A stretch of DNA of 64,000 bases. Source: Halomonas salipaludis. Lineage in GTDB: Bacteria; Pseudomonadota; Gammaproteobacteria; Pseudomonadales; Halomonadaceae. The notes under the pieces are model-generated. The model searched no databases. It was given only the letters and a program-made list of their open reading frames with translations, and had not been told where the DNA came from. Location: positions 1 through 64,000 of the forward strand of contig NZ_NSKB01000005.1 of the NCBI RefSeq assembly GCF_002286975.1, read 5' to 3'. Every line of letters begins with the position of its first letter. The stretch's first letter is position 1. Shown here in pieces: positions 1 to 64,000 of the stretch. The position numbers were made by a program, and so were the translations under genes.

Positions 1-207
<207 letters not shown>

Positions 208-291
208 ATAACCCCAAGGGGTCTGTGGATTACGTGACAATTGACGGATGCGTTGAGACGTATCGCGTCGGCATGATTCCTCTGTTTTTCG

Positions 292-408
292 CCTGACGAC
301 CATAGCGTGCGGGAACCACCTGATCCCATGCCGAACTCAGCAGTGAAACCGCTCAGCGCCGATGGTAGTGTGGGGTCTCCCCATGCGAGAGTAGGTCATC
401 GTCAGGCA
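292..408 (+). rRNA. rrf: 5S ribosomal RNA
   Basis: The sequence has the conserved 5S core: CGGGAACCACCTGATCCCAT, the ATGCCGAACTCAG loop, and GGTAGTGTGGGGTCTCCCCA near the 3' end. The 5' CCTGACGA pairs with the 3' TCGTCAGG to close helix I, which sets the ends. It is the last gene of the rrn operon and is followed directly by a hairpin with a T run. Confidence 0.95.
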
Positions 409-420
409 CTTATTTCGAAG

Positions 421-454
421 AAACCCCGAGTACGCAAGTGCTTGGGGTTTTTTC
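421..454 (+). terminator. Rho-independent terminator of the rrn operon
   Basis: AAACCCCGAG pairs with CTTGGGGTTT (one G-T pair) around a short loop, followed by a T run. It starts about 13 bases after the 5S gene. A near-identical hairpin recurs at 727-761. Confidence 0.85.
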
Positions 455-657
455 ATGGGCATGGGGAAACCCCGCTCTTTATATGTGGGGCCGCTTCGCG
501 GGCCGGCCCCTCGCCAGCTCGGGGCGTTCGACCGCCCCCGCGGCGGTGCCGCGAAGGGCTGGGCGGTCTCACCCCCATGCGAGATATGTCATCGTCAGGC
601 ACTTATTTAGAAGCCCCGATCATCATGAGATGGTCGGGGCTTCGTCGTTTGGGGGTC
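439..657 (+). repeat. Post-5S tail module, copy 1
   Basis: This non-coding module holds the right arm of the first terminator, a GC-rich segment with a GGGGCCGCTTCGCGGGCCGG hairpin, a fragment of the 5S 3' end (565-603) and a second terminator hairpin (610-650, GAAGCCCCGATCAT/ATGGTCGGGGCTTC). The first 165 or so bases recur almost unchanged at 747-911. The short reading frames here cross hairpins and rRNA fragments and look spurious. Confidence 0.85.
565..603 (+). pseudogene. 5S rRNA 3'-end fragment, first remnant
   Basis: The stretch GGTCTCACCCCCATGCGAGA followed by TATGTCATCGTCAGGCAC copies the last 35 or so bases of the intact 5S gene (371-408) with a few changes. No 5' half of a 5S gene precedes it, so it is a remnant. 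It is followed by a terminator hairpin. Confidence 0.75.
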
Positions 658-718
658 TCCCCATGAAGAGTAGCGGAGCGCCGCCCGCCGGATGGCCGGC
701 CCGAACATCGTCAGGCAC
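651..718 (+). pseudogene. 5S rRNA 3'-end fragment interrupted by about 30 bp, second remnant
   Basis: It begins GGGGTCTCCCCATG and GAGTAG as in the real 5S 3' domain, and ends CATCGTCAGGCAC, the 5S terminus. Between them lies a GC-rich insert containing the palindromic CGCCCGCCGGATGGCCGG. It precedes the third terminator hairpin. Confidence 0.65.
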
Positions 719-746
719 CTATCCCGAAAAAACCCCGAGCATCCAG

Positions 747-957
747 TGCTTGGGGTTTTTTCATGGGCATGGGGAAACCCGCTCTTTATATGTGGGGCCG
801 CTTCGCGGGCCGGCCCCTCGCCAGCTCGGGGCGTTCGACCGCCCTCGCGGCGGTGCCGCGAAGGGCTGGGCGGTCTCACCCCCATGCGAGATATGCCATC
901 GTCAGGCACTTATTCAGAAGCCCCGGCCAATGGCCGGGGCTTCGTCGTTTGGGGGCT
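747..957 (+). repeat. Post-5S tail module, copy 2
   Basis: This copies 439-657 with a few substitutions and one C deleted from a C run. The terminal hairpin differs: CCCCGGCCAATGGCCGGGG here, against CCCCGATCATCATGAGATGGTCGGGG in copy 1, although both keep the flanking AAG...CTTCGTCGTTTGGGGG. It contains the third 5S-tail remnant (872-910). The rest, to about 1090, is AT-richer leader of the next gene. Confidence 0.85.
872..910 (+). pseudogene. 5S rRNA 3'-end fragment, third remnant
   Basis: Same composition as the fragment at 565-603 (GGTCTCACCCCCATGCGAGA then CATCGTCAGGCAC), again directly followed by a terminator hairpin at 916-950. No 5' half of a 5S gene is present. Confidence 0.75.
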
Positions 958-1102
958 AGCTCCTTCTATTCGGTGGGGTCTTCGGCGGGCTGGATACTGC
1001 GCTGGATATTTTGCTAGTGTCGGCGACTTGCGCAATAATCGGGTAGCCTGGTTAGCGTAATGAAGATCAAGGCATACTCGATGTTCTCAGGAGGAGACAA
1101 GG

Positions 1103-1300
1103 ATGAAGACGACGATACTGCGGAAGCTTGGACTGGCAGTGCTGATGGCCATGATCCTTGGCGGAGTTGCGGCTTGCGATGATCAAGGCCCGGCAGAGGA
1201 AGCGGGTGAAAATATCGACGACGCCATGGAAGATGCCGGGGAAGGCATGGAGGAGCTGGGCGAGAATATTCAGGAGAGCGCTGAAGACGCTCAGAACTAA
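1103..1300 (+). CDS. Small acidic lipoprotein, unknown function
   Basis: A 65-residue protein. Residues 1-25 look like a lipoprotein signal peptide: basic MKTTILRKLG, a hydrophobic core, then the lipobox GVAAC with Cys25 as lipidation site. The mature part is about 40 residues, very acidic and helix-prone, with GEN/AMEDAGEGMEELGEN-type repeats. A strong Shine-Dalgarno (AGGAGGAG) lies just upstream. The size and pattern recall entericidin-like small lipoproteins, but I do not recognise the family with certainty. It is probably membrane-attached in the periplasm. A hairpin terminator follows at once. Confidence 0.75.
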   Translation: MKTTILRKLGLAVLMAMILGGVAACDDQGPAEEAGENIDDAMEDAGEGMEELGENIQESAEDAQN

Positions 1301-1330
1301 GTACGTATTCTTACGTAATAGAATCATAAC

Positions 1331-1357
1331 AAAGGCCAGGCATTACCTGGCCTTTGT
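1331..1357 (+). terminator. Intrinsic terminator between the lipoprotein gene and the Tim44-like gene
   Basis: AAAGGCCAGG and CCTGGCCTTT form a perfect stem around a short ATTA loop. The arms end in A and T runs, so the hairpin could serve both of the convergent genes. Confidence 0.8.
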
Positions 1358-1377
1358 CGTGACTAATACGCTGGCAT

Positions 1378-2190
1378 TCAGTGGCCGGCGTTCTGCTCGA
1401 TGCCCTGCAGGTACCAAGGGGCGCCATCGCGCAGGTCGCGCGTCAGATGCCAGGTCTCGTTGAATTCGGTCTGGGTGCCGTTCTCGTCGAGAATGCCGTG
1501 GAAGATCACCGTGGCCTCGGCTTGTCTGCCGATCTCACTCACATCACCTAGCTCGGCGAACAGGCGAATGATCTCGGTACGATTGTTGGCCGGGTGCCGG
1601 GCACGCTCCTCGCACAGCAGGTTGTATAGCTCGGGAGTCACGTACTCCTGGAGGCTGGCCAGGTCGTTGTTGTCCCAGGCCCGCTGCAGGGTCATGAAGT
1701 GCTCCTTGGCGCTGCCCAAGAAGCGCTCCTTGTCGAACCAGGCTGGCAGGTTATCGAGCCTGGCGCCTGCGCCCAGCATAGCGCCAGAGGCGACCTGGAA
1801 CGCCTGAGCGTGCGCCTCGCCATGAGGAGCCGCCTGCTCGTTACCGGCCGCGGCCAGCCGACGACGCGCCAGCAGCCGGAACAGCAGGCAACCGAGCCCC
1901 GCCATCAGCAGGATATCCATCAGTCGTAGCTCGTCGAAGGCGCCGCCGAAGAACAGCGCTGCGAGCAGCCCGCCGGCCAACAGGCCGCCCATCATGCCAC
2001 CGGCACGGGCCCCTGCCTGTGTGGCATTGGCGGGCTGCCCGGCCTGGGCTGGCGTCGACGCCGGGCGATCGGCAGAACGCGAGAAGCTGCCGATACTGCC
2101 ACCGCCGCCCATGCGGCGCGCCTCGGCATACGCAATAGCAAGGCCGAAGCCCATCATGCCGACCAGCAGCATCACAAACAGATTGCGCAT
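1378..2190 (-). CDS. Tim44-like domain protein
   Basis: The start at 2190 gives MRNLFVMLLVGMMGFG, an N-terminal hydrophobic segment ending near AYAEA; an in-frame ATG at 2208 is the alternative. Then come a Gly/Ser/Ala-rich stretch with MGGGGSIGSF, a second hydrophobic helix (LLAALFFGG), and a C-terminal soluble domain of about 120 residues with the Tim44/TIM44-like pattern (FMTLQRAWDNNDLASLQEYV, then a domain ending WHLTRDL...WYLQGIEQ). Bacterial members are inner-membrane-anchored proteins of uncertain role, possibly in membrane biogenesis. It is convergent with the lipoprotein gene. Confidence 0.82.
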   Translation of the reverse strand: MRNLFVMLLVGMMGFGLAIAYAEARRMGGGGSIGSFSRSADRPASTPAQAGQPANATQAGARAGGMMGGLLAGGLLAALFFGGAFDELRLMDILLMAGLGCLLFRLLARRRLAAAGNEQAAPHGEAHAQAFQVASGAMLGAGARLDNLPAWFDKERFLGSAKEHFMTLQRAWDNNDLASLQEYVTPELYNLLCEERARHPANNRTEIIRLFAELGDVSEIGRQAEATVIFHGILDENGTQTEFNETWHLTRDLRDGAPWYLQGIEQNAGH

Positions 2191-2284
2191 CGTACGAGGT
2201 CTCGTCATCGGTCATCGGTAGGCTTCAAGAATACCCTGTTGCGGGGCTATGCTGAATGCCCGCAGATCGAGATGAGGACGCGCA

Positions 2285-2860
2285 ATGCGCATGGTGTTGG
2301 AGGATAGCCTGGTGATGGTGGTCGATCTGCAGGCGCGGCTGCTGCCGGTGATCGATGGCGGTGAGCAAGCGGTGACTGAGGCGGTGTGGCTGGGGCGACT
2401 GGCCACTCAACTGGAGGTGCCGGTATGGCTGACCGAGCAGTATCCGGCAGGCCTGGGGCATAGCGACCCGCGCTTGCTAGAGGCCTTGCCGCATGCGCGC
2501 TGCTGGCAGAAGTCACACTTCGGCGCATTGGATGAGCCGTCCCTGGCCGAGGCGCTGGCGGCTAGTGGGCGACGCCAGATCGTGCTATGCGGGGCCGAGG
2601 CGCATATCTGCGTGCTGCAGACAGCGCTCGGCTTGCTCGAGGCGGGCTATGCGGTGTTCTGGCTGGACGAGGCCACCGTCAGTCGCCGTCGCGATGAGGC
2701 GCGATTGGCCAGGCAGCGCGCCGTGCAGGCGGGAGCGGTGGCGGTGAGTGCCGACATGGTCGCCTACGAGTGGCTGAAGCGCTGCGACGATGCGCGTTTC
2801 AAGGATATCCACCGTCGTTTGTTGCGCGAACGCGCGGTGCGCCCGTTGGCCTTCAGCTAG
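2285..2860 (+). CDS. Isochorismatase-family cysteine hydrolase
   Basis: A 191-residue single-domain protein. The triad of the family is visible: Asp in MVVDLQARL near residue 14, Lys in WQKSHFGAL near 79, and Cys in [13 protein letters not shown] near 109. The cis-peptide region VLCGAEAH is intact. The family includes nicotinamidase-like and isochorismate hydrolases; the substrate cannot be told here. A GAGG Shine-Dalgarno 7 bases before the ATG supports this start. Its last 8 bases overlap the end of the convergent yaaA gene. Confidence 0.85.
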
Positions 2861-3632
2861 CGCCCTCCTCGCGGGTGAAGACCAAGGTGCCGCCCTCCGA
2901 CATCGCCGGGTGATAGCGATAGCCGGCGACATCGAACTCCTTGAGGTCGGCGGCGTGGTTGAGGCGCTGGCGAATGATCCAGGCGCTCATCAGGCCGCGG
3001 GCCTTCTTGGCGTAGAAGCTGATGATCTTGTACTGGCCGTTTTTGGCATCCTTGAATACCGGGGTGATGACCTCGGCATCGAGTGCCTTGGCGTCGATGG
3101 CCTTGAAATACTCGTTGGAGGCCAGGTTGACCAACACCTTGCTGCCGCTGCGGGCGATGGCCCGGTCTAGCTCGCGGGTCAGGATCGGCTTCCAGAACGC
3201 ATACAGGTCCTTGCCGGCGTTGTTGGGCAGACGGGTGCCCATCTCCAGCCGATAGGGCTGGATCAGGTCGAGTGGCTTGAGCAGGCCGTAGAGGCCGGAG
3301 AGGATCCGCAGGTGTTCCTGGGCGAAGGCGTTGTCCTCCTCGCTGAACCGGTCTGCCTCCAGCCCCACGTAGACGTCGCCCTGGAAGGCCTGGGCAGCCT
3401 GCTTGGCGTTGTCGAGATCGAACGGCGGCTGCCACTCGGCAAAACGCGCGGCGTTGAGGCCGGCCAGCTTGTCACTGATGCCCATCAGTTCCGAGAGCCG
3501 CTGTGGAGAGTAGTCGCGCAGGATGTCGATCAGCTGCTGGCTGTGGTCGAGGTAGTCCGGCAGGCTGTGGGTCGTGGTCGAGGGCGAGGTCTCGAAATCG
3601 AGTGTCTTGGCGGGGGATATCACGCTCAGCAT
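2853..3632 (-). CDS. yaaA: Peroxide stress protein YaaA (DUF328)
   Basis: A 259-residue protein with the YaaA N-terminus [14 protein letters not shown] and the family signatures [18 protein letters not shown] and [11 protein letters not shown]. Known members bind DNA and limit Fenton damage by lowering free iron under peroxide stress. AAGGAG seven bases before the ATG fixes the start. No OxyR site was identified upstream. The two stop codons of this and the preceding convergent gene overlap, so any terminator must lie inside coding sequence. Confidence 0.95.
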
Positions 3633-3728
3633 GGGGCGCTCCTTGTAACCCGGGAATGTGGCTGCCGCCAGTATATCAAGCCCACCCGGTGGGCGCGGCT
3701 ATCGAGGCGATAGGCCGCGCCCTGGACG

Positions 3729-4760
3729 TCAGGGGCAGGGGGTGGGCAGGCGGCGGTGTACCGCCTCGATGGCTTCGAGCACTTCCTGGTCGAGCCTCAG
3801 CGACTCACTGGCCAGGTTGGACTCGAGCTGCTCCATGTTGGTGGCGCCAATAATGTTGCTGGTCAGGAAGGGTCGTGAATTGACGTAGGCGAGCGCCATC
3901 TGCGCCGGGTCGAGGCCGTGCTCGCGAGCGATCTGCACGTAGGCACGGGTGGCCTCCTCGGCGACCTCGGAGGTGTAGCGCTTGAAGCGTTCAAAGAGCG
4001 TCAGGCGGCCCTTGGGCGGGCGGGCGCCGTCGAGGTACTTGCCCGACAGCACGCCGAAGCCCAGCGGCGAATAGGCGAGCAGGCCAACGCCTTCACGGTG
4101 AGCGATTTCGGCCAGGCCCACCTCGAAGCTGCGATTGAGCAGGTTGTAGGGGTTCTGCACGCTGGCGACGCGGGGCACGTCGAGAGTCTCGGCCAGTCGC
4201 AGGCAGCGCATCACCCCCCAGGGCGTCTCGTTGGAGAGGCCGATGGCGCGCACCTTGCCGGCCTCGACCAGCTCCTTTAGTGCGGCCAGGGTCTCCTCCA
4301 GCGCAATGGCGTCCTCTTCGTCGTCGTGCACGTAGCCGAGGCGGCCGAAGTAGTTGGTGGTGCGATCCGGCCAGTGCAGCTGGTAGAGGTCGACATAGTC
4401 GGTCTGCAACCGGGACAGGCTGGCGTCGATGGCCTTGTGAATATGTGAGCGGGACATACGTGGGCCGCCGCGGATATGGTCGAGTCCGGGCCCCGCCGCC
4501 TTGGTGGCGATGATCACATCGTCGCGGGCGCCGCGGCGCTTGAGCCAGCTGCCAATATAGGCCTCGGTACGGCCCTGGGTGTCGGCCTTGGGTGGCACCG
4601 GGTACATCTCGGCGGTATCGATGAAGTTAATACCGAACGCCACGGCGCGGTCGAGCTGCTCATGGGCTTCGGCCTCGCTGTTCTGCTCGCCGAAGGTCAT
4701 GGTGCCAAGGCACAGCCGGCTGACGTCGATACCGGTATCGCCAAGGGGTCGAATCTGCAT
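3729..4760 (-). CDS. tas: NADP(H)-dependent aldo-keto reductase, Tas type
   Basis: A 343-residue aldo-keto reductase. The start MQIRPLGDTGIDVSRLCLGT and the long insert PVPPKADTQGRTEAYIG are typical of Tas. The catalytic tetrad is visible: Asp and Tyr in FIDTAEMYP, Lys in IIATKA, His in YQLHWPD. The C-terminal cofactor segment contains IIGATNMEQLESNL. GGAG precedes the ATG. E. coli Tas suppresses tyrosine auxotrophy under starvation; the physiological substrate is unclear. Monocistronic by position. Confidence 0.93.
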   Translation of the reverse strand: MQIRPLGDTGIDVSRLCLGTMTFGEQNSEAEAHEQLDRAVAFGINFIDTAEMYPVPPKADTQGRTEAYIGSWLKRRGARDDVIIATKAAGPGLDHIRGGPRMSRSHIHKAIDASLSRLQTDYVDLYQLHWPDRTTNYFGRLGYVHDDEEDAIALEETLAALKELVEAGKVRAIGLSNETPWGVMRCLRLAETLDVPRVASVQNPYNLLNRSFEVGLAEIAHREGVGLLAYSPLGFGVLSGKYLDGARPPKGRLTLFERFKRYTSEVAEEATRAYVQIAREHGLDPAQMALAYVNSRPFLTSNIIGATNMEQLESNLASESLRLDQEVLEAIEAVHRRLPTPCP

Positions 4761-4991
4761 TCGTCACTCCAGATCGGGGAAAGAACGGAACGGGTGCCAG
4801 AGGCATGGTAGCGGGGGGCTACCAAAGCGGCAAATGTCGGGGGGTTGAGTCGCCTGTGCAGGGGGCGTATGCTTGCGACCCCGTTGGCCCGGCGGAGCCC
4901 GGATAGCCAGTCGTTTAGAGAGTCGATGATCAGGTACAGGGTAGTGCCGCCGAGATCATTGCACCGGTCACAGGATTCAAGGTTGTTTGCC

Positions 4992-5495
4992 ATGCCGCAG
5001 GCATCTTCACTGTTCACCCGTCTCGAGTACCGTCTGGCGGAACAGCTGTTTCATACTCGTTGGCTGCCGCGCTCGCCGCGTACCCAGCGCCTGACCATGC
5101 ACCTCTTCCAGCGCTGTGCCGAAGCCGGCCATACTGCTGCGCTGTCGGTCTATGGGCATATGCTGTTTCATCGTGGTGTCAGTCCCCAGGACAAGGCCAA
5201 GGGGGCGCGCTATGTACTGCAGGCCGCCCACAGTGGCGACGAGCGTGCCCAGTATCAGGCCGGGGCGATCTACGAGCACGGCTGCGCCCAATACCCGCGC
5301 CGCGACGATCATGCGGTGACCTGGTATGCACGTGCCGGTGAAGCCGGTCATGCGCTGGCGGCGGCGCGCTTGGCCGATGCCTACCGTCATGGGCAGTTGG
5401 GCCTGGCCGTGGACTGCCAGCGCGCCGAATACTGGCAGCGACTGGCCGACCAGCATGCCGGCCTCGACATGCCTCAAGCGGCCACCTGCCACTAG
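4992..5495 (+). CDS. Sel1-like repeat protein
   Basis: About 167 residues from the ATG at 4992 (MPQASSLFTRLEYRLAEQLF). At least three Sel1/TPR-like helical repeats are visible (AEAGHTAALSVYGHMLF; AAHSGDERAQYQAGAIYEHG; AGEAGHALAAARLADAYRHG), a fold for protein-protein contacts. The frame stays open upstream to 4845 with another ATG at 4926, but repeat-family proteins of this kind begin near 4992. There is no clear signal peptide, so it is probably cytoplasmic. Partner unknown. A hairpin follows the gene. Confidence 0.75.
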   Translation: MPQASSLFTRLEYRLAEQLFHTRWLPRSPRTQRLTMHLFQRCAEAGHTAALSVYGHMLFHRGVSPQDKAKGARYVLQAAHSGDERAQYQAGAIYEHGCAQYPRRDDHAVTWYARAGEAGHALAAARLADAYRHGQLGLAVDCQRAEYWQRLADQHAGLDMPQAATCH

Positions 5496-5523
5496 TCGAC
5501 CGCGGCGCGCTAAGCCCTTACCC

Positions 5524-5560
5524 TATAGGCCTGATCGAGCATTCGATCGGGCCTATGCGC
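5524..5560 (+). terminator. Hairpin after the Sel1 gene
   Basis: ATAGGCC-GATCGA and TCGATC-GGCCTAT form a long stem around GCAT with one small bulge, followed by GCGCTTT. The T run is short, so termination may be partial. It overlaps the leader of the next gene. Confidence 0.55.
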
Positions 5561-5580
5561 TTTCAGAGGATGCCTACCAC

Positions 5581-6105
5581 GTGGCCTTGCCTACCCTGCT
5601 GGATATCGAAGCGTCCGGATTCGGACGCGGTAGCTACCCGATCGAGGTGGGCCTGGCGCGGCCGGATGGTTCGTGCTGCGCCTTCCTTATCCAGCCGCTG
5701 GCCGAGTGGACCCACTGGGATCCCAAGGCCGAGCTGCTGCACGGCATCTCGCGCAACCGCCTGGCTCGCGAGGGGCATCCGGTGATCGAGGTGGCGCGCT
5801 GGCTCAACGACGAGCTCGCCGAGCTGGGGGTGGCCTACAGCGATAGCTGGGGCTATGACAACACTTGGCTATCGCTGCTGTTCCACCATGCGGGCATGCT
5901 GCCGCGTTTCCGTCTCGAGGCGCTGCGCCGTCTGCTGTGCGACGAGCAGCTAGCACTGTGGCAGGCCACCAAGGAAACCCTGATCCGCGAACGCGACATT
6001 CAGCGCCACCGCGCTGGGGAGGATGCTCGGCTGCTGCAGCTGACCTATGCCCGCACCCGGGCGCTGGTCGATGCCAAGGCGGCGCATCGTCGCCGCGGGC
6101 TGTGA
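5581..6105 (+). CDS. DEDD-type 3'-5' exonuclease-like protein
   Basis: A protein of about 174 residues. The start is set at a GTG (5581) with AGAGGA about ten bases upstream; the frame runs further up only through the Sel1 gene. Exo I motif: LLDIEASGFG with Asp and Glu near residues 6 and 8. Exo II is probably GYDNTWLSLLFHHAG. The C-terminal helical part has YARTRALVDAKAAHRR, where an Exo III-type Asp may sit. Relatives are uncharacterised 'exonuclease-like' proteins. Substrate unknown; nuclease activity is inferred from the motifs only. Confidence 0.7.
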   Translation: MALPTLLDIEASGFGRGSYPIEVGLARPDGSCCAFLIQPLAEWTHWDPKAELLHGISRNRLAREGHPVIEVARWLNDELAELGVAYSDSWGYDNTWLSLLFHHAGMLPRFRLEALRRLLCDEQLALWQATKETLIRERDIQRHRAGEDARLLQLTYARTRALVDAKAAHRRRGL

Positions 6106-6114
6106 GCGTCGCTC

Positions 6115-6663
6115 TCAGCCGATCAGGCGTGACTCGAGGTGGGCCAGCAGCGCGGCGGGCGTCTCGGCCGAGAGCAGGTTGGCGCGGGTTTCGGGATTGA
6201 GGAAACCGTGGGCCACGGTGCTGTCGAGAAAGCCCAGCAGCGGGGCGTAGAAGCCGCCTGTGTCGAGCACGCCGATCGGCTTGTCGTGCAGGCCGAGATA
6301 CTGCCAGGTCCAGGCCTCGAACAGCTCTTCAAGGGTGCCGATGCCGCCGGGCAGTGCGATGAAGGCGTCGGCGCGAGCCGCCATGCTGGCCTTGCGTTCA
6401 TGCATGTTGGCCACGCGAATCAGCTCAGTGAGACCGTGGTGCGCCTGCTCACGCTCGACCAGGTGGTGCGGCATCACGCCGATGACCTCGCCGCCCTTGG
6501 CCATGGCGGCATCCGCCAGTGCCCCCATCAGGCCGATGCGTGCGCCGCCGTAGACCAGACGATGACCGCGCCGGGCGATCTCGGCACCCAGAGCTTCGGT
6601 GGCAGCGCGAAAGTATGGCTCGCGACCCTCGCGTGAGCCGAGATAGACACAGATATTGGCCAT
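6115..6663 (-). CDS. LOG-family (TIGR00730) nucleotide phosphoribohydrolase
   Basis: A 182-residue Rossmann-like protein with the family signatures GGARIGLMG near residue 39 and PGGIGTLEELFE near 104, plus the conserved MHERKASM. Family members cleave the base from nucleoside 5'-monophosphates (LOG and PpnN types). The start has AAGGAGG seven bases upstream. It converges on the exonuclease-like gene with a 9-base gap. Confidence 0.9.
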   Translation of the reverse strand: MANICVYLGSREGREPYFRAATEALGAEIARRGHRLVYGGARIGLMGALADAAMAKGGEVIGVMPHHLVEREQAHHGLTELIRVANMHERKASMAARADAFIALPGGIGTLEELFEAWTWQYLGLHDKPIGVLDTGGFYAPLLGFLDSTVAHGFLNPETRANLLSAETPAALLAHLESRLIG

Positions 6664-6707
6664 GACGCCCTCCTTGAATGGCCCTCTATCCTAGCATCGT
6701 CGTGGTC

Positions 6708-7208
6708 TCAGGGCAGGCAGTCGGCGATGCCATATTCGGCGTCCAGCCACTGGCCGATCACGTTGTGTCCGCACAGATGATGCGCGTATTGGGTGTGCAG
6801 GCAGCGCACCTGATCCCAGTTGGCGATACCGCCGATACCGCGTTCACGAAGCAGCGCCGCATAGCCGAGTCGCTCGGCCTCGGCCTGCTGCTCGGTGGGC
6901 ATGTGCTGCCAGCGCTGGGCGACGTAGTCGCGATGGCTGTCGTGGTAGGCGGCGAGAAACGCCGGATCCTCCTGCAGGCGTGCCTCCAACGACTTGATCA
7001 CCCCGGCGGCCTCGATATGCGAAATCTCGACCTTGAGGCGCTCGGAGCTGAGCCAATAGAGGGTCGGGAAGGGCTTGCCATCGATGATCGACGCCATCCT
7101 CAGCACCAGCGGCGTGCCCTCGACGTCGGTAGCCGCCAGGGCCTGGATGCCACGTGGCATGCGGCCCAGCTGTTGGGTGATGGTCGTCAACTGGCGTTCA
7201 TCAGGCAT
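6708..7208 (-). CDS. DUF501 protein
   Basis: About 166 residues from the ATG at 7208 (MPDERQLTTITQQLGRMPRG), the usual DUF501 start; another in-frame ATG lies at 7229. Family features: RGIQALAATD, a PTLYWLS motif, and a C-terminal segment with IGGIANWDQVRCLHTQYAHH containing conserved Cys and His that could bind metal. Function unknown. Its start overlaps the stop of the upstream gene by 8 bases (ATGCCTGA), which suggests translational coupling. Confidence 0.82.
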   Translation of the reverse strand: MPDERQLTTITQQLGRMPRGIQALAATDVEGTPLVLRMASIIDGKPFPTLYWLSSERLKVEISHIEAAGVIKSLEARLQEDPAFLAAYHDSHRDYVAQRWQHMPTEQQAEAERLGYAALLRERGIGGIANWDQVRCLHTQYAHHLCGHNVIGQWLDAEYGIADCLP

Positions 7209-7527
7209 CGTGTCGGGGTGGAGCACCATCGTCGGGATCTCGCAGGAATTTGTTCGAGCGGCCCACGGCGCGAAAGAATGCCTGGTTGAGCTGCACCGGG
7301 GTCGCCACGTAGCGCCACTGGCGCTCGCAGTACTCGGCGGCGCGGGCCATCAGCACGTCGTAGAGACGATTGAACGGGGCATCATAATCGTAGGGATCGG
7401 CCCCGAACAAGCGGATGTGCGGGTAGTCGGCGAAGCGCTCCATGAAGTAGCGCTCCAGGTCGGCTTCCACCGCACGGTGCTGGGCGGTGTTGTCGGGGTC
7501 CAGCCAGAGATTGTAGCGGATCACCAT
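7201..7527 (-). CDS. Conserved-looking hypothetical protein coupled to DUF501
   Basis: A 108-residue protein (MVIRYNLWLDPDNTAQHRAV...) from the ATG at 7527, which has GGAG a few bases upstream. It is rich in aromatic residues and Arg/Asp, has no signal peptide or membrane helix, and is predicted cytoplasmic. I do not recognise a family. The 8-base overlap with the DUF501 gene suggests the two products are made together and may act together. Confidence 0.65.
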   Translation of the reverse strand: MVIRYNLWLDPDNTAQHRAVEADLERYFMERFADYPHIRLFGADPYDYDAPFNRLYDVLMARAAEYCERQWRYVATPVQLNQAFFRAVGRSNKFLRDPDDGAPPRHDA

Positions 7528-7584
7528 GGAGCTCCCTGAGCAAGGGCGTGGCATTGAGACAGCATCGCCTGGCGTTCGGCTCGA

Positions 7585-8052
7585 TTAGCGCGCCAGCGGG
7601 GCGAGCTTGGCGTCGGTCAGGGCGATCAGGTCGGCACTGGCCAGGGCGATCTCCAGGCCACGGCGCCCGCCGCTGACATGCACCGGGTCGCGCCCCTCGA
7701 TGCTGGCGTCGATAAAGGTCGCCAGGCGCTTCTTCTGCCCCAGTGGGCTGATGCCGCCGAGCACATAGCCGGTGGCACGCTCGGCGTCGCTGGGCTCGGC
7801 CATGGCGGCCTTGCGCGCGCCGGCGGTTCGCGCCAGGGCCTTGAGGTCGAGCTGGGCATCGACCGGCACCATGGCCACCACCAGGCGGCCATCGTCGAGC
7901 TGCGCCAGCAACGTCTTGAACACACTCTGCGGGGCCAGGCCGAGCGCCTCGACGGCCTCCAGGCCATAGGCCGGCGCACGTGGATCGTGGGGGTAGTCGA
8001 GCACCTGGTGGGATACCTTGGCGCGTTTCAGCGCCTTGATCGCCGGCGTCAT
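7585..8052 (-). CDS. ybaK: Cys-tRNA(Pro)/Cys-tRNA(Cys) deacylase YbaK/EbsC
   Basis: A 155-residue YbaK-fold protein (MTPAIKALKRAKVSHQVLDY) with the signatures VFKTLLAQLD, VAMVPVDAQLDLKALA, GYVLGGISPLGQKK and VHVSGGRRGLEI. The family trans-edits Cys-tRNA(Pro) made by prolyl-tRNA synthetase; the conserved Lys is in the VFKTLL segment. The ATG at 8052 overlaps the TGA of a 53-codon upstream ORF (ATGA). Confidence 0.93.
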   Translation of the reverse strand: MTPAIKALKRAKVSHQVLDYPHDPRAPAYGLEAVEALGLAPQSVFKTLLAQLDDGRLVVAMVPVDAQLDLKALARTAGARKAAMAEPSDAERATGYVLGGISPLGQKKRLATFIDASIEGRDPVHVSGGRRGLEIALASADLIALTDAKLAPLAR

Positions 8053-8210
8053 GGGCAAGCCTCCCGGCTCAGCCGCTGCGATCCGCCCAGGCCGTTGCGG
8101 TGGACACAGGCCAGCAGACCCGCGCTACGCGCGCTGACCGGCACGGTGATGGGGGAGAGGCCCAGAGAGACGACGCGCTTGGCCAACTGCCAGCTCAGCG
8201 AGACATCCAT
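8049..8210 (-). CDS. Possible 53-residue small protein upstream of ybaK
   Basis: This short frame starts MDVSLSWQLAKRVVSLGLSP and ends LSREACP-stop. It has GAGGAG five bases before its ATG, and its TGA overlaps the ybaK ATG as ATGA. It has two Cys, is basic, and has no clear membrane helix. It could be a real small protein or a leader peptide that sets ybaK translation. No family recognised. Confidence 0.5.
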   Translation of the reverse strand: MDVSLSWQLAKRVVSLGLSPITVPVSARSAGLLACVHRNGLGGSQRLSREACP

Positions 8211-8235
8211 GCTAGCTCCTCGTACAAATGGCAGA

Positions 8236-8661
8236 TTATATCAGGCGCAGCCGCTGATGATCGTGCCAGGCTGCGGGCAATGCCTCGGCCAGCGGCTCGG
8301 CGAGGTGCGCCGGCAGCGCCGCCTGGGCATCGGCGAGCGACTCGAAATGGCGCAGTCGCAGCCAGCAGTAAGCCCAGGCGCAGGCCTCGAATTCGTCGCG
8401 GGGTAGCGGCTTGGCCGGCATCTGCAGCAGCAGGAAGGTCGCGGCGCGGGCCGCCCACAACGGCGGCGTGGCATCGCCGCTCCAGGCGCCGAGGGTGGCG
8501 CCATCGGGCGTCTCCTCGGGTTCGCCGAGCTTGGCCACCCGGGCGGTGTCGGCGAGAATCATCGCCAGGCGGTCGGGGTCGGCCTGGCCCAGCAGCAGCC
8601 AGTGGCCGACCAGCTTTGAGGCGCCGCGCATGGCCTTGGCATAGAAGGGGCTTTCAGGCAT
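8236..8661 (-). CDS. Hypothetical protein
   Basis: A 141-residue protein (MPESPFYAKAMRGASKLVGH...) from the ATG at 8661; a TTG two codons earlier is possible. It is Ala/Leu-rich with several predicted amphipathic helices and Trp-rich patches (ACAWAYCWLRLRHFESLADA), no signal peptide. Family not recognised. It is divergent from the malY-like gene with a gap of about 45 bases, so their promoters must be close or overlap. Confidence 0.6.
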   Translation of the reverse strand: MPESPFYAKAMRGASKLVGHWLLLGQADPDRLAMILADTARVAKLGEPEETPDGATLGAWSGDATPPLWAARAATFLLLQMPAKPLPRDEFEACAWAYCWLRLRHFESLADAQAALPAHLAEPLAEALPAAWHDHQRLRLI

Positions 8662-8705
8662 GTTCAAAGACGATTCCTTGGCTGAGCGGTGAATGGAGGC
8701 ACATC

Positions 8706-9887
8706 ATGCAATTCGATTTTGCCACGCCGGTGGCGCGTCGGCATCCGCCCGGCGGGCGCCTGGAACACCCCGAGTGGCCGTCGCAGAAGTGGCACCGCTA
8801 CGGCGACGATGTGCTGCCGCTGTGGGTCGCCGACATGGACTTCGTCTCGCCGCCGGCGGTGCTCGAGTCGCTACAGGCGCGGGTCGCCCACGGCGTATTC
8901 GGCTATGGCCTGGTGCCCGACAGCCTGCGCCGCACGCTGTGCGACTGGAGTGCCAAGCACTACGACTGGCCGATCGAGCCACACTGGCAGCTATGGCTGC
9001 CCGGCGTGGTCCCGGCGCTGCACCTGGCCAGTATGGCACTTACCGAGCCCGGTGACGGGGTCCTCACGGTGACGCCGATCTACCCGCCGTTCCTCAAGGT
9101 CGCCGAGCGCACCGGACGGGTGGCGCAGCAGGCGCCGCTGGCCGAACCGACGGCGCCTGGTGAGCCCTGGCGGCTAGACCTCGAGGCACTGGAGGCGGCG
9201 ATCAGTGCTGACACGCGGCTGCTGCTATGGTGCCAGCCGCACAATCCCACCGGTCGCGTCTGGCAGCAGCAGGAACTGGCCGGGCTTGCCGCGCTGGTCG
9301 AGAAACACGACCTGCTGGTGGTCTCCGACGAGCTGCACTGCGACCTGTTGCTCGATGAGGGCGCCAGGCACCGGCCGCTGGCGGCCGCCTTCCCGGCGCT
9401 GGCGGCGCGCATTATCACCCTGTGGGCGCCCTCCAAGACCTTCAACCTGGCCGGCCTGACCTGCGCCTGTGCGGTGATTCCCGAGCCCGAACTGCGGCGG
9501 CGCTTCGCCGAGCAGATGAAAGGGCTGCAGTCGGATCCCAACGTGCTCGGGCTGGTCGCCGCCGAAGCGGCCTACGCCGAGGGTGACGCGTGGCGCCAGG
9601 CGCTGCTCGAGGTGCTGCGCGGACACCGCCAGCGGCTGGCCGAGCGAGTGGCGACCTGGCCGGGAGTGCACATGCACCCACCGCAATCGACCTACCTGGC
9701 CTGGCTCGACATGCGCCATGCCGGCCTCGGCGACTGCCCCCAGCAGACCCTGCTGCGCGACACCGGGGTGGCGCTCTCCGACGGCACCGACTTCGGCTGG
9801 CCGGGCTTCGTGCGGCTCAACTTCGGCACCACCGACGCGCAGCTCGAGACGGCGTTAGCTCGACTCGATGCCCGGCTGCGTCAATAG
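8706..9887 (+). CDS. MalY/PatB-type PLP-dependent C-S lyase/aminotransferase
   Basis: A 393-residue fold-type I PLP enzyme. Signatures: PLWVADMDF near the N-terminus, PHNPTGRVW, SDELHCDLL, and SKTFNLAGL with the PLP-binding Lys. This combination marks the MalY/PatB branch, cystathionine beta-lyase-like enzymes that release thiols from cysteine conjugates. The true start is the ATG at 8706 with GGAGG seven bases upstream; the open frame extends 200 codons further 5', but only antisense to other genes. Substrate not determinable. Confidence 0.9.
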   Translation: MQFDFATPVARRHPPGGRLEHPEWPSQKWHRYGDDVLPLWVADMDFVSPPAVLESLQARVAHGVFGYGLVPDSLRRTLCDWSAKHYDWPIEPHWQLWLPGVVPALHLASMALTEPGDGVLTVTPIYPPFLKVAERTGRVAQQAPLAEPTAPGEPWRLDLEALEAAISADTRLLLWCQPHNPTGRVWQQQELAGLAALVEKHDLLVVSDELHCDLLLDEGARHRPLAAAFPALAARIITLWAPSKTFNLAGLTCACAVIPEPELRRRFAEQMKGLQSDPNVLGLVAAEAAYAEGDAWRQALLEVLRGHRQRLAERVATWPGVHMHPPQSTYLAWLDMRHAGLGDCPQQTLLRDTGVALSDGTDFGWPGFVRLNFGTTDAQLETALARLDARLRQ

Positions 9888-9891
9888 CCAC

Positions 9892-10815
9892 TCAGTACAT
9901 CATGGCGAACAGGCGGCGGCGATAGGTGACCGTCAGCGGGTGGTTGGCGCCCAGCGCATCGAAGACCCGCAGCAGGGTCTTGCGGGCCAGGTCGTCGCCA
10001 TAGGCGCGATCGCGCTGCATCAATTTAAGCAGTCCCTCTAGGCCGGTCTCGTAGTCGCCGTCGGCGACCCTGCGCAGGGCGCGCAGGTAGTTCGCCTCGC
10101 TGTCGTCGCGGCCCTCCAGGGCAGCCAGCTGTTCGGCGCTGGGCGCTTCTTCGCCGAACTCCAGGCGCGCTCGTACGCCGCGCGCCTTGGGGGCATCGCG
10201 GTCCTCCGGGGCGAGACCGTCGAGGATGGCGCGTGCGCGGTCGGGATTGCCCTCGGCGAGCAGGGCGCCGGCCAGGTCGATACGGTAATCGACGTGATCG
10301 GGGTGCGCCTGCGATAACTGCTCGAAGATGCCGCGTGCCGTGGCGGGATCGCCAGCGTCCAAGGCCGCCTGGGCCTGCTCCTCGGGGCTCTGCGGTGCAT
10401 CCTCCGGCGGCTGGATGTACTTTGCCAGCCACTCGCGGATCTGTTTCTCGGGCAGCGCGCCCTGGAACTCATCGTACAGCTGGCCCTGCATGATCAGCTT
10501 GACGTCGGGTACCGAACGGATGCCCAACTGGGCGGCGATCTGCTGATGCTCCTCGATATTGAGCTTGGCGAGGATGAAAGCACCGTTGTACTCCACCGCC
10601 AGCTTTTCGAGGATCGGCATCAGGTTCTTGCACGGCTCGCACCAGGGCGCCCAGCAGTCGAGCAGCACCGGGGTCTGCATCGACCCTTCCAGCACTACCT
10701 GCTGGAAGTTACTCATGTCGATGTCGACAATGACGTCGGCCGGTGCGGCAGCATTGGCCTCGGCGGAGTCGGGACTGGTCAGCGGCTGACCGCTGTTGGG
10801 ATCGACGATAGGCAT
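9892..10815 (-). CDS. cnoX: Co-chaperone/thioredoxin-like CnoX (YbbN)
   Basis: A 307-residue protein: thioredoxin domain (about residues 30-135) followed by TPR-like repeats (about 150-300, e.g. AALDAGDPATARGIFEQL, AGALLAEGNPDRARAILDGL). The redox motif is a full WCEPC. E. coli CnoX lacks the first Cys, whereas some others keep both, so this copy may be redox-active. The family holds oxidised or unfolded clients for GroEL and DnaK. Start MPIVDPNSGQPLTSPD at 10815. Divergent from the DUF3750 gene. Confidence 0.92.
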   Translation of the reverse strand: MPIVDPNSGQPLTSPDSAEANAAAPADVIVDIDMSNFQQVVLEGSMQTPVLLDCWAPWCEPCKNLMPILEKLAVEYNGAFILAKLNIEEHQQIAAQLGIRSVPDVKLIMQGQLYDEFQGALPEKQIREWLAKYIQPPEDAPQSPEEQAQAALDAGDPATARGIFEQLSQAHPDHVDYRIDLAGALLAEGNPDRARAILDGLAPEDRDAPKARGVRARLEFGEEAPSAEQLAALEGRDDSEANYLRALRRVADGDYETGLEGLLKLMQRDRAYGDDLARKTLLRVFDALGANHPLTVTYRRRLFAMMY

Positions 10816-10921
10816 ACAATATGACCTTGAAGCAGGCGGATTTACACGCAAGATGCGGGCCGCGGCGGCGGGATTCAAGCCCCGCGCGGGTATTTGCTCG
10901 CCAGGCTGGGAGAAACACACG

Positions 10922-11683
10922 ATGAAAATCGTACTGCGCAGCATGGGAGTCGTGCTGTTGGTGGTAGCCCTGCTGCTGGCCGGCCCGCTGTGGATGCTGG
11001 CCAGCGGTGAGGTCCCGCTGGGGCGTCACTGGTCGGCGGCGGAGCGTACGCCGGCCGGATTGGCGCCGGAGTCCTCCGGCACGCCGGTGGTACAGGTCTA
11101 TGCCGCGCGCGCTTTCGGCTGGCGCGGCGCCTTCGGCGTACATACCTGGATCGCCACCCGCGCCGAGGGCGAGGAGGACTTTCGCCTGCATCACGTGCTG
11201 AGCTGGCGCCGGCCCACGGTGGTGTCCGGGGTCGATACCCCGGATCGCGCCTGGTTCGGCAATCCGCCGACGCTGCTGGCCGACTATCGCGGCGAAGCGG
11301 CGGCGGTGCTGGTACCGCTGATCGACGCGGCCATCGCCGACTACCCGGAGCCCGGTCGCTACCGCGCCTGGCCGGGGCCCAACAGCAACTCCTTCGTGGC
11401 CTGGGTAATGCGCGAGGTGCCGGGCTTCGAGGTGGCGCTGCCGGTGACCGCGGTCGGCCGCGACTACTTGTTCGGCGAGTGGTGGGCGCCCACCACCAGC
11501 GGCAGCGGCTACCAACTGGCGCTGGGCGGGCTGTTCGGGGTCAGCGTTGCACGTGTCGAAGGCCTCGAGATCACCCTGCTTGGGCTGACCTTCGGCATCG
11601 ACCCGTTGCGCCCGGCGCTCAAGCTGCCCGGCATCGGCCGGCTTGGCATGGCGCCGACAGTGGCCGGGCATCTCGACGAGTGA
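10922..11683 (+). CDS. DUF3750 membrane-anchored protein
   Basis: A 253-residue protein (MKIVLRSMGVVLLVVALLLA) with one N-terminal hydrophobic segment (about residues 6-28) that is a signal anchor or signal peptide. The domain is recognised by RAFGWRGAFGVHTWIA and WPGPNSNSFVAWVMREVP, where the PNSN motif is typical of DUF3750. Probably periplasmic. Function unknown. Transcribed away from cnoX across a region of about 106 bases that must hold both promoters. Confidence 0.82.
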   Translation: MKIVLRSMGVVLLVVALLLAGPLWMLASGEVPLGRHWSAAERTPAGLAPESSGTPVVQVYAARAFGWRGAFGVHTWIATRAEGEEDFRLHHVLSWRRPTVVSGVDTPDRAWFGNPPTLLADYRGEAAAVLVPLIDAAIADYPEPGRYRAWPGPNSNSFVAWVMREVPGFEVALPVTAVGRDYLFGEWWAPTTSGSGYQLALGGLFGVSVARVEGLEITLLGLTFGIDPLRPALKLPGIGRLGMAPTVAGHLDE

Positions 11684-11753
11684 GGTGAGCAGCCAGTAGC
11701 GGGGCCCGCCGACCTTGAAACCAAAGCGAACCGATGACCGGTCATCGGGCATG

Positions 11754-11787
11754 AAAAAAGCCAACTCCCTAAGGAATTGGCTTCTTT
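11754..11787 (-). terminator. Terminator of the initiator tRNA gene
   Basis: On the minus strand AAGCCAA...TTGGCTT forms a stem around a TTAG-type loop, followed by a T run. It lies 8 bases past the tRNA 3' end. Confidence 0.85.
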
Positions 11788-11794
11788 CTATGTT

Positions 11795-11871
<77 letters not shown>

Positions 11872-11885
11872 TCAACGTGAGGCGT

Positions 11886-11913
11886 ATTCTACAGAATTCT
11901 TGCGCTGCGTCAA
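11886..11913 (-). promoter_or_regulatory. Sigma-70 promoter of the initiator tRNA
   Basis: On the minus strand, TTGACG and TAGAAT lie 16 bases apart, about 15 bases upstream of the tRNA. The match is close to consensus, as expected for a stable RNA gene. Confidence 0.75.
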
Positions 11914-12055
11914 GGGTTGGTTAAACGCTCGTGCAGAGCGCCGAGGAGCAGCCATACTGGGTGGTAGGTGCCAGGCAGTGGCGCCTACCACTCGAGACTG
12001 GACGCATTGAGCCGCGCCGCCGTCGTTGCGGTGTCGGTATCAGGGAGAACCGCAT

Positions 12056-12802
12056 ATGACCAACTCAGCACCTGTTGCCTGGGTCACCGGTGGTACCGGC
12101 GGCATCGGTACCGCTATCTGCCAGGCCTTGGCCAAGGCGGGCTATCAGGTAGTGGCGGGCTATAACAATCCCGACAAGGCCAAGAACTGGCTGGAAAGCC
12201 AGCGCGCCGACGGCTATGACAATATCGCGCTATCAGGCGCCAATCTGGTGGACTACGAGGCCTGTGAGGCCGGCGCGAAGGAGATTCGCGATACTTACGG
12301 GCCAGTCAGCGTGCTGGTCAACTGTGCCGGCATCACCCGCGACACCACCATGAAGAAGATGAGCCCGGAGCAGTGGCACGAGGTGATCGATTGTAACCTC
12401 AATAGCGTCTTCAACACCTGCCGCTGCGTGATCAACGACATGCTTGAGGAGGGCTATGGACGCATCATCAATATCTCGTCGATCAACGGTCGCAAGGGCC
12501 AGTTCGGCCAGGTCAACTACTCGGCAGCCAAGGCCGGGATGCATGGCTTGACCATGGCGCTGGCGCAGGAGACGGCGACCAAGGGCATCACCGTCAACAC
12601 CCTGTCGCCTGGCTATATCGCCACCGACATGATCATGAAGATTCCCGAGAAGGTGCGCGAGGCGATCCGTGAGGCGATCCCCGTGAAACGCTACGGGACG
12701 CCCGAGGAGGTCGCCCACGCGGTGGTGTTCCTAGCCGACAAGCAGGCCGGCTATATCACCGGCGCTAATCTGGACATCAACGGTGGCCAGTTCATGGGGT
12801 GA
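12056..12802 (+). CDS. phaB: Acetoacetyl-CoA reductase PhaB
   Basis: A 248-residue short-chain dehydrogenase. Cofactor motif TGGTGGIGTAI, Ser/Tyr/Lys active site in SSINGRKGQFGQVNYSAAKA, and ISSINGRKGQFGQ is diagnostic of PhaB. It reduces acetoacetyl-CoA to (R)-3-hydroxybutyryl-CoA for polyhydroxybutyrate synthesis. The start has GGGAGA upstream. No phaA or phaC is next to it, so the PHA genes are not clustered here. Confidence 0.95.
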   Translation: MTNSAPVAWVTGGTGGIGTAICQALAKAGYQVVAGYNNPDKAKNWLESQRADGYDNIALSGANLVDYEACEAGAKEIRDTYGPVSVLVNCAGITRDTTMKKMSPEQWHEVIDCNLNSVFNTCRCVINDMLEEGYGRIINISSINGRKGQFGQVNYSAAKAGMHGLTMALAQETATKGITVNTLSPGYIATDMIMKIPEKVREAIREAIPVKRYGTPEEVAHAVVFLADKQAGYITGANLDINGGQFMG

Positions 12803-12846
12803 GCGCTGTACGCCAGTGCGCGGCATCGTGATCGTTGGTGCCGCTT

Positions 12847-12880
12847 GGGAACGCGAGGCTGCGGCCTCGCGTTCCGCGTT
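12847..12880 (+). terminator. Terminator after phaB
   Basis: GGAACGCGAGGC and GCCTCGCGTTCC form a perfect 12-base stem with a TGCG loop, then GCGTTT. It lies between convergent genes and may serve both directions. Confidence 0.8.
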
Positions 12881-15652
12881 TCAGGGCGGTGGCAGGCGTA
12901 GTAGCTGAGTAAAGATGGCATCCAGTTCCTGAGCCTCGCGCTGCCATAGCTCGCTGGGCACCGGCCCGGTAGCGAATAGCTCGCGCAACACCTCGTGGAG
13001 CTCCTCGGCCTTGCTCAGCTCTCGGCCGAGCCCTTCGTTGAGGCGCTCGACCTGAATCGCCAGACGCAGCGGGTCGTCCTGCTGGCCAACGCGGCTGCCG
13101 GCCAGCAGCGCCAGGTGTACCCGCAGTCGCGCCAGCGACTCCTCGACCTCGGCCTGCGGCGGTGGTTCGCGGCGCCGCGCGTTGCGCAGCCGATGGGCGC
13201 TGAGCAGGTCGCCGCCGAGGCTGTCATCGGCCTCGACGTCGCCGGCCGGCTGGCCGCTCAGCACGGTGGCGTCGGCCGCCAGATGGGCGTTAAGCAGCGG
13301 CTGCAGGGCGCGCCAGCGGCTGACCTCCTCGCACACAGCCAGGCGCGCCAGGCGTTCGCGGCGCGCACGCACGATGCCCGACCAGCGTCGCCGCATGCCG
13401 TCGCTGCGGCGCCCGGCGGGCAGCGGCTCGAGGGCCTCGGCCTCGACGATGGCGGCGTCCAGGATGGTGGTGTCCTCGAGCGTTGCCGGCTGCCAGCCGT
13501 CGAGGCGGTCGATCAATGCCTGCATGGCGTCGAGCTGCTGGCGAGCACGCTCGGTACGGTCGTTACGCTCCGCCTCGCGGTTAGCGAAGATGCGGTCGCA
13601 GATGCCGCGGAACTCCCGCCACAGTGCCTGTTCCTCGCCCTTGGGGGCGCGGCCCAGATCTCGCCAGCGCTGCTGCAGACGTTTGGCCTGCTCGGCGCGG
13701 TGGTGGCTGGGCTGGTCACTGTCGAGCAGGGCCTGGGCGGCGTCGGTCAGTTCGCGTTTGGCGGCGGCAATGGCCTGAGCGCGCTGGTCGATCAGCGCCT
13801 GCAGGCCGTGACGCACGCGGCCGAAGCGGCGTCCGACGGCTTCGGCACGCTCACGCGGTACCGGTGAGTAGCGCCGCCACTGCTCGCGGGCGCGGTCGCG
13901 AATGTCGCGCAGCGCGTCGGGGTCGGCTTCGGGGTCGGGCTTGTCGAGCAGCGCTTCGAGCTGTTCGCAGAGCGCTTCGCGGGCCTCGAGGTTGCGCTGG
14001 CGCTCGGCGTCGAGCGCCGCGCGCCACGCTGCCAGGCGCTGATGAATGCGATCCGAACAGGCGCGAAAATGAGTCGACAGCTCGCGATCGGCGGCGGCAT
14101 CGCCGAGCGAGGCCCACTCCTTGACCAACTGACGGTGGCGGCGGTCCAGGGCGGCATCGCTGAGCTGGGTATCCTCGGCCAGCTCGGCAATCGCCTGGCA
14201 CAGCTGGTCGCGTTTGGGGCCGGCAACGAAGCCGCGCCAGTCGCGCAGTTCGGCGAGCTGGGCGCCGAGCCGCTTGAGCGTCGGCTGATGGCGGCGGCGG
14301 TGCTCTTCGGGCAATTGATCGAGGCGCTGGCGAAGTCGCTGATGCAGGCGGCTGGCGCTCTTGAAGGCGCCACGCTCGAGCAGCACGCCGAGCTCGTCGA
14401 CGTCGCGCTGGAACTGGCTCGGGTCGGGCATGCTGTGGGCTGTCGGCTGCTGTTCGGCGCTGCGCCGGGCACGCGCCAGCAGTGTGGTGGGGGGCAGGTC
14501 GTCGGGCCAGGCGCAGGCCGTCAGCAAGGCCTGCAGCGCCTCACGGTCGCAGGCGGTCAGGGCCTGGTCGAACTCGGCGGCACGAGCCCGGAAGCGCTCC
14601 CAGGCATGGCCGATGCGGTCGTACTCCGCGAGGGCGCGGTCGTAGCGTTGGCGCAGCGTGTCGTCGGGGGCATGATGGTCCGACAACGCCTGCCAGCGGG
14701 TCGCCAGCAGGCGCTTCTGGGCGCGCAGGCTGTCGATGTCCTGGGCGGCCAGATGCTCGCTGCGGCGCAAGCTTTCGAGGGTCTCTTCCAGGGCCTCGAG
14801 CAGCCCTTCGCGGGTCTGGTCGGCATCTTCACGACGCTGGTCGAAGGCGGCATGCACGTGCTGCTGGGCGTCGTGGTCGGTAAGGGTCTTGCGGCACAGC
14901 AGGCAGGCGTCGTGGTAGCGCCGCTCCTGCTCGGCGCTGGGCAAGTCCTTGAGTGCCTCCCACTCGCGCTGCAGGTGGCGGTAGCGCCCGGCATAGAGCG
15001 GCTCCCAGGCGTGATGGCCGTGCTGCTCCAGGGCGCTGAGGATACGCTCGCGCTCGGCTTCGGCGGCGGTCTGCTGAGCGGCATCGGCACGCAGGGCATT
15101 GAGCCGTTCGCGGGCCAGCCGGGCGACCTGCTTGTCGCGACGCGCCTGGCGGACGAGCTGCTGTAGGCCGGCTTCGCTGCTCACCCTGACAGCGGCGGCG
15201 TGGCGTACGGCGGCGATGCCGTTCTCGCAGGCCTGGGCAATCAGCGCGGCTTCGTCGTCGTCGCGCAGAGCGGCCACGGCGGCCAGGCGCAGCTGCTGGT
15301 TGTCGCCATGCAGGGCAACCTCCTGGATCAGGCTCTGGTCGCCAAGTTTTGCGACCCAGGCCACGCGGTCGTCCAGCGGCGTGCTGCCCGCCGCGCCGAC
15401 CAGCAGTGCGGCGAGGCGTGCGCGCAGCTCGGGGCTGGGGTGAGTGTCGACCAGTGCCAGCAGCGTGTCGATGGACTCGAAGCGGGCCAGCGCGGCCTGG
15501 CGGACCCGCGCATCGGCATCGCCGGCGAGGTGTACAAGGGCGGCATGGCCTTCGTCCTGGGCGGGATCGAGCTGGCCGGCGGCCTGCCGGCGACGCTCGG
15601 CATCCGGGTGCTGCCAGCGCGGCGCGAACAGCTGACGAAACCAACCTGACAT
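12881..15652 (-). CDS. DUF349-repeat protein with N-terminal HEAT-like region
   Basis: A protein of about 923 residues from the ATG at 15652 (MSGWFRQLFAPRWQHPDAER), preceded by AGGA; an ATG 5 codons earlier has no Shine-Dalgarno. Residues about 20-190 form HEAT-like helical repeats (LVHLAGDADARVRQAALARF...). The rest is charged and coiled-coil-rich with several DUF349 units (e.g. WKEL-type segments, QWRRYSPVPRERAEAVGRRF, LQQRWRDLGRAPKGEEQALW). Bacterial DUF349 proteins have no agreed function. Cytoplasmic, very Arg/Gln/Ala-rich. It is divergent from minC. Confidence 0.85.
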   Translation of the reverse strand: MSGWFRQLFAPRWQHPDAERRRQAAGQLDPAQDEGHAALVHLAGDADARVRQAALARFESIDTLLALVDTHPSPELRARLAALLVGAAGSTPLDDRVAWVAKLGDQSLIQEVALHGDNQQLRLAAVAALRDDDEAALIAQACENGIAAVRHAAAVRVSSEAGLQQLVRQARRDKQVARLARERLNALRADAAQQTAAEAERERILSALEQHGHHAWEPLYAGRYRHLQREWEALKDLPSAEQERRYHDACLLCRKTLTDHDAQQHVHAAFDQRREDADQTREGLLEALEETLESLRRSEHLAAQDIDSLRAQKRLLATRWQALSDHHAPDDTLRQRYDRALAEYDRIGHAWERFRARAAEFDQALTACDREALQALLTACAWPDDLPPTTLLARARRSAEQQPTAHSMPDPSQFQRDVDELGVLLERGAFKSASRLHQRLRQRLDQLPEEHRRRHQPTLKRLGAQLAELRDWRGFVAGPKRDQLCQAIAELAEDTQLSDAALDRRHRQLVKEWASLGDAAADRELSTHFRACSDRIHQRLAAWRAALDAERQRNLEAREALCEQLEALLDKPDPEADPDALRDIRDRAREQWRRYSPVPRERAEAVGRRFGRVRHGLQALIDQRAQAIAAAKRELTDAAQALLDSDQPSHHRAEQAKRLQQRWRDLGRAPKGEEQALWREFRGICDRIFANREAERNDRTERARQQLDAMQALIDRLDGWQPATLEDTTILDAAIVEAEALEPLPAGRRSDGMRRRWSGIVRARRERLARLAVCEEVSRWRALQPLLNAHLAADATVLSGQPAGDVEADDSLGGDLLSAHRLRNARRREPPPQAEVEESLARLRVHLALLAGSRVGQQDDPLRLAIQVERLNEGLGRELSKAEELHEVLRELFATGPVPSELWQREAQELDAIFTQLLRLPPP

Positions 15653-15883
15653 GAAGCTTCCTGGCATGACGCGGCATATCCTTGTGAAAGGCGGGATATT
15701 GTTGTTCTCTGCAAATCCCCAACCTGTTATCTAAGCATGTGATGCGGCAGCGGAAAAGGCCTTGGCGCGAGTGCTGTTGCCGACTGGAGACACTGACAAG
15801 CCGCGCGGCTGGTCTTATGATCAGTTGCAGGGGCGGCGCCCCTCGCTTAGCTTTACTGTCATCATCCGACTTGGAGTCCGGCC

Positions 15884-16609
15884 ATGAGCCTGAACGTGGA
15901 CAGGGCCAGCACAGCCTTTACTTTCAAGGGCGGCATGCTGCCCATGACGGTCATGGAACTGACCAGTGCCGATCCCGAGCGTATCCGAGAGCAGCTGGCC
16001 GGCAAGCTCAGCCAGTCACCGGCATTCTTCCAGCACACGCCGGTGGTGCTCAGTGTCGAGAAGCTCGATGAGCCACACCTGGCGCTGGAACGCATCTGCG
16101 CGGTGTGTCGAGCCCATAAGCTGCTGCCAGTGGCGGTGCGCGGTGGCGCCGACCCGGTCAAGCAGTCGGCCTGGGCGCTGGGGCTCGGCTGGTTTCCGCC
16201 CCAGGAGATCAAGCCGCGCAACCTGGAAAGCGTCGCCGCACCCGCCCCGGAAACCCCGGCGGAGAGCGTGCAGCCGGCCGGTGGCGGGCGCATTCACCGT
16301 GGCACGGTACGCTCGGGGCAGCAGCTTACCGCCCCCGACGGCGACCTGGTGGTCATCGGCGCGGTCAATGCCGGTGCCGAAGTGCTGGCAGCAGGTAACG
16401 TGCACGTATACGGGGCGCTGCGCGGCCGTGCCCTGGCCGGCATCCATGGCGATGCCCAGGCCGGCATCTTCTGCCGCGAGCTGCACGCCGAGCTGCTCTC
16501 GGTGGCCGGTAACTACAAACGTCTGGAAGACATCGACCCGCGACTGCTGGGCAGCGCGGTGCAGGTCCGTCTCAGCGACGACCAGCTGGCCATCGCCGGG
16601 CTGACGTGA
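15884..16609 (+). CDS. minC: Septum-site-determining protein MinC
   Basis: A 241-residue protein. N-terminal domain (about 1-105, AFTFKGGMLPMTVMEL...) inhibits FtsZ assembly. A Pro/Ala-rich linker (about 112-130) leads to the C-terminal beta-helix (about 133-235) with HRGTVRSGQQLTAPDGDLVV, GAEVLAAGNVHVYGALRGRA and FCRELHAELLSVAG, which binds MinD. First gene of minCDE. It lies 40 bases upstream of minD. Confidence 0.96.
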   Translation: MSLNVDRASTAFTFKGGMLPMTVMELTSADPERIREQLAGKLSQSPAFFQHTPVVLSVEKLDEPHLALERICAVCRAHKLLPVAVRGGADPVKQSAWALGLGWFPPQEIKPRNLESVAAPAPETPAESVQPAGGGRIHRGTVRSGQQLTAPDGDLVVIGAVNAGAEVLAAGNVHVYGALRGRALAGIHGDAQAGIFCRELHAELLSVAGNYKRLEDIDPRLLGSAVQVRLSDDQLAIAGLT

Positions 16610-16649
16610 GCGTGACGACGACACCCCTCATAGCAACAGGAAGCTTATC

Positions 16650-17468
16650 TTGGCCAAGATTATCGTAGTGACCTCCGGCAAGGGTGGGGTCGGCAAGACT
16701 ACCAGCGCAGCAGCCATCGCCACCGGGCTGGCGCTGCGCGGCAACAAGACCGTCGTGATCGATTTCGACGTGGGCCTGCGTAACCTCGACCTGATCATGG
16801 GCTGCGAGCGGCGTGTGGTCTACGACCTGGTCAATGTGATCCAGGGCGAGGCGGGGCTGAACCAGGCGCTGATCCGCGACAAGCGGGTCGACAACCTGCA
16901 CATCCTGCCGGCCTCCCAGACCCGCGACAAGGATGCCCTGACCAGCGAAGGCGTGGAGAAAGTGCTCGAAAGCCTGTCGGAGGACTTCGATTACATCCTC
17001 TGCGACTCGCCGGCAGGGATCGAGCGCGGCGCACAGCTGGCGATGTATTTTGCCGACGAAGCGGTGGTGGTGACCAATCCCGAGGTCTCCTCGGTGCGCG
17101 ACTCCGACCGTATCCTCGGGCTGCTGGCGTCGAAGACCCGTCGTGCCGAGCGCAACCAGGATCCGATCAAGGAGCATCTGCTGATCACCCGCTACAACCC
17201 GGCGCGGGTCGACCACGGCGATATGCTCAACCTCGAGGACATTCGCGAGATCCTGGCCATCGACCTGATCGGCCTGATCCCCGAATCCGAGGCCGTGCTG
17301 CGCGCCTCCAACCAGGGCATCCCGGTCACCCACGACGCCAACAGCGATGCCGGTCAGGCCTACACCGACACGGTCTCGCGGCTGCTCGGCGAGGACGTCC
17401 CGCTGCGTTTTCATGAGTACCAGAAGAAGAGTCTGCTGAGCCGGGTATTCGGAGGAGGTCGCCGATGA
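16650..17468 (+). CDS. minD: Septum-site-determining ATPase MinD
   Basis: A 272-residue ParA/MinD ATPase. Deviant Walker [10 protein letters not shown] at residues 10-18, Walker B region [11 protein letters not shown], and an amphipathic membrane-targeting C-terminus ([14 protein letters not shown]). The start codon is TTG, with CAGGAAG about ten bases upstream. It recruits MinC to the membrane and oscillates with MinE. Its end overlaps the minE ATG by 4 bases. Confidence 0.97.
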
Positions 17469-17716
17469 AACTACTGGATTTTCTCAGAGGCGAGCGCAAG
17501 AAGAGTGCGTCCGTGGCCAAGGAGCGCCTGCAGATCATCGTCGCTCACCAGCGCGGCCAGCGCGATCAGCCGGACTATATGCCGATGCTGGAGCGTGAGC
17601 TGTTGGAGGTGATTCGGCGTTACGTCAAGGTCGAGCAGGATGCCATCAGTATCAGCCTCGACCGCGACGACGACTGCTCGGTGCTCGAACTCAACGTCAC
17701 CCTGCCGCGCAGCTGA
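17465..17716 (+). CDS. minE: Cell division topological specificity factor MinE
   Basis: An 83-residue protein ([20 protein letters not shown]) with the N-terminal membrane/MinD-binding segment, the switch helix [13 protein letters not shown] and the dimer domain. It stimulates MinD ATPase and confines MinC activity to the poles. Start overlaps minD (ATGA). Confidence 0.96.
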
Positions 17717-17799
17717 GCCAACCGCCGGGGTGGCTGAGCGCGGCCCCGGCGATGTGCTAGGCTAGGTGCCCGGCCCGCTGAAGAGAGACGACTATCCCC

Positions 17800-19260
17800 A
17801 TGGCGCAGTCCCCTGCCGCGCCGCAGAGTTTTCTGTGGCACGATTATGAGACCTTCGGCGCCGATCCGCGGCGTGACCGTCCCTCCCAGTTTGCTGCCAT
17901 CCGCACCGATGCCGAGTTCAACGAGATCGGCGAGCCGCTGATGTGGTACTGCAAGCCGGCCGACGACTACCTACCGCACCCCCAGGCCTGCCTGATCACC
18001 GGCATCACGCCGCAGCAGGCGCGCCGCCGCGGCATGCCCGAGGCAGAGTTCGCCGGCCATATTAATGCGGCGATGAGCGAGCCCGGCACCTGCGCACTGG
18101 GCTACAACAGCCTGCGCTTCGACGACGAAGTCAGCCGTCACCTGTTCTACCGCAATTTCCTCGATCCCTATGCCCGCGAGTGGCAGAACGGCAACTCGCG
18201 CTGGGACCTGATCGACGCCGTGCGTGCCTTCCACGCCCTGCGTCCCGAGGGTATCGAATGGCCGCGGCGTGAAGACGGCGCGCCGAGCTTCAAGCTCGAG
18301 CACCTCACCGTGGCTAACGGCATCGAACACGCTGGCGCCCATGATGCCCTGGCCGACGTGCGCGCCACGATCGCCATGGCGCGGCTGCTCAAGACGCGTA
18401 ATCCGCAGCTGTTCGACTACCTGCTGAAACTGCGCAGCAAGCGCGAGGTGGCCAAGCTGCTGGATATCCCCTCGCGCAAGCCGATGCTTCACGTCTCGCG
18501 ACGCTACCCGGCGAGCCGCGGCTGCAGCGCGCTGATAATGCCGCTGGCCGAGCACCCCACCAACCCCAACGGGGTGATCGTCTACGACCTCGGTGATGAT
18601 CCGGCGCCACTGTTTTCGCTGTCGCCGGAGGAGATTCGCGCGCGGGTCTTCGTTGGTGCCGACGAGCTGGCCGAGGGCGAGACGCGCATCCCGCTCAAGG
18701 TGATCCATATCAACAAGAGCCCGGTGCTCCTGCCGATCAAGGCGGTGACCCCGGACGTCGCCACACGACTGTCCCTCGACCGTGCGCGCTGTGAGCAGCA
18801 CTGGCAGGCGCTGTGCGCCAACCCCGAGGCGGCACGCAAGGCCGCCGCGGTGTTCGCCGAGCCGCCCCCCGAAGGGCCCCAGGATCCTGATCTGATGCTC
18901 TACTCCGGCGGGTTCTTCTCGCCGGCGGACCGCCAGCAGATGCAGCGGGTACGCGACACCGATCCCTGGGAGTTGGTCGAGACCGCCTTCGCCTTCCAGG
19001 ACCCGCGCCTCGAGGAGATGCTGTTTCGCTTTCGTGCGCGCAGCTATCCCGACACCCTGTCCAGCGAGGAGCAGGCGCGCTGGGAGGAGTTCCGCTGGGC
19101 GCGCATGAACGATGCCAGCCTGGGGGGCCTGACCCTGGCCGGCTTCGCGCGCGAGATCGAGCGCCTCAATCAGGTGGCGCTGGACGACCACGAGCGGCAG
19201 GTGCTCGAGGAGCTGGTGATGCACGTCGAGTCAATCGTGCCGCCCCAGGCCTTCGGCTGA
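17800..19260 (+). CDS. sbcB: Exodeoxyribonuclease I
   Basis: A 486-residue DEDDh exonuclease. Exo I motif LWHDYETFGADPRRDRPSQF near residue 12, Exo II GYNSLRFDDEVSRH near 105, Exo III AHDALADVRA near 180. The C-terminal SH3-like and helical parts follow (GCSALIMPLAEHPTNPNGVI). It degrades single-stranded DNA 3' to 5' and contacts SSB. Monocistronic, with a strong terminator after it. Confidence 0.96.
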   Translation: MAQSPAAPQSFLWHDYETFGADPRRDRPSQFAAIRTDAEFNEIGEPLMWYCKPADDYLPHPQACLITGITPQQARRRGMPEAEFAGHINAAMSEPGTCALGYNSLRFDDEVSRHLFYRNFLDPYAREWQNGNSRWDLIDAVRAFHALRPEGIEWPRREDGAPSFKLEHLTVANGIEHAGAHDALADVRATIAMARLLKTRNPQLFDYLLKLRSKREVAKLLDIPSRKPMLHVSRRYPASRGCSALIMPLAEHPTNPNGVIVYDLGDDPAPLFSLSPEEIRARVFVGADELAEGETRIPLKVIHINKSPVLLPIKAVTPDVATRLSLDRARCEQHWQALCANPEAARKAAAVFAEPPPEGPQDPDLMLYSGGFFSPADRQQMQRVRDTDPWELVETAFAFQDPRLEEMLFRFRARSYPDTLSSEEQARWEEFRWARMNDASLGGLTLAGFAREIERLNQVALDDHERQVLEELVMHVESIVPPQAFG

Positions 19261-19280
19261 CGCGAGTCGTCGATAGCCCA

Positions 19281-19318
19281 AGCGACCGCGCCCGGCCAAA
19301 CTTGGCCGGGCGCGGTGC
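19281..19318 (+). terminator. Bidirectional terminator between sbcB and the pitrilysin gene
   Basis: ACCGCGCCCGGCCAA and TTGGCCGGGCGCGGT form a perfect 15-base stem with a three-base loop between two convergent genes. T runs are weak, so termination is inferred from the stem strength and position. Confidence 0.7.
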
Positions 19319-19334
19319 GTTCAGGGGGCGCCGA

Positions 19335-22211
19335 TCAGTCGTCGGGCAGCGGCAGCGGTTCCAACTCCTCGCTGGCATTGGCCACGTCGCTGGCCTCGTC
19401 GCCGGGGTCGAAGGTCACGTCGACCACCGCCTCGCGGCGCAGGCTCGGCCAGACCTCGCGCAGCTCGTCGGCGGAGACCTCCATGACCCGTGCGGCGAGG
19501 CGCTCGCGGCGGTCGAAGTCGGTATCGCCGTAGGCCAGCGCCTGCCACTGGCGGTTGGTCAGGGCGCCGAGCGAGGTATCGCGGGTCAGCAGGCGGTCGC
19601 GTACCGACTGGCGATAGGCGGCGATGTCGTCGTCCTCGAGCGTCTCCAGGCGCGTCTCGAAGTCGTCGAGGAAGGCATCGATGCGCTCGCCGATGGTCGC
19701 GCTGTCGGTCTCCGGGGACTGCACCACCAGCGCCACGCCGGGGGCGTCGAGCAGCGGCGAGTAGCCGGCGTTGACGATATAGCCGAGCTGCTCCTCGGTG
19801 CGCAGCCGGGTGTAGAAGGGCGTATCGATGAGCTGGGCAATCACCGCCAGGCGGGCCTGGCTGTCGAGGCTGCGGTCGTGGCCCTGAAGGTAGCGCAGCA
19901 CCAGCGACTCCTGGCGCTCGGTGTCGGGATGCAGCGGTGCCAGCTGGCTAGCGCGCAGCGGTTCGAGGCGCGGGATATCGCTCTCGCCGAGTTGCGGACG
20001 CAGCGCATCGGCGACCATCCGTGCCTCGCGCTCGGCGAGTTCGGCGGGCAGGTTGCCGACCACCATGGCTTCGATACGCAGCTCGTCGAGGAACCGGCGA
20101 CGGAAGTCGCGCAGGTCGTCGGCCTCGAGCTCACGCACCGCCTCGAGTAGCGCTGAGGTCGACCACTGGGGACGAATCAGCGCCTCGCCTAGGGTCCGGT
20201 AGGCCTGCTGGTGCAGTGCCGCCTGCGGCGCGTTACGCCACTCGCGCTCGAGGCGGTAGCGTACCCGTTCGACGCCGGCATCGCTGATTTCTCCCTCGAT
20301 CAGCTGCGACAACGCCTGGCGCATCAGCAGCTCCTGGCGGTCGCGCCAGCCCGAGAACGACAGCGTCATGCCGCGCGAGTGGGCGTAGGACTCGAAGCGC
20401 TGGCCGGCCAGCCGCGCCGGGTAGAAGGCCTCGTTGAGGCTGTCGTCGAGCCAGCCGGCCAGCAGCCGGGTCAGCGCAGCGTCCCGCGCACTGCGCGTGG
20501 CCTGGGGGTGCTGCAAGCTGAAGCGCCACTCGACCTTGGGCGTGTTGAAGCCGGCATGGGCCTGGTACCACAGCGAGAAGCTGTTGCCCTCGATCAGCGG
20601 GTAGGGCACGTCGTCCTGCTCCTCGAGCAGAGTCAGGTCCTCGGCGATGAAGGGGTTGGGGTCGGGCAGCGCCAGCCCCGATAGCGGCTCGGCTTCCGCC
20701 CACTCGGCCGGCTGCTCGACCCGGTAGGGGGCATCGAACCACGGTGAGATTTCCTCACCCTCCACGTCGGGACCGCTGTAAATGCGCAGCAGGTTGTCCG
20801 GGCGCAGCGCCGCGAGGTACTCGCTGATGCGCTCGGCGTCGAAAGCGTCCATACGGTAGGCGGCGTAGTGTACGTCCTCGCGGGGGTAGTAGGCCAGATT
20901 CATGGCCAGGCGCATGGCACTCTGCAGCGGTGCACCGTGCTGCTGGAAGGTGAACTGCTGCTCGGCGAGGCTGGCCTGCTCGTCGTAGCGCCACTCCTCC
21001 AGGCCCTTCTCGTCGATCAGCGCAATGGCCTCGAACAGGCTGGCCTGGATGGTGTCGAGGGCTTCTGCCCCACTGGGGGTGAGGCTGACCGTCACCGTGA
21101 ACAGCGCCTGATTGCCGTCGCCGCGGCTGACGCCGGCGGACAGGCCGTCGGCCAGGCCGGCCTCGCGTAGCGTCGCCAGCAGGCTGCCGTCGCCCTCGTG
21201 GCCGAGCAGGTTGGCCAGGAAGTCGGCGGGCTTGGTGCGGTACTCGTCGCGGGGGTCGTCGATGGCGAACTGGAAGCGCATTTCGCGACTGTCGCGCAGG
21301 CTCTGGACCTCGAGAGCCTGGGGCAGGCTGTCGTCGAGTACCAGCGGTTCGTCGATGGTCGGCGGCTCGAGGCCGCGATCGGCGATTTCGACGAAGCGCT
21401 CCTGGACCAGCCCTTCCAGCTCATCGAGGGGCTGCGGGCCGACCAGCGCCAGGTTCATGACGTTGGCGTCGTAATACTGCTCGTAGAATTCGATGACCCG
21501 CTCGCGCAGGCTCGGCTCTCCCTCGGGACGGTCGGCAAGTGTCTCGCGACTGCCCACCGCGAAGCGCGTGGTGGGGTTGTCGGGGTTGAGACGCTGGTTG
21601 ACCACGTCGAGTTGGCGGCGGCCTTCGTCACGCAGTCGCGCCTGATACTCGGAGTGTACGATGCTGCGCTCGCTGGCCAGCTGGTCGGCGTTGAACAGCG
21701 GCGAGATGAAGAACTGGCTGAAGCGGTCGAGGGCGCCGGGCAGCGCCTCGGGCTCGATATCGAAGAAGTAGTTGGTATCGCTGGGCGCGGTGAAGGCGTT
21801 GTGGTTGCCACCGTGGCGCGAGATGTAGCTCTGGTAGGCATCGGCCTCGGGGAACGGCTCGGTGCCCAGGAACAGCATGTGCTCGAGGAAGTGGGCGAGG
21901 CCGGCGAGGTCGTCGGGATCCTGGGCGCTGCCCACGCTGACGTTCATCGAGGCGGCGGCCTTGTCGGCCTCCGGGTCGCTGACCAGCAGCACGCTGAGGC
22001 CGTTGTCGAGCGCCAGGGTGCGGTAGTCGCGGGTGTCGTGGGGGCTCATGTGCGGGGTGTCGACCTCGGCAATGCCTGTGTCGTCGGCGTGCAGCGGGGA
22101 GACGAACCAGGTGAGCAGCACGGCGCCGAGCAGGCTAGCCGTCAGTGGGGGCAGCAGGCGCAGCGCGTTGGCGCCGAGCGAGCCGGGAAAAGAGGACGAA
22201 AGGCGCATCAT
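19335..22211 (-). CDS. Pitrilysin-type (M16) zinc metalloprotease, periplasmic
   Basis: A 958-residue protease III-like protein. Residues 1-42 contain a signal peptide (LLPPLTASLLGAVLLTWFVSPLHA). The inverted zinc motif is HFLEH (His107, Glu110, His111) with the third ligand Glu188 in HSEYQ, the same spacing as in E. coli pitrilysin. The C-terminal half holds the inactive M16 domains, including EEQLGYIV near residue 800. It probably degrades peptides in the periplasm. Its ATG overlaps the stop of the upstream SRAP-like gene (ATGA); a second ATG directly after has better Shine-Dalgarno spacing. Confidence 0.9.
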   Translation of the reverse strand: MMRLSSSFPGSLGANALRLLPPLTASLLGAVLLTWFVSPLHADDTGIAEVDTPHMSPHDTRDYRTLALDNGLSVLLVSDPEADKAAASMNVSVGSAQDPDDLAGLAHFLEHMLFLGTEPFPEADAYQSYISRHGGNHNAFTAPSDTNYFFDIEPEALPGALDRFSQFFISPLFNADQLASERSIVHSEYQARLRDEGRRQLDVVNQRLNPDNPTTRFAVGSRETLADRPEGEPSLRERVIEFYEQYYDANVMNLALVGPQPLDELEGLVQERFVEIADRGLEPPTIDEPLVLDDSLPQALEVQSLRDSREMRFQFAIDDPRDEYRTKPADFLANLLGHEGDGSLLATLREAGLADGLSAGVSRGDGNQALFTVTVSLTPSGAEALDTIQASLFEAIALIDEKGLEEWRYDEQASLAEQQFTFQQHGAPLQSAMRLAMNLAYYPREDVHYAAYRMDAFDAERISEYLAALRPDNLLRIYSGPDVEGEEISPWFDAPYRVEQPAEWAEAEPLSGLALPDPNPFIAEDLTLLEEQDDVPYPLIEGNSFSLWYQAHAGFNTPKVEWRFSLQHPQATRSARDAALTRLLAGWLDDSLNEAFYPARLAGQRFESYAHSRGMTLSFSGWRDRQELLMRQALSQLIEGEISDAGVERVRYRLEREWRNAPQAALHQQAYRTLGEALIRPQWSTSALLEAVRELEADDLRDFRRRFLDELRIEAMVVGNLPAELAEREARMVADALRPQLGESDIPRLEPLRASQLAPLHPDTERQESLVLRYLQGHDRSLDSQARLAVIAQLIDTPFYTRLRTEEQLGYIVNAGYSPLLDAPGVALVVQSPETDSATIGERIDAFLDDFETRLETLEDDDIAAYRQSVRDRLLTRDTSLGALTNRQWQALAYGDTDFDRRERLAARVMEVSADELREVWPSLRREAVVDVTFDPGDEASDVANASEELEPLPLPDD

Positions 22212-22897
22212 GTCTCCTGTGCGGTGGTCCAGCGATGCATGGGGCCGGTGGGGTGAGCACAGGCCCAGTCCTGATGTGAAGGATCATTGACTCGTCTTGA
22301 TACCGGAAAAGCGCCCAACAGTTCCATCTCTGCCGGGATTAGCAATGCCCGGACTTCTTCCAGTGGGGTAGCCGGGTCGAGCCAGCGGCGCGCGCTGGCC
22401 GGTGCGATCACCGCCGGCAGCCGATCGCTGAGCGGCGCCAGCAGTGCGTTACTGGGCACGGTGATCAGCGCGCAGGAGTCGTGATGCTCGGTCAGGGCGG
22501 TGTGGAAGCGACACCACAGGCCGGCCAGCAGCAGTGGCTGGCGCTCGCAGTGGGTGACCAGGAAAGGCTGCTTCATGCGCGGCTGGGGCTTCCATACGTA
22601 GATACCGCTGACCGGCACCAGGCAGCGCCGTGCGGCAAAGGCGTCGCGGAACATCGCGCGGGCGTCGAGCGATTCGGCACGCGCGCAGTGGGGGGCGTGG
22701 TCGAGGACCTTGAGCCATGGCGGGGTCAGTCCCCAGAAGGCGTTGCTCAGGCGCGGGCCGCCGGCGGCATGATGCAGCATCGACAGCGCACGGCGCGGGG
22801 CCAGATTGGGGTTGGCGAGCAGCTCGCCGTGCTGCTCGACCCCACCCAGCAGCCGCTCGAGGTCGAGCGTCGGGGCAATATAGAGGCGACCGGCCAT
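22208..22897 (-). CDS. Degenerate SRAP (YedK/HMCES-like) protein lacking the catalytic residues
   Basis: A 229-residue protein with the SRAP scaffold: NLAP near 31, WGLTPPW near 55, FRDAFAARRCLVPVSGIYVW near 83-102, DRLPAVI near 158, and PVSRRVND near 204. SRAP proteins normally start MCGR and use Cys2 to bind abasic sites. Here residue 2 is Ala (MAGR). The other catalytic positions also differ: Asn to Cys71 (HCARAES), Glu to Val101 (IYVW), His to Ser157 (LSDRLP). It is therefore probably unable to form the DNA crosslink. It is co-translated with the pitrilysin gene. Confidence 0.8.
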   Translation of the reverse strand: MAGRLYIAPTLDLERLLGGVEQHGELLANPNLAPRRALSMLHHAAGGPRLSNAFWGLTPPWLKVLDHAPHCARAESLDARAMFRDAFAARRCLVPVSGIYVWKPQPRMKQPFLVTHCERQPLLLAGLWCRFHTALTEHHDSCALITVPSNALLAPLSDRLPAVIAPASARRWLDPATPLEEVRALLIPAEMELLGAFPVSRRVNDPSHQDWACAHPTGPMHRWTTAQET

Positions 22898-22959
22898 GCG
22901 CGCTCCTGTTCAGTGGCGAGGCGACAGGGTAACCAACTCGGGCAGTGCGCGAAAGCGGC

Positions 22960-23227
22960 GCTGGGCTTTGTCCGAAAAGTGTCTGCGCTTGGCCATACGG
23001 CGTTAAAAATCAGCTCAAAGTACTCATTTACACCCCCGTAAACTCCGCTTTGGACTCGCGACATCCTTGTCGCTCGCTCTGCGAGCAGCGGAGCTGCCCA
23101 ACTCGTCAATCCTGACGATTTGTCTCTGATTTTGCTTTGCGACCCACATGGATGTGGGGAGTGCGTTGGCCCGTCGGGAACGGGCCTAGCCCTGACCTTC
23201 GCTCGCCGATTTTCAGACGAAGCCCAG
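22960..23227. repeat. Candidate 268-bp non-coding element with 18-bp terminal inverted repeats
   Basis: The ends are CTGGGCTTTGTCCGAAAA and TTTTCAGACGAAGCCCAG, inverted and matching at 16 of 18 positions. The interior is AT-richer than its surroundings, has short stop-filled frames and small palindromes, and carries no plausible gene. No clear target duplication was found. This fills most of the 415-base gap between the SRAP-like and TetR genes; the remainder is the TetR leader. Confidence 0.5.
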
Positions 23228-23312
23228 TCATACTGAGCTTGCGTTTGCCGCAGGTATCGATATGCTGTCCGGAAACACTGTTCGCATAGTGCATTCACAC
23301 GCGAGGAAGCCG

Positions 23313-23927
23313 ATGGCTCGTCCCAGACAGCATGCGCCCGAGGCACTGCATGCCCAGGTCATGGCCGCATGCGATGCCTGGTTGCAGGAGCGCCCCGTGC
23401 ATACGCTGTCGCTGCGCTCGCTGGCGCGCGAGGTGGGCTGCGCGCCGAGCACTCTGCTCAAGCTGTACGGCAGCTTCGGCAACCTGCTGCAGCACGTCAA
23501 CGTCGAGACTCTGGGGCGCCTCAAGCTGGCCATCGAGGGGCTGGCGGCGGCCAGCCCCGAGCCGCGTCTCAAGGGGCTGGCCACCGCCTACTGGCAGTTC
23601 GCCCAGCAGGATCGTCACCGCTGGCAGCTGCTGTTCGACTATCCGCTGGCCGAGGAGGGCGAGCTCGACCAGCGCCAGAGCGATATGATCGAAGCCCTGT
23701 TCGTGCGCGTCGAGGCCACCCTCAAGGAGTACCAGCCGGCGCTGGGCGATGCCGAGGCGCGGCGCCTGGCACGCACCCTGTGGGGCAGCGTGCACGGCCT
23801 GGTGCAGCTGGGGCTCAATCAGCGCCTGGGCTATTGGCAGGACCAGCAGCTGGAAGTTGGTGAGCTGCTCGATCAGCTGTTGACCACCATTCTCGCCGGC
23901 TTGCGTCAGCCGCCGAGTGGCTCGTGA
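23313..23927 (+). CDS. TetR-family transcriptional regulator
   Basis: About 204 residues from the ATG at 23313 (MARPRQHAPEAL...), with GAGGA before it. The N-terminal HTH is LSLRSLAREVGCAPSTLLKLYGSFGNLLQHVN, where Lys-Leu-Tyr-x-x-Phe-Gly replaces the usual Tyr-x-x-Phe motif. The C-terminal half resembles the WHG/TetR-C33 type (LARTLWGSVHGLVQLGL). Its TGA overlaps the GTG start of the next gene, so it probably controls that fusion protein. Ligand unknown. Confidence 0.88.
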   Translation: MARPRQHAPEALHAQVMAACDAWLQERPVHTLSLRSLAREVGCAPSTLLKLYGSFGNLLQHVNVETLGRLKLAIEGLAAASPEPRLKGLATAYWQFAQQDRHRWQLLFDYPLAEEGELDQRQSDMIEALFVRVEATLKEYQPALGDAEARRLARTLWGSVHGLVQLGLNQRLGYWQDQQLEVGELLDQLLTTILAGLRQPPSGS

Positions 23928-25834
23928 GTCGGCTGATCGCCCAGCGCCGCTTTGCCCCGCTATTCTGGACCCAGGCCCTCGGGGCGCTCAACGATAATCT
24001 GCTGCGCACCCTGCTGTTGCTGGTGCTGGTCTTTGCCACGCTGCCCGATGACCCGATGCGTCAAGGCCTGGCGACCAATCTGGCCGCGGGGCTCTTCATC
24101 CTGCCGTTCCTGCTGTTCTCCGCCTGGGGCGGGTCGCTGGCCGACCGCCTCGACAAGCAGCGCCTGATTCGTCGCCTCAAGCTGTTCGAGCTGGGTATCA
24201 TGCTGCTCGCCGCGGCGGTGGTGTGGTGGGAGAGCCGGCCGCTGCTGTATGGCCTACTGCTGCTGATGGGCGTGCAGTCGGCGCTGTTCGGCCCGGTCAA
24301 GTACGCCATCCTGCCCCAGCACCTGGCGCCTACCGAGCTGGTGCGCGGCAACGCCTGGGTGGGTCTCGGCACCTTCGCGGCGATCCTCGCCGGTACCCTG
24401 CTGGCCGGGCTGCTGGCCACCCTACCGCCGGGCGTGTCACGGCCGGTGGCGGTTCTGGCGCTGCTGGCGGTAGCTGTGGCCGGCCTGGCGGCGAGCCTGA
24501 TGATTCCGCCGGCACCGCCGGCGGCGGGCAGCGACACGGCGGCACGGCATCCCCTTGGAAGCATCTGGGCGGTGCTCGGCGACAGCCTGCGCGCGCCCCA
24601 GCTGCTGTCGGCGATGTTGGGGATCAGCGCCTTCTGGTTCCTGGGCACCTGCTACCTGACGCTGCTACCGGCCTGGGCCAGCCAGGTCGTCGGTGGCCAG
24701 GCCTCGGCCTTCAACCTGCTGCTGGCGGCGTTTGCGCTGGGCGTGGGGGCCGGGGCGATGCTCTGTGCGCGGCTCTCGGCGGGGCGGCTCGAGCTCGGCC
24801 TGGTGGTGTTGGGGGCGCTATTGATGGGCGTCGGCGGCCTGTGGCTGGCCGGTTCGGCGCCGCTGGCGCTATCCGCCGCGACCTTGAGCGAGCTGCTGCT
24901 GCAGCTCGGCTTCTGGCGCATGCTGGCGGCGCTGGGACTGGTGGGCATGGGTGGCGGGCTGTATATCGTGCCGCTCTACACCCTGATCCAGATGCTCAGC
25001 CGCGAGCGGCAGCGGGCGCGGATGATCGCCGCCAACAACATCTTCAATGCCTTGCTGATGCTGGTCGCAGCGCTATTCGGCATGCTGATGCTGGGCGTGG
25101 CGGGGGTCGAGCTGCCGGTCTTCGTCGCCAGCCTCGGCGGCATCGCCCTGCTGATCGGGCTGGGGTTGCTGGTGCGCGGGCCGCGGCCGCTGCTGCGGCT
25201 GCTGATCTTCGCCCTGGTGCACCTGATCTACCGTCTCAAGTTTCGCGGTCGTCAGCATATTCCGGCGCGTGGCGCGGCGCTGGTGGTGTGCAATCATGTC
25301 AGCTTCATGGATGCGCTGGTGATCGGTGGCGCCAGCCCGCGTCCGCTGCGCTTCCTGATGGATCGACCGATCTACGAGTCGCCGTGGCTCAACTGGTGGT
25401 TTCGTATCGTCGGAGCGATCCCGGTGGACGCCGACCGTCGCGACCCGGGCAGCGTGCGCCGCGCGCTTGACGAGGTCAGTCATGCGCTGCGTCACGGCGA
25501 GGTAGTCATGCTGTTCCCCGAGGGCCGGCTGACGCCGGATGGCGAGATCCAGCGCTTCCGCCGCGGGCTGGATATCATCCTGGCGCGCGATCCGGTGCCG
25601 GTGGTGCCGGCGGGGCTGGCCGGACTGTGGGGGTCGTGGACCTCGCACCAGGGCGGGCGGGCGTTGACCAAGTGGCCGCGCCGATTCCGTGCACGGGTGG
25701 CGCTCTACTTCGACGAGCCGCTGTCGCCACAGCAGGCGCGCTGCGGGGTGCTCGAGGCGCGGGTGCGCGAGCTCAAGGCCGACGCCGACCGCTGGGCGCA
25801 ACCTGCGCTGCGCAGTGAGGGCGGAACCGCTTAG
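23924..25834 (+). CDS. MFS lysophospholipid transporter-PlsC acyltransferase fusion
   Basis: A 636-residue two-domain protein with a GTG start. Residues about 1-420 are a 12-helix MFS domain of LplT type (LGALNDNLLRTLLLL, GPVKYAILPQHL). Residues about 430-630 are a 1-acylglycerol-phosphate acyltransferase domain with the NHVSFMD box and the LFPEGRLTPDG motif. Other proteins join these two to an acyl-ACP synthetase (Aas); that third domain is absent. A role in lysophospholipid uptake and re-acylation at the inner membrane is inferred. It ends 4 bases into the convergent yfjD-like gene. Confidence 0.88.
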   Translation: MSRLIAQRRFAPLFWTQALGALNDNLLRTLLLLVLVFATLPDDPMRQGLATNLAAGLFILPFLLFSAWGGSLADRLDKQRLIRRLKLFELGIMLLAAAVVWWESRPLLYGLLLLMGVQSALFGPVKYAILPQHLAPTELVRGNAWVGLGTFAAILAGTLLAGLLATLPPGVSRPVAVLALLAVAVAGLAASLMIPPAPPAAGSDTAARHPLGSIWAVLGDSLRAPQLLSAMLGISAFWFLGTCYLTLLPAWASQVVGGQASAFNLLLAAFALGVGAGAMLCARLSAGRLELGLVVLGALLMGVGGLWLAGSAPLALSAATLSELLLQLGFWRMLAALGLVGMGGGLYIVPLYTLIQMLSRERQRARMIAANNIFNALLMLVAALFGMLMLGVAGVELPVFVASLGGIALLIGLGLLVRGPRPLLRLLIFALVHLIYRLKFRGRQHIPARGAALVVCNHVSFMDALVIGGASPRPLRFLMDRPIYESPWLNWWFRIVGAIPVDADRRDPGSVRRALDEVSHALRHGEVVMLFPEGRLTPDGEIQRFRRGLDIILARDPVPVVPAGLAGLWGSWTSHQGGRALTKWPRRFRARVALYFDEPLSPQQARCGVLEARVRELKADADRWAQPALRSEGGTA

Positions 25835-27114
25835 CCGCGACGCGGCGCACGGCGGCTATGCTGCCAGCAGCGCGCCGAGGTGATCAGCTTGTCCTTGACC
25901 TGCAGGATCTCCATGCGGGTGGTGCCGACCTGTAGCGAGGCAGGGCCATCGGGAAACGACTCGAGGTGCTCGAGGATCAGGCCGTTGAGGGTCTTGGGGC
26001 CGTCGGTGGGTAGCTGCCAGCCCAGTGACTTGTTGATCTCGCGGATATTGGCGGTGCCTTCGATCACGTAGCTGCCGTCGTCCTGCAGGTGGATCTCCTG
26101 ATGCATCCCCGCCACGTCGGTGGTGAACTCACCGACGATCTCTTCGAGGATATCCTCCAGGGTCACCAGGCCCTCCACGTCGCCGTACTCGTCGACCACG
26201 ATGCCGATGCGCCGCTTCTGCTGCTGGAAGTTGAGCAGTTGGGTATGCAGCGGCGTCGACTCGGGGATGAAGTAGGGCTCGCGGGCCTCCTGCACGATCG
26301 AGGCCTTGGTGACCTCGCGCTTGGACAGGAAACGCGCCGCGTTGCGCAGGTGCAGCATGCCGATGATGTTGTTGATGTCGCCCTTGAAGACCGGGATGCG
26401 GGTGTGCTGGCTGGTACGGATCTGCGCCAGGATGCTTTCCAGGTCGTCCTCGAGGTCGATGCCCACCACTTCGTGGCGCGGCACCATGATGTCGTTGACG
26501 GTGACGTTCTCGAGGTCGAGGATCGACAGCAGCATGGCCTGGTGGCGGTGCGGGATCAGCGTGCCGGCCTCGTGGACCACGGTGCGCAGCTCGTCGCGGG
26601 TCAGGTTGTCGGCGCCGCCGTCGATGCTCTTGACGCCGATCAGCTTGAGCAGGCCATTGGAGATGGCATTGACCAGCCACACCAGCGGGTAGAGCAGCTT
26701 GAGTAGCGGCTCGAGGATCACTGAGGCCGGGTAGGCGATGCGCTCGGGCTTCACCGCGGCGTAGGTCTTGGGGGTCACCTCGGCGAAGATCAGGATCACG
26801 ATGGTCAACACCAGCGGCGCTATCGCCGGGCCGGTAACGTCGCCGAAGAAGTGGATGGCAAGCACCGTGGCGATCGCCGCGGCCAGGTTGTTGACCAGGT
26901 TGTTGCCGATCAGGATGACGCCGATCAGGCGGTCGGGCCTGGCCAGCAGGCGCATCACCCGCTTGGCGGCGCGCTCGCCACTGCCGGCCTGATGGCTCAG
27001 GCGGTAGCGGTTGATCGACATCATGCCGGTTTCGGAACTGGAGAAGAACGCCGACAGGCAGATAAGTAGAAACAGCAGGCCGAACAGCAGTCCCAGCGGG
27101 AAGTCGTCGCTCAA
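25831..27114 (-). CDS. CNNM/CorB (YfjD)-type transporter with CBS pair
   Basis: A 427-residue protein. Residues 1-180 are a CNNM transmembrane domain (FFSSSETGMMSINRYRL, LIGNNLVNNLAA, EVTPKTYA). Two CBS domains follow (about 195-330: DIMVPRHEV, RIPVFKGDINNIIGML) and then a CorC_HlyC domain with GLVTLEDILEEIVGEF. Relatives are linked to Mg2+/Co2+ export or resistance. It is followed, 79 bases downstream of its start side, by the YpjD-like gene on the same strand. Confidence 0.92.
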   Translation of the reverse strand: MSDDFPLGLLFGLLFLLICLSAFFSSSETGMMSINRYRLSHQAGSGERAAKRVMRLLARPDRLIGVILIGNNLVNNLAAAIATVLAIHFFGDVTGPAIAPLVLTIVILIFAEVTPKTYAAVKPERIAYPASVILEPLLKLLYPLVWLVNAISNGLLKLIGVKSIDGGADNLTRDELRTVVHEAGTLIPHRHQAMLLSILDLENVTVNDIMVPRHEVVGIDLEDDLESILAQIRTSQHTRIPVFKGDINNIIGMLHLRNAARFLSKREVTKASIVQEAREPYFIPESTPLHTQLLNFQQQKRRIGIVVDEYGDVEGLVTLEDILEEIVGEFTTDVAGMHQEIHLQDDGSYVIEGTANIREINKSLGWQLPTDGPKTLNGLILEHLESFPDGPASLQVGTTRMEILQVKDKLITSARCWQHSRRAPRRG

Positions 27115-27193
27115 GTTGGGTGAGTCCTCAATGGCATGTCAGGCTCGTTTGTAGGGATTCGGCGATGGCCTGTCAAGGCGCGACGGCAGCCGC

Positions 27194-27994
27194 TCAGCTG
27201 CGCTGGAAGATGATCTCGAGCACGAACTTGCTGCCAAAGTAGGCGAGCAGCAGCAGCAGAGTGCCGCCCAGTGTCCAGCGCACCGCGCGCAGGCCGCGCC
27301 AGCCGCGGAAGTGGCGACCGGCAAGCAGGATCGCGAACAGCACCCAGGCGGCCAGCGACAGGATCGTCTTGTGTGCCAGGTGTTGGGCGAAGAGGTTGTC
27401 GAGGAACACGAAGCCACTGGCGATCGACAGGGTGAGCAGCAGCATGCCGGCCCAGATCAACTCGAACAGTACTCGCTCCATGGTGGTCAGCGGCGGCAGT
27501 GCCTGGACCAGGCCGCGGATATGGTGATGGCGCAGGGCCTGGTTCTGCAGCCCCACCAGCACCGCCTGTACCGCGGCGATGGCCAGCACTGCAAAGGCCA
27601 GCGTCGAGCTGATCACGTGCAGCGCGATACCCGGAGTCAGGCCGCTGTCGCGGGCCGGGGCGGGCAAGCCCACCGCCAGCAGCAGGGTCGCGGCGGCCAG
27701 CGGGAACAGCGCGGTGGCGGCATTGATGATCGGCTTGACCAGGCTGCCGCCGAGCAGCACGGCAGTGATCACCGCGCTGAGCATTGCGGCACTGGCCGAC
27801 AGCCCCAGCCATAGCCCGTCGGCCTCGCGCATCATGGCCGCGATCACCAGCGCATGGCAGAGCAGTGCCGCCATCCCCACCCCACGCACCAGCGCCGGGC
27901 GCGGCGGCACGCGACGTACCAGCGCCAGGCCCTGCCAGGAGGCCGCGCCGAGATAGAGAATCATGGCAAGAAGGGCAAAAGGGAGCGCCTGCAT
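27194..27994 (-). CDS. CcsA/YpjD-like inner membrane protein
   Basis: About 266 residues from the ATG at 27994 (MQALPFALLAMILYLGAASW). Eight or so transmembrane helices and the cytochrome c assembly-domain pattern (LHVISSTLAFAVLAIAAVQA; HKTILSLAAWVLFAILLAGR) with conserved His residues that could bind haem. E. coli YpjD is the nearest named relative and also sits next to ffh and the corB-like gene. Function unproven. Divergent from ffh. Confidence 0.88.
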   Translation of the reverse strand: MQALPFALLAMILYLGAASWQGLALVRRVPPRPALVRGVGMAALLCHALVIAAMMREADGLWLGLSASAAMLSAVITAVLLGGSLVKPIINAATALFPLAAATLLLAVGLPAPARDSGLTPGIALHVISSTLAFAVLAIAAVQAVLVGLQNQALRHHHIRGLVQALPPLTTMERVLFELIWAGMLLLTLSIASGFVFLDNLFAQHLAHKTILSLAAWVLFAILLAGRHFRGWRGLRAVRWTLGGTLLLLLAYFGSKFVLEIIFQRS

Positions 27995-28160
27995 CGGTAG
28001 CTGTCCATGCGCCGTCGAGGTCGGCTGTTGACGAGAAATGTCACCTGAGCCGCTACTATACCCAATCCGCTCGACGCCGCCCAGCCAGCGCCATGGAGAC
28101 TGACCCTTGTTGTGCGTATAATCGTCGCCCAACGCCAAGGCACATTGCCGGAGAGGCATC

Positions 28161-29588
28161 ATGTTCGAGAATCTGTCGGAGCGTCTATCGAAGACGCTCA
28201 AGTCCATCAGCGGTCACGCCAAGCTGACCGAAGACAACATCAAGGATACCCTGCGCGAAGTGCGCCGGGCGCTGCTCGAGGCCGACGTCGCACTGCCGGT
28301 GGTCAAGGCCTTCATCGACCGGGTGCGTGAGCGCGCGGTGGGGCAGGAAGTCTCCAAGAGCCTGTCGCCGGGCCAGCAGTTCGTCAAGATCGTCCAGCAG
28401 GAGCTCGAGGCGGTCATGGGCGAGGCCAACGAGGGGCTCAACCTCAAGGGCTCGCCGGCGGTGGTGCTGATGGCCGGCCTGCAGGGCGCGGGCAAGACCA
28501 CCTCAGTGGCCAAGCTGGCGCGCTTTCTCAGGGAGCGCGAGAAGAAGAAGGTGCTGGTGGTGTCCGCCGACGTCTACCGCCCGGCGGCCATCGATCAGCT
28601 GGAGACCCTGGCCAGCGAAGTCGGCGTCGAGTTCTTCCCGTCGCGCAGCGACCAGAAGCCGGTAGCGATTGCCGAGGCGGCGATCAAGCACGCCAGGATC
28701 CAGTTCCACGACGTGGTGCTGGTCGACACCGCCGGCCGTCTGGCCGTCGACGAAGTGATGATGGCCGAGATCCAGGCGCTGCATAAGGCCGTCTCGCCGC
28801 AGGAAACCCTGTTCGTGGTCGACGCCATGACCGGTCAGGATGCTGCCAACACTGCCAAGGCCTTCCACGAGGCGCTGCCGCTGACCGGGGTGATCCTGAC
28901 CAAGGCCGACGGTGATGCGCGTGGCGGTGCCGCGCTGTCGGTGCGCCATATCACCGGCAAGCCGATCAAGTTCATGGGCATGGGCGAGAAGGTCGATGCC
29001 CTGGAACCCTTCCACCCCGATAGGGTGGCGTCACGCATCCTCGGCATGGGCGACGTGCTGTCACTGATCGAGGAGGCCGAGCGCACCGTCGACAAGGCCA
29101 AGGCCGACAAGCTGGCCAAGAAGGTCAAGAAGGGTGACGGCTTCGATCTCGAGGACTTCCGCGACCAGCTCCAGCAGCTCAAGAAGATGGGCGGGATGGG
29201 TGGTTTGATGAGCAAGCTGCCGGGCATGGGGCAGATGGCCGAGATGGCTCAGGGGCCCGGACCCGAGAAGGAGCTCGGTAAGCTCGAGGCGCTGATCAAC
29301 TCGATGACGCCCAAGGAGCGCCACAAGCCGGAGATCATCAACGGTTCGCGCAAGCGCCGCATTGCCGCCGGTGCCGGCCTGCAGGTGCCGGACCTCAACC
29401 GTCTGCTCAAGCAGCACAAGCAGATGCAGAAGATGATGAAGAAGGCCGGCAAGAAGGGCGGCATGCAGAAGATGATGCGCGGCATGTCCGGCATGATGGG
29501 CGGCGGAGGCCCTGGTGGCCCGGGTGGTCCAGGCGGCCCGATGGGTGGCGGTGGCATGGGCGGCCCCGGTGGCCTGCCGTGGCGCTGA
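28161..29588 (+). CDS. ffh: Signal recognition particle protein Ffh
   Basis: A 475-residue SRP GTPase. N domain 1-90, G domain with GLQGAGKTTSVAKL, DTAGRLAVD and TKADGDARGG, and a Met-rich M domain (about 300-440: MGGMGGLMSKLPGMGQM, KMMKKAGKKGGMQKMMRGMS). The C-terminal tail is an unusually long Gly/Pro/Met-rich stretch of about 35 residues. It binds 4.5S RNA and signal sequences and docks with FtsY, encoded at 51.5 kb. GGAGAG precedes the ATG. Confidence 0.97.
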   Translation: MFENLSERLSKTLKSISGHAKLTEDNIKDTLREVRRALLEADVALPVVKAFIDRVRERAVGQEVSKSLSPGQQFVKIVQQELEAVMGEANEGLNLKGSPAVVLMAGLQGAGKTTSVAKLARFLREREKKKVLVVSADVYRPAAIDQLETLASEVGVEFFPSRSDQKPVAIAEAAIKHARIQFHDVVLVDTAGRLAVDEVMMAEIQALHKAVSPQETLFVVDAMTGQDAANTAKAFHEALPLTGVILTKADGDARGGAALSVRHITGKPIKFMGMGEKVDALEPFHPDRVASRILGMGDVLSLIEEAERTVDKAKADKLAKKVKKGDGFDLEDFRDQLQQLKKMGGMGGLMSKLPGMGQMAEMAQGPGPEKELGKLEALINSMTPKERHKPEIINGSRKRRIAAGAGLQVPDLNRLLKQHKQMQKMMKKAGKKGGMQKMMRGMSGMMGGGGPGGPGGPGGPMGGGGMGGPGGLPWR

Positions 29589-29745
29589 GCGCTCGGCCAA
29601 GATGGAAAAAGGTTTCCATCCAGGGTCGTTTTCCGTAGAATGCTGCGTCTTCGTGGCAGGACCGCGCGATCAACCGCGGTCCCTCGACCGAGCAGCAGTA
29701 AGCATATGACATTTCAGCAACTCCAACCGAAGGACTGTTAACGCA

Positions 29746-29994
29746 ATGGTTACCATTCGTCTGGCACGTGGTGGCGCCAAGAAGCGTCCCTTCTATCACC
29801 TGACTGTAAGCGACTCGCGCAAGTCTCGTGACGGCCGCTTCATCGAGCGCGTCGGCTTCTTCAACCCGGTGGCCCGCGGCCAAGAAGAGCGTCTGCGCGT
29901 CGACCTCGACCGTGTGACCCACTGGCAGAGCCAGGGCGCCCAGGTCTCCGACCGCGTCGCCGAGCTCCTCAAGGAAGCACGCAAGCAGGCCTGA
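29746..29994 (+). CDS. rpsP: 30S ribosomal protein S16
   Basis: An 82-residue protein, [20 protein letters not shown], with the typical [20 protein letters not shown]. First of the rpsP-rimM-trmD-rplS operon. Confidence 0.98.
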
Positions 29995-29999
29995 GCCTG

Positions 30000-30566
30000 A
30001 TGCGTGATAGCGTGAGCGAACCAGCGACCGGCCCCGAAGAGGGCAGCGACGACCAGCACGTGGTGCTGGGCAAGCTGACCAGCCCTTACGGGGTCAAGGG
30101 CTGGCTGAAGGTGTATTCGTACACCAGCCCGATAGACGGCATTCTCGACTACCCCGAGTGGCAGCTGCGCCTCGACGGTCAAACCGTCACCCGGCGCCTC
30201 AGCCAGGGGCGGCGCCAGGGCAAGGGCCTGGTCGCCAGTCTCGAGGGAGTGGCGTCGCGCGAGCTGGCCGAGCAGTGGGCCGGGGCAGAGATACTGCTGC
30301 ACAAGGATGCCCTGCCACGCCTCGCGCCGGGTGAGTACTACTGGCATCAACTGGAAGGCCTGCGGGTGATTACCCGCGATAGCGTCGACCTGGGCCGCGT
30401 CAGCTACCTGTTCGAGACCGGCGCCAACGACGTGCTGGTGGTCAGGGGCGATGCCGAGGCCGTCGACGACAAGGAGCGGCTGTTGCCGTTTCTGCCCGAC
30501 CAGGTGGTGTGCGAGGTGGATCTCGATGCCGGGCGAATGACGGTGGACTGGGATCCCGACTTCTAG
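30000..30566 (+). CDS. rimM: Ribosome maturation factor RimM
   Basis: A 188-residue protein. RimM domain begins VVLGKLTSPYGVKGWLKV; the C-terminal PRC-barrel includes EYYWHQLEGLRV and GANDVLVV, ending with LLPFLPDQVV. It binds S19 and aids 30S 3'-domain maturation. Starts 5 bases after rpsP, consistent with coupled expression. Confidence 0.96.
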   Translation: MRDSVSEPATGPEEGSDDQHVVLGKLTSPYGVKGWLKVYSYTSPIDGILDYPEWQLRLDGQTVTRRLSQGRRQGKGLVASLEGVASRELAEQWAGAEILLHKDALPRLAPGEYYWHQLEGLRVITRDSVDLGRVSYLFETGANDVLVVRGDAEAVDDKERLLPFLPDQVVCEVDLDAGRMTVDWDPDF

Positions 30567-30584
30567 CTGTCTGGAAATAGTGCC

Positions 30585-31376
30585 GTGTGGATTGGGGTTG
30601 TCTCGCTGTTCCCGGAGATGTTCGATGCGATCGGCCGTTACGGCGTAACGGGGAGAGCAGTGAAGCAGGGGCTGCTGGAATTGGAATTCTGGAATCCCCG
30701 GGACTATGCGACGGACAAGCACCGCACGGTGGATGACCGCCCCTACGGCGGTGGTCCAGGCATGCTGATGAAGGTCGAGACCCTGCGTGCGGCGATCCAC
30801 GCCGCTCGCGATCGCGCGGAAGCCGCCGGTGGCGGGCCGGCCAAGGTGATCTATCTCTCGCCCCAGGGGCGCGTGCTGGATCAGCAGGGCGTGCAGGAAC
30901 TGGCCAGCGGTGGTCCGCTGGTGGTGGTGGCGGGGCGCTATGAGGGCATCGACGAGCGGGTGGTCGAGGCCGATATCGACGAAGAATGGTCGATCGGCGA
31001 CTACGTGCTAAGCGGCGGCGAGCTGCCGGCGATGGTGCTGATAGACGCCGCGGCGCGGCTGGTGCCAGGAGTGCTGGGCCATCAGGATTCGGCGGTCGAG
31101 GACTCGTTCAACGACGGCCTGCTGGACTGCCCGCACTATACGCGCCCCGAGGCGATCGACGGGCGTAGGGTGCCGGACGTGCTGCTCAGCGGCCATCACG
31201 GCGAGATTCGCCGCTGGCGCTTGAAGCAGTCACTGGGGCGCACCTGGCTGCGTCGCCCCGAGCTGTTGCAGGACAAGGCCTTGAGCCGCGAACAGCGCAA
31301 GCTGCTCGACGAGTTCATCGCCGACTACGCCGACCAGGCGGAGGTGCAGGGCACTCGCCCCGAGTCGGACGTCTGA
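30585..31376 (+). CDS. trmD: tRNA (guanine-N1-)-methyltransferase TrmD
   Basis: A 263-residue SPOUT enzyme with a GTG start ([20 protein letters not shown]). The AdoMet trefoil knot includes [15 protein letters not shown] and [15 protein letters not shown]; the catalytic Asp region is near [17 protein letters not shown]. It makes m1G37 in tRNA and so prevents frameshifting. Confidence 0.97.
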
Positions 31377-31500
31377 GACGTCGACCGGCGAGGCACCTGT
31401 GTCACACACCAGCGATTCCCGCGTCATCGCAGCAGCGACGAGCGTCGGGGTCACAGCCAGACGGCATGGCCGCTGGCATCAATGTATTGAGGAGCTAGCA

Positions 31501-31857
31501 ATGAGCAGCAAGAACAAGGTGATCCAGGCGATCGAAGCCGAGCAGATGTCCAAGGAAATCCCGGCCTTCGCCCCGGGCGACACCGTGATCGTGCAGGTCA
31601 AGGTCAAGGAAGGTAGCCGCGAGCGTCTGCAGGCATTCGAAGGCGTGGTCATCGGCAAGCGCAACCGCGGCCTCAACTCCGCCTTCACCGTGCGCAAGAT
31701 CTCCCACGGTGTCGGCGTCGAGCGTACCTTCCAGACCTACAGCCCGCTGGTTGCAGCCATCGAGGTCAAGCGTCGCGGCGACGTGCGTCAAGCCAAGCTG
31801 TACTACCTCCGCGAGCGCAGCGGCAAGTCCGCTCGCATCAAGGAAAAGCTGGCCTAA
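31501..31857 (+). CDS. rplS: 50S ribosomal protein L19
   Basis: A 118-residue protein ([16 protein letters not shown]) with [29 protein letters not shown] and [16 protein letters not shown]. The frame is open 34 codons upstream to 31399, but GAGGAG directly before 31501 and the family length fix the start. Ends the ffh-linked operon. Confidence 0.98.
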
Positions 31858-31899
31858 GCGATATTTCGCGATGGCTACGGCGCACCCTGCGGTGCGCCT

Positions 31900-31943
31900 G
31901 GCGAGACCCCGTCACCGCTTGCGCGGGGCGGGGTCTCGTTGCA
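31900..31943 (+). terminator. Terminator after rplS
   Basis: CGAGACCCCG and CGGGGTCTCG form a 10-base stem enclosing a GC-rich inner hairpin, followed by TTGC. It closes the rpsP-rplS operon. Confidence 0.65.
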
Positions 31944-31974
31944 TTCAGGGCTGGCGATGAGCGAGAGAGGGGCA

Positions 31975-32865
31975 ATGCAGGATAGCGAGCGGATCGATGC
32001 GTTTCTCGACGCCCTGTGGCTGGAGCAGGGGGCCAGCGAGCATACCCTGGCCGCCTATCGTCGCGACCTGAGCGCCTGGGCGGCGTGCCTCGCCGAGCAC
32101 GGTGAGAGGCTGCTTGCGCCCGGCGATACGCGGCTCGCCGCCTGGCTGGAGGCGCGGCGTGGCGCCGGCTACCAGCTGCGCAGCAATGCCCGGCTGCTGT
32201 CGAGCCTGCGGCGCTTCTACCGCTGGGCGCTGGGCGAGGGGCTGCTCGAACGCGATCCGCTGGCCGAGGTGCGGCTGCCGCGGGTGCAGCCCAATCTGCC
32301 CGATACCCTCGACGAGGAGGAGGTGGAGCGGCTGCTGGCGGCGCCGGACACCGACACGCCGCTGGGGCTGCGCGATCGCACCATGCTCGAGGTGCTCTAT
32401 GCCGGGGGGCTGCGGGTCTCGGAGCTGGTCGGGCTGAGCATGGAGTCCATCAACCCGCGCCAGGGCGTGGTGCGGGTGCTGGGCAAGGGCGACAAGGAGC
32501 GACTGGTGCCGCTCGGCGAGGAGGCGCTGGCATGGCTGGAGCGCTACCTGCGTGGCGGGCGTGGCGCGCTGATGACGGATATCACCCGGCCGCCGCTGTT
32601 TCCCGGCCGCCACGACGGTTTCATGACACGCCAGACGTTCTGGCATCGCATCAAGGCGCATACGCGCACCGCCGGTATCGACAAGCCGCTGTCGCCGCAC
32701 ACCCTGCGCCATGCGTTTGCCACCCACCTGTTGAATCATGGCGCCAATTTGCGTGTCGTACAGCTGCTGCTGGGTCATAGCGATCTGTCGACGACCCAGA
32801 TTTACACGCATGTCGCCCAGGCGCGCCTGGAAACGCTGCATGCCGATCACCATCCTCGAGGTTGA
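31975..32865 (+). CDS. xerD: Site-specific tyrosine recombinase XerD
   Basis: About 296 residues from the ATG at 31975, chosen because it has GAGAGG upstream and aligns with the usual XerD N-terminus (IDAFLDALWLEQGASEHTL); an ATG at 31957 is possible. Catalytic residues visible: Arg in GGLRVSEL, Lys in GKGDKER, His-x-x-Arg in HTLRHAFATHL, His in LLGHSDLSTTQ, and Tyr in QIYTH. With XerC it resolves chromosome dimers at dif. Confidence 0.95.
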   Translation: MQDSERIDAFLDALWLEQGASEHTLAAYRRDLSAWAACLAEHGERLLAPGDTRLAAWLEARRGAGYQLRSNARLLSSLRRFYRWALGEGLLERDPLAEVRLPRVQPNLPDTLDEEEVERLLAAPDTDTPLGLRDRTMLEVLYAGGLRVSELVGLSMESINPRQGVVRVLGKGDKERLVPLGEEALAWLERYLRGGRGALMTDITRPPLFPGRHDGFMTRQTFWHRIKAHTRTAGIDKPLSPHTLRHAFATHLLNHGANLRVVQLLLGHSDLSTTQIYTHVAQARLETLHADHHPRG

Positions 32866-32867
32866 AC

Positions 32868-33608
32868 ATGACGTCATCACTGCCTGCCCTGCTGAGCCGC
32901 CTGCTGGCCGCCTCCTTCATCGCCGTCAGCGCCTCCGCGCTGGCATCCACGCACCAGCAGCTGGCCGAGCGGCTGACCGTCAACGGTGAGCCGATGCCAG
33001 TGGAAGAGGTGCGCGAGACGCCGCTGCCGGGCTTCTTCGAGGTGCGCCTGGAGAATGGCGAGACTTTCTACAGCGATGCCGCAGGCGAGTATTTCGTGGT
33101 TGGCGACATCTACCAGAATGCCGACAGTGGCCTGATCAACATCACCGAGCAGGGGCGCAACGAAGCCCGCGCCCAGCAACTGGCGAGTATTGCCGAGCAA
33201 GACAAGGTGGTCTTTCGCGGCGCCGAGACCCGGGCGGTGGTCAATGTCTTCACCGACCCCACCTGCCCATACTGCCGCAAGCTTCACCAGGAGATACCGC
33301 AGCTCAACGCCATGGGCATCGAGGTGCACTACCTGGCGTTTCCGCGTTCGGGCATGAACGCCGAGGGCGGACGCATCCTGCAGCAGGTCTGGTGTGCCGA
33401 TAATCCCAGCGAGGCGATGAGTGCCGCCAAGCGCGAAGCGCGCCTCGACAATGGCTATGACTGCGACAATCCGGTCGAGGATCAGTATCATCTGGGCTTG
33501 GATGTCGGCGTTCAGGGCACGCCGGCGATCATCCTGCCGGATGGCCGCATGGTGCCGGGCTACGTACCTGCCGAGCGCCTGGCCGAGATGCTCGATATCA
33601 ATCAATAA
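32868..33608 (+). CDS. dsbC: Thiol:disulfide isomerase DsbC
   Basis: About 246 residues from the ATG at 32868 (MTSSLPALLSRLLAASF), with GAGG upstream and two bases after the xerD stop. Signal peptide ends near ASALAS. N-terminal dimerisation domain about 25-85, then a thioredoxin-fold domain with the active site FTDPTCPYCRKLH and cis-Pro in QGTPAIILPDGR. A second Cys pair (about 60 and 75 residues on) is structural. It acts in the periplasm on wrong disulfides. xerD-dsbC-hom is the common order in pseudomonads. Confidence 0.95.
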   Translation: MTSSLPALLSRLLAASFIAVSASALASTHQQLAERLTVNGEPMPVEEVRETPLPGFFEVRLENGETFYSDAAGEYFVVGDIYQNADSGLINITEQGRNEARAQQLASIAEQDKVVFRGAETRAVVNVFTDPTCPYCRKLHQEIPQLNAMGIEVHYLAFPRSGMNAEGGRILQQVWCADNPSEAMSAAKREARLDNGYDCDNPVEDQYHLGLDVGVQGTPAIILPDGRMVPGYVPAERLAEMLDINQ

Positions 33609-33660
33609 GGCGCCTGGCACTCGCTGCGACACGCCATCACACAAGCAAGGGGAGAGCGAT

Positions 33661-34977
33661 TTGAAACCGGTAAGAGTGGGAATCTGTGGTTTGGGGACCG
33701 TCGGCGGCGGCACCTTCAATGTGCTGACACGCAATGCCGATGATATTGCGCGTCGCGCTGGCCGGCCGATCGTCATCGAACAGGTGGCGATGCGTCGCGA
33801 CAATCCGGACTGCGATACCACTGGCGTCAAGACCACCAACGATGTGTTCGAGGTGGCCCACAACCCCGACATCGACGTACTGGTCGAGCTGATCGGTGGC
33901 TATGACGTGGCCCGTGAGCTGGTGCTGACCGCCATCGAGAATGGCAAGCACGTGGTCACCGCCAACAAGGCGCTGATTGCCGTACACGGCAACGAGATCT
34001 TCCATGCTGCCCACGAGAAGGGCGTGATCGTCGCCTTCGAGGCCGCGGTGGCAGGCGGCATACCGGTGATCAAGTCGCTGCGCGAGGGGCTTGGCGCCAA
34101 CCGTATCCAGTGGCTGGCCGGCATCATCAACGGCACCGGTAACTACATCCTCACCCATATGCGCGACGAGGGCCGTGCTTTCGAAGACGTGCTGGCCGAA
34201 GCCCAGGCGCTAGGTTATGCCGAGGCCGACCCGACCTTCGACATCGAGGGTATCGACGCCGCCCACAAGCTGACCATCCTCGCCTCTATCGCCTACGGCG
34301 TGCCGCTGCAGTTCGAGAAGGCGTATACCGAGGGCATCTCGCGGATCACCTCGGAAGACATCGAGCAGGCCGACAACCTCGGCTATACCATCAAGCACCT
34401 GGGGATCTCCAAGCGCACCGATGCCGGCTTCGAGCTGCGCGTGCATCCTACGCTGATCCCCAAGGAGCGCCTGCTGGCCAACGTGCACGGCGTCAAGAAC
34501 GCCATTGCAGTGATGGGCGATGCGGTGGGGCCAACCCTCTACTACGGCGCCGGCGCCGGCGCCGAGCCGACCGCCTCGGCGGTGGTTGCCGACCTGCTCG
34601 ACGTGGCCCGCGACATCACCACCGCCCACCGTTATCGGGTGCCCTACCTGGCCTTCAGCGGCATTACCGATGTCGAGAACAACCTGCCGATGCTGCCCAT
34701 GGAAGACATCGTCACCGCCTACTACCTGCGGCTGCTGGCGGTGGATCGCCCGGGCGTACTGGCGCGCGTGGCGACGATTCTCTCCGAGCAGGGCATCTCC
34801 ATCGAGGCGATTATCCAGAAGGAGGCCACCGAGGGTGAGCTGGTGCCGATCATCCTGCTGACTCACCGCACCCGTGAGAAGAACATGAACGACGCCATTC
34901 GCCAGCTCGAGTCGCTGGCCGATGTCGCCGGCCCGCTGACCCGTATTCGGGTAGAGAGCCTCGACGAGCAGGAATGA
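33661..34977 (+). CDS. hom: Homoserine dehydrogenase
   Basis: About 438 residues with a TTG start (MKPVRVGICGLGTVGGG) preceded by GGGGAGAG; the open frame upstream only overlaps dsbC. NAD(P) motif GLGTVGGGTF near the N-terminus, active-site region ANKALIAVHG and AGIINGTGNYILTHM, and a C-terminal ACT domain (about 350-430, LLAVDRPGVLARVATILSEQ) for feedback by threonine. It makes homoserine in the aspartate pathway. Confidence 0.96.
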   Translation: MKPVRVGICGLGTVGGGTFNVLTRNADDIARRAGRPIVIEQVAMRRDNPDCDTTGVKTTNDVFEVAHNPDIDVLVELIGGYDVARELVLTAIENGKHVVTANKALIAVHGNEIFHAAHEKGVIVAFEAAVAGGIPVIKSLREGLGANRIQWLAGIINGTGNYILTHMRDEGRAFEDVLAEAQALGYAEADPTFDIEGIDAAHKLTILASIAYGVPLQFEKAYTEGISRITSEDIEQADNLGYTIKHLGISKRTDAGFELRVHPTLIPKERLLANVHGVKNAIAVMGDAVGPTLYYGAGAGAEPTASAVVADLLDVARDITTAHRYRVPYLAFSGITDVENNLPMLPMEDIVTAYYLRLLAVDRPGVLARVATILSEQGISIEAIIQKEATEGELVPIILLTHRTREKNMNDAIRQLESLADVAGPLTRIRVESLDEQE

Positions 34978-35057
34978 TATCAGCTACGGGCTACGGGCAG
35001 TGAGCGCTGGGTGCTCGACGCCCAAGGCTCGCAGCCCGATGCACACGGAGTGAACCA

Positions 35058-36446
35058 ATGCGCTATATCAGTACCCGCGGGCAGGCGCCCGCGCTCTCCT
35101 TCGAGGATGTCGTGCTGACCGGGATGGCCAGCGACGGTGGCCTCTATGTGCCAGAGCAGATCCCGCAACTGAGCCGTGACGACCTGGCGGCGATGGCCGG
35201 GCTCTCCTACGCCGAGATCGCCTTCCGGGTGATGAGGCCGTTCGTCAACGGCGAGATCGACGACGAGACGTTTCGCGGCATCGTCACCGAGGCGTACGCC
35301 TCGTTCAGCCACGATGCGGTGGTGCCGCTAAACCAGCTCGACGCCAATCACTTCCTGCTCGAGCTGTTCCACGGCCCGACGCTGGCCTTCAAGGACGTCG
35401 CCCTGCAGCTGCTCGGCCGGCTGCTCGACCACTTCCTGAGCAAGCGCGGCGAGCGTGCGGTAATCATGGGCGCCACCTCCGGCGACACCGGCTCCGCCGC
35501 CATCGAGGGTTGCCGCCACTGCGACAACCTCGATATCTTCATCCTCCACCCGCACAACCGGGTCTCCGAGGTGCAGCGTCGCCAGATGACCTCGGTGCTG
35601 GCCGACAACGTCTTCAATATCGCCATCGAGGGCAACTTCGACGACGCCCAGGCGATGGTCAAGGCGAGCTTCGCCGACCAGTCGTTCCTCGGCGGCACCC
35701 GGCTGGTAGCGGTCAACTCGATCAACTGGGCGCGCATCATGGCCCAGATCGTCTACTACGTGGCCGCCGGCGTGGCGCTGGGCGCGCCGCATCGCCAGGT
35801 CAGCTTCTGCGTGCCATCGGCCAACTTCGGCAACGTCTTCGCCGGCTACATGGCGTCGCGCATGGGGCTGCCGGTCAAGCAGTTCATCATCGCCACCAAC
35901 GCCAACGACATCCTGCACCGCACCCTGGCCGCCAACGACTTCTCCAAGCAGGAGCTCAAGGCGACCCTGGCGCCGTCGATGGATATCGTGGTGTCGTCCA
36001 ACTTCGAGCGCCTGCTGTTCGAGGCCTATGAGCGTGACGGTGAGGCGGTTCGCCAGCTGCTCGAGCGCTTCCAAGCCGAGCCCACGGCGCTGGCCGAGGC
36101 GCCGCTCGAGCGGCTGCGCTCGCTGTTTGCCAGCCACAGCGTCGACGATGCCACCATCCTCGAGGTAATTCGCGAGGCGCACCACCGCACCAAGGAGCTG
36201 CTCGACCCACACACCGCCACCGGCTATCGCGCCGCCGAGCGGGCGCGGGCCGATGCCGCCACGCCAATGATCACCCTGGCCACCGCCCACCCGGCCAAGT
36301 TCGCCGAGGCGGTGGTCAAGGCCGGCTTCCCGGGGGTGCCGCTGCCACCGCATATGGACGACCTGCTGGAGCGCGAGGAGCGCTATAGCGTGCTGCCGGC
36401 GGAGCTGGACAAGGTGCAAGCGTTCGTGGCCGAAAATCGGCGCTAA
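35058..36446 (+). CDS. thrC: Threonine synthase
   Basis: A 462-residue PLP enzyme (MRYISTRGQAPALSFEDVVL). PLP Lys in GPTLAFKDVALQ, phosphate loop GATSGDTGSAAIEG, and the C-terminal PHMDDLLEREERYSVLP. It converts O-phosphohomoserine to threonine and follows hom by 80 bases. Its TAA stop lies in the first unit of an 11-copy heptamer array. Confidence 0.96.
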   Translation: MRYISTRGQAPALSFEDVVLTGMASDGGLYVPEQIPQLSRDDLAAMAGLSYAEIAFRVMRPFVNGEIDDETFRGIVTEAYASFSHDAVVPLNQLDANHFLLELFHGPTLAFKDVALQLLGRLLDHFLSKRGERAVIMGATSGDTGSAAIEGCRHCDNLDIFILHPHNRVSEVQRRQMTSVLADNVFNIAIEGNFDDAQAMVKASFADQSFLGGTRLVAVNSINWARIMAQIVYYVAAGVALGAPHRQVSFCVPSANFGNVFAGYMASRMGLPVKQFIIATNANDILHRTLAANDFSKQELKATLAPSMDIVVSSNFERLLFEAYERDGEAVRQLLERFQAEPTALAEAPLERLRSLFASHSVDDATILEVIREAHHRTKELLDPHTATGYRAAERARADAATPMITLATAHPAKFAEAVVKAGFPGVPLPPHMDDLLEREERYSVLPAELDKVQAFVAENRR

Positions 36447-36519
36447 GAGCTAAGAGCTAAGAGCTAAGAGCTAAGAGCTAAGAGCTAAGAGCTAAGAGCT
36501 AAGAGCTAAGAGCTAAGAG
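36443..36519. repeat. Heptanucleotide tandem array, 11 perfect copies
   Basis: Eleven head-to-tail copies of CTAAGAG cover 77 bases without an interruption. The thrC stop codon is the TAA of the first unit, so changes in copy number would not alter the protein. The array lies in the thrC-recJ gap. Confidence 0.97.
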
Positions 36520-36532
36520 CCTGAGATAGCGA

Positions 36533-36638
36533 GGGGCGCCGGGGACAGGCCAGAGAGGGGGTCTTTTGCCATGGATGGCAAAAGTAGCGCCCAGGGATGG
36601 GTTCACAGCGCCCCCTCGTAGGCCTGTCGACGGATCAG
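36533..36638 (+). repeat. Dispersed palindromic repeat, copy E1
   Basis: An outer inverted repeat (GGACAGGCC ... GGCCTGTCG) encloses a central hairpin TTTTGCCAT-GG-ATGGCAAAA and the segment AGCGCCCAGGGATGGGTT followed by CACAGCG. A clearly related copy lies inverted at 61383-61487 and a partial one at 46660-46785. It contains no plausible gene. The rest of the thrC-recJ gap, to 36820, holds only recJ leader sequence. Confidence 0.8.
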
Positions 36639-36833
36639 CCTCGAGCGGGCATCTGCTACCAGTGGCTGGGGATTCCCACTATGACCTTCGTTTCCTGTGC
36701 CCCTCACCACCCGTCGTTGGCCGAGCGGGTAGCCACCAATAGATAGATTCGCGGCTGCCCTAGGCCCGGCGCCCCTGGTCCGTGTCGATACAAGGCCAAT
36801 ACCTAACGCCCCTCGTTGCAACAGGAGCCACGC

Positions 36834-38633
36834 TTGGACGTGATAGCCCCCACCGACCTGCATAGCCGGCTCACGCCGCGGCTGGAGCCGCGCCCCCGCG
36901 ACGCAGCGCTCTATGCCCGCGCCCAGCGCGAAGGGCTCTCCGAGCTGCAGGCGCGGGTCCTGGCCGGTCGCCTGGCCGGCTATCAAGGCGAGATCGAAGC
37001 GCTGGTGTCGCCTAGCCTGCGCCACCTCGCCCACCCCGAGCGGCTCGCCGACGGTCGCCGTGCCGCCGAGCGTATCGCCCAAGCGGTGATGGAGGGCGAG
37101 CATATCGGCATCCTCACCGACTACGACGTCGACGGCATCACCTCCCATGTGGTGATCCTGCGCACCCTCACCGAGCTGTTCGGGGTGCCGGCCAGTCGCC
37201 TGCACAGCCTGATCGGCCATCGCATCAACGACGGCTACGGCATCAGCCTGCCGCTGGTGGAACGCGCGCTGCGCCTTACGCCGCGACCGAGCCTGGTGAT
37301 CACCGCCGACTGCGGTAGCTCCGACGAACCGCGCATCGCCCGGCTCAAGGCTGAAGGCATCGACGTGGTAGTCAGCGACCACCACGCGCTGCCGCTGGAG
37401 GGGCCGCCGGCCTCGGCCTATGCCGTCGTCAACCCGACCCGCAACGACTGCGACTACCCCGACCCGACCATCGCCGGCTGCATGGTGGCCTGGCTGACCA
37501 TGTCGCTGGCCCGCCAGGTGCTGATCGAGTGGGGCGCGCTGGCCGAGTCCACGCCCAAGCTCTCGCCGTGGCTCTCCTACGTGGCACTGGGCACGGTGGC
37601 CGACTGCGTGTCGCTGGGCGGTAGTCCGGCCAATCGCGCCGTGGTCAGCCAGGGCCTGCGGCTGATCAACCGCATGGACGCCGCCTGCTGGCGGGCCATG
37701 GCCGAACGCCTCGGCGCCGATAGCGTGCCCTTCGACGCCGAGACCCTGGCCTTCCAGATGGGGCCGCGGATCAACGCCCGCTCGCGCCTCGACGACCCCT
37801 ATGCGGCGCTGCACTTCATGCTCGCCGAGGAGGACCACCTCGCGCAGCGGCATCTCGAGGTGCTGGATCAGGACAACCAGTCGCGCAAGGCCATCGAGGC
37901 CGAGATGGCCGAGCAGGCCCGGGCGCTGGCCCAGCCGCAGCTGGCCGACAATGCGCCGCTGCTGGTGGTGTATCTGGAGCAGGGCCACGCCGGGGTGCAG
38001 GGCATCGTCGCCTCGCGGCTGGTGCAGGCCTACGGCCGCCCGACCCTGGTGCTAACCCCGGCGGCCCAGGCCGGCATGCTGACCGGCTCGGGGCGCTCCA
38101 TCGAGGCACTGCACCTGCGCGATGCCCTGCAGCGTGCCCACGAACTGGCGCCGCAGGCGCTGCCGCGCTTCGGTGGCCACCGCGGGGCGGCGGGGGTCGG
38201 CGTGCCCGTTGACCAGCTCGAGGCCTTTCACGCCGCGCTGCGCCAAGCGGTCAGCGAGCAGTTGGGTGAGGTCGAGCTCTATCCGCGCATCCCCACCGAC
38301 GGCGAACTGCGTGCCGAACAGCTCACACTGGCCACCCTCGACGAGCTGGCCGCGCTGGCCCCCTACGGGCGCGAGTTCGATGCACCGCTGTTCGAGGGCG
38401 ACTTCCTGGTCGAGTCGCTGCGCGCGGTGGGCGCCGAGGGCAATCACCTGATGCTCGAGCTGTCCCGCGAGGGCGTCAGCCTCAAGGCGATCTGGTTCCG
38501 CGCCCTGACCCCCGGCGAGCTGCCGCCCTTCGGGCTCGGCGCGACGCTGCGCTGCGCCTACAAGCTCAACCGCAACCGCTGGCGCGGGCGCGAGAGCCTG
38601 CAGCTGATGATCGAGCACGCCGAACCTCGCTGA
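36834..38633 (+). CDS. recJ: Single-stranded-DNA-specific exonuclease RecJ
   Basis: About 599 residues. The start is taken as a TTG at 36834, with AGGAG seven bases upstream; a TTG at 36816 and a GTG at 36840 are alternatives. DHH-family motifs: DYDVDGITSH near 96-105, ADCGSSDE near 160, VSDHHALP near 180, MGPRINARSRLDDP near 310, and the DHHA1 domain with GGHRGAAGVGV near 450. It resects 5' ends for the RecF pathway and mismatch repair. Confidence 0.94.
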   Translation: MDVIAPTDLHSRLTPRLEPRPRDAALYARAQREGLSELQARVLAGRLAGYQGEIEALVSPSLRHLAHPERLADGRRAAERIAQAVMEGEHIGILTDYDVDGITSHVVILRTLTELFGVPASRLHSLIGHRINDGYGISLPLVERALRLTPRPSLVITADCGSSDEPRIARLKAEGIDVVVSDHHALPLEGPPASAYAVVNPTRNDCDYPDPTIAGCMVAWLTMSLARQVLIEWGALAESTPKLSPWLSYVALGTVADCVSLGGSPANRAVVSQGLRLINRMDAACWRAMAERLGADSVPFDAETLAFQMGPRINARSRLDDPYAALHFMLAEEDHLAQRHLEVLDQDNQSRKAIEAEMAEQARALAQPQLADNAPLLVVYLEQGHAGVQGIVASRLVQAYGRPTLVLTPAAQAGMLTGSGRSIEALHLRDALQRAHELAPQALPRFGGHRGAAGVGVPVDQLEAFHAALRQAVSEQLGEVELYPRIPTDGELRAEQLTLATLDELAALAPYGREFDAPLFEGDFLVESLRAVGAEGNHLMLELSREGVSLKAIWFRALTPGELPPFGLGATLRCAYKLNRNRWRGRESLQLMIEHAEPR

Positions 38634-38667
38634 GCGTCGCAAAACGTAGTTATACAAGGACATCCGG

Positions 38668-38837
38668 ATGGACGCCGCTGACCTTCCCCAGGACCCGCAT
38701 CGCCCCTACGAGGACGTGATGGCGATGCTACTCGGCACCCTGCTGGTAAGGTGGCGCTCTCGGTGATCGGCGCGCTGGTGCTCAACCTGATCGTGGCGCT
38801 GAATCATAAGCCCGGCCGCTATATGGGCGTCAGCTAA
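38668..38837 (+). pseudogene. Probable YitT-family remnant with internal deletion and frameshift
   Basis: An ATG with AAGGA upstream opens MDAADLPQDPHRPYEDVMAM then LLGTLLV, which resembles a YitT-family N-terminus, but the frame stops after 32 codons. A second frame then reads SVIGALVLNLIVALNHKPGR to a TAA, which resembles the C-terminal helix and tail of that family. The two pieces are in different frames and the roughly 140-200 residues expected between them are missing. Family assignment is from memory of the pattern. Confidence 0.5.
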
Positions 38838-38979
38838 GGAAATACTGCACAAATGCCTACACGAGCGAATCGCTGCGTTGCGCGGTGCGCGGAATCCTCA
38901 CATATACCCCATATGCTCCGGTTCCTGTGCTCCGTGCGCCTGGCGCTTCATCTCGCTCGGCGATTTGTTCAGCGTTTCC
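38838..38979. mobile_element. MITE-like element, 142 bp, with CTAA target duplication
   Basis: The ends GGAAATACTGCACAAAT and (inverted) GGAAACGCTGAACAAAT match at 13-14 of 17 positions. The whole element is a long imperfect palindrome. It is flanked by CTAA on both sides (38834-38837 and 38980-38983). A CTAR-type 4-base duplication and GGAAACGCTG-like ends fit a non-autonomous derivative of an IS5-group element. It carries no transposase. Confidence 0.75.
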
Positions 38980-38989
38980 CTAAGGGCGG

Positions 38990-39067
38990 TCAACGCTTGG
39001 CCAGCCAGAACCACCAGACGATGGCGGCGATCAGCGCAAGGCCCGAGAGATTGACGATCCAGCTCAT
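38990..39067 (-). CDS. 25-residue membrane peptide, possible cupredoxin-gene stub
   Basis: The frame reads [20 protein letters not shown] then WLAKR-stop, a single membrane helix. Its ATG overlaps the stop of the copper ATPase (ATGA). Membrane-anchored cupredoxin-like proteins next to copper ATPases often begin with just such a helix, with WWFWL followed by a copper-binding domain; here the domain is absent and a MITE lies 10 bases beyond the stop. It may be a truncated remnant or a genuine small membrane protein of the pump. Confidence 0.55.
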
Positions 39068-41589
39068 GAGGCGGCCTCCTGACGCGGCTTCCACAGCCGC
39101 AGGCGGTTGGCGTTGCTGACCACGGTGATCGACGACAGCGACATCGCCGCCCCGGCGATCATCGGTGACAGCAGCATGCCGGTGAAGGGGTAGAGCACCC
39201 CGGCGGCGATGGGGATGCACAGAGTGTTGTAGCCGAAGGCGCCCCACAGGTTCTGCTTGATGTTGGCAAGCGTGGCGCGGCTGATCTCGATGGCGTCGGC
39301 AATGCCGTGCAGCGAGCCGCGCATCAGCGTGATGCCGGCGCTCTCGATGGCCACGTCGGTGCCCTGGCCGATGGCGAAGCCGACATCGGCGCGGGCCAGG
39401 GCCGGGGCGTCGTTGATGCCGTCACCGACCATGCCCACCACCTCGCCGGCCTGCTGCAGGCGTTCTATCTCGGCGTGCTTGTCCTCGGGCAGCAGCCCGG
39501 CGCGGAAGTCGTCGATGCCTACCTCGCGGGCAATGGCGGCGGCGGTGTGCAGGTTGTCGCCGGTCAGCATCACTATCTTGAGGCCGTCGGCCTGCAGGCG
39601 CCTGACCGCGGCCACGCTGTCGTCGCGCAGCGGATCGCTGATGCCGAACAGGGCGCTGAGCCGGCCGTCCACGGCCAGGTAAACCACGGTGCGGGCCTGC
39701 TGCTCCAATTCGCCCGCCTGCGCTTTGCCGGGAGCCAGGTCGACGCTGGCGTCTTCCAGCAGCCGGGCATTGCCCAGCAGCAGCGGCCGGCCATCGTCGC
39801 TCTCGGCCCTGACGCCGCCACCGGTGACGCTCTCGAAGCCGCGAATCTCGGCGGCCTCGGCGCCGCTCTCCTCGGCGTGCGCCAGCAGTGCCGCGGCCAG
39901 CGGGTGCTCCGAGCCGCGCTCCAGCGCCGCCACCAGGCCCAGTACGCTCTGCTGGTCGGCCCCCAGGGCCACATCAGGGAAAACGTGCGCCTCGGTCACC
40001 TGGGGCTTGCCCTGGGTCAGGGTGCCGGTCTTGTCGAGCACCAGGGTGGTGAGCTTGCTGGCGATCTGCAGCGCTTCGCCGCTTCTCACCAGCACCCCGC
40101 GCTCGGCGGCCTGGCCGACCCCGATCATGGTCGAGATCGGCGTGGCCAGGCCCAGCGCGCAGGGGCAGGCGATGATCAGCACCGTGGTGGCGGTAACCAG
40201 CATATGGATCACCCGCGGTTCGGCGCCGAGGTTGAACCAGGCCAGCGCGGTGAGCACGGCGATGATCATCACCGCGGGCACGAAGACGCTCGAGATGCGG
40301 TCGGCCAGGGCGCCGATCGGCGGGCGCGAGTTCTGGGCGCGGGCCACCTGCTCGGTGATCTGGCCCAGCCGCGTGTCGGCGCCGACCCGGGTGGCGCGGT
40401 AGACCAGCCCGCCCTTGCCGTTGACGGTGCCGGCGCTGACCTCGTCGCCCTCGGCCTTGCCCACCGGCAGCGGCTCGCCGGTGAGCATCGACTCGTCGAT
40501 ATGGCTGGCGCCTTCGACCACCTCGCCGTCCACCGGCAGGCGCTCGCCGGGGCGTACGCGGATCAGGTCGCCCTGGCGCACCGCATCCAGCTCGACCTCG
40601 AACTCCTCGCCGTCACGGATCACCCGGGCGCGGCGGCTCTGCAGGTCGAGCAGGCGCCGCAGCGCCTCGCTGGTGCGGCCGCGGGCACGCAGCTCCAGGG
40701 CATTGCCCAGCAGCACCAGGCCGATGATCATCGCCGAGGCTTCGAAGTAGATGCCGTGGGCCACCATCGGCAGCCAGGGAGCGAAGAGCACCACCGCCAT
40801 GGAGTAGAGCCAGGCGGTGCCGGTGCCCATGGCGATCAGGGTGTCCATATTGGCCTGGTGATGACGCAGGGCCTTCCAGGCGTTGACGAAGAAGTGACGG
40901 CCCGGCCCTAGCAGTACGGCCAACGCCAGCAGGCCGATCAGTGCCCAGAACAGCCGGCCCATGCCCACCGGATGGGGGTGATAGACGAACATGCTGGCCA
41001 TCAGCGGCACGGCCAGCGCCAGCGACCAGGCACTACCGCGCAGCCGTCGGCGGTATTCGCGGGCGTCGTTGCGCTGGCGCGCCAGCTCCGCTTCGCGCAG
41101 GTCGAGAATCGGCTCGGCGCCGTAGCCCGCGGCCTCCACGGCGCCGATCAGCGTTTCGCGCGCGGCGCGGCCGTAGACCTGGGCAGTGTGGCTGCCGAAG
41201 TTGACCGTGGCGTTCTCCACGCCAGGCACCTTAGCAAGGGCCTCCTGCACCGAGCGCACGCAGCTGGCACAGGTCATACCCGAGATCGCCAGGCGCTGGC
41301 TGTCGACGCCATCGGCGGCGGGTGGCGATGCGACAGTGGCCGCGGCCGGTGCGTCGTCGGGGCTTGCTGGCGCGTCGGTGTGCATATCGCCTGGCGGAAA
41401 ACCGCTTTTCAGCAGCAGCGCATCGAGCCGCGCCTCGCTCAGCACGCCGCTCACCCATAGCCGTTTGGCGGTTGGATCGCCCTCTACCTCGGCATTGGGA
41501 TCTTCGGCCTGCAGCGCGCGGCGGATCTTGCCGATGCAGCGCTGGCAGCTGATCCCTGGTACCCGGCGCTCGATGGGGGCATCACTCAT
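39064..41589 (-). CDS. copA: Copper-exporting P1B-type ATPase
   Basis: An 841-residue heavy-metal ATPase. Two N-terminal HMA domains: the first has the unusual GISCQRC (Cys15, Cys18), the second GMTCASC (Cys107, Cys110). Eight membrane helices, actuator TGEP near 370, CPC at 475-477 in the ion path, phosphorylation DKTGT at 519, nucleotide-site SEHPLAA, and hinge GDGINDAP. The N-YN and M-SS motifs near the C-terminus indicate Cu(I). It overlaps cueR by 8 bases and is expressed with it. Confidence 0.95.
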
Positions 41590-42019
41590 GACGGTCGCCT
41601 CGCCTGGCGTCCAAGGGCTGTGGAAAACTCTCGATCAGCTGGCACAGGCTATGGCCATCCGGCGTGCCGTCAGGCATGTCGGCCCAGTTGTCGAGGGCCT
41701 GCTGCATGCGTGCGGAGAGTTCTTCGAGCCGGGCGATCTTGGCGCGCACCTCGGGCAGGCGCGCGGCCAGCATGTCGCGCACCAGCGGGCAGGGGGAGTC
41801 GCCGTGGTCGGCGTGGTCGAGGATCTCGCCGATCTCACGCACGCTGAAGCCCAGGGTGCGGGCGCGCTGGATAAAGCGCAGCCGCGACAGATCCTGCTGC
41901 CCATACAGCTGGTAGCCGTTATCCGGGTGGCGGCGCGGGGTGAGCAGGCCCTCGCGGGTGTAGTGGCGCACCGTCTCGGCGGTGACGTCGGCGGCCTTGG
42001 CCAGTTCGCTGACTTTCAT
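41582..42019 (-). CDS. cueR: MerR-family copper-responsive regulator (CueR-like)
   Basis: A 145-residue protein ([20 protein letters not shown]). N-terminal MerR HTH, long dimer helix, and a metal-binding loop with Cys in [11 protein letters not shown] and another Cys near the C-terminus ([10 protein letters not shown]); CueR itself uses a Cys-x7-Cys loop, so ligand geometry here differs somewhat. Metal specificity is inferred from the overlapping copper ATPase. A MerR-type promoter lies directly upstream. Confidence 0.85.
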
Positions 42020-42049
42020 GGTGGCCTCGCAAGCGGAAGTCGTGTCAGA

Positions 42050-42082
42050 AGTGTAAAACCTCTGGGTAACACCTAGGTCAAG
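42050..42082 (-). promoter_or_regulatory. MerR-type promoter/operator of cueR-copA
   Basis: On the minus strand TTGACC and TTACAC are 19 bases apart (20 if TACACT is taken), the over-long spacing typical of MerR-controlled promoters. The spacer holds an imperfect dyad, ACCTAGG...CCAGAGGT, where CueR would bind. It is about 30 bases before the cueR ATG. Confidence 0.75.
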
Positions 42083-42191
42083 CAACGTTATATACCCTCG
42101 TTGGCAGCGCTGACGCGACAGGCTAAGTCAATGAAAGTTCTAGATATCAAACGTTCGTGCGACCAAAGTATTAGCAAAAACTGCGTTAAAA

Positions 42192-42201
42192 CAAACGTTT
42201 G
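42192..42201. promoter_or_regulatory. Palindrome upstream of fadL, possible fatty-acid-regulator site
   Basis: CAAACGTTTG is a perfect 10-base palindrome, and a partial copy, CAAACGTTCG, lies 44 bases upstream at 42148. The AAAC...GTTT shape resembles PsrA-type operators. This is suggestive only. Confidence 0.35.
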
Positions 42202-42309
42202 GCCTTGATCCTGGAGGCGCGATGCGCGAAAAAGGAAGCCTAAGCCCTTGCCCGGTGCGGGCAAGTCAGAAAACAGCTCCAGCCTCACCTGGAAAAGGAC
42301 GTCGATAAT

Positions 42310-43647
42310 ATGCACAACAACGTCAACAAGCTTACCTGGGCCATCGCCATCGCGGCCGCCGCCTTCGCCAGTCAGGTCAACGCCGGCGGCTACCAAATCA
42401 ACGAGCAGAGCGTCAGTGGCCAGGGCTACGGCCACGCCGGGCGCAGCTCCAACGTCAACGACGCCACCATCGTCTTCGGCAACCCGGCGGGGATGTCGTT
42501 TTTGGATCGCGCGCAGCTCACCGCCGGTGGCACCTACCTCAACGTCAATAGCCGGATTAGCAATGCCGAGGCGACTCGCTCCAACGCGCTAACCGGTGGG
42601 GCTGCTCAGCCGCTTGAGGGGTCCTCTGAAGGCGACATGGTGCCGGGCACCCTGATTCCCTTTGCCTTTTATGCCCATCCCGTCAATGAGCAGCTGGCCT
42701 TCGGTTTTGGTGTCTATGCGCCGTTTGGTTCCAAGACCGACTACGAGGACGGCTTTGTAGGACGCAACCTGGGTAACTACACCGAACTCCGCGTTATCAG
42801 CGCCCAGCCCACCGTCTCCTATAGGTTCAACGATCAGTGGTCGGTAGGCGCCGGCATTACCTATAACCGCGTGGATGGCGAGCTCCAACGCCAAGTGCCA
42901 CAGCCTGGTATGGGGATGGCGAACCCAGACGCTGACTTGGACTCAAGGGTGGAAGGGGATGACGATGCATGGGGGTATAACCTTGGCGTCATCTTCCAGC
43001 CGGTTCCTGAAACCACGCTGGGCCTGACTTACCGCTCTAAAGTCGACTACGACCTAACGGGTAGCTACAGGGCAACCAATCCCGATGGCTCCGTTGCGAC
43101 CAACCCGCTGACAGGCGCAGCGCTAGAGGATAACGCGCGCTTGAACCTGGTCACACCAGAAACCATCAACTTCTCTGTCACCCAGCAGATGAGCGACCGC
43201 CTGAAGCTAATGGCGGGTGTTTCTTGGGTTCGCTGGAGTCGCTTCAATGAAATTCACGTCACCAACGATGCTGGCGAAACGATCACCCGGGAGACCCAGA
43301 ATTATTCGAATGCCTGGGCCTACGCTGTAGGGGGGGAGTATCAGCTTAACCCGCAGCTGGCTCTGCGTGCCGGTGTAACGCTCGACTTTACTCCCACCAG
43401 CGATGAGTTCCGCAGCGCACGGATCCCTTCTGACGACCGTCGTGTCTTCTCGGTTGGTGCCGGCTGGACACCCATGGATAACCTGACAGTGGACTTCGCA
43501 TACTCCTACCTGACTGAGCGTGGTACGCGTGTTGATCAAACGCGAACGGACTATCAAGGCAGTGCGGCAGAAACAGAGTTGGCCTACTCCGCCGACTACA
43601 AAAACGAAGCCCACGGCTTCGGCGCCCAGCTGACCTACCGCTTCTAG
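42310..43647 (+). CDS. fadL: FadL/OmpP1-type outer membrane fatty-acid transporter
   Basis: A 445-residue protein. Signal peptide MHNNVNKLTWAIAIAAAAFA ending near VNAGG. The mature N-terminus GGYQINEQSVSGQGYGHAGR is the FadL hatch signature (NPA-containing FGNPAGMSFL follows near 60). The rest is a beta-barrel with alternating residues, ending in a C-terminal Phe (LTYRF) for BAM recognition. It imports long-chain fatty acids or other hydrophobic substrates. Local codon use is somewhat AT-richer in the central part (42.6-43.5 kb) than in neighbours. Confidence 0.94.
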   Translation: MHNNVNKLTWAIAIAAAAFASQVNAGGYQINEQSVSGQGYGHAGRSSNVNDATIVFGNPAGMSFLDRAQLTAGGTYLNVNSRISNAEATRSNALTGGAAQPLEGSSEGDMVPGTLIPFAFYAHPVNEQLAFGFGVYAPFGSKTDYEDGFVGRNLGNYTELRVISAQPTVSYRFNDQWSVGAGITYNRVDGELQRQVPQPGMGMANPDADLDSRVEGDDDAWGYNLGVIFQPVPETTLGLTYRSKVDYDLTGSYRATNPDGSVATNPLTGAALEDNARLNLVTPETINFSVTQQMSDRLKLMAGVSWVRWSRFNEIHVTNDAGETITRETQNYSNAWAYAVGGEYQLNPQLALRAGVTLDFTPTSDEFRSARIPSDDRRVFSVGAGWTPMDNLTVDFAYSYLTERGTRVDQTRTDYQGSAAETELAYSADYKNEAHGFGAQLTYRF

Positions 43648-43666
43648 GCCAGCCCGCGTAGCAAGC

Positions 43667-43699
43667 CAGCACCCGGCTCCGGCCGGGTGCTGGCGTTTG
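43667..43699 (+). terminator. Terminator after fadL
   Basis: CCAGCACCCGGC and GCCGGGTGCTGG form a 12-base perfect stem with a four-base loop, then CGTTTGG. Confidence 0.8.
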
Positions 43700-43820
43700 G
43701 GGCCTGGGATAGCTGGAGCGGCCGGCTTTCGTTACAATGTCGCTCTTTCTCGTGCCACCGCGGTTCGGCCTTGCGCCGGGGCCGCGGTGGCCGTTTTCCC
43801 TGCAGACTCAGGCGAGCCAC

Positions 43821-44919
43821 ATGTTGGAAACCAACCCGATTCACAATCTGATCAAGGACCTGTCCGAGCGGACAGACGTCCTGAGGGGGTATCTTTGACT
43901 ATGCCGAGAAGAAGGATCGGCTAGAAGAGGTTACCCGCGAGCTGGAAGACCCCAATGTCTGGAGCGATCCGGACTATGCCCAGAAGCTCGGTAAGGAGCG
44001 CGCCTCCCTGGAGCAGATCGTCGCCACCATCGACGAGCTCGACCAGGGCCTGGCCGATAGCGCCGACCTGCTCGAGCTGGCCGAGATGGAAGAGGACGAG
44101 GGTACCGTCGAGGAGGTCCGCAAGGAGCTCGACGGCATGCAGCTGAGCCTCGAGAAGCTCGAGTTCCGGCGCATGTTCTCCGGCGAGATGGACGAGAACA
44201 ACGCCTATCTCGATATCCAGGCCGGCTCTGGCGGCACCGAGGCCCAGGACTGGGCCAATATGCTGCTGCGCATGTACCTGCGCTGGGCCGAGCACCACGG
44301 CTTCAAGGCCGAAATCACCGAGGTCTCGGCCGGCGAGGTGGCGGGCATCAAGTCGGCCACCATCCACGTCCAGGGCGACCACGCCTTCGGCTGGCTGCGC
44401 ACCGAGACCGGCGTGCACCGCCTGGTGCGCAAGAGCCCGTTCGACTCCGGCGGCCGTCGTCACACCTCCTTCGCCTCGGTGTTCCTGTCGCCGGAGGTGG
44501 ACGATAGCTTCGAGGTCGAGATCAATCCCGCCGACCTGCGCACCGATACCTACCGCTCCAGCGGGGCCGGCGGCCAGCACGTCAACACCACTGACTCGGC
44601 GGTGCGCATCACCCACGAGCCCACCGGTATCGTGGTGGCCTGCCAGAGCCAGCGCAGCCAGCATGCCAACCGCGACTTCGCCATGAAGCAGCTCAAGGCC
44701 CGGCTGTGGGAACACGAGATGCAGAAGCGCAACGCCGCTAAGCAAGAGGCCGAGGAGTCCAAGGCCGATATCGGCTGGGGCAGCCAGATCCGCTCCTACG
44801 TGCTGGACGATCAGCGCATCAAGGACCTGCGCACCGGGGTGCAGTCGAGCAATTGCGACAAGGTGCTTGATGGCGATATTGACCAGTTTATCGAAGCCAG
44901 CTTGAAGCAAGGACTGTAG
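43821..44919 (+). CDS. prfB: Peptide chain release factor 2, programmed +1 frameshift
   Basis: The gene starts at the ATG 43821 and meets an in-frame TGA at 43896-43898 after 25 codons. The site is AGGGGGTATCTTTGAC: an internal Shine-Dalgarno, then CTT TGA C, the canonical RF2 autoregulatory frameshift. Reading resumes with GAC at 43897 and continues to 44919, giving 365 residues, the normal length. RF2 signatures: the codon-recognition SPF in [14 protein letters not shown] and GGQ in [16 protein letters not shown]. It ends peptides at UGA and UAA. Confidence 0.97.
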
Positions 44920-45001
44920 CTTCGAGCCACGGGCGCGAGCGCCAGCCAGCCCGTTGCGCTCGCAGTCTGCAGCCCGCAGCCAATTCATTACAGGTAACGA
45001 C

Positions 45002-46522
45002 ATGGCCGACCACGACGCCTCACAGAATAGCCCCCATCACGACGAGAACCACCTGATCGCCGAGCGCCGCGCCAAGCTGGCGGCGCGCCGCGAGCACGCC
45101 ACCAAGACTGGCGGCAGCGCCTTTCCCAACGACTTCCGTCGCGACAGCCTGGCCGCCGAGCTGGATGCCGAGCTGGGTGACAAGGACAAGGCCGAGCTCG
45201 AAGCCCTCGACCGCCAGGCCGCGGTGGCCGGGCGTATCATGCGCAAGCGCGGTCCGTTCATCGTGATTCAGGACGTCTCGGGGCAGATCCAGCTCTACGT
45301 CGACAAGAAGGGGCTGCCCGCCGAGGTGCTCGACGACATCAAAGGCTGGGATATCGGCGACATCGTGGCCGGCCGCGGTCCGGTGCACAAGTCGGGCAAG
45401 GGCGACCTCTACGTGATGATGGTCGAGGCCACGCTGCTGACCAAGAGCCTGCGGCCGCTGCCCGACAAGTTCCACGGCCTCACCGACATGGAAGCGCGCT
45501 ACCGCCAGCGCTACGTCGACCTGATCATGAACCCCGAATCGCGCAAGGCCTTCGAGGTGCGTGCCGGGGTGATCGCCTCGATTCGCCGCTTCTTCGAGGC
45601 GCGCGGCTTTATGGAGGTCGAGACGCCGATGCTGCAGCCGATCCCCGGCGGCGCGGCGGCACGGCCGTTCATCACTCACCACAATGCGCTGGATATCGAC
45701 ATGTACCTGCGCATCGCGCCGGAGCTGTATCTCAAGCGCCTGGTGGTGGGCGGCTTCGAGCGGGTCTTCGAGATCAACCGCAACTTCCGCAACGAGGGCC
45801 TCTCGACCCGGCATAATCCCGAGTTCACCATGCTCGAGTTCTACTGGGCCTATGCCGACTACCTGGATCTGCTCGATCTCACCGAGGAGATGCTGCGCAA
45901 CGCCGCCCAGGAGGTGCTGGGCACCACCACGCTGGTCTACCAGGGCACCACCTACGAGTTCGGTCAGCCGTTCCGCCGCCTGACCATGCGTCAGGCTATC
46001 CTCGAGTACGGCGAGGGCATCGACGATGCCGACCTCGACAGCCGCGAGGCCGCAGCAGCAGTGGCCGAGCGCCTGGGCATCCAGGTCAAGCCGAGCTGGG
46101 GCCTGGGCAAGCTGCACACCGAGATATTCGAGGAGGTCGCCGAGCATCGCCTCGACCAGCCGACCTTCATCATCGAGTACCCGGCCGAGGTCAGCCCGCT
46201 GGCGCGGCGCAACGACGCCAACCCCTTCGTCACTGACCGCTTCGAGTTCTTCGTCGGCGGCCGCGAGATCGCCAACGGCTTCTCGGAGCTCAACGACGCC
46301 GAGGACCAGGCCGAGCGCTTCCGCGAGCAGTCCGCCGAGAAGGATGCCGGCGACCTGGAAGCGATGTACTACGACGCCGACTACGTGCGCGCCCTCGAGT
46401 ACGGCCTGCCGCCGACCGCCGGCGAGGGCATCGGTATCGACCGGCTGGTGATGCTGTTCACCGACAGCGCCTCGATCCGCGATGTGCTGCTGTTCCCGGC
46501 CATGCGCCCAGAAGCCGACTGA
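45002..46522 (+). CDS. lysS: Lysyl-tRNA synthetase (class II)
   Basis: A 506-residue class IIb synthetase ([16 protein letters not shown]...). OB-fold anticodon domain (about 65-175: [20 protein letters not shown]), motif 1 region [20 protein letters not shown], motif 2 [17 protein letters not shown]...[11 protein letters not shown], motif 3 [12 protein letters not shown]. The prfB-lysS pairing is common. AGGTAA lies before the ATG. A run of repeats follows. Confidence 0.97.
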
Positions 46523-46526
46523 CTAA

Positions 46527-46605
46527 AGGGGCGCCGGAGGCAGCTGTAAAGGGAGGCGCGGCGCATCAGAGCCAGGCGGGCAAGGCAAAAGCGAACCTCA
46601 TTCTT
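46527..46605 (+). repeat. 79-bp intergenic direct repeat, copy A
   Basis: It begins AGGGGCGCCGGAGGCAGCTG and ends GCGAACCTCATTCTT. A second copy lies at 46660-46738 with four mismatches in 79 (about 95% identity). No gene is plausible in the 375-base lysS to 46898 gap, which is filled by these copies and a hairpin. Confidence 0.9.
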
Positions 46606-46659
46606 AAGGGGCGGAGTAAAGCCGAACTCTGAAAGCAAAGCACGTTGCAACAAACCATG

Positions 46660-46785
46660 AGGGGCGCCGGAGGCAGCTGCAAGGGGAGGCGCGGCGCATC
46701 GGAGCCAGACGGGCAAGGCAAAAGCGAACCTCATTCTTCAGGGATGAAGAATGGAGCGCCCAGGGAAGGGTTAACAGCGTGTGAG
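46660..46785 (+). repeat. 79-bp direct repeat copy B plus hairpin and conserved flank (copy E3 of the dispersed repeat)
   Basis: After the 79-bp repeat (46660-46738) comes a hairpin ATTCTTCA-GGGA-TGAAGAAT and then AGCGCCCAGGGAAGGGTT and AACAGCG. This right flank matches that of the repeat at 36533-36638, where the hairpin sequence is entirely different. The left start GGGGCGCCGG is also shared. Confidence 0.7.
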
Positions 46786-46897
46786 CGTTGCCTTGTACGT
46801 CTGGCGTTCATCTCCGAGAGTGAATGGGCCGGAAGTGTTGGTAAGGTGCGCTTCGAGCGCCCATAATGGTCGGCGTTTCGCCGTCGAGGAGATCGTG

Positions 46898-47284
46898 ATG
46901 AAACTGCTTAATCGCTCCGCCCTGAGCGTCAAGCCGACCCAGGCCTTTCTGGATTGGATCAACTCCCTGGAGCCCACGGTCGGTGACGATGATTTGACGA
47001 TTGACGATATCGACCGCGAAAACACCGTCTACCTGATTCCGGAGATGGATACTCCGGAAGCGCTCGAAGCGTTCATCAACGAACGCTACATGGAGATTCT
47101 CGAGACCGAGCTGCGCGCCTGGGAAGAGGACGAGCGGCAGTGGCCCGAGCGACTCGACTGGGCGCTGTTCCAGCGTTTCGTGCAGGTCGAGCACAGCTAC
47201 CTGGCGGTCGACCTCGACGACGAGGCGCCGCTGGAGATCGCCGAGGTCGACGATGCCCTACTGCTCGAGAACGACCGCGACTGA
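46898..47284 (+). CDS. Hypothetical acidic protein
   Basis: A 128-residue protein (MKLLNRSALSVKPTQAFLDW...), strongly acidic (about 30% Asp/Glu), no signal peptide or membrane helix. It contains VYLIPEMDTPEALEAFINER and WPERLDWALFQRFVQVE; the pattern resembles a conserved gammaproteobacterial protein of unknown function, but I cannot name the family. Start chosen at the first ATG with GAGGAGAT upstream. A terminator follows. Confidence 0.75.
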   Translation: MKLLNRSALSVKPTQAFLDWINSLEPTVGDDDLTIDDIDRENTVYLIPEMDTPEALEAFINERYMEILETELRAWEEDERQWPERLDWALFQRFVQVEHSYLAVDLDDEAPLEIAEVDDALLLENDRD

Positions 47285-47317
47285 GTGGCCGCTGGGCGCC
47301 GCTATCGCCCGCCTAGC

Positions 47318-47365
47318 AGGATCTCCCCGCGGGGAGACGAGACCGGCCAAGGCCGGTCTTTTCGT
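47318..47365 (+). terminator. Terminator after the acidic protein gene
   Basis: Two hairpins in series: TCTCCCC-GC-GGGGAGA, then GACCGGCC-AA-GGCCGGTC followed by TTTTC. Confidence 0.8.
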
Positions 47366-47389
47366 GTCAGTGGAACGCCAGGAAAACCG

Positions 47390-48805
47390 ATGAGCCGATT
47401 GTTCGAGACCCGCCCCGATGACGATGGCCTGCCCGGCCGCGAGCGCCGCATTGCCGTGCTGGCGGTGATGGTCGGCACCCTGATGGCGGTGATCGATACC
47501 ACCATGATCAATATCGCCCTGCCGTCGATCGCCCGCGACCTCGAGATCTCCGCGGCGCGGGCGGTGTGGGTGGTCAGCCTGTTCCAGATCGTGTGTGCCG
47601 CGACGCTATTGCTGTTTGCCTCGCTCAGCGAGCTGGTCAGCCGCCGCCGGCTGTATATCGCCGGGCTGGCGGTGTTTACTCTGGCCTCGCTGGGCGCTGC
47701 CCTGGCCAATGGCCTGGAGATGCTGCTGGCCTTCCGCGCCCTGCAGGGCCTGGGGGCTGCCGCCACGCTGTCGATCGGGCCGTCGATCTATCGGCTGATC
47801 TTCCCTACCCGGCTGCTGGGCGCGGCGATGGGGCTCAGCGCGGTGGTGGTGGCCGCCGGCTACGCCTCGGGGCCGACGCTGGGCGGCGTGGTCCTGTCAT
47901 TTGCCGACTGGCCGTGGCTGTTCGCGCTCAACGTGCCGGTGGGGCTGCTGGCGCTGGTGTTGGCGACGAAGGCGCTGCCCGTCGAGTCGCGCCGCCGCGG
48001 CGGTTTCGATATCGCCGGCGCACTGCTCTCGGCGACGATGCTGGCCAGTTTCTTCCTGGCCATGGATGGTGCCGGTCACCAGGCGCCGTGGTGGCAGGTA
48101 CTGGGGCTGCTGCTGGCCAGCCTGGTCACCGGCTGGCTGTTCCTGCGCCGCCAGCGCCGCGCCAGCCACCCGCTGCTGCCACTGACGCTATTCGATGAGC
48201 CACGTTTCAACCTGGCGATCATGGTCTCGGGGCTGGCCTTCGTCAGCCAGGGGCTGGCGTTCGTCGCCTTGTCGTTTCTCTACCAGCAGGAGATGGGCTT
48301 CTCGCCGCTGCAGACCGCCTGGCTGTTCACGCCCTGGCCGCTGACCATTATGTTTGCCGCACCGCTGGCCGGGCGCCTGGCCGACCGCTTCAATCCGACA
48401 CTACTCTCGACCCTGGGGCTTGCACTGCTGCTGGTTGGGCTGGTGGCCTTGGCGCTGGTACCCGATGGCGCCGGTATCGTCGACATCCTGTGGCGCACGG
48501 CGCTGTGCGGGCTCGGTTTCGGGGTCTTCCAGGCGCCCAACAACCGCGAGATGATGAGCAGCGTACCCAGGGCGCGCAGCAACAACGCCTCGGGGATGAT
48601 GAGCACCACCCGCACCATCGGCCAGTCCCTGGGCGTGGCACTGGTAGGGGTGTTCCTGGCACTCGGTGCAGGCTCGGTGCAGGCCTCGCTGTGGCTGGGC
48701 TGCGGTGCCTGCGCGCTGGCCGTGGCAGTCAGTCTGCGGCGTATCCGGCTGGCGCCCGAGGCGCGTCCGTCGCTGGCCGAACGTGCGTCGCCGGAGCGGG
48801 ATTGA
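47390..48805 (+). CDS. DHA2-type (EmrB/QacA) MFS drug transporter
   Basis: About 471 residues and 14 predicted membrane helices. Start at 47390 (MSRLFETRPDDDGLPGRERR) with AGGA upstream. Signatures of the 14-helix family: LMAVIDTTMINIALPSIARD in the first helix (motif D1-type), RRRLYIAGLAVFTLAS after the first loop, and GPTLGGVV (motif C) in helix 5. Exports drugs or other hydrophobic compounds by proton antiport; substrate unknown. No EmrA-like partner or regulator is adjacent. Confidence 0.9.
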   Translation: MSRLFETRPDDDGLPGRERRIAVLAVMVGTLMAVIDTTMINIALPSIARDLEISAARAVWVVSLFQIVCAATLLLFASLSELVSRRRLYIAGLAVFTLASLGAALANGLEMLLAFRALQGLGAAATLSIGPSIYRLIFPTRLLGAAMGLSAVVVAAGYASGPTLGGVVLSFADWPWLFALNVPVGLLALVLATKALPVESRRRGGFDIAGALLSATMLASFFLAMDGAGHQAPWWQVLGLLLASLVTGWLFLRRQRRASHPLLPLTLFDEPRFNLAIMVSGLAFVSQGLAFVALSFLYQQEMGFSPLQTAWLFTPWPLTIMFAAPLAGRLADRFNPTLLSTLGLALLLVGLVALALVPDGAGIVDILWRTALCGLGFGVFQAPNNREMMSSVPRARSNNASGMMSTTRTIGQSLGVALVGVFLALGAGSVQASLWLGCGACALAVAVSLRRIRLAPEARPSLAERASPERD

Positions 48806-48864
48806 AAGAGTACAATGATTCTACTCCGCTCACTTCACGACGCGATTACCACGAGGCAACCGCC

Positions 48865-49176
48865 ATGAGCATTCAGGCCCAGATCGAGGACAAGCTCAAG
48901 ACGCTATCGCCCACCTGGCTGACGGTGGAGAACGAGAGCCACCGGCACAACGTGCCGGCTAACTCGGAAACCCACTTCAAGGTCACCCTGGTCTCCGAGC
49001 GCTTCGAGGGCATGATGCCGGTCAAGCGTCATCAGCAGCTGTATGCGCTGCTGGCCGATGAATTGGCCGGACCGGTGCACGCCCTGGCGCTGCACCCCTA
49101 TACCCCCAATGAGTGGCAGGCGCGCGGCGGGCAGCGCCCCGACTCGCCCAACTGCCGCGGTGGCAGCAGCGCGTGA
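48865..49176 (+). CDS. bolA: BolA-family protein
   Basis: A 103-residue protein (MSIQAQIEDKLKTLSPTWLT). The BolA fold is clear: VENESHRHNVPANSETHFKV, then VSERFEGMMPVKRHQQLYAL and HALALHPYTPNEWQ. The His residues near 29 and 80 could coordinate Fe-S clusters with monothiol glutaredoxin. The family links cell shape, biofilm and iron handling. Its TGA overlaps the GTG start of the next gene. Confidence 0.94.
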   Translation: MSIQAQIEDKLKTLSPTWLTVENESHRHNVPANSETHFKVTLVSERFEGMMPVKRHQQLYALLADELAGPVHALALHPYTPNEWQARGGQRPDSPNCRGGSSA

Positions 49177-49979
49177 CCAGCGAGCCCCAGCGTCTGCAGT
49201 ACCTGAGCGCCATGGGCGTCACCGCCTGGGTGGCGCGCTATCGCCTGCCCAATGCCCTGGAAACGCCGGCCTGCGACTGGCCGCAGCCCGAGGTGGCGGA
49301 GACCCCGGCGCCGTCGCAGCGGCTGCATGCGCTGCTCGACGACGTGCCGGCCCGGCCTGCGACGACGCCGGAGGCGCCGGCCCCCGCCAAGCCGCCGCGG
49401 CGCGGTAAGGCGCGGGCCATGCTGGGCGTGGACGTGGCTGAAGAACCTCCCGAGGTATCTCGTGAGGCCGACAGCACGACCGCTCCCGGCGAACCCCAGC
49501 AGGCGCTGCACTTCAGCCTGCAAATCACCGCACTCGAAGGGCGCTGGCTGGTGCTGCTGCCCCAGGCCAGTGCGCCGAATGCCACGGACCTGCGGCTGCT
49601 GGGCAATCTGCTCCACGCCGCCGGTATCCATTTGGCCGAACCACCGGTGTTCCAGGCCTTTCACTGGCCGATGATGGAGGAACTGCCGGTGGAGGCGCCG
49701 CTCGATGAGGCGCGCGATGGCCTGCGCGCGTTCATTGACGGGCGGCGGCGCGGCGGCTGGCGGCCTGAGCGTTTGCTGCTGTTCGGCGAGGCACCGACGC
49801 TTGCCCCGGTGCTGGCGATCGAGGCGGGCCACTGCGGTCTGCTCAAACTCCCGGCTTGGCAGGGGCCCTCGCTTGCCGAGCTTGGCCGCGACGGCGACGC
49901 CAAACGTGCGCTGTTGCCGTACCGGGGAGAGTGGCGTGAGGCCTGGTTGGGCGCCGCCGATGGCGGCGTGAGCGAATGA
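49173..49979 (+). CDS. Probable diverged HolD-like protein (DNA polymerase III psi-type)
   Basis: About 268 residues from a GTG at 49173 that overlaps the bolA stop; the frame is open 20 codons further up. The N-terminus QRLQYLSAMGVTAWVARYRL then PNAL resembles the start of HolD, where the E. coli residues 2-28 bind the chi subunit. A disordered Pro/Ala-rich linker (about 45-110) leads to a C-terminal domain with WLVLLP and FQAFHWPMM. In E. coli holD lies directly before rimI, as here. HolD identity is an inference; length is twice that of E. coli psi. Confidence 0.55.
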   Translation: MTSEPQRLQYLSAMGVTAWVARYRLPNALETPACDWPQPEVAETPAPSQRLHALLDDVPARPATTPEAPAPAKPPRRGKARAMLGVDVAEEPPEVSREADSTTAPGEPQQALHFSLQITALEGRWLVLLPQASAPNATDLRLLGNLLHAAGIHLAEPPVFQAFHWPMMEELPVEAPLDEARDGLRAFIDGRRRGGWRPERLLLFGEAPTLAPVLAIEAGHCGLLKLPAWQGPSLAELGRDGDAKRALLPYRGEWREAWLGAADGGVSE

Positions 49980-50473
49980 CAATGGTGGAACCCTGGCTCG
50001 CGCGGCTTGACGCCGAGTGGCTGGACGCGGTGGAGCGGGTCGAGCGGGCTGGCCAGGCGCACCCCTGGTCGCGAGTGCAACTGATGGGCGCGCTGACCGA
50101 TGTTCAGGGCAGCGTATGGGGCATCGGCGAGGGCCAACGGGCGGAGAGTGGGCTGCGCGGCTTTGCGGTGCTGAGCCGCCAGCCCTTCGATGCCGAGCTG
50201 CAGGCGATTACCGTGACTCCCCAGGCGCGACGCCGGGGATTGGCCGCACGGCTGATGACGGCACTGCTCGATGAGGCCAAAGAGTGGGGTAGCGAGCGGC
50301 TGCTGCTCGAGGTGCGCGCCTCCAATCTTGCCGCACTGGCACTCTACCGGCGTGTTGGCTTTGGCGACGACGGCGTAAGGCGCGGCTACTATCCGCCGCC
50401 CGCGGGGCGTGGCACGGGTGCGCGGGAGGATGCGCTACTGCTCTCCTACCCGCTCACCGGCCATAGCCGCTGA
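49976..50473 (+). CDS. rimI: Ribosomal protein S18 alanine N-acetyltransferase RimI
   Basis: A 165-residue GNAT enzyme. Acetyl-CoA site in ITVTPQARRRGLAARLM, then LLLEVRASNLAALALYRRVG and GYYPPPAG. The ATG overlaps the stop of the HolD-like gene (ATGA). It acetylates the N-terminus of S18. Confidence 0.94.
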   Translation: MTMVEPWLARLDAEWLDAVERVERAGQAHPWSRVQLMGALTDVQGSVWGIGEGQRAESGLRGFAVLSRQPFDAELQAITVTPQARRRGLAARLMTALLDEAKEWGSERLLLEVRASNLAALALYRRVGFGDDGVRRGYYPPPAGRGTGAREDALLLSYPLTGHSR

Positions 50474-50476
50474 GAG

Positions 50477-50677
50477 TCAGGCGCCGTCGTTGCCACCAGC
50501 GTCGAGCTCGTTGAACTTCTCCAGCAGGCCGCTGAGCCGCTGCTGCCACTGCTCGTGCTCCTGCTTCAGGCGGGCATTTTCCTCGCGCAGCTCCTCGGCC
50601 TCCATCTTGAGCATTTCGATAGCCTCGACGGCGTTGCCGACTTTCTGCTCGAGCTGATTGAAGAGTTCGATGCTCAT
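50477..50677 (-). CDS. zapB: Cell division protein ZapB-like coiled coil
   Basis: A 66-residue, almost entirely coiled-coil protein (MSIELFNQLEQKVGNAVEAI) with heptads through EELREENARLKQEHEQWQQR. Length and N-terminus match ZapB/TIGR02449 proteins, which bridge ZapA-FtsZ and MatP at the septum. AGGAG precedes the ATG. It converges on rimI with a 3-base gap. Confidence 0.85.
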   Translation of the reverse strand: MSIELFNQLEQKVGNAVEAIEMLKMEAEELREENARLKQEHEQWQQRLSGLLEKFNELDAGGNDGA

Positions 50678-50765
50678 CCTGGTCTCCTGGTTCGATAGTG
50701 GCGTCTGGTGCCCGGACGGGATGCCGGGGCTGGCCTGGGGCGCAGCGTACGATGCGTGGCGCAAC

Positions 50766-51398
50766 TCAGCAAGCGTCGTTGGGCGGCGACATCTCGCGAT
50801 GGTAGAGGCGGCCGTGGCTGTCACCGGCGCGCACCTCGCGGTGTAGCGTCCAGGTTAGCGGTACCTGGGGCGACAGTTCGGCCTCGGTTTCCAGGTAGAT
50901 CCAGGCGCGCTCGGCGAGCCAGCCGCCGGCTTCGAGGGTCGCACAGCTCGCCTCGGCGAGGTCCTGGCGAAACGGCGGGTCGAGAAACACCAGCGTGTAG
51001 GGCGCCGCCTCGTCGTCCCGCGCGTCGAGTAGCGGCAGCACCTCGCCGATCGAGACACGGCCGCTGGCGCCGAGGGTGGCCAAGTTGTCGCGCAGGGCCG
51101 CCGCCACGTCCTTGTCGCGTTCGACGAAGTGGGCCTGGCGGGCGCCCCGCGACAGTGCCTCCAGCCCCAGCGCCCCGGTGCCGGCATAGAGGTCGAGCAC
51201 CCGGGCGCCGAGTGGCGCAGTGGCCAGCCAGTTGAACAGCGTCTCGCGCACCCTGTCCGGCGTAGGGCGCAGGCCCGGGCGGTCGAGCACCGGCAGCAGC
51301 CGGCGGCGAAACTCGCCGCCGATGATGCGCAGGCGACCGTTTGCCTGGTTGGCACGGGCGGCAGGGCGGCGGCGTGAGGGGTGGCGTCGTCGAGTCAT
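50766..51398 (-). CDS. rsmD: 16S rRNA (guanine966-N2)-methyltransferase RsmD
   Basis: A 210-residue AdoMet methyltransferase. Basic N-terminal tail, then LRIIGGEFRRRLLPV, GLRPTPDRVRETLFNWL, the AdoMet motif VLDLYAGTGALGLEALSRGA, and catalytic DPPF in LVFLDPPFRQDLAE. It makes m2G966 on the 30S. Divergent from ftsY across about 105 bases. Confidence 0.95.
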   Translation of the reverse strand: MTRRRHPSRRRPAARANQANGRLRIIGGEFRRRLLPVLDRPGLRPTPDRVRETLFNWLATAPLGARVLDLYAGTGALGLEALSRGARQAHFVERDKDVAAALRDNLATLGASGRVSIGEVLPLLDARDDEAAPYTLVFLDPPFRQDLAEASCATLEAGGWLAERAWIYLETEAELSPQVPLTWTLHREVRAGDSHGRLYHREMSPPNDAC

Positions 51399-51502
51399 GG
51401 TGGCCGAATTGTACCGCCGGGCTTATCCACAGTCACCGTCGGCGGTGGTAGGATGAGCCGATTGTTCCGCGATTCTCCAGGTGCCGAGGTCAGATCACGC
51501 CC

Positions 51503-52816
<1,314 letters not shown>

Positions 52817-52819
52817 GCC

Positions 52820-53488
52820 GTGATCGCCTTCGAACACGTCGGCAAGCGCTACGGCGGGCGCTTCGAGGCGCTGGCCAATATCGACTTCCAGGTCGAGCGC
52901 GGCGAGATGCTGTTTCTCACTGGCCACTCCGGTGCCGGCAAGAGCTCGCTGCTGCGGCTGATCATGCGCCTCGAGCGGCCCTCGCGTGGCCGGGTGCTGG
53001 TCGCCGGCCACGATATCAACCGCCTTCACCACTCCCAGGTGCCCTTCTACCGGCGCCAGATCGGCGTGGTCTTCCAGGACCACCAGCTGCTGTTCGATCG
53101 CTCGATCTACCACAATGTGGCACTGCCGCTGGAGATCCAGGGCGTCGAGCCCCGCGAGGCCTCGCGGCGCGTGCGCGCCGCCCTCGACAAGGTCGGCCTG
53201 CTGCACCGCGAGCGGGCCCTGCCCATCGAGCTCTCCGGCGGCGAGCAGCAGCGTGTCGGCATCGCCCGGGCGGTGGTCAACAAGCCGGCGCTGTTGCTCG
53301 CCGACGAGCCCACCGGCAACCTCGACCCGCAGCTCTCCACCGACATCATGACGCTGTTCGAAGACTTCAACCGTATCGGCACCACGGTCATGATCGCTAG
53401 CCACGACTTGGCGCTGATTGCGCGCTTGCGTCACCGCGTGCTGCAGCTGCGTGAAGGCCGCCTGGTGGCCGATCAGGAGGCGGCATGA
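52820..53488 (+). CDS. ftsE: Cell division ATP-binding protein FtsE
   Basis: A 222-residue ABC ATPase with a GTG start 3 bases after ftsY. Walker A GHSGAGKSS, Q-loop VVFQDHQLL, signature LSGGEQQRVGIARA, Walker B LLLADEPTGN. With FtsX it activates septal murein hydrolases. Its TGA overlaps ftsX (ATGA). Confidence 0.97.
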   Translation: MIAFEHVGKRYGGRFEALANIDFQVERGEMLFLTGHSGAGKSSLLRLIMRLERPSRGRVLVAGHDINRLHHSQVPFYRRQIGVVFQDHQLLFDRSIYHNVALPLEIQGVEPREASRRVRAALDKVGLLHRERALPIELSGGEQQRVGIARAVVNKPALLLADEPTGNLDPQLSTDIMTLFEDFNRIGTTVMIASHDLALIARLRHRVLQLREGRLVADQEAA

Positions 53489-54459
53489 GCGGCGCCCAGC
53501 CTGCGCCGCGGCGCGGCGCGCGTAGCCACCAGACGCGCACCAGCAGCCGCCTGCGCAGCTGGTTGCGCCACCACCGCGCGATGTGCCTCGACAGCGCCCG
53601 ACGGCTGCTGCGCCATCCGCTGGGCAGCCTGTTGACCATGCTGGCCATCGCCATCGCGCTGGTGCTGCCGGCGGCGCTGTGGCTGGTGCTCGACAGCGCC
53701 CGGCTGCTCGACGCCGAGCTCGACGAGAGTGCGACCCTGACCGCCTACCTGGAGGCCGGGGTCGACGAGTCCCAGGCCATGCGCATCAATCAAGCGCTCG
53801 GCGCTCACCCGGAGGTGCACGCCACACGACTGATCACCGCCGCCGAGGGCATGGCCGAGTTCCAGGACTCGCTGGGCCTGGCCGATGCGCTGGGCCGCCT
53901 CGACGATAACCCGCTGCCGGCCAGCGTGGTGGTTTCGCCACGCGAGACTCGGCCGGACGCGGTGCGCGCCCTGGCCGAGCAGCTCGAAGCGGTCAGCGGC
54001 GTCGACGAGGTGCGCCTCGACCTGGCGTGGATCGAGCGTCTGGCGCAGCTTGCCGAGCTGGGGCGCCGTGTAGCGCTGGCGCTGGCGGTGCTGTTCGGCC
54101 TCGGCGTGCTGCTGATCGTCGGCAACACCATTCGCCTGGCGGTGGAGAGTCGCCGCCAGGAGATCGAGGTGGTGACGCTGATCGGCGCCACCCACGCCTT
54201 CGTGCGCCGCCCGTTCCTCTACAGTGGCGCCTGGTATGGCTTGGGGGGGGGGCTGCTGGCCTGGGCGCTGCTGAGTCTCGGCGGGCAGTGGCTGGCGGCA
54301 CCGGTGACGGCGCTGGCCGAGAGCTACGGCGCCCACTTCAGCCTGCCGCAGCTGGATGCCGCGGGCTCGGCAACTCTGCTATTTTCGAGTACACTATTGG
54401 GCCTGCTGGGGGCGTGGATTGCGGTGAGCCGCCATCTCGCCGAGATGCGTCCCTCCTGA
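53485..54459 (+). CDS. ftsX: Cell division protein FtsX
   Basis: A 324-residue membrane protein. Basic cytoplasmic N-terminus of about 45 residues, first helix LLTMLAIAIALVLPAALWLV, a periplasmic domain (about 70-185), then three helices with the FtsX core (LFGLGVLLIVGNTIRLAVES, EIEVVTLIGATHAFVRRPFL). The long Arg/Ser-rich N-terminal tail is longer than in many homologues. Confidence 0.95.
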   Translation: MSGAQPAPRRGARSHQTRTSSRLRSWLRHHRAMCLDSARRLLRHPLGSLLTMLAIAIALVLPAALWLVLDSARLLDAELDESATLTAYLEAGVDESQAMRINQALGAHPEVHATRLITAAEGMAEFQDSLGLADALGRLDDNPLPASVVVSPRETRPDAVRALAEQLEAVSGVDEVRLDLAWIERLAQLAELGRRVALALAVLFGLGVLLIVGNTIRLAVESRRQEIEVVTLIGATHAFVRRPFLYSGAWYGLGGGLLAWALLSLGGQWLAAPVTALAESYGAHFSLPQLDAAGSATLLFSSTLLGLLGAWIAVSRHLAEMRPS

Positions 54460-54632
54460 GCTTCATGGCAGTACTGGAAGCACCCGATTGGCACGGGCAG
54501 ATGGAAACTTTTGCGGCCACAGGGTGTCTGAGTGACCAGTAGTGTAGTTAGGCAGCTAAGTATGGTCGTACGGTTACCCATCGTCACGTACCGGCATTCA
54601 TCAAAGTAGGCAACCTTGGAGACCCTCGTCAC

Positions 54633-55499
54633 ATGAGTACCAGTCTTCAGCCTGTTGGTCATTTATCCCCGGGCCACGACCTGAATGGATATATTCAGGC
54701 GGTCAACGGCATTGCCGTACTGTCTGCAGAGGAGGAGCGCGAACTGGCGTTCCGCCTGCATGAACATAGCGACCTGGAGGCCGCACGCCGCCTGGTCATG
54801 TCGCACCTGCGCTTCGTGGTGCATATCGCACGCAGCTACTCCGGCTATGGCCTGCCCCAAGCCGACCTGATCCAGGAGGGCAACGTCGGCCTGATGAAAG
54901 CGGTCAAGCGTTTCGATCCCAACCAGGGCGTGCGCTTGGTGTCGTTCGCCGTGCACTGGATCAAGGCCGAGATCCACGAGTTCGTGCTGCGTAACTGGCG
55001 CATCGTCAAGATCGCCACCACCAAGGCGCAGCGTAAGCTGTTCTTCAATCTGCGCAGCGCCAAGAAGCGCCTGGCCTGGCTCAACAACGACGAAGTCGAT
55101 GCCATTGCCAAGGACCTCGACGTCAAGCCTGAGGTGGTGCGTGACATGGAGGGGCGGCTGTCCGCCTACGATGCCGGTTTCGACGGCTCGCCCAGCGATG
55201 ACGACGAGCAGACCTACCAGGCCCCGGTGCACTTTCTCGACGACGCCCGCTTCGATCCGGCGACCCAGCTCGAAGACAGTGACTGGGAAGAGGACTCGAC
55301 CCACCGTCTGCAGCTGGCGTTGAAGGAGCTCGACGAGCGTTCGCGGGACATCCTCGAGCGCCGCTGGCTCAACGAGCCCAAGGCCACGCTCCACGAACTG
55401 GCCGATGTCTATGGCGTTTCCGCCGAGCGCATCCGCCAGCTCGAGAAGAACGCCATGAACAAGATCAAGCGGCAGATCGGCGATGCGCTGGTGGCGTAA
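54633..55499 (+). CDS. rpoH: RNA polymerase sigma-32 (heat-shock sigma factor) RpoH
   Basis: A 288-residue sigma-70-family protein. Region 2 [20 protein letters not shown], region 2.4/3 with [15 protein letters not shown] (the RpoH box), and region 4 [19 protein letters not shown]. It drives chaperone and protease genes. The 173-base gap from ftsX should contain its promoter(s); no convincing consensus was picked out by eye. Control by 5' mRNA structure is known in relatives but was not tested here. Confidence 0.96.
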
Positions 55500-55556
55500 C
55501 GCTGCCCAGCGCCCGGCAGGTCAGTAGCGGGTAGCTAATGCCGAGGTCGAATACGC

Positions 55557-55593
55557 GAACCCCCGTCGGAGTCAATCCGGCGGGGGTTCTTGG
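55557..55593 (+). terminator. Terminator after rpoH
   Basis: GAACCCCCGTCGG and CCGGCGGGGGTTC form a strong stem around a seven-base loop, followed by TTGG. It lies between convergent rpoH and slmA. Confidence 0.8.
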
Positions 55594-55631
55594 TTGACGA
55601 CGGAAATCTCAAGCGTATCATCCTGCGGCGC

Positions 55632-56249
55632 TCAGGCCCTGGCCAGGCTGGGCACCTCCATCAGCAGCTGGGCCGAGAGCAGCTGCCACTGGTCGTCCCA
55701 GTACTCGGTGGGCCGGCGGCGAAAGTCGCTGCGCACGTACTGCGAGATGCGCCCCTCGGCGTGGGCCATCAGCAGATTGGCAGCCGCCGAGGCGGGCAGG
55801 CTGGGGCGGCGCTGCTCGCGCAGCTCGGCCTCGCGCAGCACCTGCTTGAGCTGGGTCTCGAGGCGCTCGAAGAGCTGGTGGATGCGCAGCCGTAGCCGTG
55901 CGGTCTCGCCGGTCAACGCGTCGCCGCCTAGCAGCCGGGTGAGGCCGGGGTTCTTTTCGGCGAAGCCCAGCAGTAGGGTGAGGATCTGCTGGCAGCGCGG
56001 CAGCGCCTCGGAGGTTTCGTCGAGGATACGTCGAATGCGCTCGAAGAGGCTCTCCTCGATGAACTCGATCAGCCCCTCGAACATCCGCGCCTTGCTTGGG
56101 AAGTGGCGGTAGAGTGCCGCCTCGGAAACCCCGACCTGGCGCGCCAGCGCGGCGATGGTAATGCGCTTGCCGCTGTCTTCTTCGAGCATCAGCGCCAGCG
56201 CCTGGAGGATCTGATCCCGGCGGTTCGTTTTCGAATTTTCCTGCGTCAT
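55632..56249 (-). CDS. slmA: Nucleoid occlusion factor SlmA
   Basis: A 205-residue TetR-family protein ([20 protein letters not shown]). HTH region [31 protein letters not shown] and the conserved [19 protein letters not shown] are typical of SlmA. It blocks FtsZ assembly over DNA, complementing MinCDE in this window. It follows argB by about 87 bases on the same strand. Confidence 0.93.
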
Positions 56250-56336
56250 GATGTTCTTCTAATGATCCCGTTGTCCGCTCATCCTACTGTCGCCCTCGCG
56301 GCGGGGCAAACCCGCCGTGAGGTGAATGGCGGTGGC

Positions 56337-58672
<2,336 letters not shown>

Positions 58673-58700
58673 GGGCAATTCCTTTTTGCATATCCAGGAT

Positions 58701-59171
58701 TCAGTGACGGCCGGAGCTGCCGAAGCCGCCGTCGCCGCGCAGGCTGGCGTCGAAGTCGTCGACGACCTCGAGCTCGGCCTGCACCACAGGAACAAGCACG
58801 TACTGTGCCAGGCGTTCGAAGGGTTCGAGCACGAACGGCTTGGTGCCGCGGTTCCACACCGAGATCATCAGCTCGCCCTGGTAGTCGGAGTCGATCAGGC
58901 CGACCAGGTTGCCGAGCACGATGCCGTGCTTATGCCCCAAGCCGGAGCGCGGCAGGATCATGCCGGCCAGGCCGGGGTCGGCGATATGCACGGCGAGTCC
59001 GGTGCGTACCAGCTCACACTGGCCCGGTGCCAGCGTCAGCGGAGCATCGAGCAGGGCGCGCAGGTCCATGCCGGCGGAGCCCTGGGTGGCGTAGTGGGGC
59101 AGTGGGAACTCCCTGACTCGTGCGTCGAGAATCTTGACGGCGAGGCGGGGACGGTCGGCGGGTGCGGTCAT
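58701..59171 (-). CDS. dut: Deoxyuridine triphosphatase
   Basis: A 156-residue trimeric dUTPase with all five motifs: [40 protein letters not shown] and GDGGFGSSG. Its ATG overlaps the coaBC stop (ATGA). It hydrolyses dUTP to dUMP, limiting uracil in DNA. Confidence 0.97.
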
Positions 59172-60463
59172 GGTGTGTCCTGGGTGTGCGGGTCGCTGGC
59201 CTGCCGCGCGCTGAGCCGCTCGAGCAGGTGGTGGAGGATGGTGTCGGCGAGCTCGGTCTTGGTAAGCGTCGCCGTCTGGTGACGCCCGGGTGTCGTCGCA
59301 TCGGGGCGCCGCCACAGCAGCAGGGCGGCATTATGGTCGGCGCCGAAGCCCTGGCCGGCCAGCGACACGTCGTTGGCAACGATCATGTCGAGGCCCTTGC
59401 GGGTCAGCTTGTCCTGGGCGTAGTGCTCGAGGTCCTGGGTCTCGGCGGCAAAGCCCACCACCAGCGGCCGCTGGGCGGCCGGCAGTGCGGCCACCGCGGC
59501 GATGATGTCGGGGTTCTTGACCAGCTCGAGGGTCAGGCTCTCGGCGTCGTCGCGCTTCTTGAGCTTGTGCTCGGCGGGCGCGGCGGCGCGGTAGTCGGCC
59601 ACCGCCGCACAGCCGATGAAGGCATCGCTATCCACGGCCAGGCGCAGCGCGGCGGCGTGCATCTGTTCGGCGGTCTCGACGTCGATGCGCTCCACGCCCG
59701 GCGGGGTTGCAAGGCTCACCGGGCCGCTGATCAGTCGCACCCGGGCGCCGAGGCGGGCGGCACTGGCGGCCAGCGCGTAGCCCATCTTGCCGGAGCTGTG
59801 ATTGGTCAGGTAGCGCACCGGATCGAGCGGCTCGCGGGTCGGCCCGGCGGTCAGGGTGATGGTCAGCCCGGCGGCGGGGCCAGAGGCATTGGCGCTTGCG
59901 TCGCCACCCTGGCCGGCGCTCTCGCCGACAGTCAGGGCGGTGACGATCTCCTCGGGTTCGAGCATGCGCCCCGGGCCGACGTCGCCACACGCCTGGTCGC
60001 CGGCGGCGGGGCCGAGCAGTTGCCAGCCGTCGCTGGCCAGGCGTTCGGCGTTGCGCTGCGTCGCCGGGTGGCGCCACATCGCCTGGTTCATGGCCGGGGC
60101 CATCACGCGTCGCGCGTCGCTGGCCAGGTTCAGGGTGGTCAGCAGGTCGTCGGCATGGCCGTGGGCTAGGCGCGCCATCAGGTCGGCGGTGGCCGGGGCG
60201 ACGAGCAGGGTGTCGGCCCAGCGCGCCAGTTCGATATGGCCCATGCCGGCTTCGGCCTCGGGGTCGAGCAGCGAGGTGCGCACCGCCTCGCCGGTCAGCG
60301 CCTGCAGCGTCAGCGGGGTAATGAAGGCTTGGGCGCCGTCGGTCATTACCACGCGTACCTCGGCACCGGCCTTCTTCAATAGCCTGGCGAGGTGGGCGCT
60401 CTTGTAGGCGGCGATGCCGGCACTGATACCGAGCAGAATGCGCTGGCCGAGTAGCGGTGACAT
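59168..60463 (-). CDS. coaBC: Bifunctional phosphopantothenoylcysteine decarboxylase/synthetase
   Basis: About 431 residues from the ATG at 60463 ([20 protein letters not shown]); a TTG four codons upstream is possible. N-terminal CoaC flavoprotein ([17 protein letters not shown], active-site APAMNQAMW), then CoaB with [20 protein letters not shown] and DMIVANDV. Catalyses two steps of coenzyme A synthesis. Heads the coaBC-dut-algC-argB-slmA group. Confidence 0.95.
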
Positions 60464-60648
60464 GGCAGCTTCCAAACAGCTGTGGGGGAAGCGCTTACCT
60501 TACCATTGGCGCCGCTTCTTGCGTAGCAGGACGGCATGCGGGCAACGCGCTACACTCAATGATGGAACGCTTATATTCATGCGTCGCTGCTTGCCGCTAG
60601 GCTGTCGCAGTGGCGGTCCATGCAGCATCACGGAGCAGGGAGGCGCCG

Positions 60649-61323
60649 ATGTCGATTCGTGACTGGCCGGAGGGGGAGCGGCCGCGGGAGAAGCTGCTGG
60701 CACTGGGCTCGGAGGCGCTATCGGATGCCGAGCTGCTGGCGATCTTCTTGCGCGTGGGGGTCAAGGGCCGCTCGGCGGTGGACCTGGCCCGCGACCTGCT
60801 GGGGGCGTTCGGCGGCCTGCGCCAGCTGCTGGAGGCCGAGCGTGACCGCTTCTGCGCCGAGCATGGTCTGGGCGAGGCCAAGTACGTGCAGCTGCAGGCG
60901 GTGCTCGAGCTGTCGCGGCGCCACCTGGCCAGCCAGCTCGAGCGCGGTGGAGCGCTGACCTCGCCGAGCCTGGTGCGCGCCTTTCTCTCGGCCCATCTGC
61001 GTCACCTCGGCCACGAGGAGTTCGCGGCGCTGTTCCTGGATACCCAGCATCGCGTGATCCGCTTCGAGTCACTATTCCGCGGCACCCTCGACAGCGCCTC
61101 GGTCTACCCGCGTGAGGTGGCGCGGCGGGCCCTGGAGCTGGGGGCCGGGGCGATCATCTTCGCCCACAATCACCCCTCAGGAGTGGCCGAGCCCTCTGAT
61201 GCCGACCGGCGCATCACCGAGCGCTTGACCACTGCGCTTGGCCTGTTCGAGATTCGCGTGCTGGACCATTTCGTTGTCGGTGACGGTGAGGTAATATCCT
61301 TCGCCGAACGCGGGTGGCTGTAG
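60649..61323 (+). CDS. radC: RadC-family JAMM protein
   Basis: About 224 residues from the ATG at 60649 ([20 protein letters not shown]). N-terminal HhH-like region ([14 protein letters not shown]) and C-terminal JAMM metal site with [14 protein letters not shown]. Once named a DNA repair protein; the biochemical role is unsettled. It is divergent from coaBC and precedes rpmB as in many gammaproteobacteria. Confidence 0.94.
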
Positions 61324-61382
61324 AGGCGCGGCCGGCGGTGCAGGGTGGCTGTGTTTCCGCAGTTAGTAGCATCGCTCGGAAC

Positions 61383-61487
61383 TGATCCGGCGACAGGCCT
61401 ACGAGGAGGCGCTGTAAATACCTCCCTGTACGCTACCTTGCGCCATCCATGGCGCAAACCTCCTCTTCGGCCTATCCCCGGCGTTCC
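61383..61487 (-). repeat. Dispersed palindromic repeat, copy E2 (inverted)
   Basis: On the minus strand this aligns end to end with the copy at 36533-36638. The outer arms (GGATAGGCC ... GGCCTGTCG) pair with one G-T, and the inner hairpin is TTGCGCCAT-GG-ATGGCGCAA. It sits in the 378-base radC-rpmB gap; the rest of that gap is the rpmB promoter and leader. No gene is plausible there. Confidence 0.8.
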
Positions 61488-61538
61488 TTGCTACGAGAGC
61501 GCGCCTTGCTAGGGAGTGCGCAATATTTGGCACGCTGC

Positions 61539-61567
61539 TTGCCGTTCGTCGTGGCGTCTGGTATAAA
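61539..61567 (+). promoter_or_regulatory. Promoter of rpmB-rpmG
   Basis: TTGCCG and TATAAA are separated by 17 bases. They lie about 135 bases before rpmB, leaving a leader long enough for regulation by ribosomal protein, though no such structure was demonstrated. Confidence 0.65.
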
Positions 61568-61701
61568 GTGCACCCTTTAGAATTCCCTTGGGTTAAATGA
61601 GGGGGCAGGCAGCGGTTATCAGCCGTTCTACCGGCCCGGTTTGCCCGACAGGTTTTGAACACTCAGGTCTTGAACACCTGGCCAAGCGGTTGGAGGCTCC
61701 C

Positions 61702-61938
61702 ATGTCCAAAGTATGTCAGGTTACCGGCAAGCGCCCGGTGACTGGTAATAACGTATCGCACTCCCAGCGCAAGACGCGTCGTCGTTTCTTGCCGAACCTG
61801 CACTCCCACCGTTTCTGGGTGGAGTCCGAGAAGCGCTTCGTCAAGCTGCGCATCTCCTCCAAGGGCATGCGTATCATCGACAAGAAGGGTATCGAGGCCG
61901 TGATCGCCGATATCCGCAAGCGCGGCGACCGCGTCTAA
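61702..61938 (+). CDS. rpmB: 50S ribosomal protein L28
   Basis: A 78-residue protein ([20 protein letters not shown]) with the typical [18 protein letters not shown]. Only one Cys of the zinc-type set is present, so it is probably a C-minus form. The frame is open upstream to 61597, but TGGAGG just before 61702 and family length fix the start. Followed by rpmG after 23 bases. Confidence 0.98.
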
Positions 61939-61961
61939 GCGAATTCCAGGGAGAACGAGTC

Positions 61962-62117
61962 ATGCGCGACAAGATCAGAATGGTGTCCAGCGCCGGTACC
62001 GGCCACTTCTACACCACTGACAAGAACAAGCGGAACACCCCGGACAAGCTCGAAATGAAGAAGTTCGACCCGGTGGTTCGCAAGCACGTGATGTACAAGG
62101 AAGCCAAGATCAAGTAA
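61962..62117 (+). CDS. rpmG: 50S ribosomal protein L33
   Basis: A 51-residue protein ([20 protein letters not shown]) ending [11 protein letters not shown]. Cys pairs of the zinc-binding form are absent, so it is the zinc-free type. GGGAGA precedes the ATG. Confidence 0.97.
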
Positions 62118-62153
62118 TTGATCTGGTCTCCTCCGCGGGCGCGAGCCTGACGC

Positions 62154-62180
62154 TGAACCCGGCCCGGTGCCGGGTTTTCG
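62154..62180 (+). terminator. Terminator after rpmG
   Basis: AACCCGGC and GCCGGGTT flank a five-base loop and are followed by a short T run. Confidence 0.8.
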
Positions 62181-62248
62181 CGTACTGGGGCGCGTGCCGG
62201 CCCCGCGCGCCGCTGGCCATTGCCGATGGATCGTAGCGAGAGTCTGCC

Positions 62249-63082
62249 ATGCCCGAACTACCCGAGGTCGAGACCACCCGCCGGGGTATCGCGCCCCACG
62301 TCGAGGGGCGCGAGATCCGCGAGGTGATCGTGCGCGAGCGGCGCCTGCGCACGCCGGTGCCGGAGGGGCTGGAAAATGCCCTGGTCGGCGCGCGTATCGG
62401 CGCCCTCGGCCGCCGTGCCAAGTACCTGCTGATACCGCTGTCGGGCGCTGAGCCGGCAGCCGAGCGTACGCTGCTCTGGCACCTCGGCATGTCGGGCAGC
62501 CTGCGCGTGGCACGCCTCGGCGACCTGCCGCGCAAGCACGATCACGTCGATCTGGTGCTCGACGGCGGCGCCATCCTGCGCTACCACGATCCGCGCCGTT
62601 TCGGCTTCGTCGACTGGCTGGCCGGCAACGTGCTCAGCGACCCGCGACTGGCGCGGCTCGGCCCCGAACCGCTGTCGCCGGACTTCGACGGCGAGCGGCT
62701 ATACGCCATGTCGAGGGGGAGGCGGATTGCGGTAAAGCCATTCCTGATGGATAACGCAGTGGTGGTAGGGGTGGGTAACATCTACGCCAGCGAGGCGCTG
62801 TTCCTGGCCGGTATCGACCCGCGCCGCGCCGCCGGACGCATCTCGCTGGAGCGCTACCAGCGCCTCGCTGCGGCGGTGCGCGAGGTGCTGGCGGCGGCCA
62901 TCACCCAGGGCGGCACCACGCTGCGCGATTTCGTCAGCGGCACCGGCGAGCCGGGTTACTTCGCCCAACGGCTCAATGTCTACGGTCGCGACGGCCAGCC
63001 GTGCCGGCGCTGTGGTGCCGAGCTCAGGCTGATCACCCTCGGCCAGCGCGCCAGCGTGTTCTGCGCTAGCTGCCAGACCTGA
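62249..63082 (+). CDS. mutM: Formamidopyrimidine-DNA glycosylase MutM (Fpg)
   Basis: A 277-residue protein. N-terminal catalytic [12 protein letters not shown] (Pro2, Glu3), [10 protein letters not shown] with the catalytic Lys region after it ([15 protein letters not shown]), H2TH with [20 protein letters not shown], and the C-terminal zinc finger C-x2-C...C-x2-C (CRRCG ... CASCQT). It removes 8-oxoguanine. Confidence 0.97.
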
Positions 63083-63176
63083 CGGCGTCGGTCCATTGCC
63101 GCCGCGGGTAACCGAAAAGCGCTGCGTGAATGCTAGAATGCCCCTATCAGCTTGATTCCTATCGTTGGAGATATCC

Positions 63177-64000
63177 GTGACCGAACGCCTGCGCTTGAAA
63201 AAGAATGCCGACCGCCGCCTCAAGGCGGGGCATCTGTGGCTCTACTCCAACGAAGTCGATATCGAAGCCACGCCGCTCAAGGGGTTCGAGCCCGGCGCCC
63301 AGGCGGTGATCGAGGCCGCCAACGGCCGCGCGATGGGGGTGGCTTACGTCAACCCGCACTCGCTGATCTGTGCGCGGGTGGTCTCGCGCGACCCCGACGT
63401 GCGCCTCGACCGCTCGCTGCTGGTACACCGCTTCAAGCAGGCGCTGGGGCTGCGCCAGCGGCTGTTTGCCAAGCCCTTCTACCGCCTGGTGCACGGCGAG
63501 GGCGACCTGCTGCCGGGATTGATCGTCGACCGCTTCGACGACGTGCTGGTGGTGCAGCTCAACACCCTGGGCATGGAGCGTCTCGGTGAAGAGGTGGTCG
63601 CCGCCCTCGACAAGGTGCTGTCGCCGCGCGCCATCGTGTTCAAGAACGACTCCTCCGGGCGCCGCCAGGAGCAGCTCGAGCGTCACGTCGAGGTGGTCAA
63701 GGGCGAGCTGCCCGAGCAGGTGCTGCTGGAGGAGAACGGTGTGCGCTTCGTGGTGCCGGTGCTCGACGGCCAGAAGACCGGCTGGTTCTACGACCACCGC
63801 GCCAACCGTGCCTGGCTCAACGGCCTGGTGGCCGGCAAGCGCGTGCTCGACGTGTTCAGCTACGTGGGCGGCTGGGGCGTGCAGGCGGCGGCCAGCGGGG
63901 CCAGCGAGGTGCTGTGTGTCGACGCCTCCGGCGAGGCGCTGGCGCAAGTGGCCGAAAATGCCGCGCTCAACGGCGTGGCCGAGCAGGTAGCGATCGGCGA
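63177..64000 (+). CDS. rlmI: 23S rRNA (cytosine1962-C5)-methyltransferase, RlmI-like (3' truncated by window end)
   Basis: A GTG start with GGAG upstream gives MTERLRLKKNADRRLKAGHL. Residues about 1-75 form a PUA domain (HLWLYSNEVD...GFEPGAQAVIEA); the methyltransferase follows with GDLLPGLIVDRF, LDGQKTGWFYDHRANRAWL and the AdoMet motif VLDVFSYVGGWGVQAAASGA. About 274 codons are inside the window; the catalytic Cys near the C-terminus is outside. Confidence 0.92.
   Translation, partial: MTERLRLKKNADRRLKAGHLWLYSNEVDIEATPLKGFEPGAQAVIEAANGRAMGVAYVNPHSLICARVVSRDPDVRLDRSLLVHRFKQALGLRQRLFAKPFYRLVHGEGDLLPGLIVDRFDDVLVVQLNTLGMERLGEEVVAALDKVLSPRAIVFKNDSSGRRQEQLERHVEVVKGELPEQVLLEENGVRFVVPVLDGQKTGWFYDHRANRAWLNGLVAGKRVLDVFSYVGGWGVQAAASGASEVLCVDASGEALAQVAENAALNGVAEQVAIG

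Follow-up and report, generated by a model that had tools for sequence, protein, structure and literature searches.

A dispersed intergenic RNA repeat with paired ANGGAN hexaloops, a candidate CsrA-docking element, in Halomonas salipaludis and other Gammaproteobacteria

Three intergenic gaps in a 64,000-nucleotide stretch of Halomonas salipaludis DNA (the window; contig NZ_NSKB01000005.1, positions 1 to 64,000) carry related sequences built around a central hairpin. The initial annotation of this stretch aligned two of them, E1 and E2, added a third, partial copy, and proposed that structure is being maintained, "perhaps as RNA or as a protein-bound cruciform". This raises two questions: in which molecule is the structure selected, and what could it be for?

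E1 (full copy 36525-36652, + strand) and E2 (61368-61495, - strand) are indeed present as aligned copies, and both match the covariance model of the family, R1, across its whole length (E 7.2e-33 and 2.6e-34). As R1 was built partly from E1 and E2, these matches hold partly by construction; R2, a loop-blind model built without both, recovers them at E 3.8e-13 and 4.1e-14. The paired changes that had been reported, TTTTGCCAT/ATGGCAAAA in E1 against TTGCGCCAT/ATGGCGCAA in E2, and the pairing of the outer arms in both copies were verified in the sequence. In E1, hairpin 1 (36563-36584, +) consists of the stem CTTTTGCC/GGCAAAAG and the hexaloop ATGGAT (36571-36576), and hairpin 2 (36587-36609, +), with a CCC/GGG stem and the hexaloop AGGGAT (36593-36598), lies within a conserved junction, GCG...TTCACAGC; the two GGAs are 19 nt apart. 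In E2, the first hexaloop, ATGGAT (61445-61450, -), sits on the stem TTGCGCC/GGCGCAA and the second, AGGGAG (61422-61427, -), is closed by TAC/GTA. The third copy (46696-46815, +), supported by R1 (E 2.2e-8), R2 (E 2e-4) and its fold, is a divergent member of the family: its place beside the other two stands, but its stem, previously described as unrelated, is the same module in other letters that still pair. It carries the hexaloops AGGGAT (46740-46745, +; stem ATTCTTC/GAAGAAT) and AGGGAA (46762-46767, +; stem CCC/GGG) on a basal stem of its own (CAAGGCAA.../...TTGCCTTG).

All three copies are intergenic, as had been noted. E1 lies in the thrC-recJ gap, 78 nt past the thrC stop codon and sense to both genes, the third copy lies between lysS and the next gene, and E2 is antisense to both neighbours in the radC-rpmB gap (gene names here are our reading of the open reading frames). 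On the sense strand, the fold energies of E1, E2 and the third copy beat 200 of 200 dinucleotide shuffles (z -5.2, -6.9 and -3.8). The antisense strands also beat 200 of 200 (z -4.6, -5.0 and -4.3), so that fold energy is uninformative on the strand. Beside these copies, about 11 tandem TAAGAGC heptamers run from the thrC stop codon on (36444-36520), an array similar to one in Franzmannia pantelleriensis, and directly 3' of lysS (46528-46617) the 5' half of the third copy is partly duplicated in tandem, hairpins excluded.

The repeat is confirmed as a dispersed intergenic repeat, and it is larger than initially described. A DNA search of the genome with E1 gave at least 42 matches (40 of 117 candidates scored), E2 being absent among the matches listed. 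When genomic copies were collected with R1, as had been suggested, the 5.48-Mb genome yielded at least 116 matches at E<=10 and at least 109 at E<0.01, well beyond the three copies first seen, which are all included; the 109 also comprise split pieces and six copies that have lost both hairpins. With a home-made gene caller, 108 of the 109 overlap no called gene. Our comparisons rely on three alignments. A1, the source of R1, holds 31 oriented copies aligned with plain MAFFT (30 from the E1 DNA search, and E2). A2 holds 92 of the 109 genome loci, 17 being left out (the six without hairpins and 11 split pieces). A3 holds 56 distinct copies from outside the Halomonadaceae, taken from 49 of 52 order-wide loci after three duplicates of the same place had been dropped; these loci are high scorers and no random sample. 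A1 was not fitted to the model; A2, A3 and a further alignment, A5, were, and they lean towards it.

Beyond this genome, R1 matches at least 67 of 101 genomes and 16 of 24 genera in the family (E<=0.01), at least 97 of 293 genomes and 49 of 119 genera in the order (E<=0.001) and at least 39 of 369 genomes and 35 of 272 genera in the class (E<=1e-4), the order and class tallies containing own-family genomes (8 and 2 among the matches listed). In eight genomes picked because they contain copies, R2 counted from 25 to at least 149 copies (150 candidates scored in each). Phage records gave no match. Plasmid records gave one, NZ_CP040452.1, a 1.83-Mb plasmid record of Halomonas sp. PA16-9 with eleven places similar to E1; searched with two other heads, they gave no match.

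The repeat unit is about 125 nt long with a conserved two-hairpin head. From the outside in, a basal stem interrupted by internal loops leads to a 7-bp stem (GAGGAGG/CCTCCTC, GAGGGGG/CCCCCTC or further paired variants) and this to two adjacent hairpins. The stem of hairpin 1 covaries and is 7-10 bp long (one of its A1 pairs is GC in 16 copies, AU in 10 and UA in 5); the loop on it is ATGGAT or a variant. In hairpin 2, which lies within a nearly invariant AGC...GCG junction, a CCC/GGG or TAC/GTA stem carries AGGGAN or a variant as its loop. Two further forms were recognised: a divergent type, exemplified by the third copy, in which the basal stem differs copy by copy, and a long type in which hairpin 1 bears an insert of about 80 nt with a hairpin of its own (CTGGCC/GGCCAG around ATGGAT). 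At one site with almost identical flanks, the insert is present in locus L202 and there is none in loci L187 and L197 (4420-4626). This insert is perhaps a nested small element carrying its own ATGGAT hairpin.

The structure assigned to A1 comprises 35 pairs, obtained partly from RNAalifold, and 98.5% of its 1084 cells are paired. Against shuffle controls, which ignore the relatedness of the copies, 17 of the 35 pairs are changed on both sides (shuffled mean 7.6; reached by 0 of 500 shuffles), and the covariation score is 0.262 versus 0.134 (reached by 0 of 500), falling to at most 0.073 when the structure is slid. The corresponding scores are 0.406 versus 0.161 in A2 and 0.925 versus 0.203 in A3, again reached by 0 of 500 shuffles in either case, with slid values of 0.09-0.15 in A3. 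The covarying cells of A3 number 732 versus 204.5 in shuffles; two of its five covariation measures are not clearly above the shuffles, namely further pair types (109 versus 109.9) and double-change pairs (31 versus 29.6).

These pairs also bear on the molecule in which the structure is selected. On the GGA strand, G-U cells exceed A-C cells by 76 to 2 in A1, by 187 to 20 in A2 and by 94 to 16 in A3, the G-U count being possibly inflated in A2 and A3 by their fitting to an RNA model in which G-U is permitted. A single column pair, 67-81, is G-U in 30 of the 31 A1 copies; without it the ratios are 46:2, 100:20 and 75:16, and when a second pair (17 G-U) is also removed from A1, 29:2 remains. In a selected DNA, G-T is A-C on the other strand and equally bad, so that a G-U excess on one strand favours RNA and disfavours a DNA cruciform. 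The proposal of a maintained structure thus holds, since pairing is kept through change in 31, 92 and 56 distinct copies, and of the two forms it had offered, RNA is favoured over the protein-bound cruciform. Altogether, an RNA structure is strongly supported, with the GGA strand favoured.

While the structure had been recognised from the start, the functional clue had been missed: the head presents two ANGGAN hexaloops. In A3, the A and both Gs of loop 1 are found in 56 of 56 copies and the A that follows them in 55, and each of the A, G, G and A of loop 2 in 56 of 56. Positions 2 and 6 of the loops vary over two to four letters, leaving A and GGA as the invariant part. The closing pair is C-G in 55 of 56 copies for loop 1 and in 56 of 56 for loop 2. 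On the sense strand, two CANGGANG per copy are present in 30 of 31 (A1), 86 of 92 (A2) and 53 of 56 (A3) copies; on the antisense strand no copy has two, and one is found in 1, 4 and 2 copies, respectively. Under a stricter rule that asks for at least 3 closing base pairs, two or more hexaloops remain in 24/31, 61/92 and 54/56 copies, the second loop being closed by only 2 bp in many copies of this genome. The distance from GGA to GGA is narrow: 19-20 nt in all 30 scorable copies of the 31 in A1 and 20-21 nt in 49 of the 52 scorable copies of the 56 in A3. Among the 85 scorable copies of A2, 69 fall at 19-20 nt, 15 at 66-67 nt, the spacing of the long type, and one at 30 nt.

So that knowledge of the loops could not steer the search, R2 was built from 20 heads outside the family with both loops masked. 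In the window, its matches at E<=0.001 are E1, E2 and the third copy alone, and it matches 45 further places in the 80 named loci. Two C-G-closed ANGGAN hexaloops are present in 39 of 41 distinct R2 hits and in 26 of 30 R2 loci from the eight genomes, the strand of four of the 30 being taken by the better result. One hexaloop is absent in the four other loci, three of which come from a single genome (G355) where the first loop has five nucleotides and contains GGA.

CsrA acts as a global regulator, and sRNAs that serve as its decoys are known. Its high-affinity site, derived by SELEX, has the consensus RUACARGGAUGU, with six-nucleotide loops in 44 of 55 cases, and CsrA can bridge two sites 10-63 nt apart, the optimum being printed as >18 nt (PMC7652899). 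ANGGAN is likewise the motif of RsmN and RsmA (PMC3791407). The repeat displays the corresponding features, that is, C-G-closed ANGGAN hairpin loops and at least two sites at a bridgeable distance. It also resembles the flaA leader of Campylobacter jejuni, in which two GGAs stand 21 nt apart in adjacent CANGGANG-type hexaloops, 18 nt being optimal, and whose mRNA titrates CsrA; unlike the repeat, this leader is one individual 5' UTR, and one of its motifs covers the ribosome-binding site (PMC4894983). The hairpins also differ from the SELEX ones, which mostly have at most 4 contiguous pairs (PMC7652899), stem 1 of the repeat having 7-10 bp. The full SELEX 12-mer occurs in 0/31 A1, 1/92 A2 and 5/56 A3 copies, and is absent from 150,400 flank bases. 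One csrA was found in the genome, and its translation has the canonical CsrA start.

Because the motif match is precise in its ANGGAN hexaloops, C-G closure and spacing, we consider it probable, on sequence grounds, that this structured RNA, encoded by a dispersed repeat that is or once was mobile, docks and titrates CsrA. The two-hairpin head would hold one CsrA (RsmA) dimer, its GGA spacing being close to the published optimum (PMC4894983, PMC7652899). Copies carried on the transcript of a neighbouring gene would dock CsrA there and affect mRNA stability or translation, and the copies together would act as a distributed CsrA decoy, which is possibly sizeable given one csrA against about 200 potential sites. 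Should CsrA bind the repeats, they would bring a large, unannotated share of many gammaproteobacterial genomes into CsrA control, and regulon models would have to include dozens to hundreds of sites per genome; for a dispersed repeat in bacteria, a defined RNA-protein function would also be unusual. More tentatively, and with rather less confidence, the repeats may be mobile "portable CsrA operators" throughout the class, each insertion putting an mRNA under CsrA and the copy number setting a sponge spread over the genome; a repeat would in that case rewire CsrA regulons, much as happens to eukaryotic transcription networks through transposons. Among the matches listed from the open-licence literature, judged by titles and abstract openings, with subscription journals mostly outside its scope, there is no dispersed repeat with CsrA sites. 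CsrA was weighed for another repeat and judged unlikely there, GGA motifs being lacking (PMC4679880), and two putative CsrA-related sRNAs are reported in Alcanivorax (PMC9788540).

The placement of the copies bears on how CsrA might be docked. In the own-genome set (103 copies, with the six hairpin-less ones left out and one element counted twice), 61 copies lie sense and 17 antisense between co-directional genes (p 6e-7), 12 follow, in sense orientation, one gene of a converging pair and 13 separate diverging genes. The sense copies between co-directional genes lie at a median of 47 nt past the upstream stop codon; the 17 of 103 that are antisense to both neighbours include E2. Most copies of this genome are placed past stop codons, between cistrons or, in some cases, in leaders, where the GGA strand could be part of a neighbour's transcript. 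Outside the family, where a cruder gene caller was used on 56 of 58 A3 matches (one second fetch and one orthologous copy left out), co-directional genes flank 21 copies in sense and 17 in antisense orientation, the remaining classes holding 10 and 8, and there is little sense bias. The antisense copies and this order-wide split count against a simple 3' UTR rule. Copies of both orientations at the thrC-recJ gap, described below, likewise weigh against the CsrA reading.

The position past stop codons, the sense bias in this genome and basal stems of up to about 38 bp would also suit an element of RNA stability or processing, whose long stem blocks exonucleases or is cut by RNase III, CsrA binding being secondary. 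This explanation leaves the invariant A, GGA and C-G closure of two loops and their narrow spacing unaccounted for, and we regard it as unlikely, if the best placed of the alternatives. Outside the family, the basal stems are often 25-38 bp long, almost perfect and different in almost every copy inspected by eye (loci L268-L307); one basal stem recurs in a second genome (loci L297 and L299). Template switching, quasipalindrome correction and insertion into existing palindromes are candidate origins for such long, differing stems.

By eye, the heads within one genome are much alike despite differing basal stems, which is why the head seems to move or to be copied and the stem to be constrained mainly to pair. 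This would be expected too of selfish DNA of the REP/REPIN or MITE kind, in which a transposase reads the hairpins as single-stranded DNA, the loops are transposase contacts and CsrA is irrelevant. Copy number is high, placement is intergenic, deleted forms exist, and the basal stems could be MITE terminal inverted repeats. Turnover is also seen at the E1 site. When the thrC-recJ gap was compared in 80 named Halomonadaceae and the window, 46 of the 81 had a copy (21 in +, 24 in - and 1 in both orientations) and 35 had none, a weak match (L236) being counted as none and a cut-off match (L163) as +; on the thrC tree this amounts to at least 10 changes of presence and at least 10 of orientation. 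The thrC of the window shares 97% identity with the Halomonas socia gene. Beside several copies in this gap, traces of an oppositely oriented one were seen by eye, which suggests that an inverted pair once stood there and that one partner was retained; these scars fit such retention better than inversion in place. In the window, a sequence noted by eye at 36756-36780 (GGCCCGGCGCCCCTGG) may be what remains of the mirror arm of an inverted partner that E1 has lost; it is comparable to the scars of relatives in the same gap. Outside the family, oppositely oriented elements stand about 16-150 nt apart at eight order-wide loci.

Other observations count against this selfish reading. The G-U excess over A-C points to RNA, the degenerate rule followed by both loops is the CsrA rule, and inverted neighbours within 600 nt were found for just 4 of 102 own-genome copies (a set without the six hairpin-less copies and one split piece). 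A REP-associated tyrosine transposase had been suggested as something to look for; the genome gave a single weak Y1_Tnp match (35 bits, C1:742591), with the nearest copy about 33 kb away among the matches listed, so that mobility driven by such an enzyme is unsupported in this genome. REP and REPIN sequences are likewise palindromic, extragenic, in high copy and sometimes in inverted pairs (PMC3116915), and the repeat does consist of dispersed extragenic palindromes. It differs from them by its RNA-stranded wobble, by the lack of an adjacent RAYT among our findings and by its unit of about 125 nt with a two-hairpin head. We therefore hold a purely selfish element to be improbable, marginally more so than a stability element.

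Antagonist sRNAs of the Csr/Rsm type are independent transcripts that end in an intrinsic terminator. The copies might be dedicated genes of this kind, with their own promoters and repeated by chance. The multiple ANGGAN hairpins would fit, and for Halomonas anticariensis the Csr sRNA is given as unknown (PMC7366521). However, none of the same 102 own-genome copies and 1 of 40 order-wide ones has a U-run (at least 6 T in 8, within 37-48 nt over the 3' edge), many copies lie close to gene ends, and all five GacA-box-like palindromes of the genome are more than 3 kb from any copy among the matches listed, making such genes very unlikely. At C29:228940 (locus L267) there is a perfect palindrome, TGTAAGCAATGTCTTACA, which we take to be GacA-box-like and which a dedicated Rsm-type sRNA might adjoin; no clear GGA-rich sRNA was seen by eye in its surroundings. 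That the copies are intrinsic terminators or unrelated hairpins aligned by chance, the reading that would have undone the initial proposal, can be dismissed as highly improbable, since hairpins past stop codons are here almost devoid of U-runs and the aligned copies have a common head with invariant columns.

Among known systems, CsrB/CsrC and RsmX/Y/Z likewise imitate CsrA targets by hairpins with ANGGA/ANGGAN loops (PMC7366521, PMC3791407). They are encoded by dedicated genes, of which a genome has few, with up to nine listed for Azotobacter vinelandii (PMC7366521), whereas the repeat has roughly 100 dispersed intergenic copies, mostly with two sites each and almost no terminator. Of the Csr/Rsm sRNA models, the genome-wide search covered that of RsmZ (RF00166), whose best score was 12.6 bits against a cut-off of 44. 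All Rfam models run over the repeat in the window and in eight loci of order- and family-level kin returned no family above cut-off; sub-cut-off miRNA and sRNA matches in the kin loci probably reflect the long stems. Because tested features of each are lacking, we place the repeat in neither the CsrB/RsmZ nor the REP families, and it is best read, from its sequence, as a putative CsrA-site RNA in dispersed-repeat form. The TwoAYGGAY RNA (RF01731), which going by its name has two AYGGAY motifs as the repeat does, is listed from human gut, gamma-Proteobacteria and Clostridiales in an entry that makes no mention of dispersed repeats (PMC2864571). Its gathering score of 43 is not reached by the repeat, with 31.6 bits at locus L246 and 24.6 and 22.7 bits in this genome. 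These last two are the only matches of RF01731 genome-wide at E<=10, and both are copies of the repeat.
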